Shown here piece after piece: positions 1 to 46,222 of a DNA stretch of 46,222 nucleotides. Under the pieces are notes generated by a model. The model was not told the DNA's origin, made no database searches, and saw only the letters and a list, made by a program, of their open reading frames with translations. Position 1 is the stretch's first letter. Each line of letters starts with the position of its first letter. The DNA lies in IMG/VR virus record IMGVR_UViG_3300005253_000033, positions 1 through 46,222 of that record. The stretch is one strand, 5' to 3'. The position numbers were made by a program, and so were the translations under genes. Source of the DNA: a virus.

Positions 1-121
1 CCTAAAAGTCAAAGGTACGTTAGACAACTTAAAGACATAAGAGAGGCGAACCAAAGTTATGCAAACCGATACCTATATAAAGTCTAACCACGTGGCGACA
101 ATCATGCCGGACCTCTATAGG
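1..121. repeat. Terminal direct repeat, left copy (circular closure)
   Basis: Bases 1-121 are identical to 46102-46222. The repeat cuts through the end of the kinase gene and the start of the ThyA-like gene, which become continuous when the ends are joined. An odd length of exactly 121 bp, a common assembler k-mer size, suggests overlap from assembling a circular or circularly permuted molecule rather than a biological terminal repeat. Confidence 0.95.
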
Positions 122-997
122 TTACTCTTGAACTCGGGCCAGGTGGCAATACCGAGGGGACGGGTTACCTTAGAGGTCACGGATGTTAAGATTGTCCTTA
201 CGAATATTCAAAATAACATCTTCACCGACCCCCGCCGGGACCTGAACTATAGATTCATGGTGGCGGAGTTCATCTGGATTATGATGGGTCGGATGGGGTT
301 GGAGTTTCTAACCCGATATAACCCTAAGATTCGGGAGTTCTCCGACGACGGTCAAACTCTGAGGGGAGCCTATGGCCCGCGGGTGATGGACCAACTTCCT
401 CACGTGCTGAATACCTTGGCCGAGGATCCCGCCTCCCGGCAGGCCGTCATCAATCTCTGGCAGGACAGTCCCACGCCATCAAAGGATATTCCCTGTACCC
501 TATCCCTTCAGTTCCTCATCAGGGACGGCCAACTTCATTTAATCATAACCATGAGAAGTTCAGATGCCTGGTTGGGAATTCCATACGACATCTATAACTT
601 CTCCATGATTCAGAACTGCGTGGCCGGGGCGCTTCGCAAGAATACCCGTGCCCCTCATACCCAGGAGACATGGGAATTTTTTGAGGACCACCCGACCCTG
701 GGAACCCTAACCCTTAACCTAGGCTCATCACACCTGTACATTAAGGACGCCGGGAAGGTTACCCACCTCCTTGAACAAAGAAATTTTCCAATATCAACGC
801 ATGTCCCTTCCCCCCAGCTCCCGGGACTTCCCCCGGGATATATTTTCAATCCGATTATCGACTCTATCGTTCTACCGATCATCTCTCCTCTTATTAACAA
901 GCCGGAGCACATGGTATGGAAGCTATATGAAAGGGCTCTGTACGCCAAAAATAAAAAGGAATGTCTGGAGGTATTGCATGAAGCGCAAAACGCGTGA
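59..997 (+). CDS. ThyA-family dNMP C5-(hydroxy)methyltransferase
   Basis: A 312-residue thymidylate synthase fold protein. The catalytic Cys146 sits in a PC motif; Arg166, Ser167 and Asp169 (RSSD) and the late HLY motif (His225, Tyr227) match the dUMP-binding residues of E. coli ThyA, and Glu70 matches E58. Two key positions differ. The residue after the nucleophile is Thr rather than His, and the equivalent of Asn177 is Asp177 (in a YDIYNF context). Asn-to-Asp here is the known switch from dUMP to dCMP, as in T4 dCMP hydroxymethylase. The product may therefore be 5-methyl- or 5-hydroxymethyl-dCMP, or hydroxymethyl-dUMP if the switch is not decisive. On the circle it overlaps the upstream kinase gene by 29 bp and the deaminase by 20 bp. 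The start is chosen for length; ATG at 104 is an alternative. Confidence 0.88.
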   Translation: MQTDTYIKSNHVATIMPDLYRLLLNSGQVAIPRGRVTLEVTDVKIVLTNIQNNIFTDPRRDLNYRFMVAEFIWIMMGRMGLEFLTRYNPKIREFSDDGQTLRGAYGPRVMDQLPHVLNTLAEDPASRQAVINLWQDSPTPSKDIPCTLSLQFLIRDGQLHLIITMRSSDAWLGIPYDIYNFSMIQNCVAGALRKNTRAPHTQETWEFFEDHPTLGTLTLNLGSSHLYIKDAGKVTHLLEQRNFPISTHVPSPQLPGLPPGYIFNPIIDSIVLPIISPLINKPEHMVWKLYERALYAKNKKECLEVLHEAQNA

Positions 998-1439
998 CCA
1001 GTATTATCTTGACATGGTAGATGTCGTCGCTACCAATAGCACCTGTCCCCGGCGGGCGGTCGGGGCCATCATCACCGACGTGAATGGAATAATTCTCGGA
1101 GTAGGTTACAACGGGGTACCTCGAAACTATCCTCACTGTATCGACCACCCCTGCCCAGGGGCCGAGGACCCCTCGGGAGATTCCAAACGATGCCACGCGG
1201 TCCACGCCGAGGTGAACGCGGTCCTGCATTGTTTAGATATGCAGAGGGCATACTCCATCTACTGTAGTACGTTCGCCTGTTTTGAATGTATCAAGATGCT
1301 CTTGAATACCCCTGTTTATAGATATATCTTTAAGACCGAGTATCCGGACCGGGAGGGGGTTACCCTGTTGGCCGCGATGAACAAGGAAATAAGATTAGGA
1401 GAATTTACCTACAGCTATGCCTCAAGGACTTTTATTTAA
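978..1439 (+). CDS. dCMP deaminase
   Basis: A 153-residue Zn-dependent cytidine/deoxycytidylate deaminase. The HAE motif (His76, Glu78) and the ACFEC motif (Cys101, Cys104) form the zinc site and proton shuttle. The NGVP segment and the Cys/His-rich loop near residues 54-73 are typical of dCMP deaminases. It would convert dCMP, or a 5-modified dCMP, to the dUMP form. The start at 978 is chosen because GGAGG lies about 8 bases upstream; a longer open frame reaches back to 771 inside the ThyA gene but has no support. It overlaps the ThyA homologue by 20 bp and the polymerase by 23 bp, so translation is probably coupled. Confidence 0.9.
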   Translation: MKRKTRDQYYLDMVDVVATNSTCPRRAVGAIITDVNGIILGVGYNGVPRNYPHCIDHPCPGAEDPSGDSKRCHAVHAEVNAVLHCLDMQRAYSIYCSTFACFECIKMLLNTPVYRYIFKTEYPDREGVTLLAAMNKEIRLGEFTYSYASRTFI

Positions 1440-3177
1440 CGTGGGCGAGAACCGGTCCCAGGGAACCTGGAAACCACCTGAATCTCTTCCGGAGCTGGGA
1501 CGGTACAAACGGATTTATCTGGACTCCGAGACTACGGGTTTAGATTTCTTTGGGTCCGACCGTCCGGTGGGTATCGCCATCGCCCTGGAGGAAACCAAGG
1601 AAAAATACTATCTGCCCTGGGGACACCTGGGCGGAGGAAATCTAGACGAGGGGTTGGTAAAACGATGGGCCAAAACAGAACTTAGAGACAAGCATATCGT
1701 GTCGGCAAACGCAAAATTTGAAAATCATATGCTCCTCAAGTGGGGGATAGACCTAGAGGCTCAAGGTTGTCAGCTCCATGAGATTCAACACCCGGCCGCA
1801 CTCCTGGATGAGAAGCGCCGGAAATATAACATCAATGACCTTGCCCTTCATTATCTAGGTGACCAGAAGGCCGAGCTTCCCCAGGACGTTAGAATTCATG
1901 AGATGTCGGCGGGTGAGGTAGGACCCTACGCCGAACAGGACGCCGACCTGGTGCGACGGTTGGACCAAGCCTTTCGAAAACCCATCAAGGACCAGGGTCT
2001 TCAAGACGTACTTGACCTGGAGGACAGTCTGCTCTTTGCCGTGTGTGAGATGGAGCGAAACGGCGCTCTGATAGACGTTGAAAGATTACAGGCCTGGAAG
2101 GTGGATACCCAACGGCGATATGAAGAAACCGTGATGGAGGTCTACCGCCGAACCGGGTTAAGGGTAAACCCCAATGCCCCGGATGACCTTAAGAAACTAC
2201 TCAAGCATCTAAATATCTCCTTTCGCTATACGGAAAAGGGGTCGGCCTCGTTTACCGCGGAATTTTTAGCCGGATTAAAACACCCGGTCATAGACCTGGT
2301 ACTCTACGCCCGAAAGCTGGCCGATGTTCGGTCGAAGTACATCATTAAGTATCTAAAGTACCTCAACGGAAAGAACATCCTTCGGTATCAGCTCCACCAA
2401 CTCAGAACCAATCAGTACGGAACGGTCACCGGCCGGTTCTCCAGCGCGAATATCAACATTCAACAGGTTCTAAAGCCTAAGAATAATCTAAAGTACCTAC
2501 CGGAGTTTATGATTCGAGAGCTGTTCCTTCCCGAACCGGGAACCATCTTCGTCACCGCGGACGCCAACCAAATTGAGTTTCGGATATTCGTCCACTACTC
2601 CCGGGCCACCCGGCTCATCCAGGCCTACAATGAAAACCCGAATACCGATTTCCACGTGGAGGTGGCGAACTTGTGCGAAATTGAACGCGACCCCGCTAAG
2701 ACGATAAACTTTGGAAAGGTCTATGGAATGGGCCGGGATAAGTTCGCCCGGGAACTAGGTATTACCCGACGGGAGGCGGACCCCATTGTGGACAGGTACG
2801 ACGAGATGTTTCCCGAGGCCCGGCGGCTCCTCAACCAGGCTATGGCGGTGGCCGAACGTCGGGGATACGTGAGGACCCATCTCGGGCGAAGACGACGTTA
2901 TACCCGGGAGGAAAAAACCCACAGTGCCTTGAATGCGGTGATTCAGGGAACCGCCGCGGAGATTATGAAGAAGAAGATTTTAGAGATTTATAGAAACAGA
3001 AAGCTACTCGGCTTCAAGATGCGTTGGACGGTACACGACGAGCTGGACGGGGACCTGGAGAACATCGGTAAGAAACATCTGTTGAAAGAACTACTGAACC
3101 AACAGGCCTATCGGTTCCGGGTACCGATTACCTGGGATGTCAGCACCGGAAAAAACTGGAGGGAATCCTCATCATGA
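1417..3177 (+). CDS. Family A DNA polymerase with 3'-5' exonuclease
   Basis: A 586-residue PolA. The N-terminal proofreading exonuclease has Asp36 and Glu38 (DSETTGLD) and the YxxxD motif at 171-175. The polymerase has motif A at 382-387 (DANQIE), motif B at 424-436 (R-xxx-K428, Phe432, Tyr436) and motif C at 539-542 (VHDE). No 5' nuclease domain is present, as is usual for phage enzymes. The residue equivalent to E. coli position 762 is Phe. It is the replicative polymerase and sits inside the nucleotide-modification operon, as in SPO1-type phages with hydroxymethyluracil DNA. Its start overlaps the deaminase by 23 bp. Confidence 0.96.
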   Translation: MPQGLLFNVGENRSQGTWKPPESLPELGRYKRIYLDSETTGLDFFGSDRPVGIAIALEETKEKYYLPWGHLGGGNLDEGLVKRWAKTELRDKHIVSANAKFENHMLLKWGIDLEAQGCQLHEIQHPAALLDEKRRKYNINDLALHYLGDQKAELPQDVRIHEMSAGEVGPYAEQDADLVRRLDQAFRKPIKDQGLQDVLDLEDSLLFAVCEMERNGALIDVERLQAWKVDTQRRYEETVMEVYRRTGLRVNPNAPDDLKKLLKHLNISFRYTEKGSASFTAEFLAGLKHPVIDLVLYARKLADVRSKYIIKYLKYLNGKNILRYQLHQLRTNQYGTVTGRFSSANINIQQVLKPKNNLKYLPEFMIRELFLPEPGTIFVTADANQIEFRIFVHYSRATRLIQAYNENPNTDFHVEVANLCEIERDPAKTINFGKVYGMGRDKFARELGITRREADPIVDRYDEMFPEARRLLNQAMAVAERRGYVRTHLGRRRRYTREEKTHSALNAVIQGTAAEIMKKKILEIYRNRKLLGFKMRWTVHDELDGDLENIGKKHLLKELLNQQAYRFRVPITWDVSTGKNWRESSS

Positions 3178-3626
3178 ACGAATCGAAAATTACCCAAATT
3201 CTAAAAAAACAGCTTAAGTCGGCGTATCCCGAGGGGTGCGTGCTGAAGCTCTCGGATAGATTTACCGCGGGCATCCCCGACCTTTGCCTGACGGCCGACC
3301 GCCGTACCCTGTGGATAGAGATAAAGTACCTCCGACAAGAGTCGGAGGTTCAGATAGGATTGACCCTGAATCTTAGGATAAATTTCAAGAGTAATCGAAC
3401 CCAGAGGTTATTCTCAAAACCACAACTCGCGATTCTTCGACGCCTGGAACACGCGGGTCATGCCAAGTATCTCATCTTCGCCGGTCAATACTTTGCCCTG
3501 ACGGACCCCTCTACAATAGAACATTATAGCCGAAACCGGTCGGTCCTGTTCCTAAAGACCCAGCCCCGTCTGGCGCTTATCGCCGAGATTAAAAAGCTAA
3601 TGAAGGAGATATGTCGACATGATTGA
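3174..3626 (+). CDS. VRR-NUC type PD-(D/E)XK nuclease
   Basis: A 150-residue protein with the GIPDL motif (Asp36) followed by IEIK (Glu49, Lys51), the catalytic pattern of VRR-NUC nucleases, and a later QLAILRRLEHAG helix typical of the family. The segment between the catalytic core and this helix (residues 55-85) is longer than in minimal VRR-NUC proteins. It overlaps the polymerase stop (ATGA) and the MazG gene by 8 bp. A role in flap or branch processing during replication is likely but inferred. Confidence 0.8.
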   Translation: MNESKITQILKKQLKSAYPEGCVLKLSDRFTAGIPDLCLTADRRTLWIEIKYLRQESEVQIGLTLNLRINFKSNRTQRLFSKPQLAILRRLEHAGHAKYLIFAGQYFALTDPSTIEHYSRNRSVLFLKTQPRLALIAEIKKLMKEICRHD

Positions 3627-3987
3627 TTACCAAGATTTAGTAATGAAATTTATGACCAAACATAAGCAATATCCGACCTTCGTCCCTTCCAACCAAGTAA
3701 AGGTTCTTAGACTTCGGTTGATGATGGAGGAGCTAGGTGAGCTTTCTGTGGCCATTCATGAGGAAAATCTGGTACATATCGCCGATGCCCTGGCAGACCT
3801 TCTCTACGTTGTTTTTGGAACGGCCGCCGCCTATGATATTCCAATGGACGAGATATTTCAGGAGGTTCATCGGTCTAATATGACCAAGGCTGTTTTAGAC
3901 CGGTTCCAGAAGGGCGGAAAGGTAGATAAAAGTGAGAATTTTCAGGAGCCGAACCTCCTCCCTATACTTCAACGCTACGGCGCCTGA
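3619..3987 (+). CDS. MazG-like nucleoside triphosphate pyrophosphohydrolase
   Basis: A 122-residue all-alpha NTP pyrophosphatase. The metal-binding motifs are EExxE (Glu37, Glu38, Glu41) and DxxxD (Asp56, Asp60), followed by the GGKVDKSENF-type tail common in phage members. These enzymes hydrolyse dNTPs to dNMP and pyrophosphate. As the last gene of the modification operon it could remove the unmodified dNTP (dTTP or dCTP) so that the polymerase uses the modified one, as the dTTPase and dCTPase of SPO1 and T4 do. Substrate is inferred from context only. Transcription converges with the late operon about 40 bp downstream; no clear terminator hairpin was found there. Confidence 0.85.
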   Translation: MIDYQDLVMKFMTKHKQYPTFVPSNQVKVLRLRLMMEELGELSVAIHEENLVHIADALADLLYVVFGTAAAYDIPMDEIFQEVHRSNMTKAVLDRFQKGGKVDKSENFQEPNLLPILQRYGA

Positions 3988-4027
3988 AACGCCGCCACCG
4001 GTCAATTAAAAATACCCAGGAGGCCGT

Positions 4028-4549
4028 TTAGGAGGCCGTCCCCCGGCGTTTATCCCGGTCCCGATGACCCCGCCAGACCCCGAACCAGGCCAGGGTAACC
4101 GCCCAGGCCGCCGCAGGAATCACCACCGGCTCCAGGCGAAGGTCGACGGCAACCCCCTGAAGGGCCAGGACCCAGTTGATTATCGTGGTTCCGGCGTAAT
4201 TTAGGAAGAAGGTAGCCGTGAAGGCCCAGAGGTAGGCCGGGGAGGCCCGGGAGACGAACTTGTCGGCTGATTTCAGGGCAATCCTCAGGGTTTCCCCCGC
4301 GGACCGGTGAATCTTAACGGAGGCGTCCGTCGTGTAGGCCGTCTCAATCTGTAGTTCGTGCCTGTCCTTCTGGGCCTCGTAGGCCGTCCGGGCATTCAGG
4401 GCCGCGGTTTTCTGTTCGGGGGTTTCCGCCGCCCTGTCCATGGCGCCGAAGACCTCACCGGCCATCGTGGCCGCCAGGCTTAACCCGGGTATCGGAACCA
4501 CCTCGGCCACCCTTCTTAAACCACCTAAGATCTTTTTCCACTTTCCCAT
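4028..4549 (-). CDS. Holin-like membrane protein (GTA-holin 3TM type)
   Basis: A 173-residue protein with a small amphipathic N-terminus, a charged middle (residues 40-95) and two hydrophobic segments near residues 103-125 and 138-160, ending in a basic tail. This layout resembles the 3TM holins of gene-transfer agents. It is the last gene of the late operon, next to the endolysin. A Shine-Dalgarno sequence (GGGAGG) lies just upstream of the ATG. Expected to permeabilise the inner membrane for release. Confidence 0.6.
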   Translation of the reverse strand: MGKWKKILGGLRRVAEVVPIPGLSLAATMAGEVFGAMDRAAETPEQKTAALNARTAYEAQKDRHELQIETAYTTDASVKIHRSAGETLRIALKSADKFVSRASPAYLWAFTATFFLNYAGTTIINWVLALQGVAVDLRLEPVVIPAAAWAVTLAWFGVWRGHRDRDKRRGTAS

Positions 4550-4566
4550 CGCTACCTCCCATTTAA

Positions 4567-4950
4567 TTATACCTGCATCCGGTCTATCTTCTCATCCATT
4601 TCCCGGCGACCGGTTGAAATTCTACTATGAAGACCGTTTATGTCATTCGAGATTCGTTCCATACACTTATCGAAGTTTTTTCTAAACTCATCCGACTGAC
4701 CGATATGAAGGTCGAGCGCCCGGGTAATTTCATGAAGGTCGGCGGCGAATTTTTGAACGAGGACGTCCCGCTCCCGCAGACCACCGCCGTTCCCATTCAG
4801 CACCTTCCTCATACGAAGTCGTGGGGCCATAAAGTCCCGGTAGACCAGGTAGAGGACAACGGCCAGGGCCATTGCTACCACCGGCCAGATGTGGCCGTCA
4901 TCTGCCTGCTTGATGACCCGCTCCGCTATCTCCACCGCCTGTGGTATCAT
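4567..4950 (-). CDS. Membrane protein with coiled coil, lysis cassette
   Basis: A 127-residue protein. There is one hydrophobic segment at about residues 20-40, then a long charged helical region (residues 55-127) predicted to form a coiled coil. It lies between the endolysin and the holin-like gene, which suggests a lysis role such as an inner-membrane spanin or accessory holin. No lipobox partner for an outer-membrane spanin is seen. Function is inferred from position only. Confidence 0.55.
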   Translation of the reverse strand: MIPQAVEIAERVIKQADDGHIWPVVAMALAVVLYLVYRDFMAPRLRMRKVLNGNGGGLRERDVLVQKFAADLHEITRALDLHIGQSDEFRKNFDKCMERISNDINGLHSRISTGRREMDEKIDRMQV

Positions 4951-4962
4951 TGTAAGGGTCTC

Positions 4963-5472
4963 CTATTCGACCGGAACTCGGATGTAACCCGACCGATTGT
5001 GCGTAGACCCGACGAGCGCCATCCGACGAGGTTCATTCGCCCGACCAAGATGAATCACGTCGTCATAGTTATGCCGGGATTGTCTGCCGTACTCCAGAAT
5101 AATTTGGTCGAAGGGTAGACCGCTCTTAAGCCGATACCAGTCGAATACCTCCGCCAGCGTGACCCTTGCCGTCCAAAAGTCGGCGGCCACCCAGCCCTTC
5201 TTCTTGTTGACCTTGTGCGCACTGGTGGGAGAGCCCCCTACCTTTCGATTGAGCTTCGGGGACCGCTTGCCGCTGTTGATTCGAAAGGAGGAACCAAAGT
5301 GGTCCCGACCCGCCTGAAGCATAACGGCCAGGTCCAGGTAGAGGGGTAGCTCGTCCTTGTAGATAAAGTTGTCAATCCCGAAGGTCTTCGCCGTGTCGGA
5401 CCGAGTAAATTCCCTTACCTGAAAATTCGGCGAAAGTCGGTAGCTACCCGGGACAATAATTCTCTTAACCAT
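4963..5472 (-). CDS. Endolysin, peptidase M15 (D-Ala-D-Ala carboxypeptidase fold)
   Basis: A zinc peptidase of about 169 residues. The motif NSGKRSPKLN is followed by the first ligand His in SAH, an Asp in AADF and the last His in VIHLG, the H-D-H zinc set of the M15 family. It would cleave the peptide stems of peptidoglycan at lysis. A GTG six bases upstream (5478) gives a two-residue-longer version; the ATG at 5472 is preferred because GAGG lies 5 bases before it. The gene overlaps the upstream membrane protein gene by 58 bp, unusually long for this genome. Confidence 0.85.
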   Translation of the reverse strand: MVKRIIVPGSYRLSPNFQVREFTRSDTAKTFGIDNFIYKDELPLYLDLAVMLQAGRDHFGSSFRINSGKRSPKLNRKVGGSPTSAHKVNKKKGWVAADFWTARVTLAEVFDWYRLKSGLPFDQIILEYGRQSRHNYDDVIHLGRANEPRRMALVGSTHNRSGYIRVPVE

Positions 5473-5804
5473 ACCCACCTCTCTCTTAAGAAATCCCTTA
5501 GGTCATACCTCCACCTACCCCAGAACTTTTCACCCAACCAGGCCGAGAGGCTCAGGACGCCAAACCAGACGGCGATGTCGATATAGGACTTCCACCACAT
5601 CGGACCATAGGCCTTGTGCGCGTCATAGGGTTCTCGAGACATGATGAAGGTAAGCAGGATAAAGCTAGAGGCAATCCTAGCCTCGTACTTTCCGACCCCG
5701 GTATATCTTTTAACCAGAACCCAGCCCCAATAGGCCGCCGGTCCCAAGATAAGGCCCCAGCGAAAATGAAGCCACTCGCGTGCCAGTACATGTTCCCAGT
5801 CCAT
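5415..5804 (-). CDS. Small membrane protein, lysis region
   Basis: About 129 residues with three hydrophobic segments (roughly 13-32, 43-57 and 75-90) and a strongly basic, tryptophan-rich C-terminus. The second of two adjacent ATGs is chosen because AGGAGG lies 5 bases before it. It precedes and overlaps the endolysin, so a lysis role (holin or antiholin) is possible. No family recognised. Confidence 0.6.
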   Translation of the reverse strand: MDWEHVLAREWLHFRWGLILGPAAYWGWVLVKRYTGVGKYEARIASSFILLTFIMSREPYDAHKAYGPMWWKSYIDIAVWFGVLSLSAWLGEKFWGRWRYDLRDFLRERWVWLRELLSRVATDFRRIFR

Positions 5805-5813
5805 CATCGCCTC

Positions 5814-6146
5814 CTATGGGTCCGGCGTTCCGCCGACCACACCTGCCGGAAGTTTCCCGTCAGCCAGTAACTTCTGCAGAATCCGCGTGTGCAGGGTAAC
5901 GCTCGAAAAATTCCCGATATTGATAGCCTTTAATTCCGCCCGCGCATCTGCGCCCTCATAGACTATCGTGTAAGTCCACCCGGTAACTGGATCTTCGACC
6001 ATGACGGAAAGAATTTCTTTTCCAGTTGTACGTTTTTCCTTTTGTCGATTCATTGAAAATGCTGCAACCTGAAAGCGATCGATCATCGTCTTGCTGCCAA
6101 TATCGCCGACCTCTTCCGGATTCGTGAGTAGAAGTTCTTCTGCCAT
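5814..6146 (-). CDS. Unknown small tail-region protein
   Basis: A 110-residue soluble protein. The start is the ATG that overlaps the stop of the large tail-tip gene (TGATG, coupled translation), with GGAGG upstream; a longer frame back to 6221 lies wholly inside the tip gene and is not supported. No conserved domain recognised. Its position after the host-specificity protein suggests an accessory or chaperone role for the tail tip. Codon choice here and in the adjacent end of the tip gene looks different from neighbouring late genes. Confidence 0.65.
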   Translation of the reverse strand: MAEELLLTNPEEVGDIGSKTMIDRFQVAAFSMNRQKEKRTTGKEILSVMVEDPVTGWTYTIVYEGADARAELKAINIGNFSSVTLHTRILQKLLADGKLPAGVVGGTPDP

Positions 6147-9100
6147 CAGATAATATCCTCCACTTGTATCGATCGAAAATTGAAGAGTGCGCGCAGCGTT
6201 CCCGATCCTGAAATCCTCCACCAGTAGGCAGCGAAGGTTACGGATAATCCCGCAGTCAACCCCGTAAAGAGGTACACAATGGAGAGGGGCTCTTTTTCGC
6301 CGGCGGCTGTGAATCTGAATGTCCGCTTTCTAGGATCTCCGCCATCAACCCCACCGACCCGCAGTTGTACCGCATTCTCGCTCGACGCGGCGGATGGCGT
6401 CGTAAAGGTACACCCAAACACGACAAGAACTTTGGTTGTTTTCGGTGTCATTGTAATTGTCATTTCCGGAATCACCGCCGGGGTTGAATCCGTTTTATCC
6501 GGACTTGATGTCGTTCCGTCCGCCGTATTCTCGATGCTACGTCCCGCCCGCAAAAGCCACGCCGTATTCGCTGTGTTCCGCTGGTAAAGCTCCTCCGTGT
6601 CTGTGCGGTAGAAGAACATTTCCGCCGTAGGTGAGCCGGGAAATGACGTGCCCTGATTGAGCAGCATTGAGGTAGACCCGTCCGGTACTACATCCAAATC
6701 GACGTCAGCAGAATGTGCGCCGGTCACGTCCGCGCCAGATTCCACCGGCGCATTCTGAGTGAGCAGTGCATCGACATCGCCCGAATGGTCACCAGTCACA
6801 TCGGCTCCAGCCTCTGCCGCCGCAAAGCGCGTGCCCGAATCTGGTACCTGGTCCTGGTCCTTCGGAATAATGTCGATCTGAACGAATTCAACCTCATAAT
6901 CTCCCGTAAATGCCGTCCAGTTGAGCATAGCAAACGTGGCGAATTTTGTTCCTGCCGTGGGTATGTAGGTAAATGTTTCTTCAATCGTAGTTGTGCCAGG
7001 CATCGGGCCATTCGCCGTGGATATATCAACCACTCCCGTCCTGACTGCTACGATTGATTCGCCGGTCGCTAGACCGACGTGAGTTTTACCGGCAGGCAAG
7101 AATGTGTTCAACTCCTGCATTCGCAGAAAAAGGCCATTGGCAGATGTGGCAGACGACCTGTGCCTGATTGTAACTCTATACTTTTGTTTATCGTCAATCG
7201 GAATTGCAGGGAATCCGAATCCCACATTTGCATCCGGCGTCCCCTTAATTCTCATGGCCGTCTCGCTGGAATCAGTAAATTCAAGCTGGTCCCGAACCGT
7301 GATGCTTTCAACACCACGAATACCGGCGGGTTTTCCTGCGGTATCCTTAATGTCAAGATTCCAATTGGGTAAAATCTGTGACTGTAGACGGTCCCCTGTA
7401 TTATCAGCACCCGGCCCGTCAGGCTGTAACGACTCAGCGGTCGAACCGTCCCCGTAGAGAATCCGTTTGGCCTCCACGTGGCTCAATAGTTCCTGGCCAA
7501 TGAACCGGGTAGGCGCACTAACCCAGTTCCCTGACCGCTCTACCTCAAAGATACAGATGTCCGTATCCACCGGGGTAAAGCCAACCCAGGCCAGGTTATC
7601 GTCATACTCCCAAGCCCCGGCGTTGTTTCGAACCACGAGAATGTGCGAGTCCCGGAGGGCGGCCAGAGAACGAACGGAGTTTACCAGGTCCTTCGAGAAT
7701 ATCACGAACACGGTTCCGGTATAAGAGTCCTGGGCGGCCTGTCCCATCTGGGTTCGAAGTGAGGTGGTGATGACCGTACCGTCCGGAAGCTTGATGATAT
7801 AGGCCTTGTCCCCGATTACCTTATCAAATTCAATCTCACCCACGTTCGCCCCACCATCCAACTGGTCGGGCTTGTAGACACCCCTTAGGGAAAAGCCCGC
7901 CGACCCATCCGTCTCGTCCCCCGGAAACAGCAGGATACCCGGAAATACCGGGGTATCGGGGGCGGTCACCGTTCCCTCGTCGGTGGTTGACCAGTCATAG
8001 ACGGTTGACTCTATCTCCCGCATCTGAGTATTTACCCCGTAGAGCGGACTTCCGTCGGGGGCCGCCTCCACTACGAGGGCCAGTTGGGTCACCTCAAAGT
8101 TCTTATTTGTAAATCCCCAGTTGGAAAAGCTAATCTGTGCCACGTTACCAACCAGGAGCGTATACGCGGAGAGGTTCCAGGGCGCGGTGAAGGTCTTCTG
8201 CTGACGGGCCTTCTTCAAGAATATCTTTGAGAGCCGTTGGGCCATGGTAACGGAGACGGTAAAGGGATAGTTCACCTCCCGCCAGATTCTCTTCCCCCCA
8301 TCCTCCGTGGTGGCCGCCGCGTCGATTACCGGCGGAAAGTCGGTTGGTTGCCAGAAATTCGATTCCGAGACGAACAGCCCCTTGATACCGTTAAAGATGG
8401 ACCGGCGCCCCACCATGGTTTGAAGCCGAACCGGGCCGCGGAGGTCATTCTCATCCAACCCGATGGTCGGGCCTACCCAGGCTCCCGCGACCACCTGCCA
8501 CTGGTCGCCTATCCGGGTTACTGTTCCGGCCATAGCCGCCGCCATATTCTTCAGAACTATCTGGGGGTCATCCGTGGTTAAAAATCGGCCGTGAATTTCA
8601 TACCGATTTTCAGAGCCACTGGGTAGTACAGAGACCGCCTCGTCACAGATATTGGCCGCGATGTTTACCATGGCATCCGGAATAAAGGAGGTAGCGACCC
8701 CTCGGCCGTAGTCGGGGTTGGTTAAAAAATCTCGAATGATGAGGGCTGGGTTGGCGCTCCACTCCGTCACGCTGGTTCGGGTATCAAAGAGCTTCTTACC
8801 CCGTATGTCGAAGGTTATCTTCGGCGGCCCGGCGGGAAACTTATTATGGTCCCACTTCAAACGTACGTAGGCGTTCGCCCTTCCCCGCTGTCGATGGTCC
8901 GCGGTATACTTCCCGGCCGAGTCGGTGACCAAGTTGGTATAGGCGGTCTGAGCGTCAGTTCCGAGCTTAAATTCCGCGTGGACGAATCCGGCAAAGTCCC
9001 CGGTCGCGTCTCCCCCACCATCCAGGGGAATCAGGACCCCATCAAAATACATATTTTCTATCGCATCAACCTCATGTCCGACCAGCGTCCAGATGGTATG

Positions 9101-9406
9101 GAGAAATTGATTGGTGGCTCCGGTCTTCTCGGTATAGGAGATAACTCCGCCGACCCGACGCCGCCCATATAGAACCGGCCAGGCGGGGTCAGCCTGCTTG
9201 AAGTTTAGGAGGACCCCCTGGGCCTGCTGGGAAAAACTGAGGCGACTCGCACCTCGTTGAAGGATGGAGGAGACGCCGCCCAGGACTAAAGCGATGCCGA
9301 ACTTCAAGCCCGCCAGGGTAATGAAGGAGGCGAGGAACGGGCTGACGACCCCCGCGGTTATGAGTCCAGCCCCAAGGGCTATTGCAATAAAGGGCATTAG
9401 TGCCAA
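6146..9406 (-). CDS. Tail tip / host-specificity protein
   Basis: A 1086-residue protein. The first 50 residues are strongly hydrophobic, followed by the beta-rich body typical of phage tail-tip attachment proteins (J-like), with a clear DPAWPVLYGRRRVGG segment near residues 70-90. Residues 867-914 are two 24-residue tandem repeats (GADVTG-x-HS-x-DVD). The last 170 residues form a separate beta-rich domain, a likely receptor-binding head. It lies at the end of the tail operon after the NlpC/P60-like gene. Base composition changes over roughly 5815-7380, suggesting that the C-terminal part was exchanged recently. Confidence 0.85.
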   Translation of the reverse strand: MALMPFIAIALGAGLITAGVVSPFLASFITLAGLKFGIALVLGGVSSILQRGASRLSFSQQAQGVLLNFKQADPAWPVLYGRRRVGGVISYTEKTGATNQFLHTIWTLVGHEVDAIENMYFDGVLIPLDGGGDATGDFAGFVHAEFKLGTDAQTAYTNLVTDSAGKYTADHRQRGRANAYVRLKWDHNKFPAGPPKITFDIRGKKLFDTRTSVTEWSANPALIIRDFLTNPDYGRGVATSFIPDAMVNIAANICDEAVSVLPSGSENRYEIHGRFLTTDDPQIVLKNMAAAMAGTVTRIGDQWQVVAGAWVGPTIGLDENDLRGPVRLQTMVGRRSIFNGIKGLFVSESNFWQPTDFPPVIDAAATTEDGGKRIWREVNYPFTVSVTMAQRLSKIFLKKARQQKTFTAPWNLSAYTLLVGNVAQISFSNWGFTNKNFEVTQLALVVEAAPDGSPLYGVNTQMREIESTVYDWSTTDEGTVTAPDTPVFPGILLFPGDETDGSAGFSLRGVYKPDQLDGGANVGEIEFDKVIGDKAYIIKLPDGTVITTSLRTQMGQAAQDSYTGTVFVIFSKDLVNSVRSLAALRDSHILVVRNNAGAWEYDDNLAWVGFTPVDTDICIFEVERSGNWVSAPTRFIGQELLSHVEAKRILYGDGSTAESLQPDGPGADNTGDRLQSQILPNWNLDIKDTAGKPAGIRGVESITVRDQLEFTDSSETAMRIKGTPDANVGFGFPAIPIDDKQKYRVTIRHRSSATSANGLFLRMQELNTFLPAGKTHVGLATGESIVAVRTGVVDISTANGPMPGTTTIEETFTYIPTAGTKFATFAMLNWTAFTGDYEVEFVQIDIIPKDQDQVPDSGTRFAAAEAGADVTGDHSGDVDALLTQNAPVESGADVTGAHSADVDLDVVPDGSTSMLLNQGTSFPGSPTAEMFFYRTDTEELYQRNTANTAWLLRAGRSIENTADGTTSSPDKTDSTPAVIPEMTITMTPKTTKVLVVFGCTFTTPSAASSENAVQLRVGGVDGGDPRKRTFRFTAAGEKEPLSIVYLFTGLTAGLSVTFAAYWWRISGSGTLRALFNFRSIQVEDII
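6665..6808 (-). repeat. Two 24-residue tandem repeats in tail tip gene
   Basis: Residues 867-890 and 891-914 of the tip protein both begin GADVTG and continue HS-x-DVD. Such repeats usually form a stalk before a receptor-binding domain. They sit at the edge of a stretch with different codon use. Confidence 0.7.
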
Positions 9407-9810
9407 GCCTCCATGTTTATATTTCTGGGCACACCCAACAACATCAGCTCACCGGGACATAGAACATTCTTCCCATCAAGGGCCATAATCCCCAGGGTAT
9501 ACCGGTTCTTATGATTCTTGAATAAGATAATATCACCTCGACCCGCACTCCACATCGGCCTAGATTCCAACCCGAATTTTGCCCAGATACCATACCAATT
9601 TTGCCGGAAGGATTTTCCTCGTCTAATCCTACGCGCACCCATGACCCCCCGATAACCTCGACGACCCTGGGCCAGGTCGACCCCGGTCATAGCCAACCAA
9701 CAATCACACATGAACAAAAAACAGTCATTGGTTCCCAACTCGAACGGTTGCCACCGCCGTTCCTCTATCTTATTGCTGAGCGCCGTAGGCCAATCGTCGT
9801 GACGAATCAT
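9397..9810 (-). CDS. Tail assembly protein, DUF6950 / NlpC-P60-like
   Basis: A 137-residue protein with an N-terminal NDCFLFMCD motif, whose Cys aligns with the catalytic Cys of NlpC/P60-like phage tail peptidases, and an RGDIILF strand characteristic of the DUF6950 group. The usual catalytic His is not obvious, so peptidase activity is uncertain. It overlaps the tip gene by 10 bp, the usual position of lambda K-type proteins. Confidence 0.65.
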   Translation of the reverse strand: MIRHDDWPTALSNKIEERRWQPFELGTNDCFLFMCDCWLAMTGVDLAQGRRGYRGVMGARRIRRGKSFRQNWYGIWAKFGLESRPMWSAGRGDIILFKNHKNRYTLGIMALDGKNVLCPGELMLLGVPRNINMEAWH

Positions 9811-10527
9811 TTAGGTATCAAAGGGCGCACTATCATCCTCATCCTCGTCCTCTCTCTCATCTGCTAAGGCCTGCTCCGCCCCCAGGTTACTAATGGAGGT
9901 AAGCGTCCCGCCGCCTGGGTCCAGTGGACTCTCTACAAATCCGGCCGGTGGACCATCTGGAATAGGGTTCGGTATTCCCCAGATGCCGGTCCAGAGGGAC
10001 GCGATGGCCGTCATAAAGTCAAATCCCTTGTCCAGAGGGTAGTCAAGATGCTGGTCCTCCGGGGTAAACCGGCGTTCGTGCGGCCGATTATCAATCAGCT
10101 CACCCTCCCCGGTGATGGTTACCCGGATGGTCTTTCCCGTATTCTCGATGATGGGAATATCCGGGGAACCCGACCAGCTGTTAAACGGGTCGGCGATAAT
10201 TACCCCCGAGCTATCCTTACCGCCCAACCAAATCTTCATGGTCTTTCCATAGCGAGAATCCGATATGACCCGGGCAGCCATGTTATTCGGGATACCCGAG
10301 AGGGATACCGAAAAGGGTTGAGCCTTGACATCCTGAGACTCAATTATCCGGTCAATATGAAGAAGCTCCCCCGCCCCCGACCAGGTTTCAGAGTTCCAAA
10401 CGATATCACCCAAACCACTCCAAAGCCGTAGGAAATCCGTATCGAATTCAATCTCTACAAATAAAATGGGTCGGACTATCTTTCCGGTAAGCTCGGTAAC
10501 CATCCCGGAGGTTAAATTTCTGGCCAT
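9811..10527 (-). CDS. Baseplate / distal tail protein (DUF2163-like)
   Basis: A 238-residue protein beginning MARNLTSGMVTELTGK and continuing with PILFVEIEF and WSGLGDIVW segments, the pattern of phage proteins between the tape measure and the tip (DUF2163 or baseplate hub type). The ATG overlaps the stop of the upstream gene (TAATG). The C-terminal 18 residues are very acidic (ADEREDEDEDD). Confidence 0.6.
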   Translation of the reverse strand: MARNLTSGMVTELTGKIVRPILFVEIEFDTDFLRLWSGLGDIVWNSETWSGAGELLHIDRIIESQDVKAQPFSVSLSGIPNNMAARVISDSRYGKTMKIWLGGKDSSGVIIADPFNSWSGSPDIPIIENTGKTIRVTITGEGELIDNRPHERRFTPEDQHLDYPLDKGFDFMTAIASLWTGIWGIPNPIPDGPPAGFVESPLDPGGGTLTSISNLGAEQALADEREDEDEDDSAPFDT

Positions 10528-11597
10528 TAGGTAATCGCCTCCACCGCCGAGAGTCCGATGCCGTAAACCTGCGCCCGCCCCACACTCCATCGGGCCGTAT
10601 TGCTCGCTAGACGAAACGTGCCCACCGGATTCACGGTAAAGATTCGAGACGCGTCCTCATGGGGCACCCGAAGATTGGGCCAGACGGTAATCGGGGCCAG
10701 ACCGTCGGCATCCGAGTTAACCTGTTCCAATACCTTATAGAGTCGTTGATCGGTCAGTTCGTCGTCCAATGATGCGCCCCACATATCAATTGGCCCCTCA
10801 GCTACAACCCAAGTCAAACCTGCACCAATAAAAAAACGTAACTCGGTATCTCCTGATACGAACGTACCACTCACAAAGAATTCTGTCCAAGTCGTAGTGA
10901 CTGTAATCGTATTGGTTCCTCTCGTCGTATCACCTTGATTTCTTACTGAGATAGTTATGTCAAAACTACCAGAAGCGGCCTTCAGCCAAACTCGCGCAAT
11001 GAATGTACGATTCGGAATCAATGGCAAACCACTCGTGATAGCTTGCCGAATCCAAGCATTGGTAGCTCCGCCGTCGGGTGTCACACGTTCCGCCTCGGTG
11101 ACGCCGTTCGGGGCAACGATAGTATTAGTAGACGAGGTACATTCATTCTTCAACCAAGTTGCATCATTGAATTCGTTTACCTTGATGAGGTAGTTATGTC
11201 CTACCTGAATATAGTCACCGGGCAATAGAATCCCGTTGATAGATGGGGTCCAACCGAAGGTGGCTATCGTATTTACAGGACTGGTATGCGCCCCGTCGAC
11301 CCCCGGGTTACCCCCACCCGAACCCTGAGGTATCTTATTGGCGAAATCCCCCAACAGAAATTTATTTTCCTTGCCGTTGAGCGATAGAAGAAAGGTCACC
11401 CAGGCCTCAGCCTCGTCCCGCTGCATCGGCGGAATACTTAACCCCATCTGCCATCGCTGGCCCTGGCCAACCTGCACCTGTTCCTGAAGGGTAAACGGTG
11501 AGAGGGTAGAACCCACTACCGATTGACCTACCAGTTCCGCTCGGATAATTCCGTTCCCAGGCGTGGGGGGAAGTACCCTTGGAAAAATAATTGCCAT
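10527..11597 (-). CDS. Distal tail protein with inserted carbohydrate-binding-like domain
   Basis: A 356-residue protein. Residues 1-134 and 286-356 together read as one conserved phage minor-tail protein of about 210 residues; the strand GDYIQVG should continue directly to RLYKVLEQVN. Between them, residues about 135-285 form a beta-sandwich-like domain with carbohydrate-binding-module features (ARVWLKAASG, TITVTTTWTEF, WGASLDD). The inserted stretch is also richer in A/T than its surroundings. The insert probably displays a sugar-binding domain on the tail tip. Family of the core is judged from pattern only. Confidence 0.65.
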   Translation of the reverse strand: MAIIFPRVLPPTPGNGIIRAELVGQSVVGSTLSPFTLQEQVQVGQGQRWQMGLSIPPMQRDEAEAWVTFLLSLNGKENKFLLGDFANKIPQGSGGGNPGVDGAHTSPVNTIATFGWTPSINGILLPGDYIQVGHNYLIKVNEFNDATWLKNECTSSTNTIVAPNGVTEAERVTPDGGATNAWIRQAITSGLPLIPNRTFIARVWLKAASGSFDITISVRNQGDTTRGTNTITVTTTWTEFFVSGTFVSGDTELRFFIGAGLTWVVAEGPIDMWGASLDDELTDQRLYKVLEQVNSDADGLAPITVWPNLRVPHEDASRIFTVNPVGTFRLASNTARWSVGRAQVYGIGLSAVEAIT

Positions 11598-11598
11598 G

Positions 11599-13875
11599 CT
11601 ATCCTCCTCCCCTTAATCTGGCGTCGGCCAGGGTGGCCAGGGACTGGGCCACCGCCTGTTGTTGAAATCTCTTAAACATAGCGGCTACCCTAAACTCTAT
11701 CCCCGGATCGGCCCCTCGGGCATCAATTTGATTGATAATCGTAACGTTCCCTGCCCCCCTCTTTAGGTCGGCGTTAGACACTATGGTACCCGGAACGTCA
11801 GGGACGAATAACTCTCGACCCTTTTCACCCACCTCGACGGGAAAGCCAACCGGGGGCCGACCTCCACCCGCGAAGCCGGGAAGCTTGACCCCGCCAAATA
11901 TCTTGGTAAAGAAATTTTGAAGCGGGATGGTAACCGCGACCCTTAATGCGATTCTGGTAATATCTTGAAAAAGACCCTTCAATACCTCCCTAAAACCCTT
12001 TCCCCCTAGGATAGCATCCTCAAATGCCTGTCCGATGGTATGAGCATAATCCTGCATCGCATCATTGGCCTTAATGGTCGCCCGTTCCATCTCATTTATA
12101 GTTTCTATGGCCTGCGGCCCAGGGCCACCCAGGGTTCTTATGTCGAGTTGGCCCCTTGAAATGGTTGAGGCCAGGGCCTCCCTCTCCTCCCTCTCCTCGC
12201 GCAACCGCTCGATGATTCTCTTGGTGGCCCTTATCTCTCTCTCGATGGCCGGGGGGAGCTTGCTCTTTATCCGAAGTAAATCGTTTACGGAGTCCCGTAC
12301 CTTTTCATAACGGTCCCTAAGTTCTCTTTGCGAGTCTGAATTTTTATCGGTCTTATCCGCAACGTCGTCATTCGCCTTTCCCAAATCCCCAAGTGATTTT
12401 GCCGACTCATCAGCCTGTCTTTTAAGTTCAGCCTGAACTTCTTTTAGGTCAAGTATTCTCTCCTTTACCTTAAGCAAACTGTCTACCGTAGAATTAAGTC
12501 GCTCTACAGTTTTCTCAACGCCGTTCCCGGTGATACCCATGACCTTCGCGAGGGTGGGAAATCTTTCTATAAGTTTTTCTATTACCAGCTGAATTTCTAA
12601 GACTCCAGCCTTGGCCCCTAGGAGAATAAAGACCAGCGACTGCCAACCTTGAACGACGAAGGTCAGGGCCCTTGCGGTTAGGTTCAAGATTATTCGAAGG
12701 CTGTCGGTTCCCCCGCTTATGTCCCCCATTACCAACAGGGCACTTTGAAGGGCGGGGGTAAACTCCTCGTTAAATGACTTGATAAATTCCGTCTGAATCT
12801 TTCGACCGGCAATCGCAACCTGTTCCCCGAACGTAGCAAAAATCTTTTCAGCCGCCCGCGCGGTAACGTTTCCGTCGGCCTGGGCCGCCTCAAGGTCCTC
12901 GATAATTCGAGCAAAGTCACCCGCCTGTTTCCCGGTCAAGGCCAGCACGCCGTTAAGGGCTTCTTGACTTTCAAAGAATTCACCGGCCTTCTCGATATTC
13001 CCACCGGTAATTTCTCCAAGAATCTTTAGGGCACCGACCAGCCCATCCTTAGCGATGACGTCCCTTAGGTCGGCGGCCGTAAGTCCCGCGGCGGCTAGGG
13101 CCTCCCTTGATTTTTCGGTTGGTTTGATGACCGACTTCATAACTTGCTGGAGAGCGGTCACGGCCTCGGAGGTCTTGAATCCCCCGAGGGTAAGGGTGGC
13201 TATCGCCGCGTTAAGTTCGGTTATCTCGATACCGAGAGCCACCGCGTTAGGAATGGCCTTACCTAAGGAGGTGGCAAGCTGTTCCGCCGTGGTCTTACCA
13301 TCTTGAACGGTAGCGAAGAGAACGGAACTAATTTCATTGGCCTCGTCGGCTGACTTACCATATGCGTTCATAATCGTGGTAAGAACGTCTACGGCCACCG
13401 AGGTACTGGTCAACCCGGCCTTAGCGAACAGGGCGGCCTCGGCCACCAGTTTAACGGCCTGGGCGGGTTTAACCCCGGCGGATAATGCCTGATAAAGTCC
13501 CTCGGTTAATTCAGTGGCCGATCCCAGGGCCGGGTCCAGGTCTAGAATCTCCTTCCGAAGATTCTCTAACTGGGCCACCCCCTGCGGGGTCCGAGTATCA
13601 ATCAGGGTAGATACGTTTGCAAAGGCTTTTTCAAAGTCAATGGCGGCGGAGGTCATATCCTTAAAGATCTTTACGATGGCCAAGGCCCCGAAGGCGGCCC
13701 CTACCGTCAAGGCGAGGGACTTGATTCCCTTGAGGGCGGCCCCGAGAGGTCCCCCGAATCCCTTGGCGGCCTTCTTACCGGAGCGCTTGGCCTTTTTCTC
13801 CACGTCGGATAGGGCCTTGTCTACCCCCTTGGTATTACCGAAGAATCTGTAGACTCCATCACCTAAATTTATCAT
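11599..13875 (-). CDS. Tape measure protein
   Basis: A 758-residue protein of the TP901-type phage tail tape measure family. It has a basic N-terminus, a hydrophobic stretch near residues 45-70, an alpha-helical body with LYQALSAGV and IMNAYGKSADEAN segments, a long charged coiled coil (about 460-610) and a Gly-rich end. At about 0.15 nm per residue it predicts a tail near 110 nm. It starts just inside the end of the frameshifted chaperone gene. Confidence 0.92.
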   Translation of the reverse strand: MINLGDGVYRFFGNTKGVDKALSDVEKKAKRSGKKAAKGFGGPLGAALKGIKSLALTVGAAFGALAIVKIFKDMTSAAIDFEKAFANVSTLIDTRTPQGVAQLENLRKEILDLDPALGSATELTEGLYQALSAGVKPAQAVKLVAEAALFAKAGLTSTSVAVDVLTTIMNAYGKSADEANEISSVLFATVQDGKTTAEQLATSLGKAIPNAVALGIEITELNAAIATLTLGGFKTSEAVTALQQVMKSVIKPTEKSREALAAAGLTAADLRDVIAKDGLVGALKILGEITGGNIEKAGEFFESQEALNGVLALTGKQAGDFARIIEDLEAAQADGNVTARAAEKIFATFGEQVAIAGRKIQTEFIKSFNEEFTPALQSALLVMGDISGGTDSLRIILNLTARALTFVVQGWQSLVFILLGAKAGVLEIQLVIEKLIERFPTLAKVMGITGNGVEKTVERLNSTVDSLLKVKERILDLKEVQAELKRQADESAKSLGDLGKANDDVADKTDKNSDSQRELRDRYEKVRDSVNDLLRIKSKLPPAIEREIRATKRIIERLREEREEREALASTISRGQLDIRTLGGPGPQAIETINEMERATIKANDAMQDYAHTIGQAFEDAILGGKGFREVLKGLFQDITRIALRVAVTIPLQNFFTKIFGGVKLPGFAGGGRPPVGFPVEVGEKGRELFVPDVPGTIVSNADLKRGAGNVTIINQIDARGADPGIEFRVAAMFKRFQQQAVAQSLATLADARLRGGG

Positions 13876-14175
13876 TATCTTTTTTCTTTCCTCCGGCCTT
13901 TACGAGCCTGATGCCCGTTCCACCTGCTGAAAATTCTTCAAGAGAAACATAGTTCTTTTTACCTGACCTCAGTTCTGCCCCGTGAATCTTAGCTTGAAAT
14001 TCTCTTTCAGCCACAATCCTCTCACTAAGTTTTTCAAGAAGTAGTTCAAATTTTTCCTCTGTCCAAGTAGCGTTGATATACTCCGGAGTTAGTCCCCATT
14101 CTTTTAGGGCAATTTCATAGACTTGCCCAACACCGGTGCCACGAGGTTCAGCACGCCTTCGAGAAGGTCGAAAAA
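13859..14175 (-). CDS. Tail assembly chaperone, -1 frameshift extension (GT-type)
   Basis: This frame continues the upstream chaperone after a -1 slip in the run at 14170-14179. The extension is about 105 residues (RPSRRRAEPRGTG..., ending in a Lys-rich tail) and includes EIALKEWGLTPEYI, a segment common in T-type extensions. An ATG at 14194 lies in this frame, but it falls inside the upstream gene without a ribosome binding site and is probably chance. The fusion should be a minor product that binds the tape measure, as lambda GT does. Confidence 0.75.
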
Positions 14176-14550
14176 AGGGAAAGCTAGCCGCCATATCTTA
14201 AGAAAGGCCTGCATCAACTCGCCCTCGTTTGCGGTTTTCTCAATAAACTTGCGAGGTAGATTCGGCGCGTAGGCAAAGAACAAATCACTTACGCGCCGAG
14301 GAAAAGATAAAAAGCTGACTTGCATCGCGTCTACAAATTGCTCTGTCTCGTCTTTCCTCTTCAAGAAGGTAAGGAGTCGCGATTCTTTTTTGAACACCTT
14401 CGCGACCCCTTGAAACTCCTTGAAGAATTTTTCCCGCCAGAGATATTGCTGGTTGATGGTCAGGGGTTGAATTTCATATTCCGTACCCCCCAGTGATACC
14501 CTGATAAAAGATTGAAGAATCTTTACATCTTCAGTTCGATTCTTCTCCAT
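14104..14550 (-). CDS. Tail assembly chaperone (G-type)
   Basis: A 148-residue, helical, charged protein between the tail tube and the tape measure, the fixed position of lambda G-like chaperones. It stops at 14104 if no frameshift occurs. The downstream overlapping frame and a slippery run near codon 125 support the G/GT arrangement. Confidence 0.8.
   Translation of the reverse strand: MEKNRTEDVKILQSFIRVSLGGTEYEIQPLTINQQYLWREKFFKEFQGVAKVFKKESRLLTFLKRKDETEQFVDAMQVSFLSFPRRVSDLFFAYAPNLPRKFIEKTANEGELMQAFLKIWRLAFPFFDLLEGVLNLVAPVLGKSMKLP
14170..14179 (-). promoter_or_regulatory. Programmed -1 ribosomal frameshift site
   Basis: On the minus strand the sequence is CCCTTTTTTC. In the reading frame of the chaperone it gives two overlapping X-XXY-YYZ sites, C-CCT-TTT (14179-14173) and T-TTT-TTC (14176-14170). 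The direction needed to enter the downstream frame is exactly -1. Confidence 0.75.
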
Positions 14551-14562
14551 GCCCCCTCCTTT

Positions 14563-15162
14563 CTATGTCGATACGGCGGTCCAGTCGACGAACCTGGCGA
14601 GACGCTCGGTCTTTGCTTTTGAACTGTCGACGATGGCCCGAAACTCAATTGGAATCAAGGTTACCTCATCCTTCTTGTAGGCGTGAGATACCTGGCCGAG
14701 CGATACGGCCTTCCAGACCAAGGCCAGCCTCCAGCCCTGTGTACCGTCGGCGACCGACTCCGGAGACTCCACCTCGAAACCAAGTTGAATTTCATTGATG
14801 GTTCCAGAGCCGAAGGTCAAAATATCCTTGCCCGTAATGCCAGACCCGGCAGACTCTTGTGAAAATGCCGAGGCCGTGATGGCGAGTTTCAGGTTCCGAA
14901 GATCAGCCTCAACTACCGGTACTTGAACCAACAGCTCTTCTCCGGTCAGGATTCTCTTAACCGGCGCCAGTTCCTGGTCCACCTCGATGTCAAGTACCTC
15001 CGGAGTATATTGGAACTCGATGCCACCCTGGGTAAAGCCGACCTCCACCCAACCCCCGGGCCACACCAGGTTGTTGAGGTTCTCATCCGGCGCGGTGGTT
15101 CCTACCGGGGAGGTATAAAACCTTCCCGCTCCGATTAAAATGTTTTGAACATCCGTGCTCAT
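14563..15162 (-). CDS. Major tail tube protein
   Basis: A 199-residue beta-rich protein. The N-terminus carries GVEVGFTQGG-like strands (WVEVGFTQGGIEF), followed by a long central loop and a C-terminal IPIEFRAIVD strand, the pattern of siphovirus tube proteins. It lies between the tail terminator genes and the chaperones. Its abundance fits the separate strong ribosome binding site (GGAGGAAAC). Confidence 0.8.
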   Translation of the reverse strand: MSTDVQNILIGAGRFYTSPVGTTAPDENLNNLVWPGGWVEVGFTQGGIEFQYTPEVLDIEVDQELAPVKRILTGEELLVQVPVVEADLRNLKLAITASAFSQESAGSGITGKDILTFGSGTINEIQLGFEVESPESVADGTQGWRLALVWKAVSLGQVSHAYKKDEVTLIPIEFRAIVDSSKAKTERLARFVDWTAVST

Positions 15163-15174
15163 TTGTTTCCTCCT

Positions 15175-15507
15175 CTATCTCCCGATGGCAATCGCCGCGA
15201 GACTGATGTCGGTTACGGTGTCGATGGTAATTTGAACCTTCCCGTTCACATCATTGAAAAGGCTCTCTTCAAACGGACCGGCCACGTATAAGGTGATAGC
15301 CGCTATGACCTGGGTAATGTTCAGGGAACGTTTGTGGGAACAGGGTACGCTGACGATGGTCACCGTTCCAGTGGGCGTGGTACTACCATCTATGAGAAGA
15401 AGCGTATTCCCGTTATTTGAAAATTCCATTGTACTGGCGGCAGGGGTCAAGGTATATACCGTCGCTGAGGTTCCACCCGATGATTGAACCGGAATATTCG
15501 TTGCCAT
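15175..15507 (-). CDS. Small virion-associated protein, unknown
   Basis: A 110-residue beta-rich protein (repeated Thr/Val/Ile strands, one Cys), placed between the tail terminator and the tube protein. No family recognised. A structural or decoration role is suggested by position. Confidence 0.6.
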   Translation of the reverse strand: MATNIPVQSSGGTSATVYTLTPAASTMEFSNNGNTLLLIDGSTTPTGTVTIVSVPCSHKRSLNITQVIAAITLYVAGPFEESLFNDVNGKVQITIDTVTDISLAAIAIGR

Positions 15508-15519
15508 TCGATTTCCTCC

Positions 15520-15915
15520 TTAATTTTCTCTGAATCGTACTCGGTAAAAACTTAAAACACTGAACCAACCGTTATCCGGGTCTACGATATCTTGACCTAA
15601 GACATCCTCAAAGGCAGTCAGCATAAAGCCGACCCCCGGAATATTTTGGTTGGCCTTTCCATGAAGCGCATCATGCAGGAGTCGACTGGTCTCCCGGGCC
15701 TTCTCGGCATCGGTACCGTGCCAACAAGTAATCTGAAAGGTGGTCTCGATGATTGGAATTTCTCCCAGGACCCTACCATTCGCCACGAATAGATTGATGG
15801 CCGGAAAAGTAGCCGACTGAAGAAGCCGGGGCGTCCAGACGCGCGTGGATACGTTGGCCACCAGGGGGGCGTCCGTGGCTAAGAAGGCAATAAGGGCACG
15901 ATTGACGTCAATCAT
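15520..15915 (-). CDS. Tail terminator / completion protein
   Basis: A 131-residue protein beginning with a short helix and LIAFLATDAPL, then TFPAINLFVANG and a FQITCWHGTDAEKAR helix. This resembles the DUF3168 / gpU-like tail terminators that cap the tube. Position next to the HK97 gp10-like gene supports this. Confidence 0.65.
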   Translation of the reverse strand: MIDVNRALIAFLATDAPLVANVSTRVWTPRLLQSATFPAINLFVANGRVLGEIPIIETTFQITCWHGTDAEKARETSRLLHDALHGKANQNIPGVGFMLTAFEDVLGQDIVDPDNGWFSVLSFYRVRFREN

Positions 15916-15918
15916 CTT

Positions 15919-16254
15919 TTAAACCTCCCCCAATATTTCCTCTAGAATTTTTTCCCGGTTTTTCTCTACCGCGGGTCGAAGGTACGGGCGGGCCGGCATC
16001 TTGGAGGTCCCGACCTCCAGGTACCCTCCATAACCTGACTGAGAAAAGATAGAACCCTCGATGCCGTCCGAGGTCCGCTTCAGTTCGAAATTTATGGACC
16101 GGCGATTATTTCCAAACTCAAATGGAGAATTCTTCACGGCATCCGGAAGTACCTCAAGGAGCATACCCCTTTGAAAGCCGCGTTCGATGGCATCCAGAAA
16201 TTTACCCTTGACCCCCTTACCGAACGTGGTCGTTACCTTCAGGTCCAAAACCAT
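15919..16254 (-). CDS. HK97 gp10-like tail completion protein
   Basis: A 111-residue protein with the signature end of the HK97-gp10 family: GGYLEVGTSKMPARPYLRP near residues 76-95. It stands between the head closure and terminator genes as in HK97 and acts at the head-tail joint. Confidence 0.85.
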   Translation of the reverse strand: MVLDLKVTTTFGKGVKGKFLDAIERGFQRGMLLEVLPDAVKNSPFEFGNNRRSINFELKRTSDGIEGSIFSQSGYGGYLEVGTSKMPARPYLRPAVEKNREKILEEILGEV

Positions 16255-16255
16255 A

Positions 16256-16579
16256 TTATGCCTCCACTAGTTCCAGCTCTAATTCCAGATGATGAACGTG
16301 TCCCGCCGCATCCTCTACGCTCAGAATGTTATAGACTACTGTGGAGATTACTACCCGGTCCTTCTCCGTCACATCCTGAGTCTGTAGAAACAGGGTATGG
16401 GTTGATAACCTCATCTCGCTCTTAACCTTAAATTCCTTGCCCTTTGATTTCTGAATTCGACATTTGGCATTTGCGGCCAAAGAATCCCAGGTTCCCGTAG
16501 GTCGATTATAACTGTCCAGAACCCCCGGATTAAACCGTTCTAGGTTACAGGTAATATTCAACCAGGTCGTAAAGGACAT
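16256..16579 (-). CDS. Head closure / stopper protein
   Basis: A 107-residue beta-barrel-like protein (LNITCNLERF at the N-terminus, DRVVISTVVYNILSVEDAAGH later), the pattern of SPP1 gp16-type head-tail joining proteins. Its start overlaps the connector stop by one base. Confidence 0.7.
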   Translation of the reverse strand: MSFTTWLNITCNLERFNPGVLDSYNRPTGTWDSLAANAKCRIQKSKGKEFKVKSEMRLSTHTLFLQTQDVTEKDRVVISTVVYNILSVEDAAGHVHHLELELELVEA

Positions 16580-16947
16580 CAGCCGCTCCTTAGCAGTCGA
16601 TTCCAGACAATCTTATTGCTGTTCTCCGGGCTTAGGCTTTGTTCTGCGTAACCTACTACCGGGTCAGCCTCCCGCATCTTCGCCGCCGTTGCCAGAAGCA
16701 TCTCTGCCATCTTGGTACCAGTTACGCTATAGTCCCCTATCTTTTCCATCTTAGAGAGCAAAGACGCGCTGGAGGCCATAACCTCCAGGGCAAGCGCCGA
16801 GGCGTGGACGATGTTACTATTTTCATCGGCTAAAAAAACCTGGATTTCTTCATCGTGAAAGATTATATTTGCCGAGTCCGTATCTCCGATTCGACTTCGA
16901 ACCTTTCCCACGTTATCCAATGCCGTGACGTCAAAGGTAAATGACAT
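16579..16947 (-). CDS. Head-tail connector (HK97 gp6 / SPP1 gp15-like)
   Basis: A 122-residue, mostly helical protein with the VRSRIGDTD opening and IFHDEEIQVFLAD, typical of gp6-like adaptors that dock beneath the portal. Confidence 0.75.
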   Translation of the reverse strand: MSFTFDVTALDNVGKVRSRIGDTDSANIIFHDEEIQVFLADENSNIVHASALALEVMASSASLLSKMEKIGDYSVTGTKMAEMLLATAAKMREADPVVGYAEQSLSPENSNKIVWNRLLRSG

Positions 16948-18266
16948 TATTGTGTCCTTCCTTTATCTAACAAAGTCTGCATTCGACCCGTATGGATATT
17001 TTTCTTTTGAAAGAAATCCCTTATGAGAAGAGGATTGGACCGGGTAGGCGACAGGATTATCCCCAGATTCCCACTTAGAATGGAAGTCGTCGTGATAATC
17101 CCCGCCAGGGAAAGGTCTATATTTATGTTACCGGAAAGCGTGGTAACCGCGGTTACCCCTCCTGCCAAGCCTCGAGTAATACCCACCTGGCCCACCAGGC
17201 TAGAGATTCCGGCGATAGGACCAGCCAAGCCTCGGGTTATTAGAACATTTCCAACCAGGGCAGAGGCCCCGGCGATAACCCCGGCCAGAGGATGGTCTAC
17301 AACCAGGTCTCCCGCCAGACCTGAGATCACCCCAATGGAACCGGCCAGGTCAATCATACCCACTACAGTCAGGTCGGCATCTAGGGTTGAAATCCCAATG
17401 ATTACTCCCGCCAGGGGCCTCTTTATACCAAGGGTTGCGGCAGGTAGGGCAGAGGTGGCCGATATTGTCCCCGCCAGGGAATGGTCAACGGCCAAGTTTC
17501 CGACAACTGTGGAGACGGCCGGGATGATACCGGCTAGTATAAGCTTATTAAGAACAATGTTGCCGACTAAAGTTGAAAGACCGGCAATAGAGCCCGCAAG
17601 TTGATGGGTGGTCCCTGCCGCCACTGGGCGGATAGCCATAGTCTGTGCTACCCATCCTTCGGTAGAAAGACTTGCCGTAAAGGTTCCTGGATCATCTGAG
17701 GCTGCATTTAACTCGCGTCGGGCCGATGCTAAACAGACCGATGCAATATCTGCGGCGTTTGCTACCAGAAAAGCTCCATCTGTATAGCTTGTTGGATAGG
17801 CGGATATGGTTATCGAGGCGGCGCCCCCATCATCAATTCCCATTAACGCCAAGAATAAAGTATCTTCTGCTCCCCAACTGGGACTAAGTGACGGCGGATC
17901 AGGGTTTGCATCGGTTCCCGTAGCGGAGGTTCCTACCTCCGGTGGTGTTGTACCGTGCCAAGAAGTAATCCTGTAGGTATCTGCGACGGCGAGATTGCTA
18001 CTGCTTGTAACGAAATCAACGGTTGTGGAATCTTCGGTACCATCCGCGATTTTGTAGTACCCGTTATATCTAATATCCGAGCCGACCGTGGTATTAAATA
18101 GATTGGTCCACCCCGAAGGAGTGGTCACCGTGAAGGTTCGATCGCAGACGAAAAAGACCAACAGCAAATCACCCGAATCCACTGTGGCGGGCATAGTAAC
18201 TGCATGGACAGTTGTGGAGATTGTGAATGCTTGTTGCGCTCTACTCGAAACAACAGGAAAAGCCAT
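16947..18266 (-). CDS. Virion protein with beta-sandwich head and nine LAG repeats
   Basis: A 439-residue protein. Residues 1-218 form a Ser/Thr-rich beta-sandwich-like domain (SGDLLLVFFVCDRT, ITSWHGT, DTLFLALMGID). Residues 223-406 are nine hydrophobic repeats of 20-22 residues, each starting LAG and containing a pattern like S-x-L-x-G-x-L-x-I; LAG begins at 223, 244, 264, 285, 307, 327, 347, 367 and 387. The end is basic. It lies between the capsid and connector genes, so a head fibre or neck decoration is likely. Function is not known. Confidence 0.75.
   Translation of the reverse strand: MAFPVVSSRAQQAFTISTTVHAVTMPATVDSGDLLLVFFVCDRTFTVTTPSGWTNLFNTTVGSDIRYNGYYKIADGTEDSTTVDFVTSSSNLAVADTYRITSWHGTTPPEVGTSATGTDANPDPPSLSPSWGAEDTLFLALMGIDDGGAASITISAYPTSYTDGAFLVANAADIASVCLASARRELNAASDDPGTFTASLSTEGWVAQTMAIRPVAAGTTHQLAGSIAGLSTLVGNIVLNKLILAGIIPAVSTVVGNLAVDHSLAGTISATSALPAATLGIKRPLAGVIIGISTLDADLTVVGMIDLAGSIGVISGLAGDLVVDHPLAGVIAGASALVGNVLITRGLAGPIAGISSLVGQVGITRGLAGGVTAVTTLSGNINIDLSLAGIITTTSILSGNLGIILSPTRSNPLLIRDFFQKKNIHTGRMQTLLDKGRTQ
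17049..17600 (-). repeat. Nine tandem coding repeats (about 60-66 bp each)
   Basis: DNA coding for the nine LAG repeats. The DNA copies have diverged while the protein pattern (LAG, then S-x-L, then G-x-L-x-I) is kept, so the array is old or under selection at protein level. Confidence 0.75.
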
Positions 18267-18301
18267 TAGCTCTCTCTCCGCCTTTCCCCCTTGGGGATTC
18301 C

Positions 18302-18733
18302 CTAGGGGACGGGATTTACCCTTGTCCCGTCGCCCGGCAAAGGGACCATGACAGCCCTCGCCTCCACGCTGTCTATACTTTCAAAGTCGCCGATCTCTGT
18401 TCTTAGCACCGTTGTAGCCACAAATTTACGTAACCCTAGTCTTTGATTGTTAGCTCCGTCAATCAGGTGCGAAAGTCCAGTCATTGGCGCGCTTGCTCCC
18501 GCTGGGGCAGGTTCCATCCCGAGCGAAAACCTCTGCCCGCCCGTGATGTCCCACAGATGGAACGCACTAATACAATCCAGTTCGGTGGAGTCAGCACACC
18601 CTCGAGCGGTTGCCGAAAAGTGTGGGTAATCCAAGGTCAACAAAAACGGTTCGCCTACGGTAATCTTTGTAGGTGGTGCTTGCGCAAACAGCGGCATGGC
18701 CGCCAACAGCATTACCAGAATCAGTGTTTTCAT
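18302..18733 (-). CDS. Exported protein of unknown function
   Basis: A 143-residue protein with a clear Sec signal peptide (MKTLILVMLLAAMPLFAQA, cleavage after AQA). The mature part is about 124 residues with two Cys in one loop (GCADSTELDC) that may form a disulphide. The ATG at 18733 is chosen because GGAGG lies 5 bases before it and it overlaps the stop of the small upstream gene (ATGA). An exported protein inside a head operon may be a moron acting in the host envelope. No family recognised. Confidence 0.7.
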   Translation of the reverse strand: MKTLILVMLLAAMPLFAQAPPTKITVGEPFLLTLDYPHFSATARGCADSTELDCISAFHLWDITGGQRFSLGMEPAPAGASAPMTGLSHLIDGANNQRLGLRKFVATTVLRTEIGDFESIDSVEARAVMVPLPGDGTRVNPVP

Positions 18734-18900
18734 TTTTCCTCCATCCATTGTTTTAATATCGTCAAGCTGGCCCGTAATCCATTAAGTTCAACCTTCGCAT
18801 CTTCTGCGTCGACCACGACACGAGACAGTCTTATTTTGAACTTGTCAATAAGTATCCTCGCCTTCTCTAGTTCTTTGACCTGACTGAGCAGAGAATCCAT
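18730..18900 (-). CDS. Small coiled-coil protein, 56 aa
   Basis: A 56-residue protein made almost entirely of heptad-like charged and hydrophobic residues, so a coiled coil is predicted (MDSLLSQVKELEKARIL...). Its stop overlaps the ATG of the exported protein (ATGA), and its ATG follows directly after the stop of an 18-residue frame. The tight coupling supports expression. Confidence 0.65.
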   Translation of the reverse strand: MDSLLSQVKELEKARILIDKFKIRLSRVVVDAEDAKVELNGLRASLTILKQWMEEK

Positions 18901-18957
18901 TTACGCCTCGGCGGCTACAGTTCGGTGAGCCCCGGCAAAGAACCCGCGCAGGTTCAT
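18901..18957 (-). CDS. Possible 18-residue leader peptide
   Basis: A very short frame (MNLRGFFAGAHRTVAAEA) whose stop is directly followed by the ATG of the 56-residue protein. A GGGG run lies about 8 bases upstream. It could be a leader or chance. Confidence 0.3.
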   Translation of the reverse strand: MNLRGFFAGAHRTVAAEA

Positions 18958-18968
18958 TTCGATACCCC

Positions 18969-19373
18969 TTAGTCCAGGGTAATGTCGAGCGCGCCGATTG
19001 CAAACTCCGCCGTGTCCCCATCGTTAATCGTCTTTGAGGTGGTCAACGCTCCGGTGGCCAAGAGGTTCCCGGCCGTCAGGGCATCGAAAATCCCAAAATG
19101 CGTTACCGTACCCCAGCTTCCGCCCGACGCCGTGGCAAACGTGATGACGATCGCGTTGTCCAGGGCTCCCGCCGCGGCGACGGTCCAGGTCGTCTTGTTG
19201 TTGGCCGGGGCCGGACGTGCGTAGCCGTTGCCCACCGGTTCCGTGAAGTTGGTACCGTTATCGGCGGGTGTCGTGGTTGAGAGTCCAATCCAGCTGGTGA
19301 CCGGCTCCGGGTAATCCAGGCCACCGAACAATTGATCTAAAACTTCAAGTTCAAGAAAATCTGTAAAACTCAT
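18969..19373 (-). CDS. Phage tail-fibre-like structural protein (Gp80-like)
   Basis: A 134-residue protein matching a well-known phage pattern: a helical start (FTDFLELEVLDQLFGG), WIGLSTTTP, GYARPA, then WGTVTHFGIFDA, TAGNLLATGALT and a final ALDITLD. Family members are virion proteins often coded near the capsid gene. A terminator hairpin lies between it and the capsid gene. Confidence 0.75.
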   Translation of the reverse strand: MSFTDFLELEVLDQLFGGLDYPEPVTSWIGLSTTTPADNGTNFTEPVGNGYARPAPANNKTTWTVAAAGALDNAIVITFATASGGSWGTVTHFGIFDALTAGNLLATGALTTSKTINDGDTAEFAIGALDITLD

Positions 19374-19390
19374 ACCTCCTCCTTCTCTAG

Positions 19391-19420
19391 AGATAAAGGG
19401 GTTTCCGTCAAGAAACCCCC
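19391..19420 (-). terminator. Hairpin terminator after the capsid gene
   Basis: A perfect 8-bp stem (19398-19405 with 19412-19419, GGGGTTTC/GAAACCCC) with a 6-nt loop, followed on the minus strand by TTTATCT. It is a weak intrinsic terminator that would reduce expression beyond the capsid gene. Confidence 0.7.
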
Positions 19421-19447
19421 TGCGCCGCGAAGTTCCTCTATCCCAGG

Positions 19448-20584
19448 TTAAGCCGAACCGACCTGGGCAAAGGTAAATCTCGGGTCAATCTGAACGCCCC
19501 CGAGGATATGGCGAACCCTCCACCACATGGAGTCGGTCAGGAAATCACCGTCCAGGGGCGAGATGTCTCCGCCGCCGATCGCTTGTTTGTCAGGAGCCTT
19601 CATTACCAATTGAGGGGCCTCACGACCTCTCATGAAGTTGAGTTGAGCCGACCGACCAGACGACAGGTTGGCGAACAGATACCAGGTGAAGTTCTTCGCC
19701 CCTGAGGTATCCACGATGGGAAGATAGGGATTGACGTGTCCCGTAATGCTGAACGCCGGGCCTAGCCGAATGGTGGCCAAGGTGGTCGGAACCATGGTGA
19801 GGTCGGTCCGTAAAAGCTTCAGCATGGCAATTTCCTTGAACGGAGGAACGACCAGAGAGAAGCTTTCAATCAGGATGGGTTCCCCGTCCGTATCTTTCTG
19901 TTCCCGTAGGGCCGCTACGGCAAGCTCCAGACCGGCCTGGTCGAGGTTGGAGGTTCCTAGATTGTCGATGGTCGCCCCGTCGATCGGGTGGGTCAGGGCG
20001 TCCCCGTAAAGCAGAACGTTGGGCCCGGTACTTTGAGTGATAAGACTTGTGGCCTGGAAGAACTCCGTCCGAAGGGCGGCATCGGCCAACCGCTGGGCCA
20101 CGTCATTGAACGCCCCCAGCTCGTCGTTGACCATCGCCTCCCAACCCAAACCGAACAGGCGCCCGTACTTCTTGAGGGTGATGGAAACCTTACCCTCGCC
20201 GAGTTCCTTGTCCTGTTTGTACTCACCACGTTGACTAACGGTATTGAGACGCCCTTGGAGTCCGAAGATTCCAATTGCGTCGGAGGGCCGAAAGTCCCGT
20301 TGGGTTCCTGCGGCAATATAGTTCCGCCAATCCGGCCGAGCAATCTGATACTTTGCCAGGAGTTGTCGCTCTAGCACGTTACCAAAGAGAAGTGGGAAAT
20401 CAGAGGTTGAGGAGGCCTCCTCCAAAAGATACGCGCGCTTGCGTGCGGAGTACCCCCTCGCGTTTGAAACCAGCTCGATGAACGTGTTCAAACGTTCGTT
20501 GAAGTTATGAATTTTCGAGGCCCGTTCACCCACGGAGGGGTCGAGCTTCTCATCCTTCATAACCTCTAGAATATCCTTCTTCAT
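19448..20584 (-). CDS. Major capsid protein (HK97 fold)
   Basis: A 378-residue protein located after protease/scaffold and DUF2190 genes. It has a charged N-terminal helix (about 1-50), a Mu gpT-like core with RPDWRNYIAAG, KKYGRLFGLGWEAMVNDELG and a C-terminal WWRVRHILGGVQIDPR. Strong ribosome binding site (GGAGGAGG) and a terminator directly downstream fit a very abundant product. Fold is inferred from order and pattern. Confidence 0.85.
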   Translation of the reverse strand: MKKDILEVMKDEKLDPSVGERASKIHNFNERLNTFIELVSNARGYSARKRAYLLEEASSTSDFPLLFGNVLERQLLAKYQIARPDWRNYIAAGTQRDFRPSDAIGIFGLQGRLNTVSQRGEYKQDKELGEGKVSITLKKYGRLFGLGWEAMVNDELGAFNDVAQRLADAALRTEFFQATSLITQSTGPNVLLYGDALTHPIDGATIDNLGTSNLDQAGLELAVAALREQKDTDGEPILIESFSLVVPPFKEIAMLKLLRTDLTMVPTTLATIRLGPAFSITGHVNPYLPIVDTSGAKNFTWYLFANLSSGRSAQLNFMRGREAPQLVMKAPDKQAIGGGDISPLDGDFLTDSMWWRVRHILGGVQIDPRFTFAQVGSA

Positions 20585-20621
20585 TGTAAAAATCCTCCTC
20601 CTGCTTGAGATGTTACGGGGG

Positions 20622-21011
20622 CTACCCGTCCTTCATCATTACCGGGATGGTTGCGGTGAGCCCGGCGCCCACGGTTCCCAGAGCATAACCCAGCAAGACA
20701 CCCAGAGTTCCGTCCTTGTTAATCTGACCCTCCGGTACATCAATGTAGAGGGCGTCCCCTACGGCCACGGCAGAGTCCGCCGGGACCTGGTCTCGACCGG
20801 TAACCGCAAGGCGATGTACGCCCTTTCGCAGTACCGGAATTTGGGTGGTAGTAGCCACCGCATCGATTTGAGCGATTCCGGCAAACTGGTCACCGGCCCC
20901 AAAGGTGCAGGGTTCCCCACTGTTTACCAACCCGTCACCTGAATCGATGTGGGTCAGCGTTGACTCCGCCACGGTCAGCGTGTTACCTACTTGCTCGAAG
21001 TTCTTTGCCAT
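20622..21011 (-). CDS. DUF2190 capsid decoration protein
   Basis: A 129-residue beta-rich protein of the DUF2190 type, with the NSGEPCTFGAGDQFAGIAQID and AVGDALYID segments. Members decorate or stabilise heads and lie next to the capsid gene, as here. Confidence 0.8.
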   Translation of the reverse strand: MAKNFEQVGNTLTVAESTLTHIDSGDGLVNSGEPCTFGAGDQFAGIAQIDAVATTTQIPVLRKGVHRLAVTGRDQVPADSAVAVGDALYIDVPEGQINKDGTLGVLLGYALGTVGAGLTATIPVMMKDG

Positions 21012-21038
21012 TTGTAAATCCTCCTCCTTGTGATGATA

Positions 21039-21515
21039 TTAGAGAGAGGCCGCTATCTTGGCCTCCTTCTCGTCGAGACCCAGACGGATGAACCCCTTTT
21101 CCAGGTTCTCCTGAATTTCCTTCTGGGCCTTGGGGTCAATTACCTTGTCCCCGTCCTCCCCGCCCGAACCACCCATGTTCGACGCTCCGGATGGTTGGGT
21201 AAGGCTTTCGACGTACTTCCGCTCGGCCTCGATCGCTACGGGTACGTCGGTGATGGTCTCCGCGGTTTCGAACTGTTTTTTCAACCGCTCCTGGGAGGGT
21301 TTCGGAAGCTTAGAGGCCTCGATCAACTTGCCGACCTCCATCTGATTTTTGGCCACAACGCCTTCTTTGTCTTTCTTGGCCAGGTTGTCCTTGGCTTCCT
21401 TGAGTTCTTTGCTCAGCGTTTTTTCCCGGTCCTCGGAAACCTTTGACTTGACATCAAACTCTCCGGCCTGCCGGGTAAGCTTGTCGTTTTTCTCCTGTAG
21501 TTCCTTGTTGTCCAT
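21039..21515 (-). CDS. Scaffold protein from internal start
   Basis: The ATG at 21515 lies in the frame of the protease gene, with GAGGAGGAG about 7 bases upstream. It would give a 158-residue coiled-coil protein equal to the scaffold half, as lambda Nu3 is made inside C. Confidence 0.6.
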   Translation of the reverse strand: MDNKELQEKNDKLTRQAGEFDVKSKVSEDREKTLSKELKEAKDNLAKKDKEGVVAKNQMEVGKLIEASKLPKPSQERLKKQFETAETITDVPVAIEAERKYVESLTQPSGASNMGGSGGEDGDKVIDPKAQKEIQENLEKGFIRLGLDEKEAKIAASL

Positions 21516-22130
21516 ACCTTCTCCTCCTCGTTCAGATTGTAGTTGGGTTAATAGGTCCGGCCGCTTGGTTTTGATCTCCTCCAAGGTCAGCAGACCTAAC
21601 GATACCTTCGGGGCGGCGGATTCAAATACCTCTACCCGGCCCCCGGCTCCCGCCTCCGTCACGAAGTCCACCGAGGCGCTTTCTAAGAGACTTTCAACCA
21701 TCAGGGTATCCACCCCCTCATGCTTTGTCGGGGTACCCTCCCCGATGGCCCGGATGCTGATGCCCATCTGATGCTGCAGATTGTGGGAGGCCAGGTTGGC
21801 TAGCTGGGTCTTTAAGCTCTCACTGATGACGGCCGCCCGAGCCCTTACCCGCCCGTCGCTCTCCACCCAAAGGTCCTTTATCTGTCCGGCCCAGTTCCCG
21901 ACCGAGCCCTCCGGCTTTTCGGACCTTTCCCGGGCGGAGGCGTGGTCCAGAAACATCTTAGCCCCGGCAAAGACCTTATGGTCTCGTTTCAAGACCTCCC
22001 GGGGATAGAACCGACTCTTTGAGTGGTTGAACCCAGGCTTGATAATAGTGATGGTCACCTCCCCCTTTGTCGGGTTGTAAGTTCCCTCTTGCAAGGAAAC
22101 CGTGTCGCCCAGCCAGCAACGATTCTTCAT
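21039..22130 (-). CDS. Prohead protease fused to scaffold
   Basis: A 363-residue protein. Residues 1-170 resemble the herpesvirus-like (S78/U35) prohead protease: GFNHSKSRFYPREVL, a His in MFLDH, and the SLLESASVDFVTEAGAGG strand. Residues 206-363 are a charged coiled coil typical of scaffolds, ending in a helix. An in-frame ATG at residue 206 has its own strong ribosome binding site, so free scaffold is probably also made. Confidence 0.8.
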   Translation of the reverse strand: MKNRCWLGDTVSLQEGTYNPTKGEVTITIIKPGFNHSKSRFYPREVLKRDHKVFAGAKMFLDHASARERSEKPEGSVGNWAGQIKDLWVESDGRVRARAAVISESLKTQLANLASHNLQHQMGISIRAIGEGTPTKHEGVDTLMVESLLESASVDFVTEAGAGGRVEVFESAAPKVSLGLLTLEEIKTKRPDLLTQLQSERGGEGMDNKELQEKNDKLTRQAGEFDVKSKVSEDREKTLSKELKEAKDNLAKKDKEGVVAKNQMEVGKLIEASKLPKPSQERLKKQFETAETITDVPVAIEAERKYVESLTQPSGASNMGGSGGEDGDKVIDPKAQKEIQENLEKGFIRLGLDEKEAKIAASL

Positions 22131-22147
22131 TTTTCTTCTTCCTCCTC

Positions 22148-22261
22148 TTATTGAGGTTGGTTCCTTAACGGTAGTTCTGATTCTCCCATTCGTCTAGGAC
22201 CCAGGTCGGTAAAGTCCAGGGTAGGGTCAAAGGGTACTTGTGGAAGTTCATTGGTTTCCAT
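22148..22261 (-). CDS. Small acidic protein, 37 aa
   Basis: A 37-residue frame (METNELPQVPFDPTLDFTDL...) whose ATG overlaps the stop of the MuF-like gene (TAATG), a sign of coupled translation. It ends 17 bp before the protease start. No family recognised. Confidence 0.55.
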   Translation of the reverse strand: METNELPQVPFDPTLDFTDLGPRRMGESELPLRNQPQ

Positions 22262-23829
22262 TAAAAGACCCCTTCCTGTTGTATTCTAAACCAGTTTACC
22301 TTAACTTTCTTTATGGTTCTGACCTCTCGACTAATTACCTTAAATATACCGTCGGTAATAAACTCCACCTCTCTAGCAAAATTTCCACCCACCAAAGAGC
22401 TGGCATTGATACCCTTTGAGGCACCTACCAGCTCAAACATTACCGACTCATCGCCTTCAAGAGCAGTCGAGGGACTAATACCGGCAAATTCTTCTGCGAT
22501 ATTCCGATTATATGAAAACGATTGCGGGCCGAGTTGCATCTTACTACCTACTTGAACCTTTAATAACTTTATAGCCTCTTCTCCCTCAAATAAGCTAAGC
22601 CCTCGATAGGTTGTCCGTTGAACGGTAGGGGCGGCCCGTATTCCAAGAATCAATGACTCCGCGGGAGAACCCCCAAGATTTATTTGAACCCCGCGTTTTA
22701 TTAAATTTTCAGCGGAGGCCCTAATTCCCTCAGTACCTTCTCGAGACCATATATCAACAGAACGTTTTAAGTTTTGAAGTTCAAAATCCTTTTTAATGGT
22801 CCTTGCCAAGGTTGCCCTAGCCTCTGAAGAAATGTCGGCGAATCGTTCTGGAAGTAAGGCTACCCCTCGCTTGAACTTTTCACTTACCCCCGGAATACCG
22901 GGAGCAGATACCAAAAGCTCCAGAACCGGAGGCCTTATCTCTGCGGGGGTGGGGGCCGGTGGGGGCGGCACCGCCGGTTTGACCTTTACCGGCTTAGAAA
23001 CCGAGGAGGCGACCTTTGGTTTCCCAAGATTCCGGGCAGGAACGATGGTACAGAGACAATTGGGATGGAACGGCGACCGTAGGTGACCTGAGTTAAAGGC
23101 CCGGTCGACCGGGATTCCCCCCTGATTCTTATTGGCAATGCAGATGGGACAGGGCGCGGGTGAGAGGACCACAGTCTTGAACTTAGCCCCCCGTTCCATC
23201 ATCCGTTCCAGGGCACCCTGTGATAGGGCATGATTTGTCTCGGTCAATGAAATCATCTTTGCGCGCGCGCGATTCATCTTAGGAAAATCTGTCCGAATAC
23301 GTCGAGCCAGACCCCGAACGCCTACCCGGTCCCGAATCCCGCCCCCTACCACGGAGGCCAGACGGTTCCGGGTGGTCTCATCTATCCCGCGTACCAGCGA
23401 CGAGCCCCTCTGGACGGCCCATGTAGCCGCTCGTATGTCACCCTCCAGAACGGAGGAGTCTACCTCGGCCAGAAGAAGCTTTTGGTCGGTCTGGGTCCTT
23501 CCTTCCAGAAAGGCACGCCTCAAGTTTCCAAATAAGATGCTAAACAATAGGTTGGAATTCTCCAGAATTAAGGGTTCAACCCCACTGGACACCTCCCTCT
23601 CCGCGGCCGCTGCCGCTGCATCAAGATTAAGCGGGTCTACCACCAGGCTTTCCGCCAAGTCCTCCAGGTGTATAGCTTCTATCTGAAACTGTAACTTTCG
23701 AAAGTAGGCTTCCAGATCACGGCGAAGGGAATTGGAGAGACGTACCCCCAGGGCCGACAAAGTGCCCGTACGTCGAAGGGCCTCCTCCAGAAGACCTAGT
23801 TCATTAGCCAGCAGATTCAATGCTCTCAC
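22261..23829 (-). CDS. MuF-like minor head protein with C-terminal ADP-ribosyltransferase domain
   Basis: A 522-residue protein. Residues about 140-270 carry the Mu F head-morphogenesis pattern, with TETNHALSQGA, a PCPIC cysteine pair and HPNCLC. A Pro-rich linker (about 280-305) follows. Residues about 330-500 match an R-S-E class ADP-ribosyltransferase: Arg409 in YRG, Ser437-Phe-Ser439 as the STS-like strand, and Glu487-Val-Glu489 as the ExE catalytic motif. Such fusions deliver the enzyme into the host with the DNA, as T4 Alt does. The start is GTG with AAGGA upstream, overlapping the portal end by 26 bp. Catalysis is predicted, not shown. Confidence 0.85.
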   Translation of the reverse strand: MRALNLLANELGLLEEALRRTGTLSALGVRLSNSLRRDLEAYFRKLQFQIEAIHLEDLAESLVVDPLNLDAAAAAAEREVSSGVEPLILENSNLLFSILFGNLRRAFLEGRTQTDQKLLLAEVDSSVLEGDIRAATWAVQRGSSLVRGIDETTRNRLASVVGGGIRDRVGVRGLARRIRTDFPKMNRARAKMISLTETNHALSQGALERMMERGAKFKTVVLSPAPCPICIANKNQGGIPVDRAFNSGHLRSPFHPNCLCTIVPARNLGKPKVASSVSKPVKVKPAVPPPPAPTPAEIRPPVLELLVSAPGIPGVSEKFKRGVALLPERFADISSEARATLARTIKKDFELQNLKRSVDIWSREGTEGIRASAENLIKRGVQINLGGSPAESLILGIRAAPTVQRTTYRGLSLFEGEEAIKLLKVQVGSKMQLGPQSFSYNRNIAEEFAGISPSTALEGDESVMFELVGASKGINASSLVGGNFAREVEFITDGIFKVISREVRTIKKVKVNWFRIQQEGVF

Positions 23830-25309
23830 GAAGTTCCTTTACCGCCCTCAAAGTAGATTCCACCTTAGCCTGGTCCACCAGGGTCGGTGGGGTCTGTCGC
23901 TGGCGTTCCAGCTCGGCGGCCTGGTCCTCTTGCTTTTTAGCCGCCTCCTTTTTCAACTTCTTAAACTCCTTTAGGACCTCACTGGCGTTTCGGATACCCA
24001 GGCTGGTGATGACCTTTAGGACAATCTCATCCAGATTCTTGAGCTCCGGCAGGGCGGTCACCATCTTACTGACGGCCTCCGCCACGGCCTTAAAATCGGT
24101 CTCCACGATGGGGGGCCAGTCCAGGTCCATCTTACCCAGGTTGTCGGTTTCCAGGACGATGGCGAACAAATCCCTATAGGTATCCGTCCATAGTTCCCGG
24201 AAGGATTGAAACTGTTTGAGCATGGGAAGTTCCATGGCCGTGGCCGTGGCTAGGTTTCCGGTGGACGGATCACCAAAGTAATGAAGGAAGACACCCACAG
24301 CGGAACAAAACATCAACTTTATTTGATTGGCGTCATCCTTGGCATTACCCGCCCCGGTATCCCGGGGCATATGGGATAGTTCCGCCCCCTCCGACTCGAA
24401 CCAGGTGGACCCGGGGGCCGCCGGGGGATTGCTCTCCTTAGTGGCCCCGGTCTGAAAACTGGATTGAAGCTGTTTGAAAAGCTTGTTTACGGCTCCGGCC
24501 GTCTTACCCTTTAGCTTCATGGCAAACTGTGCCAGGGACCGAACGATGGAAACCCGGGCCTCCATGAAGTTCTTTACCTCTCGCGACCATGCGATACCGG
24601 GTACCAGCAACCCGTTTCCCCAATGCTTAATAGAATCATAGGCCACGTGGTAAACAATGGCCTCCTCAAAGTCTGTTATCAACTTCCCGTCGCTGTCCTT
24701 TATATCAACGACCCTCTCATCCTCACCCGCCTGGGTAGCCTCGGCGGTCCAGTCCCTATAGAAGAGTCTCTTTTCTCCGCCGTCCGCTAAGAAGAACCGG
24801 CGCTCGTAGGCCAGCACACGTTCCTCGTCATTCGGGTCCGTAATGATGTTAGCAATCTGAAGGGGGTCGATGGTTCGTAGAAGCGGACCAGTGGATGTCG
24901 GGAATATTACGAAGAAGACATCACCATCTACCAGCAACCGACGGGCCAACTTCTTTTGGCCTTGACTAGATAGAAGAACCCGGTTTCGACGGTCCTCCCA
25001 GAACTCCGTCACACGGATACTTTGAGTTGAGTCCTTAATGCTGAAATTCAAACCTTTCCCTACGGAATAATCTACCCAGATGCGAATCGCCTGCTTGGCC
25101 AAAGGATCAAACCGCCAATGAATTCTTGAGCGCTTAATAAGGGCCATTCGGTCGACGGTTTGAAGACCCTCCTCTTCACCACTGAACCGTACCCAGCCCT
25201 TATCTTCCAAAGCCAACTCCAGTTCTGCAGAGGAATGAATCGCCTCCTCAAGTAACTTCCCGACGGCCTGGGCCTTTGTTTTTCGCATACGTTTTGGCTT
25301 AATAATCAT
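23804..25309 (-). CDS. Portal protein
   Basis: A 501-residue protein after the large terminase. It has the portal pattern: IRIWVDYSVGKGL near residues 75-90, LLVDGDVFFVI, DPLQIANI, VYHVAYDSIKHWGNGLL, and a C-terminal charged helix (about 440-500). Forms the DNA entry pore of the head. Its ATG directly follows the terminase stop. Confidence 0.9.
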   Translation of the reverse strand: MIIKPKRMRKTKAQAVGKLLEEAIHSSAELELALEDKGWVRFSGEEEGLQTVDRMALIKRSRIHWRFDPLAKQAIRIWVDYSVGKGLNFSIKDSTQSIRVTEFWEDRRNRVLLSSQGQKKLARRLLVDGDVFFVIFPTSTGPLLRTIDPLQIANIITDPNDEERVLAYERRFFLADGGEKRLFYRDWTAEATQAGEDERVVDIKDSDGKLITDFEEAIVYHVAYDSIKHWGNGLLVPGIAWSREVKNFMEARVSIVRSLAQFAMKLKGKTAGAVNKLFKQLQSSFQTGATKESNPPAAPGSTWFESEGAELSHMPRDTGAGNAKDDANQIKLMFCSAVGVFLHYFGDPSTGNLATATAMELPMLKQFQSFRELWTDTYRDLFAIVLETDNLGKMDLDWPPIVETDFKAVAEAVSKMVTALPELKNLDEIVLKVITSLGIRNASEVLKEFKKLKKEAAKKQEDQAAELERQRQTPPTLVDQAKVESTLRAVKELRESIESAG

Positions 25310-26854
25310 TTAGTATCCCGCACCGATGCTCATCTGTTGGGCTATTTGAGCACGTTGGTCTTGGTCGGCCCCCGGTAATTGGTTCAAGGCATCGAAGATA
25401 ACCACCTTTGAGCCGTCGGTCCCATAGCCCCCATGTACCACCAAGTTCAAGATATGAACCGTGGTCGTTACCTGGTCATCATGCGCCCCTAGGGGATATT
25501 CGGAATGTTCGTCGATAAAGGCCGAGTTCCATTCCCCCCGAGCAAGACCGTACTGTCCATTGGCCACTTGGGTTACCACGGCCGCCGTCCGTACCGGGTG
25601 GGGGGTATTCTTAATGTCGATGCCGATAACCGGAATGTGCGGATGGGTGGCCTGCAAGTCCTGAATCAAGGATATGCCGGTCGCCTTCAGCTCGATGGCT
25701 ACCACGTCGGGTTTATGTTTCTCATACTGGTCTACTGCAGCTTGTTTTAAGTCAGGCCATATCGGTCTATCCCGCCAGACGTCCATGCCGATGAACCGGG
25801 GGGCCTCAGTCTTAAGCCGAATCCCGGTAGTTTGACAAACCGAATAGTCGTCACCCCCAAACGCGGTATCCCATACCTGAAGCTTGAAGGCCAGCTCCGG
25901 TACCAGGTCCACGATAGGCCACCACTCACGCTTGAAGACGGTACCCGAAGCGATTCGGGGCGACTGTTGATAGAGGGCCCACCAAGCATAAAGTCCAATG
26001 TCCTTTTGAATATCCGCTAGGGCCTTGGTACTATATTGGGTAGGCCAAAGGGCCGGGTAGGGGAGGTGCCCTTCCCCTCCTTCTAGATTTTCCGCGGGCA
26101 GAACCACGATTTCCCACTGGGTGGACGTGGGGTCCTCCTTCATTTGTTGAATGATTCGACCGGCCAGGTCATCGTCATGCCAACGAGTCATCATCAATAT
26201 AATGGAGGCATCTGGTTGAAGACGGGTTCGGCCTACCAACCGATACCAGTTCCAACAGTCGTCTCGGTAACCCTTGGAATATGCCTGCTTGGCCGTCTTA
26301 ATGGGGTCGTCAATTATAAGAAGATTGGCCCCTTCCCCGGACACCGAGCCGTTAATGCCGGCCGCGATATAAGAGGGCCGTTCGTCTTTCTTACCATCCA
26401 GCTGCCAGCGAACGTCACCCTTTCGACTAAGCTTAATGGGCCAGAGCTCATGATATTGGGGCGACCGAACGCAAGCCCGGGTAGCTCGGCTAAAGGTACA
26501 GGCCAGATTCTCCGCATAGGAACACGCGATGATGGAGTCCTGAGGTTTGTGCCCCAGGTAGAAGGCGGGAAAGCGTACCGAACAAAGTTCAGATTTACCA
26601 TGTCGCGGAGGGGCGAAAAACATTACCCTCTTTAATTCCCCCCGTAACACGGCCTCCAGCTTTTCCGCAATAAGCTCATGGTGCCAGTTTGCCCTGTACC
26701 CGCCATAGGTAAACTCACAAAATGGAATAAGACGCTCCCGGGCTAAACCCCTGTTCTTTACCCTATTCGCCAGCTGAAACTCTTCGTCGAAGGACAGCAA
26801 ACCCTCGGGAAGGTCCGGGTTAGATTGATTGACTTGGGGAAATGTCGATGACAT
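25310..26854 (-). CDS. Terminase large subunit
   Basis: A 514-residue packaging motor. Walker A is APPRHGKS (81-88), Walker B LLIIDDP (near 180), with an MMTRWHDDDLAG coupling motif and an RNase H-like nuclease starting VWDTAFGGDDYS (near 325) with later acidic residues (VAIELKATG, HDDQ). Close to the TIGR01630 phage terminase group. It overlaps the small subunit gene by 35 bp. Confidence 0.95.
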   Translation of the reverse strand: MSSTFPQVNQSNPDLPEGLLSFDEEFQLANRVKNRGLARERLIPFCEFTYGGYRANWHHELIAEKLEAVLRGELKRVMFFAPPRHGKSELCSVRFPAFYLGHKPQDSIIACSYAENLACTFSRATRACVRSPQYHELWPIKLSRKGDVRWQLDGKKDERPSYIAAGINGSVSGEGANLLIIDDPIKTAKQAYSKGYRDDCWNWYRLVGRTRLQPDASIILMMTRWHDDDLAGRIIQQMKEDPTSTQWEIVVLPAENLEGGEGHLPYPALWPTQYSTKALADIQKDIGLYAWWALYQQSPRIASGTVFKREWWPIVDLVPELAFKLQVWDTAFGGDDYSVCQTTGIRLKTEAPRFIGMDVWRDRPIWPDLKQAAVDQYEKHKPDVVAIELKATGISLIQDLQATHPHIPVIGIDIKNTPHPVRTAAVVTQVANGQYGLARGEWNSAFIDEHSEYPLGAHDDQVTTTVHILNLVVHGGYGTDGSKVVIFDALNQLPGADQDQRAQIAQQMSIGAGY

Positions 26855-27386
26855 TTTTAGACTTAGTTCCTTTGCTTAATTGTGCTCGAATGGTCAAACT
26901 TCGTTTCAGAACCATCTTAATCTCAAGGTCAGACATGGTGGCGGACCGGGCAACGATGTCTTCCGAGCCTTGGGTAGCATCCAGCTCCAACCGAATTGGG
27001 GCATCGAGGCCGAGAAGCATCGACCGGCGTTTGATAATCTTCAACATAGCCTGAATGAACTTAACGGGGTTGGGTCCGGAAACCAGGTCTCCCGTGGCGT
27101 TAAAAATTTCCTCAGGTTCGGCCAAATGTTCGATGGCATATTGCTCTAGGTTCGAGAGGCGGGCTAGTTCCCTCTTTACATACCTTTCCCGGAGCCGAAT
27201 ATTCTCTGAGGCCCAAAGTTGTTTGAGGGTCTTTAGGTCTTTGGAGATGGTAGCCAGGGAAAGCGAGAGCCGTTCGGCGATCATCACAATAGTGAGGCCT
27301 GCCAGGTAATACTCCGAGACGGTTCGTTGCCGGGAGGCGATCATAAAAGCCTTGTGTTTTCTATAGTTGGGCTTTCCGGCGCTCAA
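26820..27386 (-). CDS. Terminase small subunit-like DNA-binding protein
   Basis: A 188-residue protein with a helix-turn-helix (about residues 18-52, YYLAGLTIVMIAERL and SLATISKDL), a helical middle and a variable tail. It lies first in the late operon, immediately before the large subunit. The start is TTG at 27386 with AGGGGG 6 bases before it; ATG at 27344 is an alternative with a weaker site. Confidence 0.7.
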   Translation of the reverse strand: MSAGKPNYRKHKAFMIASRQRTVSEYYLAGLTIVMIAERLSLSLATISKDLKTLKQLWASENIRLRERYVKRELARLSNLEQYAIEHLAEPEEIFNATGDLVSGPNPVKFIQAMLKIIKRRSMLLGLDAPIRLELDATQGSEDIVARSATMSDLEIKMVLKRSLTIRAQLSKGTKSKNVIDISPSQSI

Positions 27387-27459
27387 TTTTTTCCCCCTAT
27401 AAAGGATAAGGTATCAAAAAACGGCCCTGAAAGTAAACCTTTTCTTTCCGGTGATAGCC

Positions 27460-27490
27460 AATACTCACCTAAAAAGCATGCATTTCGCCT
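27460..27490 (+). repeat. 31-bp direct repeat, copy 1
   Basis: Matches copy 2 (27503-27533) except for one base (C/T in the ATGCAT box). The copies are 43 bp apart and lie just upstream of the terminase gene, so they may be binding sites for a late regulator. Confidence 0.85.
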
Positions 27491-27502
27491 CCGGGGACAG
27501 TT

Positions 27503-27533
27503 AATACTCACCTAAAAAGTATGCATTTCGCCT
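27503..27533 (+). repeat. 31-bp direct repeat, copy 2
   Basis: Second copy, containing TATGCAT. Two related ATATGCA boxes follow at 27539-27556. Confidence 0.85.
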
Positions 27534-27607
27534 ACCAATATGCATTAGAATATGCAAAAATCCCATTTATTAGCTTTTTTTAACTCTATGAGGGTACGAT
27601 TTGCCTT

Positions 27608-27695
27608 CATTTTTCAACGACTTACGGGTGAGAGGGTACACCCAGGGTACAAAAGGGGGGCATTTTTCAACGACTTACGGGTGAGAGGGTACACC
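27608..27695 (+). repeat. Left arm of giant inverted repeat
   Basis: This 88-bp arm matches the reverse complement of 27871-27958 without gaps at about 82% identity (16 mismatches by eye). Within the arm a 35-bp unit occurs twice, identical, 53 bp apart (27608-27642 and 27661-27695). The symmetry axis is at 27783. Confidence 0.9.
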
Positions 27696-27804
27696 AAAAA
27701 CCCCATATATAGTAGATTTTAAAGGAATTTCTACCTCTTTTGGCTGTACCCTACCCTTCGAAAATAAAATTTCAAAAAAAAACGAAAAAAAAAAAGAAAC
27801 GATT

Positions 27805-27820
27805 TACCCTATATAGGGTA
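27805..27820. repeat. 16-bp perfect palindrome
   Basis: TACCCTATATAGGGTA, two back-to-back copies of the heptamer core found throughout this region. A related half-site (GTACCCTAC, 27746-27754) lies at the mirror position on the other side of the axis. Confidence 0.85.
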
Positions 27821-27870
27821 CACCCAAAAACGCCCGTTTTCCTTTGTTTTCAATCATTTGCGGGATATTC

Positions 27871-27958
27871 GGTGTACCCTCTCGCCCGTAAGTTGTTGAT
27901 AAAAGGGCCTGTTTTGTACCCTCCTCGTACCCTCTCGCCCGTAAGTTGTTGATAAATA
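27871..27958 (-). repeat. Right arm of giant inverted repeat
   Basis: Inverted counterpart of 27608-27695. It has the same internal structure: a 30-bp core twice (27874-27903 and 27927-27956), again 53 bp apart. Confidence 0.9.
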
Positions 27959-28088
27959 TTTACTAGATATGCCCCCTGGAGGGCCTTGTCCGACCCTTAA
28001 CCCCTTTCATACCATAACTTTAAGGGACTTAATGAAACACCAGGGTACATCATAAATACAACTTTATGAGTATAAATATTTCCATAAT

Positions 28089-28128
28089 TTGTTTAATTTC
28101 TTTAATTTTTGGGGTAGAATACCCGGGT
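28089..28128 (+). promoter_or_regulatory. Possible early promoter and operator
   Basis: TTGTTT (28089-28094) and TAGAAT (28115-28120) resemble -35 and -10 boxes, though the 20-bp spacer is long. The palindrome ACCCGGGT (28121-28128) ends just before the ATG at 28130. If used, the HTH transcript would be almost leaderless, which fits the lack of a ribosome binding site. Confidence 0.35.
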
Positions 28129-28129
28129 G

Positions 28130-28390
28130 ATGAATCAATCGGCGTTCGAAACGAAATTGAAAACACTAAGAAAAATTCGGGGTCTTTCTCTCAAGACGGT
28201 GGCCCAGGCCGTGGGGGTTACCGCGCCTACCGTACTGTCGGCGGAGAAGGGTAACTCGATCTCATTACTTTGTGCGATAAATCTAGCACGATTCTATCAA
28301 GGCACCATCGAAGAAATCTGGTCTCAAAGGCATCCAGATGCAAAATTTCAGCAAAGACGAAATCCTAGCAGTCGCCGGGTTTCCGCGTAG
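28130..28390 (+). CDS. XRE-family HTH transcriptional regulator
   Basis: An 86-residue protein with a helix-turn-helix at about residues 20-42 (LSLKTVAQAVGVTAPTVLSAEKG), the canonical XRE/Cro pattern, and a short basic tail. It is the first rightward gene after the control region and probably binds there. A GTG lies directly before the ATG; no clear ribosome binding site. Confidence 0.85.
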   Translation: MNQSAFETKLKTLRKIRGLSLKTVAQAVGVTAPTVLSAEKGNSISLLCAINLARFYQGTIEEIWSQRHPDAKFQQRRNPSSRRVSA

Positions 28391-28544
28391 GGGTAAGTTC
28401 GGCTTGTTTCCCGTTTCGATGGGCCTGGCCCTTCTTCTGCCGGACCCCTGTGTTCCGGGTGGAAAAATCTACATGGAGTTTCCTCACGTGGAACGAACTC
28501 GTCACGTGAAGGTTATATGCTGGGTTATAGTATCATGCTCATAA
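28338..28544 (+). CDS. Doubtful small protein
   Basis: A 68-residue frame that fills the gap after the HTH gene, which it overlaps by 53 bp. It has a hydrophobic stretch (FPVSMGLALLLPDPC) but a weak ribosome binding site and overlaps the next gene. It could be chance. Confidence 0.3.
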   Translation: MQNFSKDEILAVAGFPRRGKFGLFPVSMGLALLLPDPCVPGGKIYMEFPHVERTRHVKVICWVIVSCS

Positions 28545-28744
28545 AAAAGACATCGTTCTATCGTATTTTTCGACAGTCCCGGGACGGGACGATGGAGACC
28601 TTCACCGGCCGGCCGGACGCGACGCCGCTTGGCTGGTTCTGGACTCCGGTAGGTTGGGCAGTGGCCTTGTTATTCTTTATCTTAGGATTTTGCGTCGGTA
28701 TCTCTATGATATTTTGGACCTTGGCCCGGATGGGTGTGGTCTAA
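28517..28744 (+). CDS. Small single-pass membrane protein
   Basis: A 75-residue protein with a basic N-terminal half and one hydrophobic segment (about residues 44-70, WAVALLFFILGFCVGISMIFW). GAAGG lies upstream of the ATG; a second ATG at 28535 is possible. Function unknown. Confidence 0.6.
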   Translation: MLGYSIMLIKKTSFYRIFRQSRDGTMETFTGRPDATPLGWFWTPVGWAVALLFFILGFCVGISMIFWTLARMGVV

Positions 28745-28752
28745 ATGCAAAA

Positions 28753-28775
28753 TATGCCTCGGCCATCGAGGCATA
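28753..28775. other. Perfect 9-bp hairpin
   Basis: TATGCCTCG and CGAGGCATA form a perfect stem around a 5-nt loop, between two genes. It is not followed by a T-run, so it is more likely an operator or RNA-processing signal than a terminator. Confidence 0.5.
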
Positions 28776-28799
28776 AATTAAAATTGTATAGGAGATCAG

Positions 28800-29180
28800 A
28801 TGAAACTCATTTATTTGATAGTCATAGCCGGATTGATGTTGGCGGCCAAGGCGGGCGCCCAAGATAGAAAGATACCCGAAGTCCTTGCATTTTCAAGGGA
28901 TACGGCTAGCGTCAATCTCGGTCGACGCGACAGCCGGCTGGAATCAAACCAAGGTCCGTTGATTCAAAAGGTCAGGAGCCCGGGCTTTATTATCGGCGGT
29001 TTGATGCTTATAGGGGTGGGGGCGGCATTGATGGTAAACGCGTTCGAACCGGAACTTACACCTTTGGAATGTGCACTGGCGGCCTGTACGGATGCCGGAA
29101 GGAAGTCGGATAAGTTACAAAGCTGGACCGGGATTGGTCTGGGTATCGCAGGTGTATCGCTGTTGATAAATGGTTTTTGA
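28800..29180 (+). CDS. Exported/membrane protein, unknown
   Basis: A 126-residue protein. It has a signal peptide or first membrane segment (MKLIYLIVIAGLMLAAKAGAQ) and two later hydrophobic segments (about 63-83 and 108-125), with two Cys between them. AGGAG lies 7 bases before the ATG. It may act in the host envelope early in infection, for example in superinfection exclusion, but nothing shows this directly. Confidence 0.65.
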   Translation: MKLIYLIVIAGLMLAAKAGAQDRKIPEVLAFSRDTASVNLGRRDSRLESNQGPLIQKVRSPGFIIGGLMLIGVGAALMVNAFEPELTPLECALAACTDAGRKSDKLQSWTGIGLGIAGVSLLINGF

Positions 29181-29402
29181 GTTTCCTCCGGACGTGCCTT
29201 CCGGGGGTTGGGTCGACGTACGTCGTCCCGGGCGTGACCGGTATCCGGGTCTTATAACCCCCGGGTCGGTGAGCCGGTGAGGGGAGGTTAAATAACCTTC
29301 CCTCCCCACGTCTATAAATTCCAGAGATAAGACCGTGGCAGGTTTATTGTTAATGATTCTCGCGCAGATACCATTCCGAGACGAGTGATGCAAGGAGTGA
29401 AC
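29181..29402. other. G/C-rich structured intergenic region
   Basis: A 222-bp gap with several hairpins: CCTCCGGA/TCCGGGGG (29185-29192 with 29200-29207), a 12-bp palindrome CGACGTACGTCG (29214-29225), and a GGGGAGG/CCTCCCC pair further on. No T-run follows any of them. A weak promoter-like pair lies at 29347-29352 and 29369-29374. It could be a structured RNA or leader. Confidence 0.4.
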
Positions 29403-29768
29403 ATGGATAGGGAGAAACTGGAAAAGGCCGTATTAGATTTCAGCAGACGAGGATACAAGGATGGACAGTGCTCTCATATAAGTGAATCCCATTATATGGC
29501 CATACAATGTGATGCCTGTACTACGGATTTCCTTGGGCGCATCCTCGCCGATGAGACGCGGGAGTTGCGGAAGGCATTACTCCCATTTGCAAATTTGACG
29601 TTTTACACTTTTACTGCGCGCTCTGGTGAGAACTCGGCGTTCCCGAATGGAGCCTGAAGAACCCTAATTCAGCCAGAGTGGATTAGGGAAGCCCACGCCG
29701 CGCTGAAGGAGGAGGACTCCCGCCTAACCGCCACCGGCTATGCTGCGCTCAAGGAGGATGAAGGATGA
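29403..29768 (+). pseudogene. Small gene interrupted by an in-frame TGA
   Basis: The start has AAGGAG 6 bases upstream. The frame reads 84 codons to a TGA at 29655-29657, then stays open in the same frame for another 36 codons to a TGA at 29766-29768 that overlaps the next ATG (ATGA, like its neighbours). The second part (WIREAHAALKEED) looks like the normal C-terminus of such phage proteins. Either a recent nonsense mutation, readthrough, or a sequencing error. Confidence 0.6.
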
Positions 29769-29950
29769 GAGAATTTACAGATGATTTGATGTATAAAAAA
29801 GCGTTGGACCTGGCTCTTGATGGGAAACTTGGAGAAGATATTTTTGCATTGGCTCAAACTGGATTACTTAGTGATGTAGAGATTTACGATTCTGTAAGTA
29901 AGTCTTTACAAACTTACATCTATGAACAGACACGACTCGACTCAATCTAG
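29765..29950 (+). CDS. Small acidic protein, 61 aa
   Basis: Starts inside the stop of the preceding frame (ATGA), with AAGGAGG upstream. Helical and acidic; no family recognised. Confidence 0.6.
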   Translation: MREFTDDLMYKKALDLALDGKLGEDIFALAQTGLLSDVEIYDSVSKSLQTYIYEQTRLDSI

Positions 29951-29967
29951 CTCAAGGAGGTGGAGAG

Positions 29968-30192
29968 GTGATTGATAACACACCGAGGATATTACTTCAT
30001 TATTCGGACATTGAGAAGGTGCGCGATACGTTAGCTGCTGCTCTCGCATTCCATGCGCATCGGGATGAGATGAATGCACAGGTACACCTGGCTGCCAAAT
30101 GCAGGTTCTCCCCGTTGACTTCCGAACTCACTGCCGCCTTGGAGCGTATGAATAAATGGTTGAAGCCTGAAGAGGAGGCCGAGGATGAGTGA
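29968..30192 (+). CDS. Small protein, 74 aa
   Basis: GTG start with GGAGAG upstream. Largely helical with an acidic end (EEEAEDE). It overlaps the next gene by 8 bp. No family recognised. Confidence 0.6.
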   Translation: MIDNTPRILLHYSDIEKVRDTLAAALAFHAHRDEMNAQVHLAAKCRFSPLTSELTAALERMNKWLKPEEEAEDE

Positions 30193-30547
30193 GCTTAGTG
30201 CGAAGGAGAAGTTCAACTTGGAACGATGGTCGATGCGTCAAGTAGATTCTGATAGCGACGAGCCTTTATATGACGGGATAGAGACAGATGAAAATGGCGA
30301 TTGGGTTAGATGGGAGGAGGTCCAAGAAACCGAGCAAGCGGTTGAGGCCAAATGGAAAGAGGCCATTGGAGCTACAGATCTACAAGGCTCCTCACCTGAC
30401 AACTTTATTCAATGGTTACGTAAAGATGTTACAGAACAGGCCAAGGCGTTGGAGCGGGAGCGGATTGAGCAAGTTATTAGGAATTGTTGTGTGGCGATTA
30501 CGGCAGAGACTTTGGTCAGGGCAATCCGCCGAGGGGGTCGAGCATGA
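30185..30547 (+). CDS. Small acidic protein, AIRRGG-tail family
   Basis: A 120-residue protein with an acidic middle (DSDSDEPLYDGIETDENGDW) and a C-terminal helix ALERERIEQVI ending AIRRGGRA. The ending is shared with the next gene, and both carry the same 18-bp sequence there. Function unknown. Confidence 0.65.
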   Translation: MSELSAKEKFNLERWSMRQVDSDSDEPLYDGIETDENGDWVRWEEVQETEQAVEAKWKEAIGATDLQGSSPDNFIQWLRKDVTEQAKALERERIEQVIRNCCVAITAETLVRAIRRGGRA

Positions 30548-30768
30548 GTGAGATTAATGCAACAGAGACAGGCAATAAGATACAAAAGGAGTATGAAGAT
30601 GTCTGGGAGACTCCCCTTACAGGACTTGCTTGTACTATTGAAACGGCCATCAAAGCGGCCAAGGTGGAGGAGCGGGAGCGCATCATCCAGATTATTCATA
30701 GTAAATATCTTGTTGGCGATACCGCAATGTTCTTAGAGAATGCAATCCGCCGAGGGGGTGGGGAATGA
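30544..30768 (+). CDS. Small protein, AIRRGG-tail family
   Basis: A 74-residue paralogue of the preceding gene's C-terminal half (EERERIIQII, AIRRGGGE). The start at 30544 overlaps the previous stop (ATGA); a longer frame from 30484 is not supported. Confidence 0.6.
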   Translation: MSEINATETGNKIQKEYEDVWETPLTGLACTIETAIKAAKVEERERIIQIIHSKYLVGDTAMFLENAIRRGGGE

Positions 30769-31061
30769 CTGAGAAGCAACGGGATCAGCTCATGGGATTG
30801 GTTAGTAAGTGCCACCCAGGATACGGGACACACCAAGAAGAGAGGAAACTTTTAAGATTTGTCGAACGCCTCGAACTGGAAGCGAGGTTGGATGAGATTC
30901 AAAAGTGTCGGGATATATGGGAAACTCACGGCCTGCATGAAATCGTCCATGATGTACCTGGTATCAGGGGAGCAATGAATGGATACGAATATTCTCTAAC
31001 GCAACGCCTGGGCGGACTCCAAGCTCAGCTAAAGGGGGAGCATGAAACGACCAAAGGCTAA
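30765..31061 (+). CDS. Small helical protein, 98 aa
   Basis: Starts inside the previous stop (ATGA). Helical and charged; no family recognised. Confidence 0.6.
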   Translation: MTEKQRDQLMGLVSKCHPGYGTHQEERKLLRFVERLELEARLDEIQKCRDIWETHGLHEIVHDVPGIRGAMNGYEYSLTQRLGGLQAQLKGEHETTKG

Positions 31062-31239
31062 GTTTAGGATAAAACAGGTGGTTTGGGCTAGACACCGAGG
31101 GAACCCTCTTTCTGCCCCTTTTCTTGTGAAGCTCGACAAAATTGGGTTCTTTAATAAACGTTGGAATTATACGGCGCAGCTTAGGTGGTTCTTCACCTCT
31201 GAACTCCGCCCTCTCAACAAAAAGGAGCGTGAGGGATGA
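31042..31239 (+). CDS. Small basic protein, 65 aa
   Basis: AAGGGGG upstream of the ATG. Basic and aromatic (KRPKAKFRIKQVVW, RWNYTAQLRWF), which might bind nucleic acid. Overlaps the preceding gene by 20 bp. Confidence 0.6.
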   Translation: MKRPKAKFRIKQVVWARHRGNPLSAPFLVKLDKIGFFNKRWNYTAQLRWFFTSELRPLNKKEREG

Positions 31240-31445
31240 ACGAAACCTATTATGCCATGCACCAGGAAATATTGGCCTTGTTACATGACCTCGTATTTGG
31301 AGGTTATGGGTTGATGGGCGATGCACAAGAACGGCTCCTTGCCGCATGGTATGAGCCATACAAGCGACAAATCGAAGAGGCTGTTGAGGTAGGTATTCAT
31401 TTACCCCCAGTTTTAACTACATCCCCGCGTGAGGTGTCAAAATGA
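31236..31445 (+). CDS. Small protein, 69 aa
   Basis: Starts inside the previous stop (ATGA). AAAGGAG lies upstream. No family recognised. Confidence 0.6.
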   Translation: MNETYYAMHQEILALLHDLVFGGYGLMGDAQERLLAAWYEPYKRQIEEAVEVGIHLPPVLTTSPREVSK

Positions 31446-31693
31446 CCAACATCAAGACACCACAGTGGGCGGTTGATTTGGCGAGAGGTTTAAATCATGA
31501 CTCGGGCCTATTCTTGACGGAACCAGAAGTAGAGGAAGTGGCAAGAAAGTTTGCCGAAGTGGACGCCTCCACCGACCCCATTCGAGAGAAGGTGGGGGAG
31601 TTGGTTGAGGACATTCTACGTGCACCAATTCCGTCTTATTGGGGGATACAGGACAAGGCCCGCGAACTCAGGAAGCTACTGGAGGAGAAATGA
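31442..31693 (+). CDS. Small acidic protein, 83 aa
   Basis: ATGA overlap with the previous gene. It ends with ELRKLLEEK; closely related DNA (ctggagg-a/g-gaaatga) ends other genes in this block. Function unknown. Confidence 0.6.
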   Translation: MTNIKTPQWAVDLARGLNHDSGLFLTEPEVEEVARKFAEVDASTDPIREKVGELVEDILRAPIPSYWGIQDKARELRKLLEEK

Positions 31694-31723
31694 ACTTACG
31701 CATAGTGCTAAAGGAGGCCAAGG

Positions 31724-31900
31724 ATGTTTGACTTTGATTGTGCTGTTCAAGAAAGGGCTGAGGAGTTTGCATTGTTGGAATATGGATGTGAACTACAGTT
31801 TTTGTTAGAGGGAATACAGGTAGAACTATCTGCTAAAGCTGCCCAACATATCTGTGAAAATTCCGTGGGGGACTACGGAGTTCAACTATCGCCATGTTGA
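31724..31900 (+). CDS. Small acidic protein, 58 aa
   Basis: A 58-residue frame (MFDFDCAVQERAEEFALLE...) with AAGGAGG six bases before the ATG. It fills the gap between two accepted small genes. Confidence 0.6.
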   Translation: MFDFDCAVQERAEEFALLEYGCELQFLLEGIQVELSAKAAQHICENSVGDYGVQLSPC

Positions 31901-31938
31901 CAGAAAGCTAGCGAACTCAAGAAGGAACTAGAGGGGTG

Positions 31939-32238
31939 ATGACTATTCATAAGGCCAAAGGAACACTGGAAGAGAGCAAGCAGAGATTGATTGAAATAAT
32001 AAACAAACCGATGCACCGGCAAGAAATCATTAAACTTGTTATGGGGCTTCTTGACAAGAACGCAGCCCTCCGTGAGGCATTGGAGAGTGCCTATGTCGCC
32101 ATTGAGGATGCCATTTGTTGTGACGATGGGTTGGATGGTTACGAAGGACAAGGAGTGTTGAAAATGATAGCAGAGGTACACCCAGGCGCGAAAGAACTGG
32201 CTGACAAGGAGCGCACCGACGCGCTGGAGGGGAAATGA
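31939..32238 (+). CDS. Small helical protein, 99 aa
   Basis: GAGGGG lies just before the start; a GTG directly upstream (31936) is an alternative. Helical, with a Cys pair (AICCDDG) in the middle. No family recognised. Confidence 0.6.
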   Translation: MTIHKAKGTLEESKQRLIEIINKPMHRQEIIKLVMGLLDKNAALREALESAYVAIEDAICCDDGLDGYEGQGVLKMIAEVHPGAKELADKERTDALEGK

Positions 32239-32603
32239 CATTAACAGAACGTCGAGCTAAGTTTGTTTATGATGCTGCACGACTAGCTGCTGAAGCTACT
32301 CAGGCACCTATTGTTCCTGTACCATGGAATGAACGTGAGAATACCTTCCGAGAGCAATTTCTTGCCATGATTGAACGTCAATGTGGACCACAACGGTCTT
32401 TATCGCCGGAAGAATTACATGGTAGTTGGATGCAAGCATATTTGGCTATGGGCTGGGTCTACGCAAATACCTACGACCGTGGTGCCAAGACTCATCCAGA
32501 CCTTGTACCATATGCCGATCTAGGGCAATTGAAGAAAGATAAAGATGCTGTCTTTATTGCATTCTGCGAAATTGCTCGACAGTGGGTATACGACCCAATT
32601 TAG
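32235..32603 (+). CDS. RyR-domain protein
   Basis: A 122-residue protein. Residues about 57-118 match the RyR (ryanodine receptor) repeat: SPEELHGSW, MGWVYANTYD, KTHPDLVPYADL, LKKDKD. RyR domains occur in many phages and in bacterial conflict systems, where they are thought to sense small ligands such as nucleotides. A role in host take-over or counter-defence is possible but not shown. It starts inside the previous stop (ATGA). Confidence 0.85.
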   Translation: MTLTERRAKFVYDAARLAAEATQAPIVPVPWNERENTFREQFLAMIERQCGPQRSLSPEELHGSWMQAYLAMGWVYANTYDRGAKTHPDLVPYADLGQLKKDKDAVFIAFCEIARQWVYDPI

Positions 32604-32620
32604 AAGGAACTGGAGGGGAA

Positions 32621-32956
32621 ATGAACTTACGACCAACAAGGTTTCATAAGGACCGGATAAAGGAGATGACTGTCAATAATCCCCGCACCCGGCTGGCCGC
32701 CGAGCTAAAACCCGAGCTGGTCTTCAGCACCCGGAGGGGTACCGACCCCGCCCTGTTCTTCAAAGCCGACCAGACCATTACGGTTCGGCTACATATCTTC
32801 CTACCCCAGGGTCCACGCTTTCGACTTCGGTGGAAGAGTCCTATGTCTTATTCCGGGACGTTAAGGGCGGTTCGTCTGGGTGGGAAACAGATGCCCATCG
32901 AGGCATATAATGTTAAACGGGAAAAAAACCACATTGAAATCTGGCCCAGGGATTAA
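32621..32956 (+). CDS. Unknown protein, 111 aa
   Basis: GGAGGGG lies just before the ATG; a longer frame from 32582 overlaps the RyR gene and is not needed. Basic N-terminus and several beta strands (ITVRLHIFLP, RFRLRWK). No family recognised. Base composition returns here to that of the main genome. Confidence 0.6.
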   Translation: MNLRPTRFHKDRIKEMTVNNPRTRLAAELKPELVFSTRRGTDPALFFKADQTITVRLHIFLPQGPRFRLRWKSPMSYSGTLRAVRLGGKQMPIEAYNVKREKNHIEIWPRD

Positions 32957-32957
32957 G

Positions 32958-33218
32958 ATGCCGTCCTTCAAAACTATGATGGCAAGTATCAGCAGGACGT
33001 CCCTTAAAAATCTAAGGGCTGCCCTTATAGACGGCATAGGACTTGAAAAAATCTTTCGGGAAATTAAGACTAAGAAACAAAAAAAAACTAAAGAGAAGGA
33101 GAAATATTCATGTGTCCAGAAGAAGATAAGAATATCACTAATGGAGGAGACCCGGTGGTTCAACTTTCGGGAGAGGCCCACGTGGCTCCATTGCCGCCCC
33201 TTCCCCGCTATCGGGTAA
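32958..33218 (+). CDS. Doubtful basic protein
   Basis: An 86-residue frame that fills the gap before the next gene but overlaps it by 109 bp. The first 50 residues are plausible (helical, then Lys-rich); the rest is probably a shadow. AGGG lies upstream. Confidence 0.3.
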   Translation: MPSFKTMMASISRTSLKNLRAALIDGIGLEKIFREIKTKKQKKTKEKEKYSCVQKKIRISLMEETRWFNFRERPTWLHCRPFPAIG

Positions 33219-33460
33219 TTTCTTATACCATCTGGGGTCAATGGTATGAGTCCGACAGCAACCAGTTTGCCGAAAAGCTCTCCGAGATACCACCGCCCTA
33301 CGAGCTGATGTCGGTTACCCATTATCCCAAGCCCATAACGGGTATGGAAAAAAACTCCGGGGTCCTAACAGAAATCGTAACCGTGGCCGTGTTTGAGTTT
33401 CGACCTCCCGCCCCGGCCCTACAGATAAGACAGATTCCCCTGGAGGTGGTCAAACCATAA
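33110..33460 (+). CDS. Unknown protein, 116 aa
   Basis: GAAGGAGAAA lies upstream of the ATG. A 30-residue Pro-rich, acidic start precedes a compact domain (RVISYTIWGQWYES, PPYELMSVTHYP). No family recognised. Confidence 0.65.
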   Translation: MCPEEDKNITNGGDPVVQLSGEAHVAPLPPLPRYRVISYTIWGQWYESDSNQFAEKLSEIPPPYELMSVTHYPKPITGMEKNSGVLTEIVTVAVFEFRPPAPALQIRQIPLEVVKP

Positions 33461-33546
33461 AGATTGAGTCGGAGATAACATGTTAAACACCGGACGTTAT
33501 TATATGTAAGATTTCTGATTGACCATATTAAGGTAGAGGAGGAGAC

Positions 33547-33942
33547 ATGCTAAAACAACTGTTGGTAATTTTCTGTCTAACAATAACGGTTTCCGGAAGT
33601 GCGGCCCCGAATCCCTGCGGTCTAAGGACGGTGGCTGTAATCGGACATAATAAACTGGCCAATGCCACCCGGCAACTGCTGAAGGAAGACATGACCCACC
33701 TGAGGCTGGTGGATTCCAAGAAGGACGCCGACGGCTTCTTCGTGGCCACCCAAAAACTCAGGCACTGGGGCAGGATGTGGTCCGGCCATCTGATTCTCTT
33801 TGACCGCGAGACCAACGTTCTCTGGCAGGCCAGTCAGTTCATTGGGACCGGAATATACGGGAAGGCCTTTCTAAAGGGCGCCCGGAGTCTCTTAAGAAAA
33901 TTTAACAAAGCAACGAAATGTTCAAAGGAAGACGCCCGGTGA
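33547..33942 (+). CDS. Exported protein, unknown
   Basis: A 131-residue protein with a Sec signal peptide (MLKQLLVIFCLTITVSGSAA). The mature part has alternating strands (VAVIGHNKLAN, LRLVDSKKDADGFF, HLILFDRETNVLWQAS), like small bacterial envelope proteins. GGAGGAG lies before the ATG. It is coupled to the next gene by a GTGA overlap. Confidence 0.7.
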   Translation: MLKQLLVIFCLTITVSGSAAPNPCGLRTVAVIGHNKLANATRQLLKEDMTHLRLVDSKKDADGFFVATQKLRHWGRMWSGHLILFDRETNVLWQASQFIGTGIYGKAFLKGARSLLRKFNKATKCSKEDAR

Positions 33943-34916
33943 CGACGACCCACGTTCAAACCATTGGTGAGAACTTCGCGGTTCAGCTGGAACCTCTCCA
34001 GAGTCTATTGACCTACATTGAGGAACGTTCATGGCTCGACCTTCGGACGGAACCGGCGGTTTCCCCGGCGTTCAAGGACTTTCACTTTTGTAACGTCTGG
34101 CGGGAGTTGGACTTTACCACCCGCTACGAATATATCCGAACCCAGGGAATGAGCCTACGGGACCGGTTAAAGTTCATCCTCCTCCTTCGGCATACCTTTT
34201 CAATTCCCACCGCCGAGATGCTGTATCAAGGGGCCACCCGGTCCGAGCTGGCGAAGTTCCATCAAGTTCACCCGATTCAGTCCCCGGCCGTCATGCTATA
34301 TCCCGGAAAGGGGCATACCGCCGTCTCCTGGGCCATTCGGCATCGAAGACACGTCAACAGTCGGGTAGATAAGTTTACTAATAAGTTGCTGGAGGGAAAA
34401 CCCAAGCCTACCGACGTGCTCAATCGAATTCAAAAACACTTTACTGGAATAGGAACCTTTCGGGCGTATGAGGTGTTTACTTCCCTTACCTACCACAAGG
34501 ACTTTCCATTCAACGAGAATGACATTACCGTAATTGGCCCGGGGGCCGTGGGGCCGCTTCGGTCCCTCTCCTTAGGCAGGTTGTCTAACGGAGAGCTAGG
34601 TCCCTTCCTTCGTCACCTTAGGCCATTCGTCCTGGAGAGGTTAATCGAGCGTGCACACGTTCATTGGATTCCACCCCACTGGCAACTTAGGTCAAGCGAC
34701 GTTCGCCGGTTTACCGTGCGCACCATGGAAGACTGTCTCTGCGAATGGCGAAAATTTCAAAACGTGACGGGCTCACTCCGGGCCAGGACTCGCCGTCGGA
34801 TAACCTCCGCTGAAAAGCTACAACGGGCGGGAACCGCCCTTCGACAGGCACGGGTCTGTCAGGACTATCTCAAGCCGGCCCGGGCCATCCTTCGACAGAT
34901 TAAAGACGGGAGGTAG
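33939..34916 (+). CDS. Thymine hypermodification protein (aGPT-PPase / 5-hmdU kinase helical-domain family)
   Basis: A 325-residue all-helical protein. Its signature segments are FCNVWRELD (about 50-58), GIGTFRAYE (170-178), IGPGAVGPLRSL (199-210) and MEDCLCEWRKF (263-273). These match the DNA-glycosylase-fold family of alpha-glutamyl/putrescinyl-thymine pyrophosphorylases and 5-hmdU DNA kinase helical domains of phages with hypermodified thymine. No P-loop domain is attached here. It would act on modified bases already in DNA. The GTG start is chosen because it overlaps the previous stop (GTGA) with AAGGA upstream; ATG at 33918 is the alternative. Family match is from memory of motif pattern. 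Confidence 0.75.
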   Translation: MTTTHVQTIGENFAVQLEPLQSLLTYIEERSWLDLRTEPAVSPAFKDFHFCNVWRELDFTTRYEYIRTQGMSLRDRLKFILLLRHTFSIPTAEMLYQGATRSELAKFHQVHPIQSPAVMLYPGKGHTAVSWAIRHRRHVNSRVDKFTNKLLEGKPKPTDVLNRIQKHFTGIGTFRAYEVFTSLTYHKDFPFNENDITVIGPGAVGPLRSLSLGRLSNGELGPFLRHLRPFVLERLIERAHVHWIPPHWQLRSSDVRRFTVRTMEDCLCEWRKFQNVTGSLRARTRRRITSAEKLQRAGTALRQARVCQDYLKPARAILRQIKDGR

Positions 34917-34918
34917 GT

Positions 34919-35209
34919 ATGATATTGATGATTACGAACTTTAATGAAATTTCAAAAGGCTTGACTCAGGCCCTCAACAAGCGAAATGTCCTCAATCAGA
35001 TGTTGACGGACCGGGAGATGAAAATTCCCTTAGCATTTTCAGATTTAGTCCATCGTCAAAATACCCTGTTGGAACTGGCGACAGAATTACTTGAAATTAT
35101 GAGGGCTTGCGAGAGGGCCATCGACGAGCTGGGGGTCATCGCCGAACAAGACGACAAGGAATTAATAATGTCCGTAAAGCTTCGGAAGAAACCATTGGAA
35201 GAAAATTAA
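34919..35209 (+). CDS. Small helical protein, 96 aa
   Basis: GGGAGG lies upstream. Nearly all helical, with a heptad-like pattern over residues 45-80. Its ATG follows two bases after the preceding stop. No family recognised. Confidence 0.65.
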   Translation: MILMITNFNEISKGLTQALNKRNVLNQMLTDREMKIPLAFSDLVHRQNTLLELATELLEIMRACERAIDELGVIAEQDDKELIMSVKLRKKPLEEN

Positions 35210-35279
35210 TAGGATTTGCGGAATGCCGGTACGGGGCTACCATCGGCATCCATCACCTAACGGGAAGGAAGACAAAACT

Positions 35280-35567
35280 ATGCGACAAAAGAACAAGCAA
35301 ACAGGAGACGGAAGATCGAAGGCTGATTCGCAAAGCCTTATACCGGGAGATAACGGTAATATCAAAGGAGGACTGACGGACCTCAAATGTCATCACCTCT
35401 TTCATCAGTTGATGGATGAGAACGTCCAGGGGGCCGGGTGTCCGGCCCGGGTTCGACAACGGGAGGGGGACGCCTATGTGTTCTACTGCGTCAGTTGTTT
35501 TGAGCCCCGGGCCGTACTGGTGGATAATTTTTATCGGATGGAGAAAGAACCGGCGGAGGGCGGATGA
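35280..35567 (+). CDS. Small Cys/His-rich protein
   Basis: A 95-residue protein with CHHLFH (about residue 37) and a later C-x6-to-YCVSC arrangement that could bind zinc. GGAAGGAAG lies upstream of the ATG; a longer frame from 35223 is possible. It overlaps the helicase start (ATGA). Confidence 0.6.
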   Translation: MRQKNKQTGDGRSKADSQSLIPGDNGNIKGGLTDLKCHHLFHQLMDENVQGAGCPARVRQREGDAYVFYCVSCFEPRAVLVDNFYRMEKEPAEGG

Positions 35568-37057
35568 GCCCGTTCTTCCAAAAGACGTTTAGCTTAGACG
35601 TGTCTCGTTGCATCTTTCCTCCATTCAAGCATCAAGTAATCGGTACCAACACGTTGGTAAACTCCCCGGTCTTTGCCCTGTTCGATGATATGGGCGTCGG
35701 AAAGACGAAACAAATTATAGATGCCGCCTGTATCCTGTTTGAGGTAGGGCAGATAGATACCGTCATTGTGGTCTGTCCCTCCGTGGTAAAGGAGGTGTGG
35801 CTGGACCCGGAGTACGGAGAGATTCAAAAGCATACCTGGGTACCCAGCCGGGTCCTCCACTTTCACTCTCAGGGAACTATGGAAATTTTACGGAAGAATA
35901 ATAAAGAACTTCTCTGGGTGATAACGAACTATGCCTTTCTTCGTCAGGACCAACATCTAAAACAACTGATACAGGAAATATCCGTGCTCAAAAAGTTTCT
36001 GGTTCTAGATGAATCTTCCTTTATAAAGTCACGAACCGCCCAACAAACTAAGGCTTGCCTAAAGCTTCGAAAGACCTGTGCCCGGGTGGTTATCGTAAAC
36101 GGTATTCCCGTCGCCAGTTCCCCCCTCGATCTTTGGTCGCAATTCAGGATTCTTCATACTGCCATCCTCCCCTTTAGAAATTTCTATCACTTTAGGTCGT
36201 GCTTTGCCGTCATGGGTGGTTGGCAGAACCGTCAGATAATAAAATGGCATAATCTCGAATACCTTCAAAAATTAATCAAACCCTGGATGCTTCGCCGTAC
36301 GAAGGAGGAGTGCCTGGACCTTCCCCCCAAGCTCTATACCACCCTCGAACCCGAGATGACCCCGGTCACTTATCGTCTTTACAAAGAGATGCGAGACGAC
36401 ATGGTGGCCTGGTTGGATACCCTGTCCTCCGTGGCCAACCAGCCCATCGTTAAAATCCTAAGGTTGGCTCAACTAATAGGTGGATTCTTAGGCGGCGTAG
36501 AGGAGGTTGAACGGATTGTTACTGTAGAGGTAGGGCGAGAAAAACTGGACGCGTTGAAAACCTGGTTAATGGAGAAGAAACAAACGGACCCCGACCTCCG
36601 GGTACTAATCTGGTGCCGGTTTCGCCGGGAACTGATACGATGTGCCCGGGAACTGGAATTCGACCCTAAGTTACAATTCAAGGTATTCACCCTCTGTGGA
36701 GGCCAGACCCTTCAGGATAGGAAAGCGGGTATCCGAGAGTTCACCTCCCCGCGCTTGAAGGGACCGGTGGCCATGGTGGGACAACCGCAGGCGGGTGGGT
36801 TCGGGCTTAACTTCACCAGCTGTCATACCGTAATCTATATGTCGAATGACTTTAACCTACTCACGCGAAAACAGTCGGAGGACCGGGTTCACCGAAAGGG
36901 TCAACAGAAGGCCGTCCTATACGTCGACATTCTAGCCCGCGGACCCAAGGGGCAAAAGACCATCGACCATAAGATACGAAGGGTTCTACAGAAGAAGGAG
37001 GAGATTGCCACCTGGACCATAGACCGGTGGCGCAAGCTGCTGGTCGAGGACATCTAA
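35564..37057 (+). CDS. SNF2-family DNA helicase/translocase
   Basis: A 497-residue superfamily 2 ATPase. Motif I is MGVGKT (43-48), motif II LDESSF (near 148), motif III a VNGIPV segment, and motifs V-VI QAGGFGLNF and QSEDRVHRKGQ, the SNF2 hallmark. Such proteins stand next to phage primases and probably remodel replication or recombination structures. First gene of the replication block. Confidence 0.93.
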   Translation: MSPFFQKTFSLDVSRCIFPPFKHQVIGTNTLVNSPVFALFDDMGVGKTKQIIDAACILFEVGQIDTVIVVCPSVVKEVWLDPEYGEIQKHTWVPSRVLHFHSQGTMEILRKNNKELLWVITNYAFLRQDQHLKQLIQEISVLKKFLVLDESSFIKSRTAQQTKACLKLRKTCARVVIVNGIPVASSPLDLWSQFRILHTAILPFRNFYHFRSCFAVMGGWQNRQIIKWHNLEYLQKLIKPWMLRRTKEECLDLPPKLYTTLEPEMTPVTYRLYKEMRDDMVAWLDTLSSVANQPIVKILRLAQLIGGFLGGVEEVERIVTVEVGREKLDALKTWLMEKKQTDPDLRVLIWCRFRRELIRCARELEFDPKLQFKVFTLCGGQTLQDRKAGIREFTSPRLKGPVAMVGQPQAGGFGLNFTSCHTVIYMSNDFNLLTRKQSEDRVHRKGQQKAVLYVDILARGPKGQKTIDHKIRRVLQKKEEIATWTIDRWRKLLVEDI

Positions 37058-37078
37058 AATAAAGTGGAGGCACACACA

Positions 37079-37609
37079 ATGGGAAAGTATTCTCACCTAA
37101 AGGGAAAGTTCGCCGTGTTTGAAAATCCGGACAAGTCCTACCAAGCCCGGGTAAACCAAACAAAATCTCAGATTAAAAAGGACCACCAGACCGTCTCGGC
37201 CCTTTGTGAGTATTTTGTGACGTGGAAGTTAACCAAGAAACAACGTCAAGAAGAAATAGAGGAGGCCAACCTCTTCCTTGAGGCCTTAAGTCAACTGCTC
37301 AAGGACCACCTGGAGGAGGAGGAGATCGAAAATCTTACCCTGGAGAGCGGGGTTACCTTATTCTTAAAGATAAATCCGCTGGCTCAGGTCTTTGACCCTA
37401 AGAAGCTGATGGACTGGATTAAACGAGGTAAGCGTAAAGAACTCTTGAGTGTCAACGCAAATACCCTGACGGCCTATTGTAAGGAAATCTTGGATACCGG
37501 AAAAAAGTTACCGCCCGGGGTCAAGATATTCATGCGGTCGTCCATCGGGAGCCGCGGTGTCTCAGGACAGAAAAAGAAAAAACAAACTAAGGAGAAACAA
37601 GATGTTTAA
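37079..37609 (+). CDS. Unknown replication-block protein with coiled coil
   Basis: A 176-residue protein. Residues 15-90 form a charged helical region, then a compact part (GVTLFLKINPLAQVFD, LMDWIKRG, PPGVKIFMRSSIGSRG) seen in many phage proteins beside ssDNA-binding genes. Function unknown. GTGGAGG lies upstream; it overlaps the next gene by 8 bp. Confidence 0.7.
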   Translation: MGKYSHLKGKFAVFENPDKSYQARVNQTKSQIKKDHQTVSALCEYFVTWKLTKKQRQEEIEEANLFLEALSQLLKDHLEEEEIENLTLESGVTLFLKINPLAQVFDPKKLMDWIKRGKRKELLSVNANTLTAYCKEILDTGKKLPPGVKIFMRSSIGSRGVSGQKKKKQTKEKQDV

Positions 37610-38360
37610 GAAGGAACTACAAAAAAGAAAAGATGACGTTGAGCTAATTCTGCCGGACTACATTCCGCCAAAGTCCAAGGGACTGGACGAGGTGGAATCG
37701 GAGGATGTTCTCATTCCTCGCATGTCCATCTGTCAAACTATGTCCCCTCAACGGTCGACCGCGGACCCCTCCTACATCGAGGGACTAGAGGAGGGAAACC
37801 TCTTTAATACGGTAACCGGGACGAACTACGGCTCGGGACCGGTCCGGGTAATTCCGCTGATGTTCAAAAAGACCCGGATTCTCTTTCGACCCTTAGAGGC
37901 GGGAGGCGGAATTCTCTGCCAGTCCTTCAACGGCCGGACCGGGGGCGTCCTCTCTCCCGAATCCTGTAAAGCATGCCCCAAGAGTCAATGGGGCAAGCAG
38001 GGGGAAAAGCCTGAGTGCCTGAGGTTGATGAACTACCCGGCGATGGTGGTCAAGGACAACTCGCTCATCATCGTTTCCATGAAGGCCTCCAGCATGAAGA
38101 CTGCCCGACAGTGGAACTCGCTGCTGAAGCAGAAGGCCGAACCGGCCTTTGCAAAGTACTACGATATTTCTACCCAGTCGGCAACTAACAACTTCGGTAC
38201 CTTCTTCATCTTTGCCCTCCGACCGATGGGGTACGTGTCGAAGGTAAACTTCGGTTTGGCGGAGAAGAACTACAAACTTATGACCGACTTCGCCGACCTC
38301 ATGGATACATCGGGACTCAACGTGGAGACCGAAGAAAGTGAGGCGGCCTCTGAGCTGTAA
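37602..38360 (+). CDS. Possible ssDNA-binding protein
   Basis: A 252-residue protein. It has LIPRMSICQTMSP near residue 38, GNLFNTVTGTNYG, a possible zinc-binding Cys set (SCKACPK...PEC, about 120-145), and a very acidic tail (VETEESEAASEL) as in phage SSB proteins. It lies between helicase and primase genes. AAGGAG lies upstream of the ATG. Confidence 0.6.
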   Translation: MFKKELQKRKDDVELILPDYIPPKSKGLDEVESEDVLIPRMSICQTMSPQRSTADPSYIEGLEEGNLFNTVTGTNYGSGPVRVIPLMFKKTRILFRPLEAGGGILCQSFNGRTGGVLSPESCKACPKSQWGKQGEKPECLRLMNYPAMVVKDNSLIIVSMKASSMKTARQWNSLLKQKAEPAFAKYYDISTQSATNNFGTFFIFALRPMGYVSKVNFGLAEKNYKLMTDFADLMDTSGLNVETEESEAASEL

Positions 38361-38369
38361 TCGACGCCC

Positions 38370-39857
38370 ATGGACACGCTGAAGGGTTTTTCTGAGTTGT
38401 TCGTCGGGGGCTCACAGGCCCACGGAGAGTGGGACGTCAACCATGAGGCAAGAACCATTCGGGAGCCCGCGACGACGTCTGATTATGAGGCCCATCTTGA
38501 GGGTAAGATGGGTCTCGGTCTTATACCTATACGATTGGACGGCTCCTGTCGATTCGGGGCCATCGACATTGATATAAATACCATTGACCACCAGGGGTTA
38601 CTTCGAGAGGTTCTACGGCGCCATCTGCCCCTGTCGGTTTGCCGTAGCAAGTCCGGCGGGGCACACCTTTATCTATTTATAAAAGAACCGGGGCTGATGG
38701 CCAACCAGGTTCAGGCTCTCCTTAAGAGATGGGCCAGTCTTCTGGGGCACCCGGGGTCGGAGATATTTCCAAAACAAGTTAAGGTCAACAAACGGTCCTT
38801 GGGAAATTGGATTAACTTGCCCTACTTCAATGCGAAGAAGAGCATCCGGTATGCCCTGGCTTCCTCGGGTGCCCTGACCATAGAAGAATTTCTAGCCTCG
38901 ATTCGGTTCTTCGACCCCGACCTTAGCGACATCGACGAGACCCAAAATACCAAGACCTCCGAGATGCCCCCCTGTCTTCAGACCCTGATTCAGATCGGCC
39001 TACCGGAGGGACAACGAAATCAAGGTTTGTTTAACTTTGCGGTCTTCTACCGAAAGTCAAATCCCAATGAATGGGAGGAACGGATACTCCAGCACAACTC
39101 CTCCTATGTCAAGCCGCCCCTCTCCTACCGGGAGGTCCAGTCCATTATTAAGTCGGTGGGGAGCATCAAGTACCAATATCTCTGTGAGCAGGAACCCATA
39201 GCTTCCCGTTGTAACAAAGCCGTTTGCGTTACCCTGAAGTATGGGGTCAGCCACATGCCCTGGCAGGAGGCCGGGAGCTATGATGAATTTCTCTGTGCCA
39301 ACCTTCGAAAGCTGTTGACCGACCCGCCGAAGTATATTTTAGAAGTTTGCGGGCACGATATTATTTTAGACTCTGAGGAGTTCTTCAAGTTCCCTCGATT
39401 TAGAATGAGGGTTGCCGAGATACTGGACTTGATGCTCGCTCCTATGAAACAACCCCGGTGGGAGCATAACATCAAGAAGCTCTTGGCCACCAAGAAGGAC
39501 GTGGAGGCTCCCGAGGACGTAACCCAGTTAGGTCACGTAATGGTTCGATTCCAAGAGTTCTTAACCCTGCGTGAACGTGCCCAAGGTTTAGAGGACATTA
39601 TCCGAGGTATCCCGGTGACCCAGGGTGACCGGATACTATTTCGAGGAAGCGACCTCCGCCGATTCTTATTTATTCATAGAATCAACATGACCGACATGGG
39701 CAAGGTCTATCTAATGTTAAAGGAGGAGGGCTGTACCCAGGTTCGAATCCGGGTAGCCGGAAAACACCTAAAGCTCTGGGGTTATCCGGTAGCTAGGGTT
39801 AACGAACAGACGGAGGATTTTCCTAAACCCGCGGGGGATACCAAGGAGGAACTGTGA
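38370..39857 (+). CDS. Archaeo-eukaryotic primase (TOTE-type)
   Basis: A 495-residue protein. The N-terminal AEP domain has the catalytic DID pair (Asp66, Asp68) in FGAIDIDIN and the S-K-S-G-G-x-H motif (93-99). A PriCT-like helical region follows (PEGQRNQGLFNFAVFYRK, then a Cys-rich part near 275-285). The arrangement resembles TOTE conflict-system primases used by phages. It would prime replication. No strong ribosome binding site; it starts 9 bp after the previous gene. Confidence 0.88.
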   Translation: MDTLKGFSELFVGGSQAHGEWDVNHEARTIREPATTSDYEAHLEGKMGLGLIPIRLDGSCRFGAIDIDINTIDHQGLLREVLRRHLPLSVCRSKSGGAHLYLFIKEPGLMANQVQALLKRWASLLGHPGSEIFPKQVKVNKRSLGNWINLPYFNAKKSIRYALASSGALTIEEFLASIRFFDPDLSDIDETQNTKTSEMPPCLQTLIQIGLPEGQRNQGLFNFAVFYRKSNPNEWEERILQHNSSYVKPPLSYREVQSIIKSVGSIKYQYLCEQEPIASRCNKAVCVTLKYGVSHMPWQEAGSYDEFLCANLRKLLTDPPKYILEVCGHDIILDSEEFFKFPRFRMRVAEILDLMLAPMKQPRWEHNIKKLLATKKDVEAPEDVTQLGHVMVRFQEFLTLRERAQGLEDIIRGIPVTQGDRILFRGSDLRRFLFIHRINMTDMGKVYLMLKEEGCTQVRIRVAGKHLKLWGYPVARVNEQTEDFPKPAGDTKEEL

Positions 39858-41329
39858 AAACCATAAAGATATACGGACCCCCGGGTACCGGAAAGACGGA
39901 GGCCCTTCTAGGTCTCTTTAACTCTGAACTTCGCCGTCACTCTACCGACCAAATTGCGTTCTGCACATTCACCCGGGCGGCTCGGGAAGAGGCCCTGAAT
40001 CGGTCGGGATTCGGGGCGGCCGCTGAGTCGAAGCTGAAGTACCTTCGAACCATCCACTCCCTTTGTTTTAGAGAACTCCGCTTGGGTCGAAACCGAATGG
40101 TGACCCCCAAGTTGTTGAAGGCCTTTGGGGCCACATTGGGCATACGGCTATCCGGCAAAACCGACCCGATGACCGAGGATCTGGGTGACTCCTATCAGGC
40201 CCCGGCAAAGGGCGATCTGTTCGTTCAGCTTTATCACCTGTCCCGACATCGGGGGATACCGATGATAGAGCTTCTTAGAAATGCCCCGGGCAACGTTACC
40301 CTTCGGGAAATCCAACACTTTATCGAGCACTATGAATTTTGGAAAAGACGGGAAGGTCTATATGACTTCACCGATCTGCTGGTGATTTATCTACAACGTG
40401 GAAATCCCCTCCCGGTGGCCGTCATCTTTATAGACGAGGCTCAGGACCTATCCCCGCTTCAGTGGGAGGTGGTCAACAAGTTGGGGGCCAACGTTCATAC
40501 CCGATACCTGGCCGGGGATGACGACCAGGCCATCTTTGTCTGGGCGGGGGCGTCGGCTCAGACCTTCAATGAAATAAAGGCGGCCAATGAGTGGGTCCTA
40601 CCTAAGTCATATAGGGTTCCTCGTCAGATATTCAAGCTGGCCCAGACCATCATTGCGCGGGTTCGAAATCGAAAGGAAAAAGAGTTTCAGCCGGCCGACC
40701 TGGAAGGTTCGGTGGAGCGAACATTTCAAGCCGACTACTTGCCCCGGTACCCGGCCCCCATATTTATGTTGTTTAGAAACGCGTACCGGGGAGTTCACCT
40801 AGGCATGCGTCTGGAGGAGGCGGGGGTACCGTTTCTAGGGGCGAACTCCATCATACAACGATATAAACTGGGTGAGATTTTTGCGGCCTGGCGGGACTTG
40901 TGTCGGGGCCGGGAGATATATCGGGACAAGGCTCAGTTGCTGGTGAATATGTCAAGCAAGGATTGGCTGGTGCCCGGTATCAAAGAGAGGGAACTGGGGG
41001 AAACGATAAGGGCCGAGGATATTTATCTTCGGAAACCCGGTCAAGAAGAATGGCCCCGGACCCTCTTTCATCTACCCCGAAAGGAATTCTTAGCCAAGTG
41101 CAACCCGGAGGAAATCATCCGCCCTCGAATAACCCTTATGTCGATTCATCAGTCCAAGGGTCGGGAGGCCCCAACCATCTGTCTGGATACGGAGCTGGCC
41201 CGGCGAACCTACAGTTCTATGCTTTGGCAACCGGAAGACGAGCATCGGGTCTGGTATGTGGCCGTCACCCGGGCCAAGGAGCGGCTGGTGATAATGGAAC
41301 CGGGGGATATAAAGAACTATGCCTTATAA
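39854..41329 (+). CDS. UvrD/Rep-like superfamily 1 helicase
   Basis: A 491-residue helicase. Motif I is GPPGTGKT (8-15), motif Ia TFTRAAREE, motif II FIDEAQDLS, motif III AGDDDQAIFVWAGA, motif V SIHQSKGREA and motif VI YVAVTRAKERL. It overlaps the primase stop (ATGA). The likely role is unwinding in replication or recombination. Last gene of the replication operon. Confidence 0.95.
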   Translation: MKTIKIYGPPGTGKTEALLGLFNSELRRHSTDQIAFCTFTRAAREEALNRSGFGAAAESKLKYLRTIHSLCFRELRLGRNRMVTPKLLKAFGATLGIRLSGKTDPMTEDLGDSYQAPAKGDLFVQLYHLSRHRGIPMIELLRNAPGNVTLREIQHFIEHYEFWKRREGLYDFTDLLVIYLQRGNPLPVAVIFIDEAQDLSPLQWEVVNKLGANVHTRYLAGDDDQAIFVWAGASAQTFNEIKAANEWVLPKSYRVPRQIFKLAQTIIARVRNRKEKEFQPADLEGSVERTFQADYLPRYPAPIFMLFRNAYRGVHLGMRLEEAGVPFLGANSIIQRYKLGEIFAAWRDLCRGREIYRDKAQLLVNMSSKDWLVPGIKERELGETIRAEDIYLRKPGQEEWPRTLFHLPRKEFLAKCNPEEIIRPRITLMSIHQSKGREAPTICLDTELARRTYSSMLWQPEDEHRVWYVAVTRAKERLVIMEPGDIKNYAL

Positions 41330-41353
41330 TCATTTGAAAATAAGCTAGTTATA

Positions 41354-41383
41354 TTGAAATTTCTACCTGATGGGTCCTAAAAT
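41354..41383 (+). promoter_or_regulatory. Sigma70-like promoter
   Basis: TTGAAA, 18-bp spacer, TAAAAT, in the A/T-rich gap after the helicase gene. It probably drives the small-gene cluster that follows. Confidence 0.5.
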
Positions 41384-41416
41384 TTGAAGAAAGTAAGGTT
41401 TTTTAGCCCTAAGTTA

Positions 41417-41444
41417 TTGAAAACAAAGCGAAAAAAGTTAAGAT
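41417..41444 (+). promoter_or_regulatory. Second sigma70-like promoter
   Basis: TTGAAA, 16-bp spacer, TAAGAT, in the same gap, about 65 bp upstream of the first small gene. Confidence 0.45.
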
Positions 41445-41511
41445 TTTTTAGTGTACAAAGCTATAGACTAGTGTTAAAATATATTTACAGTAAGGGTTAA
41501 GGAGATTGAAA

Positions 41512-41859
41512 ATGGTACAAAATGGTAACCAAGCGGAGGCAAGGAATATGACAGCCCTAGAAATAGTTAAGACATTCAACAAACAGGTACAAGGAATTCA
41601 CTGTATCATTGCGAGAAAGGCCAGGAAAGAGCATTCTTGTTCAGCCCACTCATCTCCCACGTGTCCATATAGAATCCAAAAGGGCGAGGCATACCTAGAG
41701 AAAAAGTTTGGCAGTTTTTATAGTCAAGTAATTCTCCGATATCATCCGCTCTGCTACCTAGCTGGACATTGCCATAAAAATGAGATACGTCTTCACCGCT
41801 TTTTACTTACTGGGATACCCAGCAGTTTGCCACTGATTCCCCTATTCCCTGAATCTTAG
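41512..41859 (+). CDS. Small Cys/His-rich, possibly zinc-binding protein
   Basis: A 115-residue protein. Cys and His are grouped in residues 42-90 (CSAHSSPTC, then RYHPLCYLAGHC), with RIQKGEAYLEKKF between, a layout like PARP-type zinc fingers. AAGGAG lies upstream of the ATG; a TTG two codons earlier is an alternative. Confidence 0.65.
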   Translation: MVQNGNQAEARNMTALEIVKTFNKQVQGIHCIIARKARKEHSCSAHSSPTCPYRIQKGEAYLEKKFGSFYSQVILRYHPLCYLAGHCHKNEIRLHRFLLTGIPSSLPLIPLFPES

Positions 41860-41886
41860 TCGGACGTTAACAAAAGGAGATTGAAA

Positions 41887-42135
41887 ATGGCACAAAGAAA
41901 AAGAGCTAGCAGTAAAAGATTGGAAAGGTTACAGGCGGTTCGGCGTCAGGTGTCGAACTGCTGCCTCTCGAAGTTCGACCACGTTTTTATCGGGGCCTGC
42001 ATTTCAGGGATGAATGAAAAACAGTTTGAAAGATGTCTGCGGGTTGCGGTCAAGCAGAATGAAGAGGTGGTTGTGATGGTTCAAAGGGCCATCGATAACT
42101 TCTATCTGGATGAAGTAAAAAAAGAGGTTAATTAG
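41887..42135 (+). CDS. Small basic protein, 82 aa
   Basis: Same start context as the preceding gene (AAGGAGATTGAAAATGG). Basic N-terminus with three Cys. Its TAG stop provides the first base of a hammerhead-like element. No family recognised. Confidence 0.65.
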   Translation: MAQRKRASSKRLERLQAVRRQVSNCCLSKFDHVFIGACISGMNEKQFERCLRVAVKQNEEVVVMVQRAIDNFYLDEVKKEVN

Positions 42136-42186
42136 CCCGAAACTCCCGTAAGGGAGTCTGGCCGTTAGGCGGTCACTGAAGAGGGC
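42135..42186 (+). ncRNA. Type II hammerhead ribozyme, copy 1
   Basis: A 52-nt element with every consensus part in type II order. Stem II 5' strand GCCC (42135-42138) is followed by GAAA (42139-42142). Stem III ACTCCC/GGGAGT (42142-42147 with 42152-42157) has a GTAA tetraloop. U-C ends at 42158, after which cleavage is expected. Stem I TGGCCG/CGGTCA (42159-42164 with 42170-42175) follows, then CTGAAGA (42176-42182), and stem II closes with GGGC (42183-42186). The ATG of the next gene is 3 bases later, so stem II overlaps its ribosome binding site. Confidence 0.85.
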
Positions 42187-42189
42187 AGC

Positions 42190-42414
42190 ATGTTCAAACC
42201 TATGAAACGACGGGAAATGGTCAAGCGATGCAAAGGGCTTACTATGGGGTGTTGGTGGTCGTCAAAGGCTTTCCCTAAACCAAATCCGAATTGGCCAAGG
42301 ATAGCTGATGAATTACGGGGTATGAAGGAACATCCATATGTACCCTCAGACCTACAGGAACTAATCCTATTTGCAGAGGCTCAATCGAAGGTCCGAGTGT
42401 TAATCACTCACTGA
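42190..42414 (+). CDS. Small basic protein, 74 aa
   Basis: Starts 3 bases after the first hammerhead-like element, using GAGGG in that element as ribosome binding site. Basic, with one WW pair and no recognised family. Confidence 0.6.
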   Translation: MFKPMKRREMVKRCKGLTMGCWWSSKAFPKPNPNWPRIADELRGMKEHPYVPSDLQELILFAEAQSKVRVLITH

Positions 42415-42420
42415 AGAGGG
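42391..42420 (+). ncRNA. Partial hammerhead-like element
   Basis: Contains GTC, a stem I-like hairpin GAGTG/CACTC (42395-42399 with 42405-42409) and CTGAAGA (42411-42417) followed by GGG, as in the full copies. No GAAA plus stem III is present in the right place. It overlaps the stop of the preceding gene. Probably a remnant or half-copy. Confidence 0.35.
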
Positions 42421-42427
42421 TAACACA

Positions 42428-42679
42428 ATGAAAGTTAACGTAACCATTGATTTCCCATCCTTAGATCGGAAGATTGTCGCTTTCCACTACGGTGATGATG
42501 GCGAAGAGGCCAACAGAAACACCTTGCAATACTTTATTAAACAGGAAGTAGAGGATGGCTTGGAATTCCTGGCAAATGACTATCATAATATAAGTGTTGA
42601 AGGGAAAGTTATTCCACTACGGGAAAAGGCCAAAGATCGGTTTGAAAATGTTCCGACCATCAAAGTCTCAGATATTTAA
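42428..42679 (+). CDS. Small acidic protein, 83 aa
   Basis: GAAGAGGG upstream serves as ribosome binding site and is shared with the partial hammerhead-like element. Beta strand at the start (VNVTIDFPSL), acidic centre. No family recognised. Confidence 0.6.
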   Translation: MKVNVTIDFPSLDRKIVAFHYGDDGEEANRNTLQYFIKQEVEDGLEFLANDYHNISVEGKVIPLREKAKDRFENVPTIKVSDI

Positions 42680-42689
42680 GGGGGACAAC

Positions 42690-42872
42690 ATGGAACAAAT
42701 TAGATCAAGAAAGCACATTGAATGGCGCATCTGCTACCGGATTGCACGGCAAGAGTTAGGTGACAGACCAATCAAGGGCATTCACAAGGGCCTTCATTTT
42801 GCACAGTTTTATTGCCCCAGGTTGCTACAAGTTGCCAGGCGGATTGCGGCTGTTGAAGTAGCAGAGAGTTAG
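42690..42872 (+). CDS. Small basic protein, 60 aa
   Basis: AAGGGGG lies before the ATG at 42690; a longer frame from 42594 overlaps the preceding gene and is not supported. Basic and helical. Its TAG stop again supplies the first base of a hammerhead-like element. Confidence 0.6.
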   Translation: MEQIRSRKHIEWRICYRIARQELGDRPIKGIHKGLHFAQFYCPRLLQVARRIAAVEVAES

Positions 42873-42923
42873 CCCGAAACCCTCCTCCGAGGGTCCGGCC
42901 GTTGAGCGGTCGCCGATGAGGGC
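42872..42923 (+). ncRNA. Type II hammerhead-like element, copy 2
   Basis: Also 52 nt with the same layout: GCCC, GAAA (42876-42879), stem III ACCCTC/GAGGGT (42879-42884 with 42889-42894), U-C ending at 42895, stem I CGGCCG/CGGTCG (42896-42901 with 42907-42912), core CCGATGA (42913-42919), GGGC. Three base pairs differ from copy 1 and each change is compensated. The core has C where U4 is expected, so cleavage may be weak. Confidence 0.75.
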
Positions 42924-42957
42924 AATGTCGGAAACAAGAAAAAGGAGAATCAAAATC

Positions 42958-43263
42958 ATGGCAGCCAAAAAAAAGGAAACCAAAAAAACAGAAAAGGGTA
43001 AGGCCAAGAAGGTCTCTACCCCCCGAGGAAATACCTATGAATTCACGGGCAAGAAGTTTGCCAAGGAGTTCCGGGTCAAGACCCAACCGGCCTTGATTGC
43101 CGCCGCCCTTCAGACGGCTAAGCAAGCTACGGCTAAACAGCTCACCGCGAAGGTCGGTGGGGCATTCAAACTGAATGAGAAGAGCACGCAAAACTGCGTG
43201 GCCTTCTACCTGAACCGGTGGAAAAACTCGGGTCACATTCGGTTTGCCAAAAAGGCCGCCTAA
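42958..43263 (+). CDS. Basic protein with C-terminal winged-helix-like part
   Basis: A 101-residue protein. The N-terminus is very Lys-rich. The C-terminal half (TQNCVAFYLNRWKNSGHIRFAKK) resembles the end of the larger gene at 43358 (VVKFYLWRWAKDGNVH). AAAGGAG precedes the ATG at 42958; an in-frame ATG at 42925, directly after the second hammerhead-like element, would add 11 residues. A DNA-binding role is likely. Confidence 0.65.
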   Translation: MAAKKKETKKTEKGKAKKVSTPRGNTYEFTGKKFAKEFRVKTQPALIAAALQTAKQATAKQLTAKVGGAFKLNEKSTQNCVAFYLNRWKNSGHIRFAKKAA

Positions 43264-43284
43264 CCGGTATCGCGGCCTTTCAGC

Positions 43285-43314
43285 GGGGTCAGTCGTCCTC
43301 AGGCGGCTGGCCCC
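43285..43314. other. 13-bp hairpin with CTCA loop
   Basis: Bases 43285-43297 pair with 43302-43314 along all 13 positions (including G-T pairs) around CTCA. There is no T-run after it. It lies between the two basic-protein genes and may protect or process the transcript. Confidence 0.6.
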
Positions 43315-43357
43315 ATACCCATTTATGGACGCAAGGCACACAGAGAGGAGTATAACA

Positions 43358-44113
43358 ATGAATACCCCACAACATGATGGAATTGAGATTACTCCGGGGT
43401 GGAACGTTCTCAAGGAATCTGGGACGACGTACTTTATTCAGGGAGAGATTAGAATTCCCCTGGACCCGGAGTCCCTGCGCCGGTCTGTGGAGAACGTCGG
43501 CCGGGTACCCCTGGCCGACCTCCGGACCCTGGCAGGTATCAATCACCTCCCGGTGGACCCGGCGCCGCCGCAGGACCTGCTCCTCCCGGTGATAGCCGGG
43601 ATGGTGCAATATATCTGGTATAGAGAGATAAAGGGGTCGATTCCCGACCGGGTAATCGAGAATCAACTAATCCGGGTATCTCACTACAAATCGTCGATGA
43701 GAGAATTCAAGGAAAATCCCAACAAGTTCAAGACAACAAAGGCAGCGGGAAAGAGGGGACGCCCCCGAGGACAAAAGGCCTTAACCAAGGTATGGCAGGT
43801 AGGGTGTTCTCCGGATACCCCGAATTACAGCATTCGAGAGGAGACCCATCGGGTTTCCAAGTGGGGGGCCGGATTGAAGGGACATCAAAGTCTGATATAT
43901 GAGGCGATGGCCAACGGAGCCAAGATCATTCCGGAAATCGCGGCCGGCATCGAGGCCTCGGGTGAACTGGTGTCTAAGATGAAACCGGAGGCGGTGGTGA
44001 AGTTCTACCTCTGGCGGTGGGCCAAGGACGGGAACGTGCACGAGGTGGAGGGCCAGAGAGAACTCCCGCCGGAAGCCATCCAAACCATTGTCACCAAAAA
44101 GAAAAGGAGGTAA
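43358..44113 (+). CDS. DNA-binding protein with AT-hook
   Basis: A 251-residue protein. A GKRGRPRGQK AT-hook lies near residues 134-143, and the C-terminal segment AVVKFYLWRWAKDGNVH resembles the preceding small gene. GAGGAG precedes the ATG; a longer frame from 43244 is not supported. A nucleoid-like or regulatory role is plausible. It lies just before the modification operon. Confidence 0.65.
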   Translation: MNTPQHDGIEITPGWNVLKESGTTYFIQGEIRIPLDPESLRRSVENVGRVPLADLRTLAGINHLPVDPAPPQDLLLPVIAGMVQYIWYREIKGSIPDRVIENQLIRVSHYKSSMREFKENPNKFKTTKAAGKRGRPRGQKALTKVWQVGCSPDTPNYSIREETHRVSKWGAGLKGHQSLIYEAMANGAKIIPEIAAGIEASGELVSKMKPEAVVKFYLWRWAKDGNVHEVEGQRELPPEAIQTIVTKKKRR

Positions 44114-44114
44114 C

Positions 44115-45251
44115 ATGAAACCAGAGGTAGTTATCATCAACTCCTATGCCGGTTCGCTTCTTCTCGGGGCCACGGCGGCCGGGTTTCCCATCCGGGCCAC
44201 GTTGGAAAACGCGGGGTACGGGATGGAGATACAGAGGTTAAACTTTGGAGACCGGGAGGAGATTACCTTCCGAGAGCATACCTATGACTGGCCGAGGTTT
44301 GATATGTCAAAGATGCTGGCCATTGCCCACCCACCCTGTTCAGCTTTCTCTGTTCAAAACATAAAACGAAAAGGCACCGGCGACGAGGCCTTTAAAGATA
44401 CCATCCGGGTTCTGGAGTATGCCATGGGACAGAAAACCATGGCCCTGGCCATTGAGTCGGTTCCCGGAACCATGAAGGGGGCCTGGGAGGTCCACGACGA
44501 CTACGCGAAGATATACGGATACGATATCTACCGGGTCCTTCAAAACTCCATTTCGTTTGGCTTACCTCAATGGCGCTCTCGATTCTGGGCTATCTTCATG
44601 CGGAAGGGTCTTCTGCATAGTAACAAAATGCACTGGAGACTGAAACCAGACTATGTGCCCATACGGGTCCTGCTTGATGGGGAGGCCGGTCCTAAGGACG
44701 ATCGAGCTGAAAAGAAGTTGAGTGGGCAAATTAATCTATTCAAAAAGAGGGGGGTGGAGAACTGGGAGGAACTTTTAAGCAGAAAAAGTGGGCATCTCTG
44801 GAGTATCATAAAACAAGATAGAAATCTAAGCGCGTCTAGAAAAGAAATCAGCCGTGAGTATTGTTTTCAAGGAGGTTTTGAAACTGGCGCACTTACTGTC
44901 ATAGACCCGCATGAATTCGCTCCGGTGCTTTTGGGAAATAGCTGGTGGTTCTGCTTAGGTCAGAACATCCGACCTCAGCAGATGAAGGCCATTATGGGTT
45001 TTCCTCGAGACTACGGATTTCCTATGAAACTAGCTCCGAAATATCTGGAGTTTCTCTCCCGCGGGGTTTGTCCACCGGTGGCCGCTTGGATTCTGGAAAA
45101 TATTCATCATAATATAGCGGGTACCCCTAAGTGGTATGACTGGCAAGATGCGAAAGATAAACCAAAGAAACTTCCGGTAATAATCAAGACCATCGAGCCG
45201 GGGGAGATCGCGGATTTCAATCTGAAAAAGTCGGAGGTAATCTATGGCTAA
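44115..45251 (+). CDS. DNA C5-cytosine methyltransferase-like protein
   Basis: A 378-residue protein with the C5-MTase motifs in order. There is an N-terminal NSYAGSLLLGATAAGF (SAM site), HPPCSAFS with the catalytic Cys75, IESVPG (114-118, usually ENV), QWRSRFW (152-158), and a C-terminal QMKAIMGFPRDYGFP and SRGVCPPVAAWI. It would methylate cytosine in DNA, perhaps with an altered specificity. AAAGGAGG lies upstream. First gene of the operon that continues through the contig ends; it overlaps the kinase gene by 8 bp. Confidence 0.85.
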   Translation: MKPEVVIINSYAGSLLLGATAAGFPIRATLENAGYGMEIQRLNFGDREEITFREHTYDWPRFDMSKMLAIAHPPCSAFSVQNIKRKGTGDEAFKDTIRVLEYAMGQKTMALAIESVPGTMKGAWEVHDDYAKIYGYDIYRVLQNSISFGLPQWRSRFWAIFMRKGLLHSNKMHWRLKPDYVPIRVLLDGEAGPKDDRAEKKLSGQINLFKKRGVENWEELLSRKSGHLWSIIKQDRNLSASRKEISREYCFQGGFETGALTVIDPHEFAPVLLGNSWWFCLGQNIRPQQMKAIMGFPRDYGFPMKLAPKYLEFLSRGVCPPVAAWILENIHHNIAGTPKWYDWQDAKDKPKKLPVIIKTIEPGEIADFNLKKSEVIYG

Positions 45252-46188
45252 GATAACCATCCTAGAGGGACCGGACGGTGGCGGAAAGACCCGGCTGGCC
45301 TACCGTCTCTGTGACCGGTACGGGTTTCGGTACCATCACGAGGGTCCGCCGCACCAGCCGGACATGTTTCGGTACTACGCGGAGACCTTGGAGCGAATGG
45401 TCTACTCCCGAACCAACTGGGTCCTGGACCGATTTCACCTCGGGGAACTGGTCTATGGGGAGGTGGTTCGGGGCAAGTCACAGATTGGAACGGAGGGGGT
45501 CCGTCTCCTCAACCGATTAATAAGGCATGCCGACGTACGGGTGGTCATTGTCCTGCCCGACCCTATCACATGCGAGAAAAATTTTCAAAAAGAACTTGAC
45601 GAAGGCAGGGGCTACTTGAAAACCAGGCGGCAATTTACGAGGGTTTATAACTTTTACCATGACCTATGGCGACAGAGCTGCGGTCACTATCTTCGGTTCA
45701 ATTACCGGAACCGCCTACACAATCTAGACCATCTCGTTACCCCGTACCGCCACACGCCCTTTCGGGGCATGGTCGGTTCACGCCGGGCCAAATTTATAAT
45801 TATGGGAGAACAGGTCAATCATGAAAAAATCTCCGTAGACCTTCCTTTCTTCAATCTAGAAAATTCCAGTCACTCACTCAACAGGGCTCTTTGGGCCGCG
45901 GGTTATCTGGAAGAAGAGATGGCCTTTGTTAACGCCTATCGAGGGACAAAGCCTAAGAACCTTCGTCGGTTAATCCGAGAAAGTCAACCCAAAGCTGAAC
46001 GAATAATCGCCTTGGATGGTCGAGCCCAGTACGTCTTAGCTACCCAGGGTGTTCCGCACTATCGAGTAGCCCATCCGCAGTTTATCAAACGATTTGAACA
46101 TCCTAAAAGTCAAAGGTACGTTAGACAACTTAAAGACATAAGAGAGGCGAACCAAAGTTATGCAAACCGATACCTATATAAAGTCTAA
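45244..46188 (+). CDS. dNMP kinase fused to a uracil-DNA-glycosylase-like domain
   Basis: A 314-residue protein of two parts. Residues 1-165 are a P-loop nucleoside monophosphate kinase like thymidylate kinase, with GPDGGGKT (9-16) and LDRFH (61-65). Residues about 183-300 read as a UDG-superfamily fold: IIMGEQ (185-190), DLPFF, FVNAY with Asn230, RIIALDGRA and AHPQF (276-280, the HPS-like motif). The Asp or Asn expected in the first motif is not clear, so glycosylase activity is uncertain; the domain may only recognise a base or nucleotide. It probably phosphorylates a modified dNMP. On the circle it overlaps the ThyA-like gene by 29 bp. Confidence 0.75.
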   Translation: MAKITILEGPDGGGKTRLAYRLCDRYGFRYHHEGPPHQPDMFRYYAETLERMVYSRTNWVLDRFHLGELVYGEVVRGKSQIGTEGVRLLNRLIRHADVRVVIVLPDPITCEKNFQKELDEGRGYLKTRRQFTRVYNFYHDLWRQSCGHYLRFNYRNRLHNLDHLVTPYRHTPFRGMVGSRRAKFIIMGEQVNHEKISVDLPFFNLENSSHSLNRALWAAGYLEEEMAFVNAYRGTKPKNLRRLIRESQPKAERIIALDGRAQYVLATQGVPHYRVAHPQFIKRFEHPKSQRYVRQLKDIREANQSYANRYLYKV

Positions 46189-46222
46189 CCACGTGGCGAC
46201 AATCATGCCGGACCTCTATAGG
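46102..46222. repeat. Terminal direct repeat, right copy (circular closure)
   Basis: Identical to bases 1-121. Joining the two copies gives a circle of 46,101 bp and one uninterrupted operon. Confidence 0.95.

Follow-up and report, generated by a model that had tools for sequence, protein, structure and literature searches.

Type II hammerhead ribozymes at stop codons in a tailed phage, one with the probable Shine-Dalgarno sequence of the next gene in its core

Background

Type II hammerhead ribozymes have been described from bacteria and prophages (Rfam family RF02276; Perreault et al. 2011, PMC3088659), and the two elements analysed here resemble them in architecture, catalytic core, the GUC cleavage site and their clustering between small orphan phage genes. 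That study had already reported the type II class, its clusters around phage genes, the natural replacement of U4 by C (U4C) and the idea that the ribozymes process messages, and it showed that tandem hammerheads from phage-like operons cleave in vitro, the Agrobacterium tumefaciens set doing so in Escherichia coli as well (PMC3088659). In 2017, the role of hammerheads in phages and bacteria was described as an open question (PMC6155905). Compared with the published type II consensus (PMC3088659), both of our copies have a stem I of the short-loop class (G-UNANG-C), apparently lack the pseudoknot and fall below the Rfam cut-off. In contrast to the published type II hammerheads, copy 1 also appears to hold the Shine-Dalgarno (SD) sequence of the next gene in its core.

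Two further systems are close in other respects. In the HHphage variant of haloviruses HF1 and HF2, a hammerhead likewise lies just 5' of a phage gene, with 13 nt between it and the start codon, and a 5' end has been mapped near the cleavage site (PMC3088659). HHphage, however, is a core variant from viruses of high salt and stands at the first gene of the transcript, whereas the copies in our window lie between genes. Synthetic SD-masking switches, namely the hammerhead of Wieland and Hartig (PMC5052635, PMC10381313) and a twister ribozyme (PMC5052635), are, as outlined in those sources, an established design in which the SD is paired within the ribozyme and freed by cleavage, which turns translation on. 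As far as the same accounts describe them, these switches are engineered and carry the SD in an added stem extension, whereas in copy 1, a natural element, the SD coincides with nucleotides of the catalytic core. In the open-access literature that we searched, neither a natural SD-embedded arrangement nor stop-codon phasing came to light, and we regard the novelty of these two regularities as provisional. The ribozyme class is a known one; its placement is unusual.

The phage record and its genes

The window, that is, the whole stretch of DNA analysed (46,222 nt), is the complete 46.2-kb virus record IMGVR_UViG_3300005253_000033. It comes from a tailed phage, as shown by recognisable genes for terminase, portal, head protease, tape measure, tail fibre, DNA polymerase and primase. 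Between 41.5 and 43.3 kb, 3' of a gene for a UvrD-type helicase, small orphan genes follow one another on the plus strand. Functional clues were sought for the genes flanking the elements, with no convincing match to a Pfam or PHROG family, and no terminators were found between the genes of the region. A close relative of this phage was sought by DNA and by neighbouring proteins, and none was found: at the DNA level the region has no relatives among annotated phages, the search with neighbouring proteins returned only helicases about 30% identical in other contigs, and the protein search with the gene 3' of copy 2 returned no relatives. The features discussed below are as follows.

41887..42135, plus strand: gene upstream of copy 1 (open reading frame, no family match); the G of its TAG stop is a base of stem II
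42135..42186, plus strand: type II hammerhead ribozyme copy 1, 52 nt (descriptor, minimum free energy fold, covariance model)
42158..42159, plus strand: predicted cleavage site of copy 1, after C17 (hammerhead numbering from the sequence)
42181..42184, plus strand: GAGG in copy 1 (G8, A9, G10.1, G10.2), from the sequence the sole plausible SD for ATG 42190, spacing 5
42190..42414, plus strand: gene downstream of copy 1, 74-aa orphan (open reading frame, no family match)
42383..42423, plus strand: putative remnant of a hammerhead, lacking stem III (covariance model R1 at 17.5 bits, E 0.009; 13-nt identity to copy 1)
42428..42679, plus strand: gene with the GAGG of the remnant as its SD, 83-aa orphan (open reading frame, no family match)
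42690..42872, plus strand: gene upstream of copy 2 (no family match); the G of its TAG stop is a base of stem II
42872..42923, plus strand: type II hammerhead ribozyme copy 2, 52 nt, core CCGAUGA with U4C (descriptor with one core mismatch, covariance model)
42895..42896, plus strand: predicted cleavage site of copy 2 (hammerhead numbering; reduced activity expected)
42942..42947, plus strand: AAGGAG, the likelier SD for the gene after copy 2 (sequence; the motif is also found ahead of the genes at 41512 and 41887)
42958..43263, plus strand: gene downstream of copy 2, 101-aa orphan; in-frame ATGs also at 42916 and 42925

Two type II hammerheads

Both elements follow the helix order of a type II hammerhead (open stem II, GAAA, stem III hairpin, UH, stem I hairpin, CUGANGA and the closing strand of stem II), copy 2 with U4C. 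Copy 1 reads GCCC-GAAA-CUCCC-GUAA-GGGAG-U-C-UGGCCG-UUAGG-CGGUCA-CUGAAGA-GGGC, which resolves into stem II (GCCC/GGGC), GAAA, stem III (ACUCCC-GUAA-GGGAGU), C17, a 17-nt stem I hairpin (UGGCCG-UUAGG-CGGUCA) and the core CUGAAGA; all invariant core nucleotides are present. Copy 2 has the same layout: stem II is again GCCC and GGGC, and between its strands come GAAA, a stem III hairpin, UC, a stem I hairpin of 17 nt and CCGAUGA. The minimum free energy structure of copy 1, folded alone, is the hammerhead secondary structure (-23.6 kcal/mol, z -2.7; equalled by 2 of 200 shuffles), and copy 2, when excised, folds as a hammerhead too, its z being weaker (-1.35).

Of the 52 positions, 13 differ between the copies. 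Six of these are in stems, where they make up exactly three doubly compensated pairs, one in stem I and two in stem III, and all pairs stay intact. When sets of 13 substitutions were drawn at random 400,000 times, all pairs were kept in 111 sets, and only 18 of the sets also contained at least three double changes. A descriptor made of the strict core and three helices recovers copy 1; relaxed by one core mismatch, it recovers copy 2 as well. On reversed controls it gave no match, either with the strict core in 1.19 Mb of fetched loci or with one core mismatch in 2.96 Mb of strand (both strands), and 1 of 1650 scrambled inserts passed. A covariance model, R1, built on 21 elements of identical geometry from other phages with the window left out, gave 68.2 bits (E 1.3e-17) for copy 1 and 57.2 bits (E 2.2e-14) for copy 2. 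A third match followed at 42383-42423 (17.5 bits, E 0.009), and the remaining hits, from E 0.42, were noise. Across 23 sequences, double-sided changes were seen in 12 of 16 pairs, a figure matched by none of 500 shuffles and due in part to construction, as the set had been chosen by pairing.

We conclude that both elements are almost certainly hammerheads, by descent or design. The first-pass annotation, made from the letters of the window, is borne out on the presence of two 52-nt elements with full anatomy at 42135-42186 and 42872-42923, for which the descriptor and the independent covariance model agree, and on the three compensated pairs, the perfect core of copy 1 and the C at U4 of copy 2. 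It had also correctly placed the start of each element on the last base of a stop codon, 42135 and 42872 being the first bases of stem II. Its predicted cleavage positions, after 42158 and 42895, agree with hammerhead numbering, and the hairpin that it expected at the 5' end of the downstream product would be stem I.

Relatives in other phages

Pattern scans were run over 2.9 million viral contigs. They required GAAAC, GUC and GAGG, and the counts apply to elements with these motifs. At least 175 distinct elements in at least 115 loci, the two of the window included, passed the descriptor, with up to 11 in a single contig (L033). Among the matches listed, 40 of the 57 intervals between neighbouring elements are no longer than 700 nt, and 34 are occupied to at least 70% by one reading frame. 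A match in Pseudomonas phage ZC03 proved to be just a half-match, GAAA plus stem III. Pattern matches with CTGAGGAGG that lack stem I (L109, L110) were discarded as chance at ordinary SDs; in these, three cases in two contigs, GAAAC, a hairpin and GUC are followed by CUGAGGAGG as the SD.

Two tertiary classes were seen. In the short-loop class, which accounts for 81 of the 173 listed elements outside the window, the stem I hairpin measures 17 nt, its loop is G-UNANG-C and the tail consists of purines; in the other, longer loops are complementary to the 3' tail, which is the pseudoknot of Perreault et al. (PMC3088659). With their 17-nt stem I hairpins, the window copies belong to the short-loop class. 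The loop and tail of copy 1 (UUAGG, AG) fit the consensus of that class, whereas those of copy 2 (UUGAG, AA) depart from it. U4C is a natural variant, found in 15 of 181 phage elements among the matches listed, partly because it was searched for; contig L033 has U4C copies alongside perfect ones.

The covariance search with the Rfam type II model, which the first-pass annotation had proposed as a check, formally failed: with RF02276 (Hammerhead_II), copy 2 scored 23.8 bits against a gathering score of 37, and copy 1 was unlisted. Other short-loop elements score about 25-31 bits, also below the cut-off, whereas pseudoknot-type elements are often above it. The low score is therefore a limit of the model, not a defect of the elements, and since the model puts the short-loop class below its cut-off, counts of phage hammerheads are likely too low.

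Placement at upstream stop codons

An element was counted as abutting a stop codon when an upstream frame of at least 60 codons ended between -4 and +1 nt from the first base of stem II. This is the case for 117 of the 175 listed phage elements, as against 2.2% of random positions. The exact phasing of both window copies, in which stop codon and stem II share a single base, recurs in 41 of the 175 (random expectation, 0.3%), and the stop is TAG in 33 of these 41. When the gap between stop and SD is considered, 99 of 125 listed elements hug the stop, where even placement would put 42. Because they do so despite room towards the SD, the elements are associated more closely with the end of the gene before them than with the start of the gene that follows, and compact phage genomes may account for part of the effect. 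Among the 175 listed elements the rule is abutment on the upstream stop codon, not use as a ribosome-binding site.

The Shine-Dalgarno sequence in the core

According to the first-pass annotation, the GAGGG of each copy serves the next gene. For copy 1 this holds as read from the sequence: it is a clear SD-embedded case, with GAGG at 42181-42184, ATG at 42190 and no other SD. GAGG alone is weak evidence for an SD, since the core dictates G8-A9-G10.1 and hence always yields GAG. The calculated cost of opening the SD of copy 1, considering secondary structure only, falls from 3.9 kcal/mol before cleavage to 0.6 kcal/mol after it; in six other embedded cases the change on cleavage was mixed, with no consistent drop.

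For copy 2 the same claim probably fails. Its inner GAGG is only 3 nt from ATG 42925, and AAGGAG at 42942 is better placed, 10 nt upstream of ATG 42958 as at the other genes of the phage, so copy 2 was judged an unlikely supplier of an SD and ATG 42958, served by a separate AAGGAG, is the probable start of the gene. In wider context copy 2 prefers an alternative fold, in which a hairpin CCGAU/GUCGG competes with the core. U4C lowers activity considerably in vitro, yet has supported viroid infectivity (PMC3088659). Given U4C and the competing hairpin, cleavage of copy 2 should be slow or reduced.

The third match of model R1, at 42383-42423, retains CGAA, CUGAAGA and GAGGG, together with a stem I of 5 bp and a 5-nt loop (GAGUG-UUAAU-CACUC) in the geometry of the two copies. 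A 13-nt stretch is identical to copy 1, which occurred in 3 of 20,000 shuffles, and its GAGG lies 8 nt upstream of ATG 42428. We infer that this is a dead hammerhead of which the SD half has been kept: having lost stem III it would be unable to cleave, and it would persist as an SD.

Gene starts in the relatives were assigned by a simple rule. On that basis, 138 of the 175 listed elements have their best SD downstream of the ribozyme, and only 7 have it overlapping the ribozyme. Dedicated scans, with GAGG set 6, 8 or 13 nt ahead of an ATG, yielded at least 11, at least 20 and at least 7 real hammerheads with an open frame, respectively, and by this broader count the SD-embedded arrangement occurs in at least 35 elements in at least 28 contigs. 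The use of hammerheads at ribosome-binding sites that the first-pass annotation had singled out is thus a real minority arrangement and not a rule of the class; SD use as the general role of these ribozymes was rejected because most elements have a separate SD. Core position N7 is free, and G there gives GAGGAGG. It is G in 4 of 33 embedded elements and in 1 of 188 other listed GAGG elements (p = 0.0019), a post hoc and provisional association. The sole non-embedded element with G at N7 (L448) likewise has an ATG close by, at 5 nt, which opens a short frame. In a separate 4.8-kb contig (L018), there are four hammerheads, each with GAGGU and then an ATG at SD distance, so that every ribozyme seems to carry the next SD.

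Proposed mechanism and alternatives

We propose that the two type II hammerheads probably cut a polycistronic phage message right after the stop codons of two genes, and that the core of copy 1 serves as an SD. Copy 1, with its complete core, very likely self-cleaves. It would do so after C42158 in the interval between two ribosomes, once the terminating one has departed, since until then its footprint on the stop codon would hide GAAA and the 5' strand of stem II. This would leave the upstream message with a 2',3'-cyclic phosphate on a terminal stem III hairpin; the downstream one would begin with a 5'-OH and the stem I hairpin. Ribosome binding and catalysis in copy 1 would be mutually exclusive because G8, A9, G10.1 and G10.2 serve both, and cleavage would let go of the opposing strand of stem II, freeing the SD for ATG 42190. 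Copy 2, with U4C and the competing hairpin, would cut more slowly or fail to cut, and its gene probably relies on a separate SD.

Our more specific reading is tentative. In a minority of elements that includes copy 1, the core may double as the next ribosome-binding site, with catalysis and the 30S subunit competing for four nucleotides, cleavage switching the gene on irreversibly and N7 tuned to G. Control of the translation of the 42190 gene by cleavage is, on its own, a possibility that falls short of probable. An unrelated fold offers a parallel, in that the reaction of a ligand-controlled splicing ribozyme likewise makes a ribosome-binding site usable. If cleavage does gate translation, phages hold natural counterparts of the SD-masking ribozyme switches engineered by synthetic biologists. 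Two regularities are directly testable: the position flush on the upstream stop, and the minority with the next SD in the catalytic core.

The strongest alternative is that the ribozymes merely process the message into gene-length mRNAs, as was proposed in 2011, the SD of copy 1 being accidental and translation free of control by cleavage. The separate downstream SD of 138 of the 175 listed elements speaks for this account, G8-A9-G10.1 is fixed by catalysis in any case, and gene-flanking clusters are known (PMC3088659). Against it, G at N7, the sole core change that strengthens the SD, is concentrated in SD-embedded elements, the putative dead remnant keeps exactly the SD half, and copy 1 has no other SD. 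We consider simple processing quite possible, if somewhat doubtful as the whole explanation. It is unlikely that the elements are decaying passengers without present function in this phage. A U4C copy with a competing hairpin and a remnant without stem III, beside a single perfect copy, do look like decay, but the copies differ by three compensated pairs and no broken one, and U4C copies recur in other phages.

Excision of a 737-nt three-gene RNA (42159-42895) by the pair, followed by circularisation by an RtcB-type ligase, is highly improbable. Two co-oriented elements bracket complete genes, and the predicted 5'-OH and cyclic-phosphate ends would suit RtcB, as such ends are its substrates. 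However, copy 2 is probably weak, the elements of other arrays usually bracket single genes whose lengths vary widely, and when Perreault et al. examined tandem hammerheads for spliced or circular products, none came to light (PMC3088659). The reading of the elements as chance hairpins resembling a hammerhead, for which one could cite the shortness of the motif and the Rfam score below the model's own cut-off, is already refuted by the empty reversed controls, the single pass among the scrambled inserts and the E values of the independent covariance model. Cleavage of the message at stop codons, with an SD in the core of copy 1, is the reading that we retain.

Further observations on phage arrays

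In six of the contigs (L171, L181, L191, L193, L201 and L208), the tail 3' of stem II, for example GAGGGCAGUUUCCCU (GAGGCAGGUUCCU if stem II is GGC), has the potential to fold into a small hairpin. This hairpin would use the 3' strand of stem II and so exclude the ribozyme, and it seems to covary with stem II. Core variants stand beside perfect copies in the same phage at position 5532 on the minus strand of L013 and at position 11040 on the minus strand of L020 (C3U and A9C), a hint that graded activities may coexist within one array. In Streptomyces phage R4 (NC_019414.1, 41776-49461; L323, L349), the Rfam model gives nine type II hammerhead matches, and a cultured phage with about nine elements offers a laboratory model. 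Three of these matches lie under the tiny annotated genes gp60.1, gp67.1 and gp75.1, which are probably false genes called over ribozymes.
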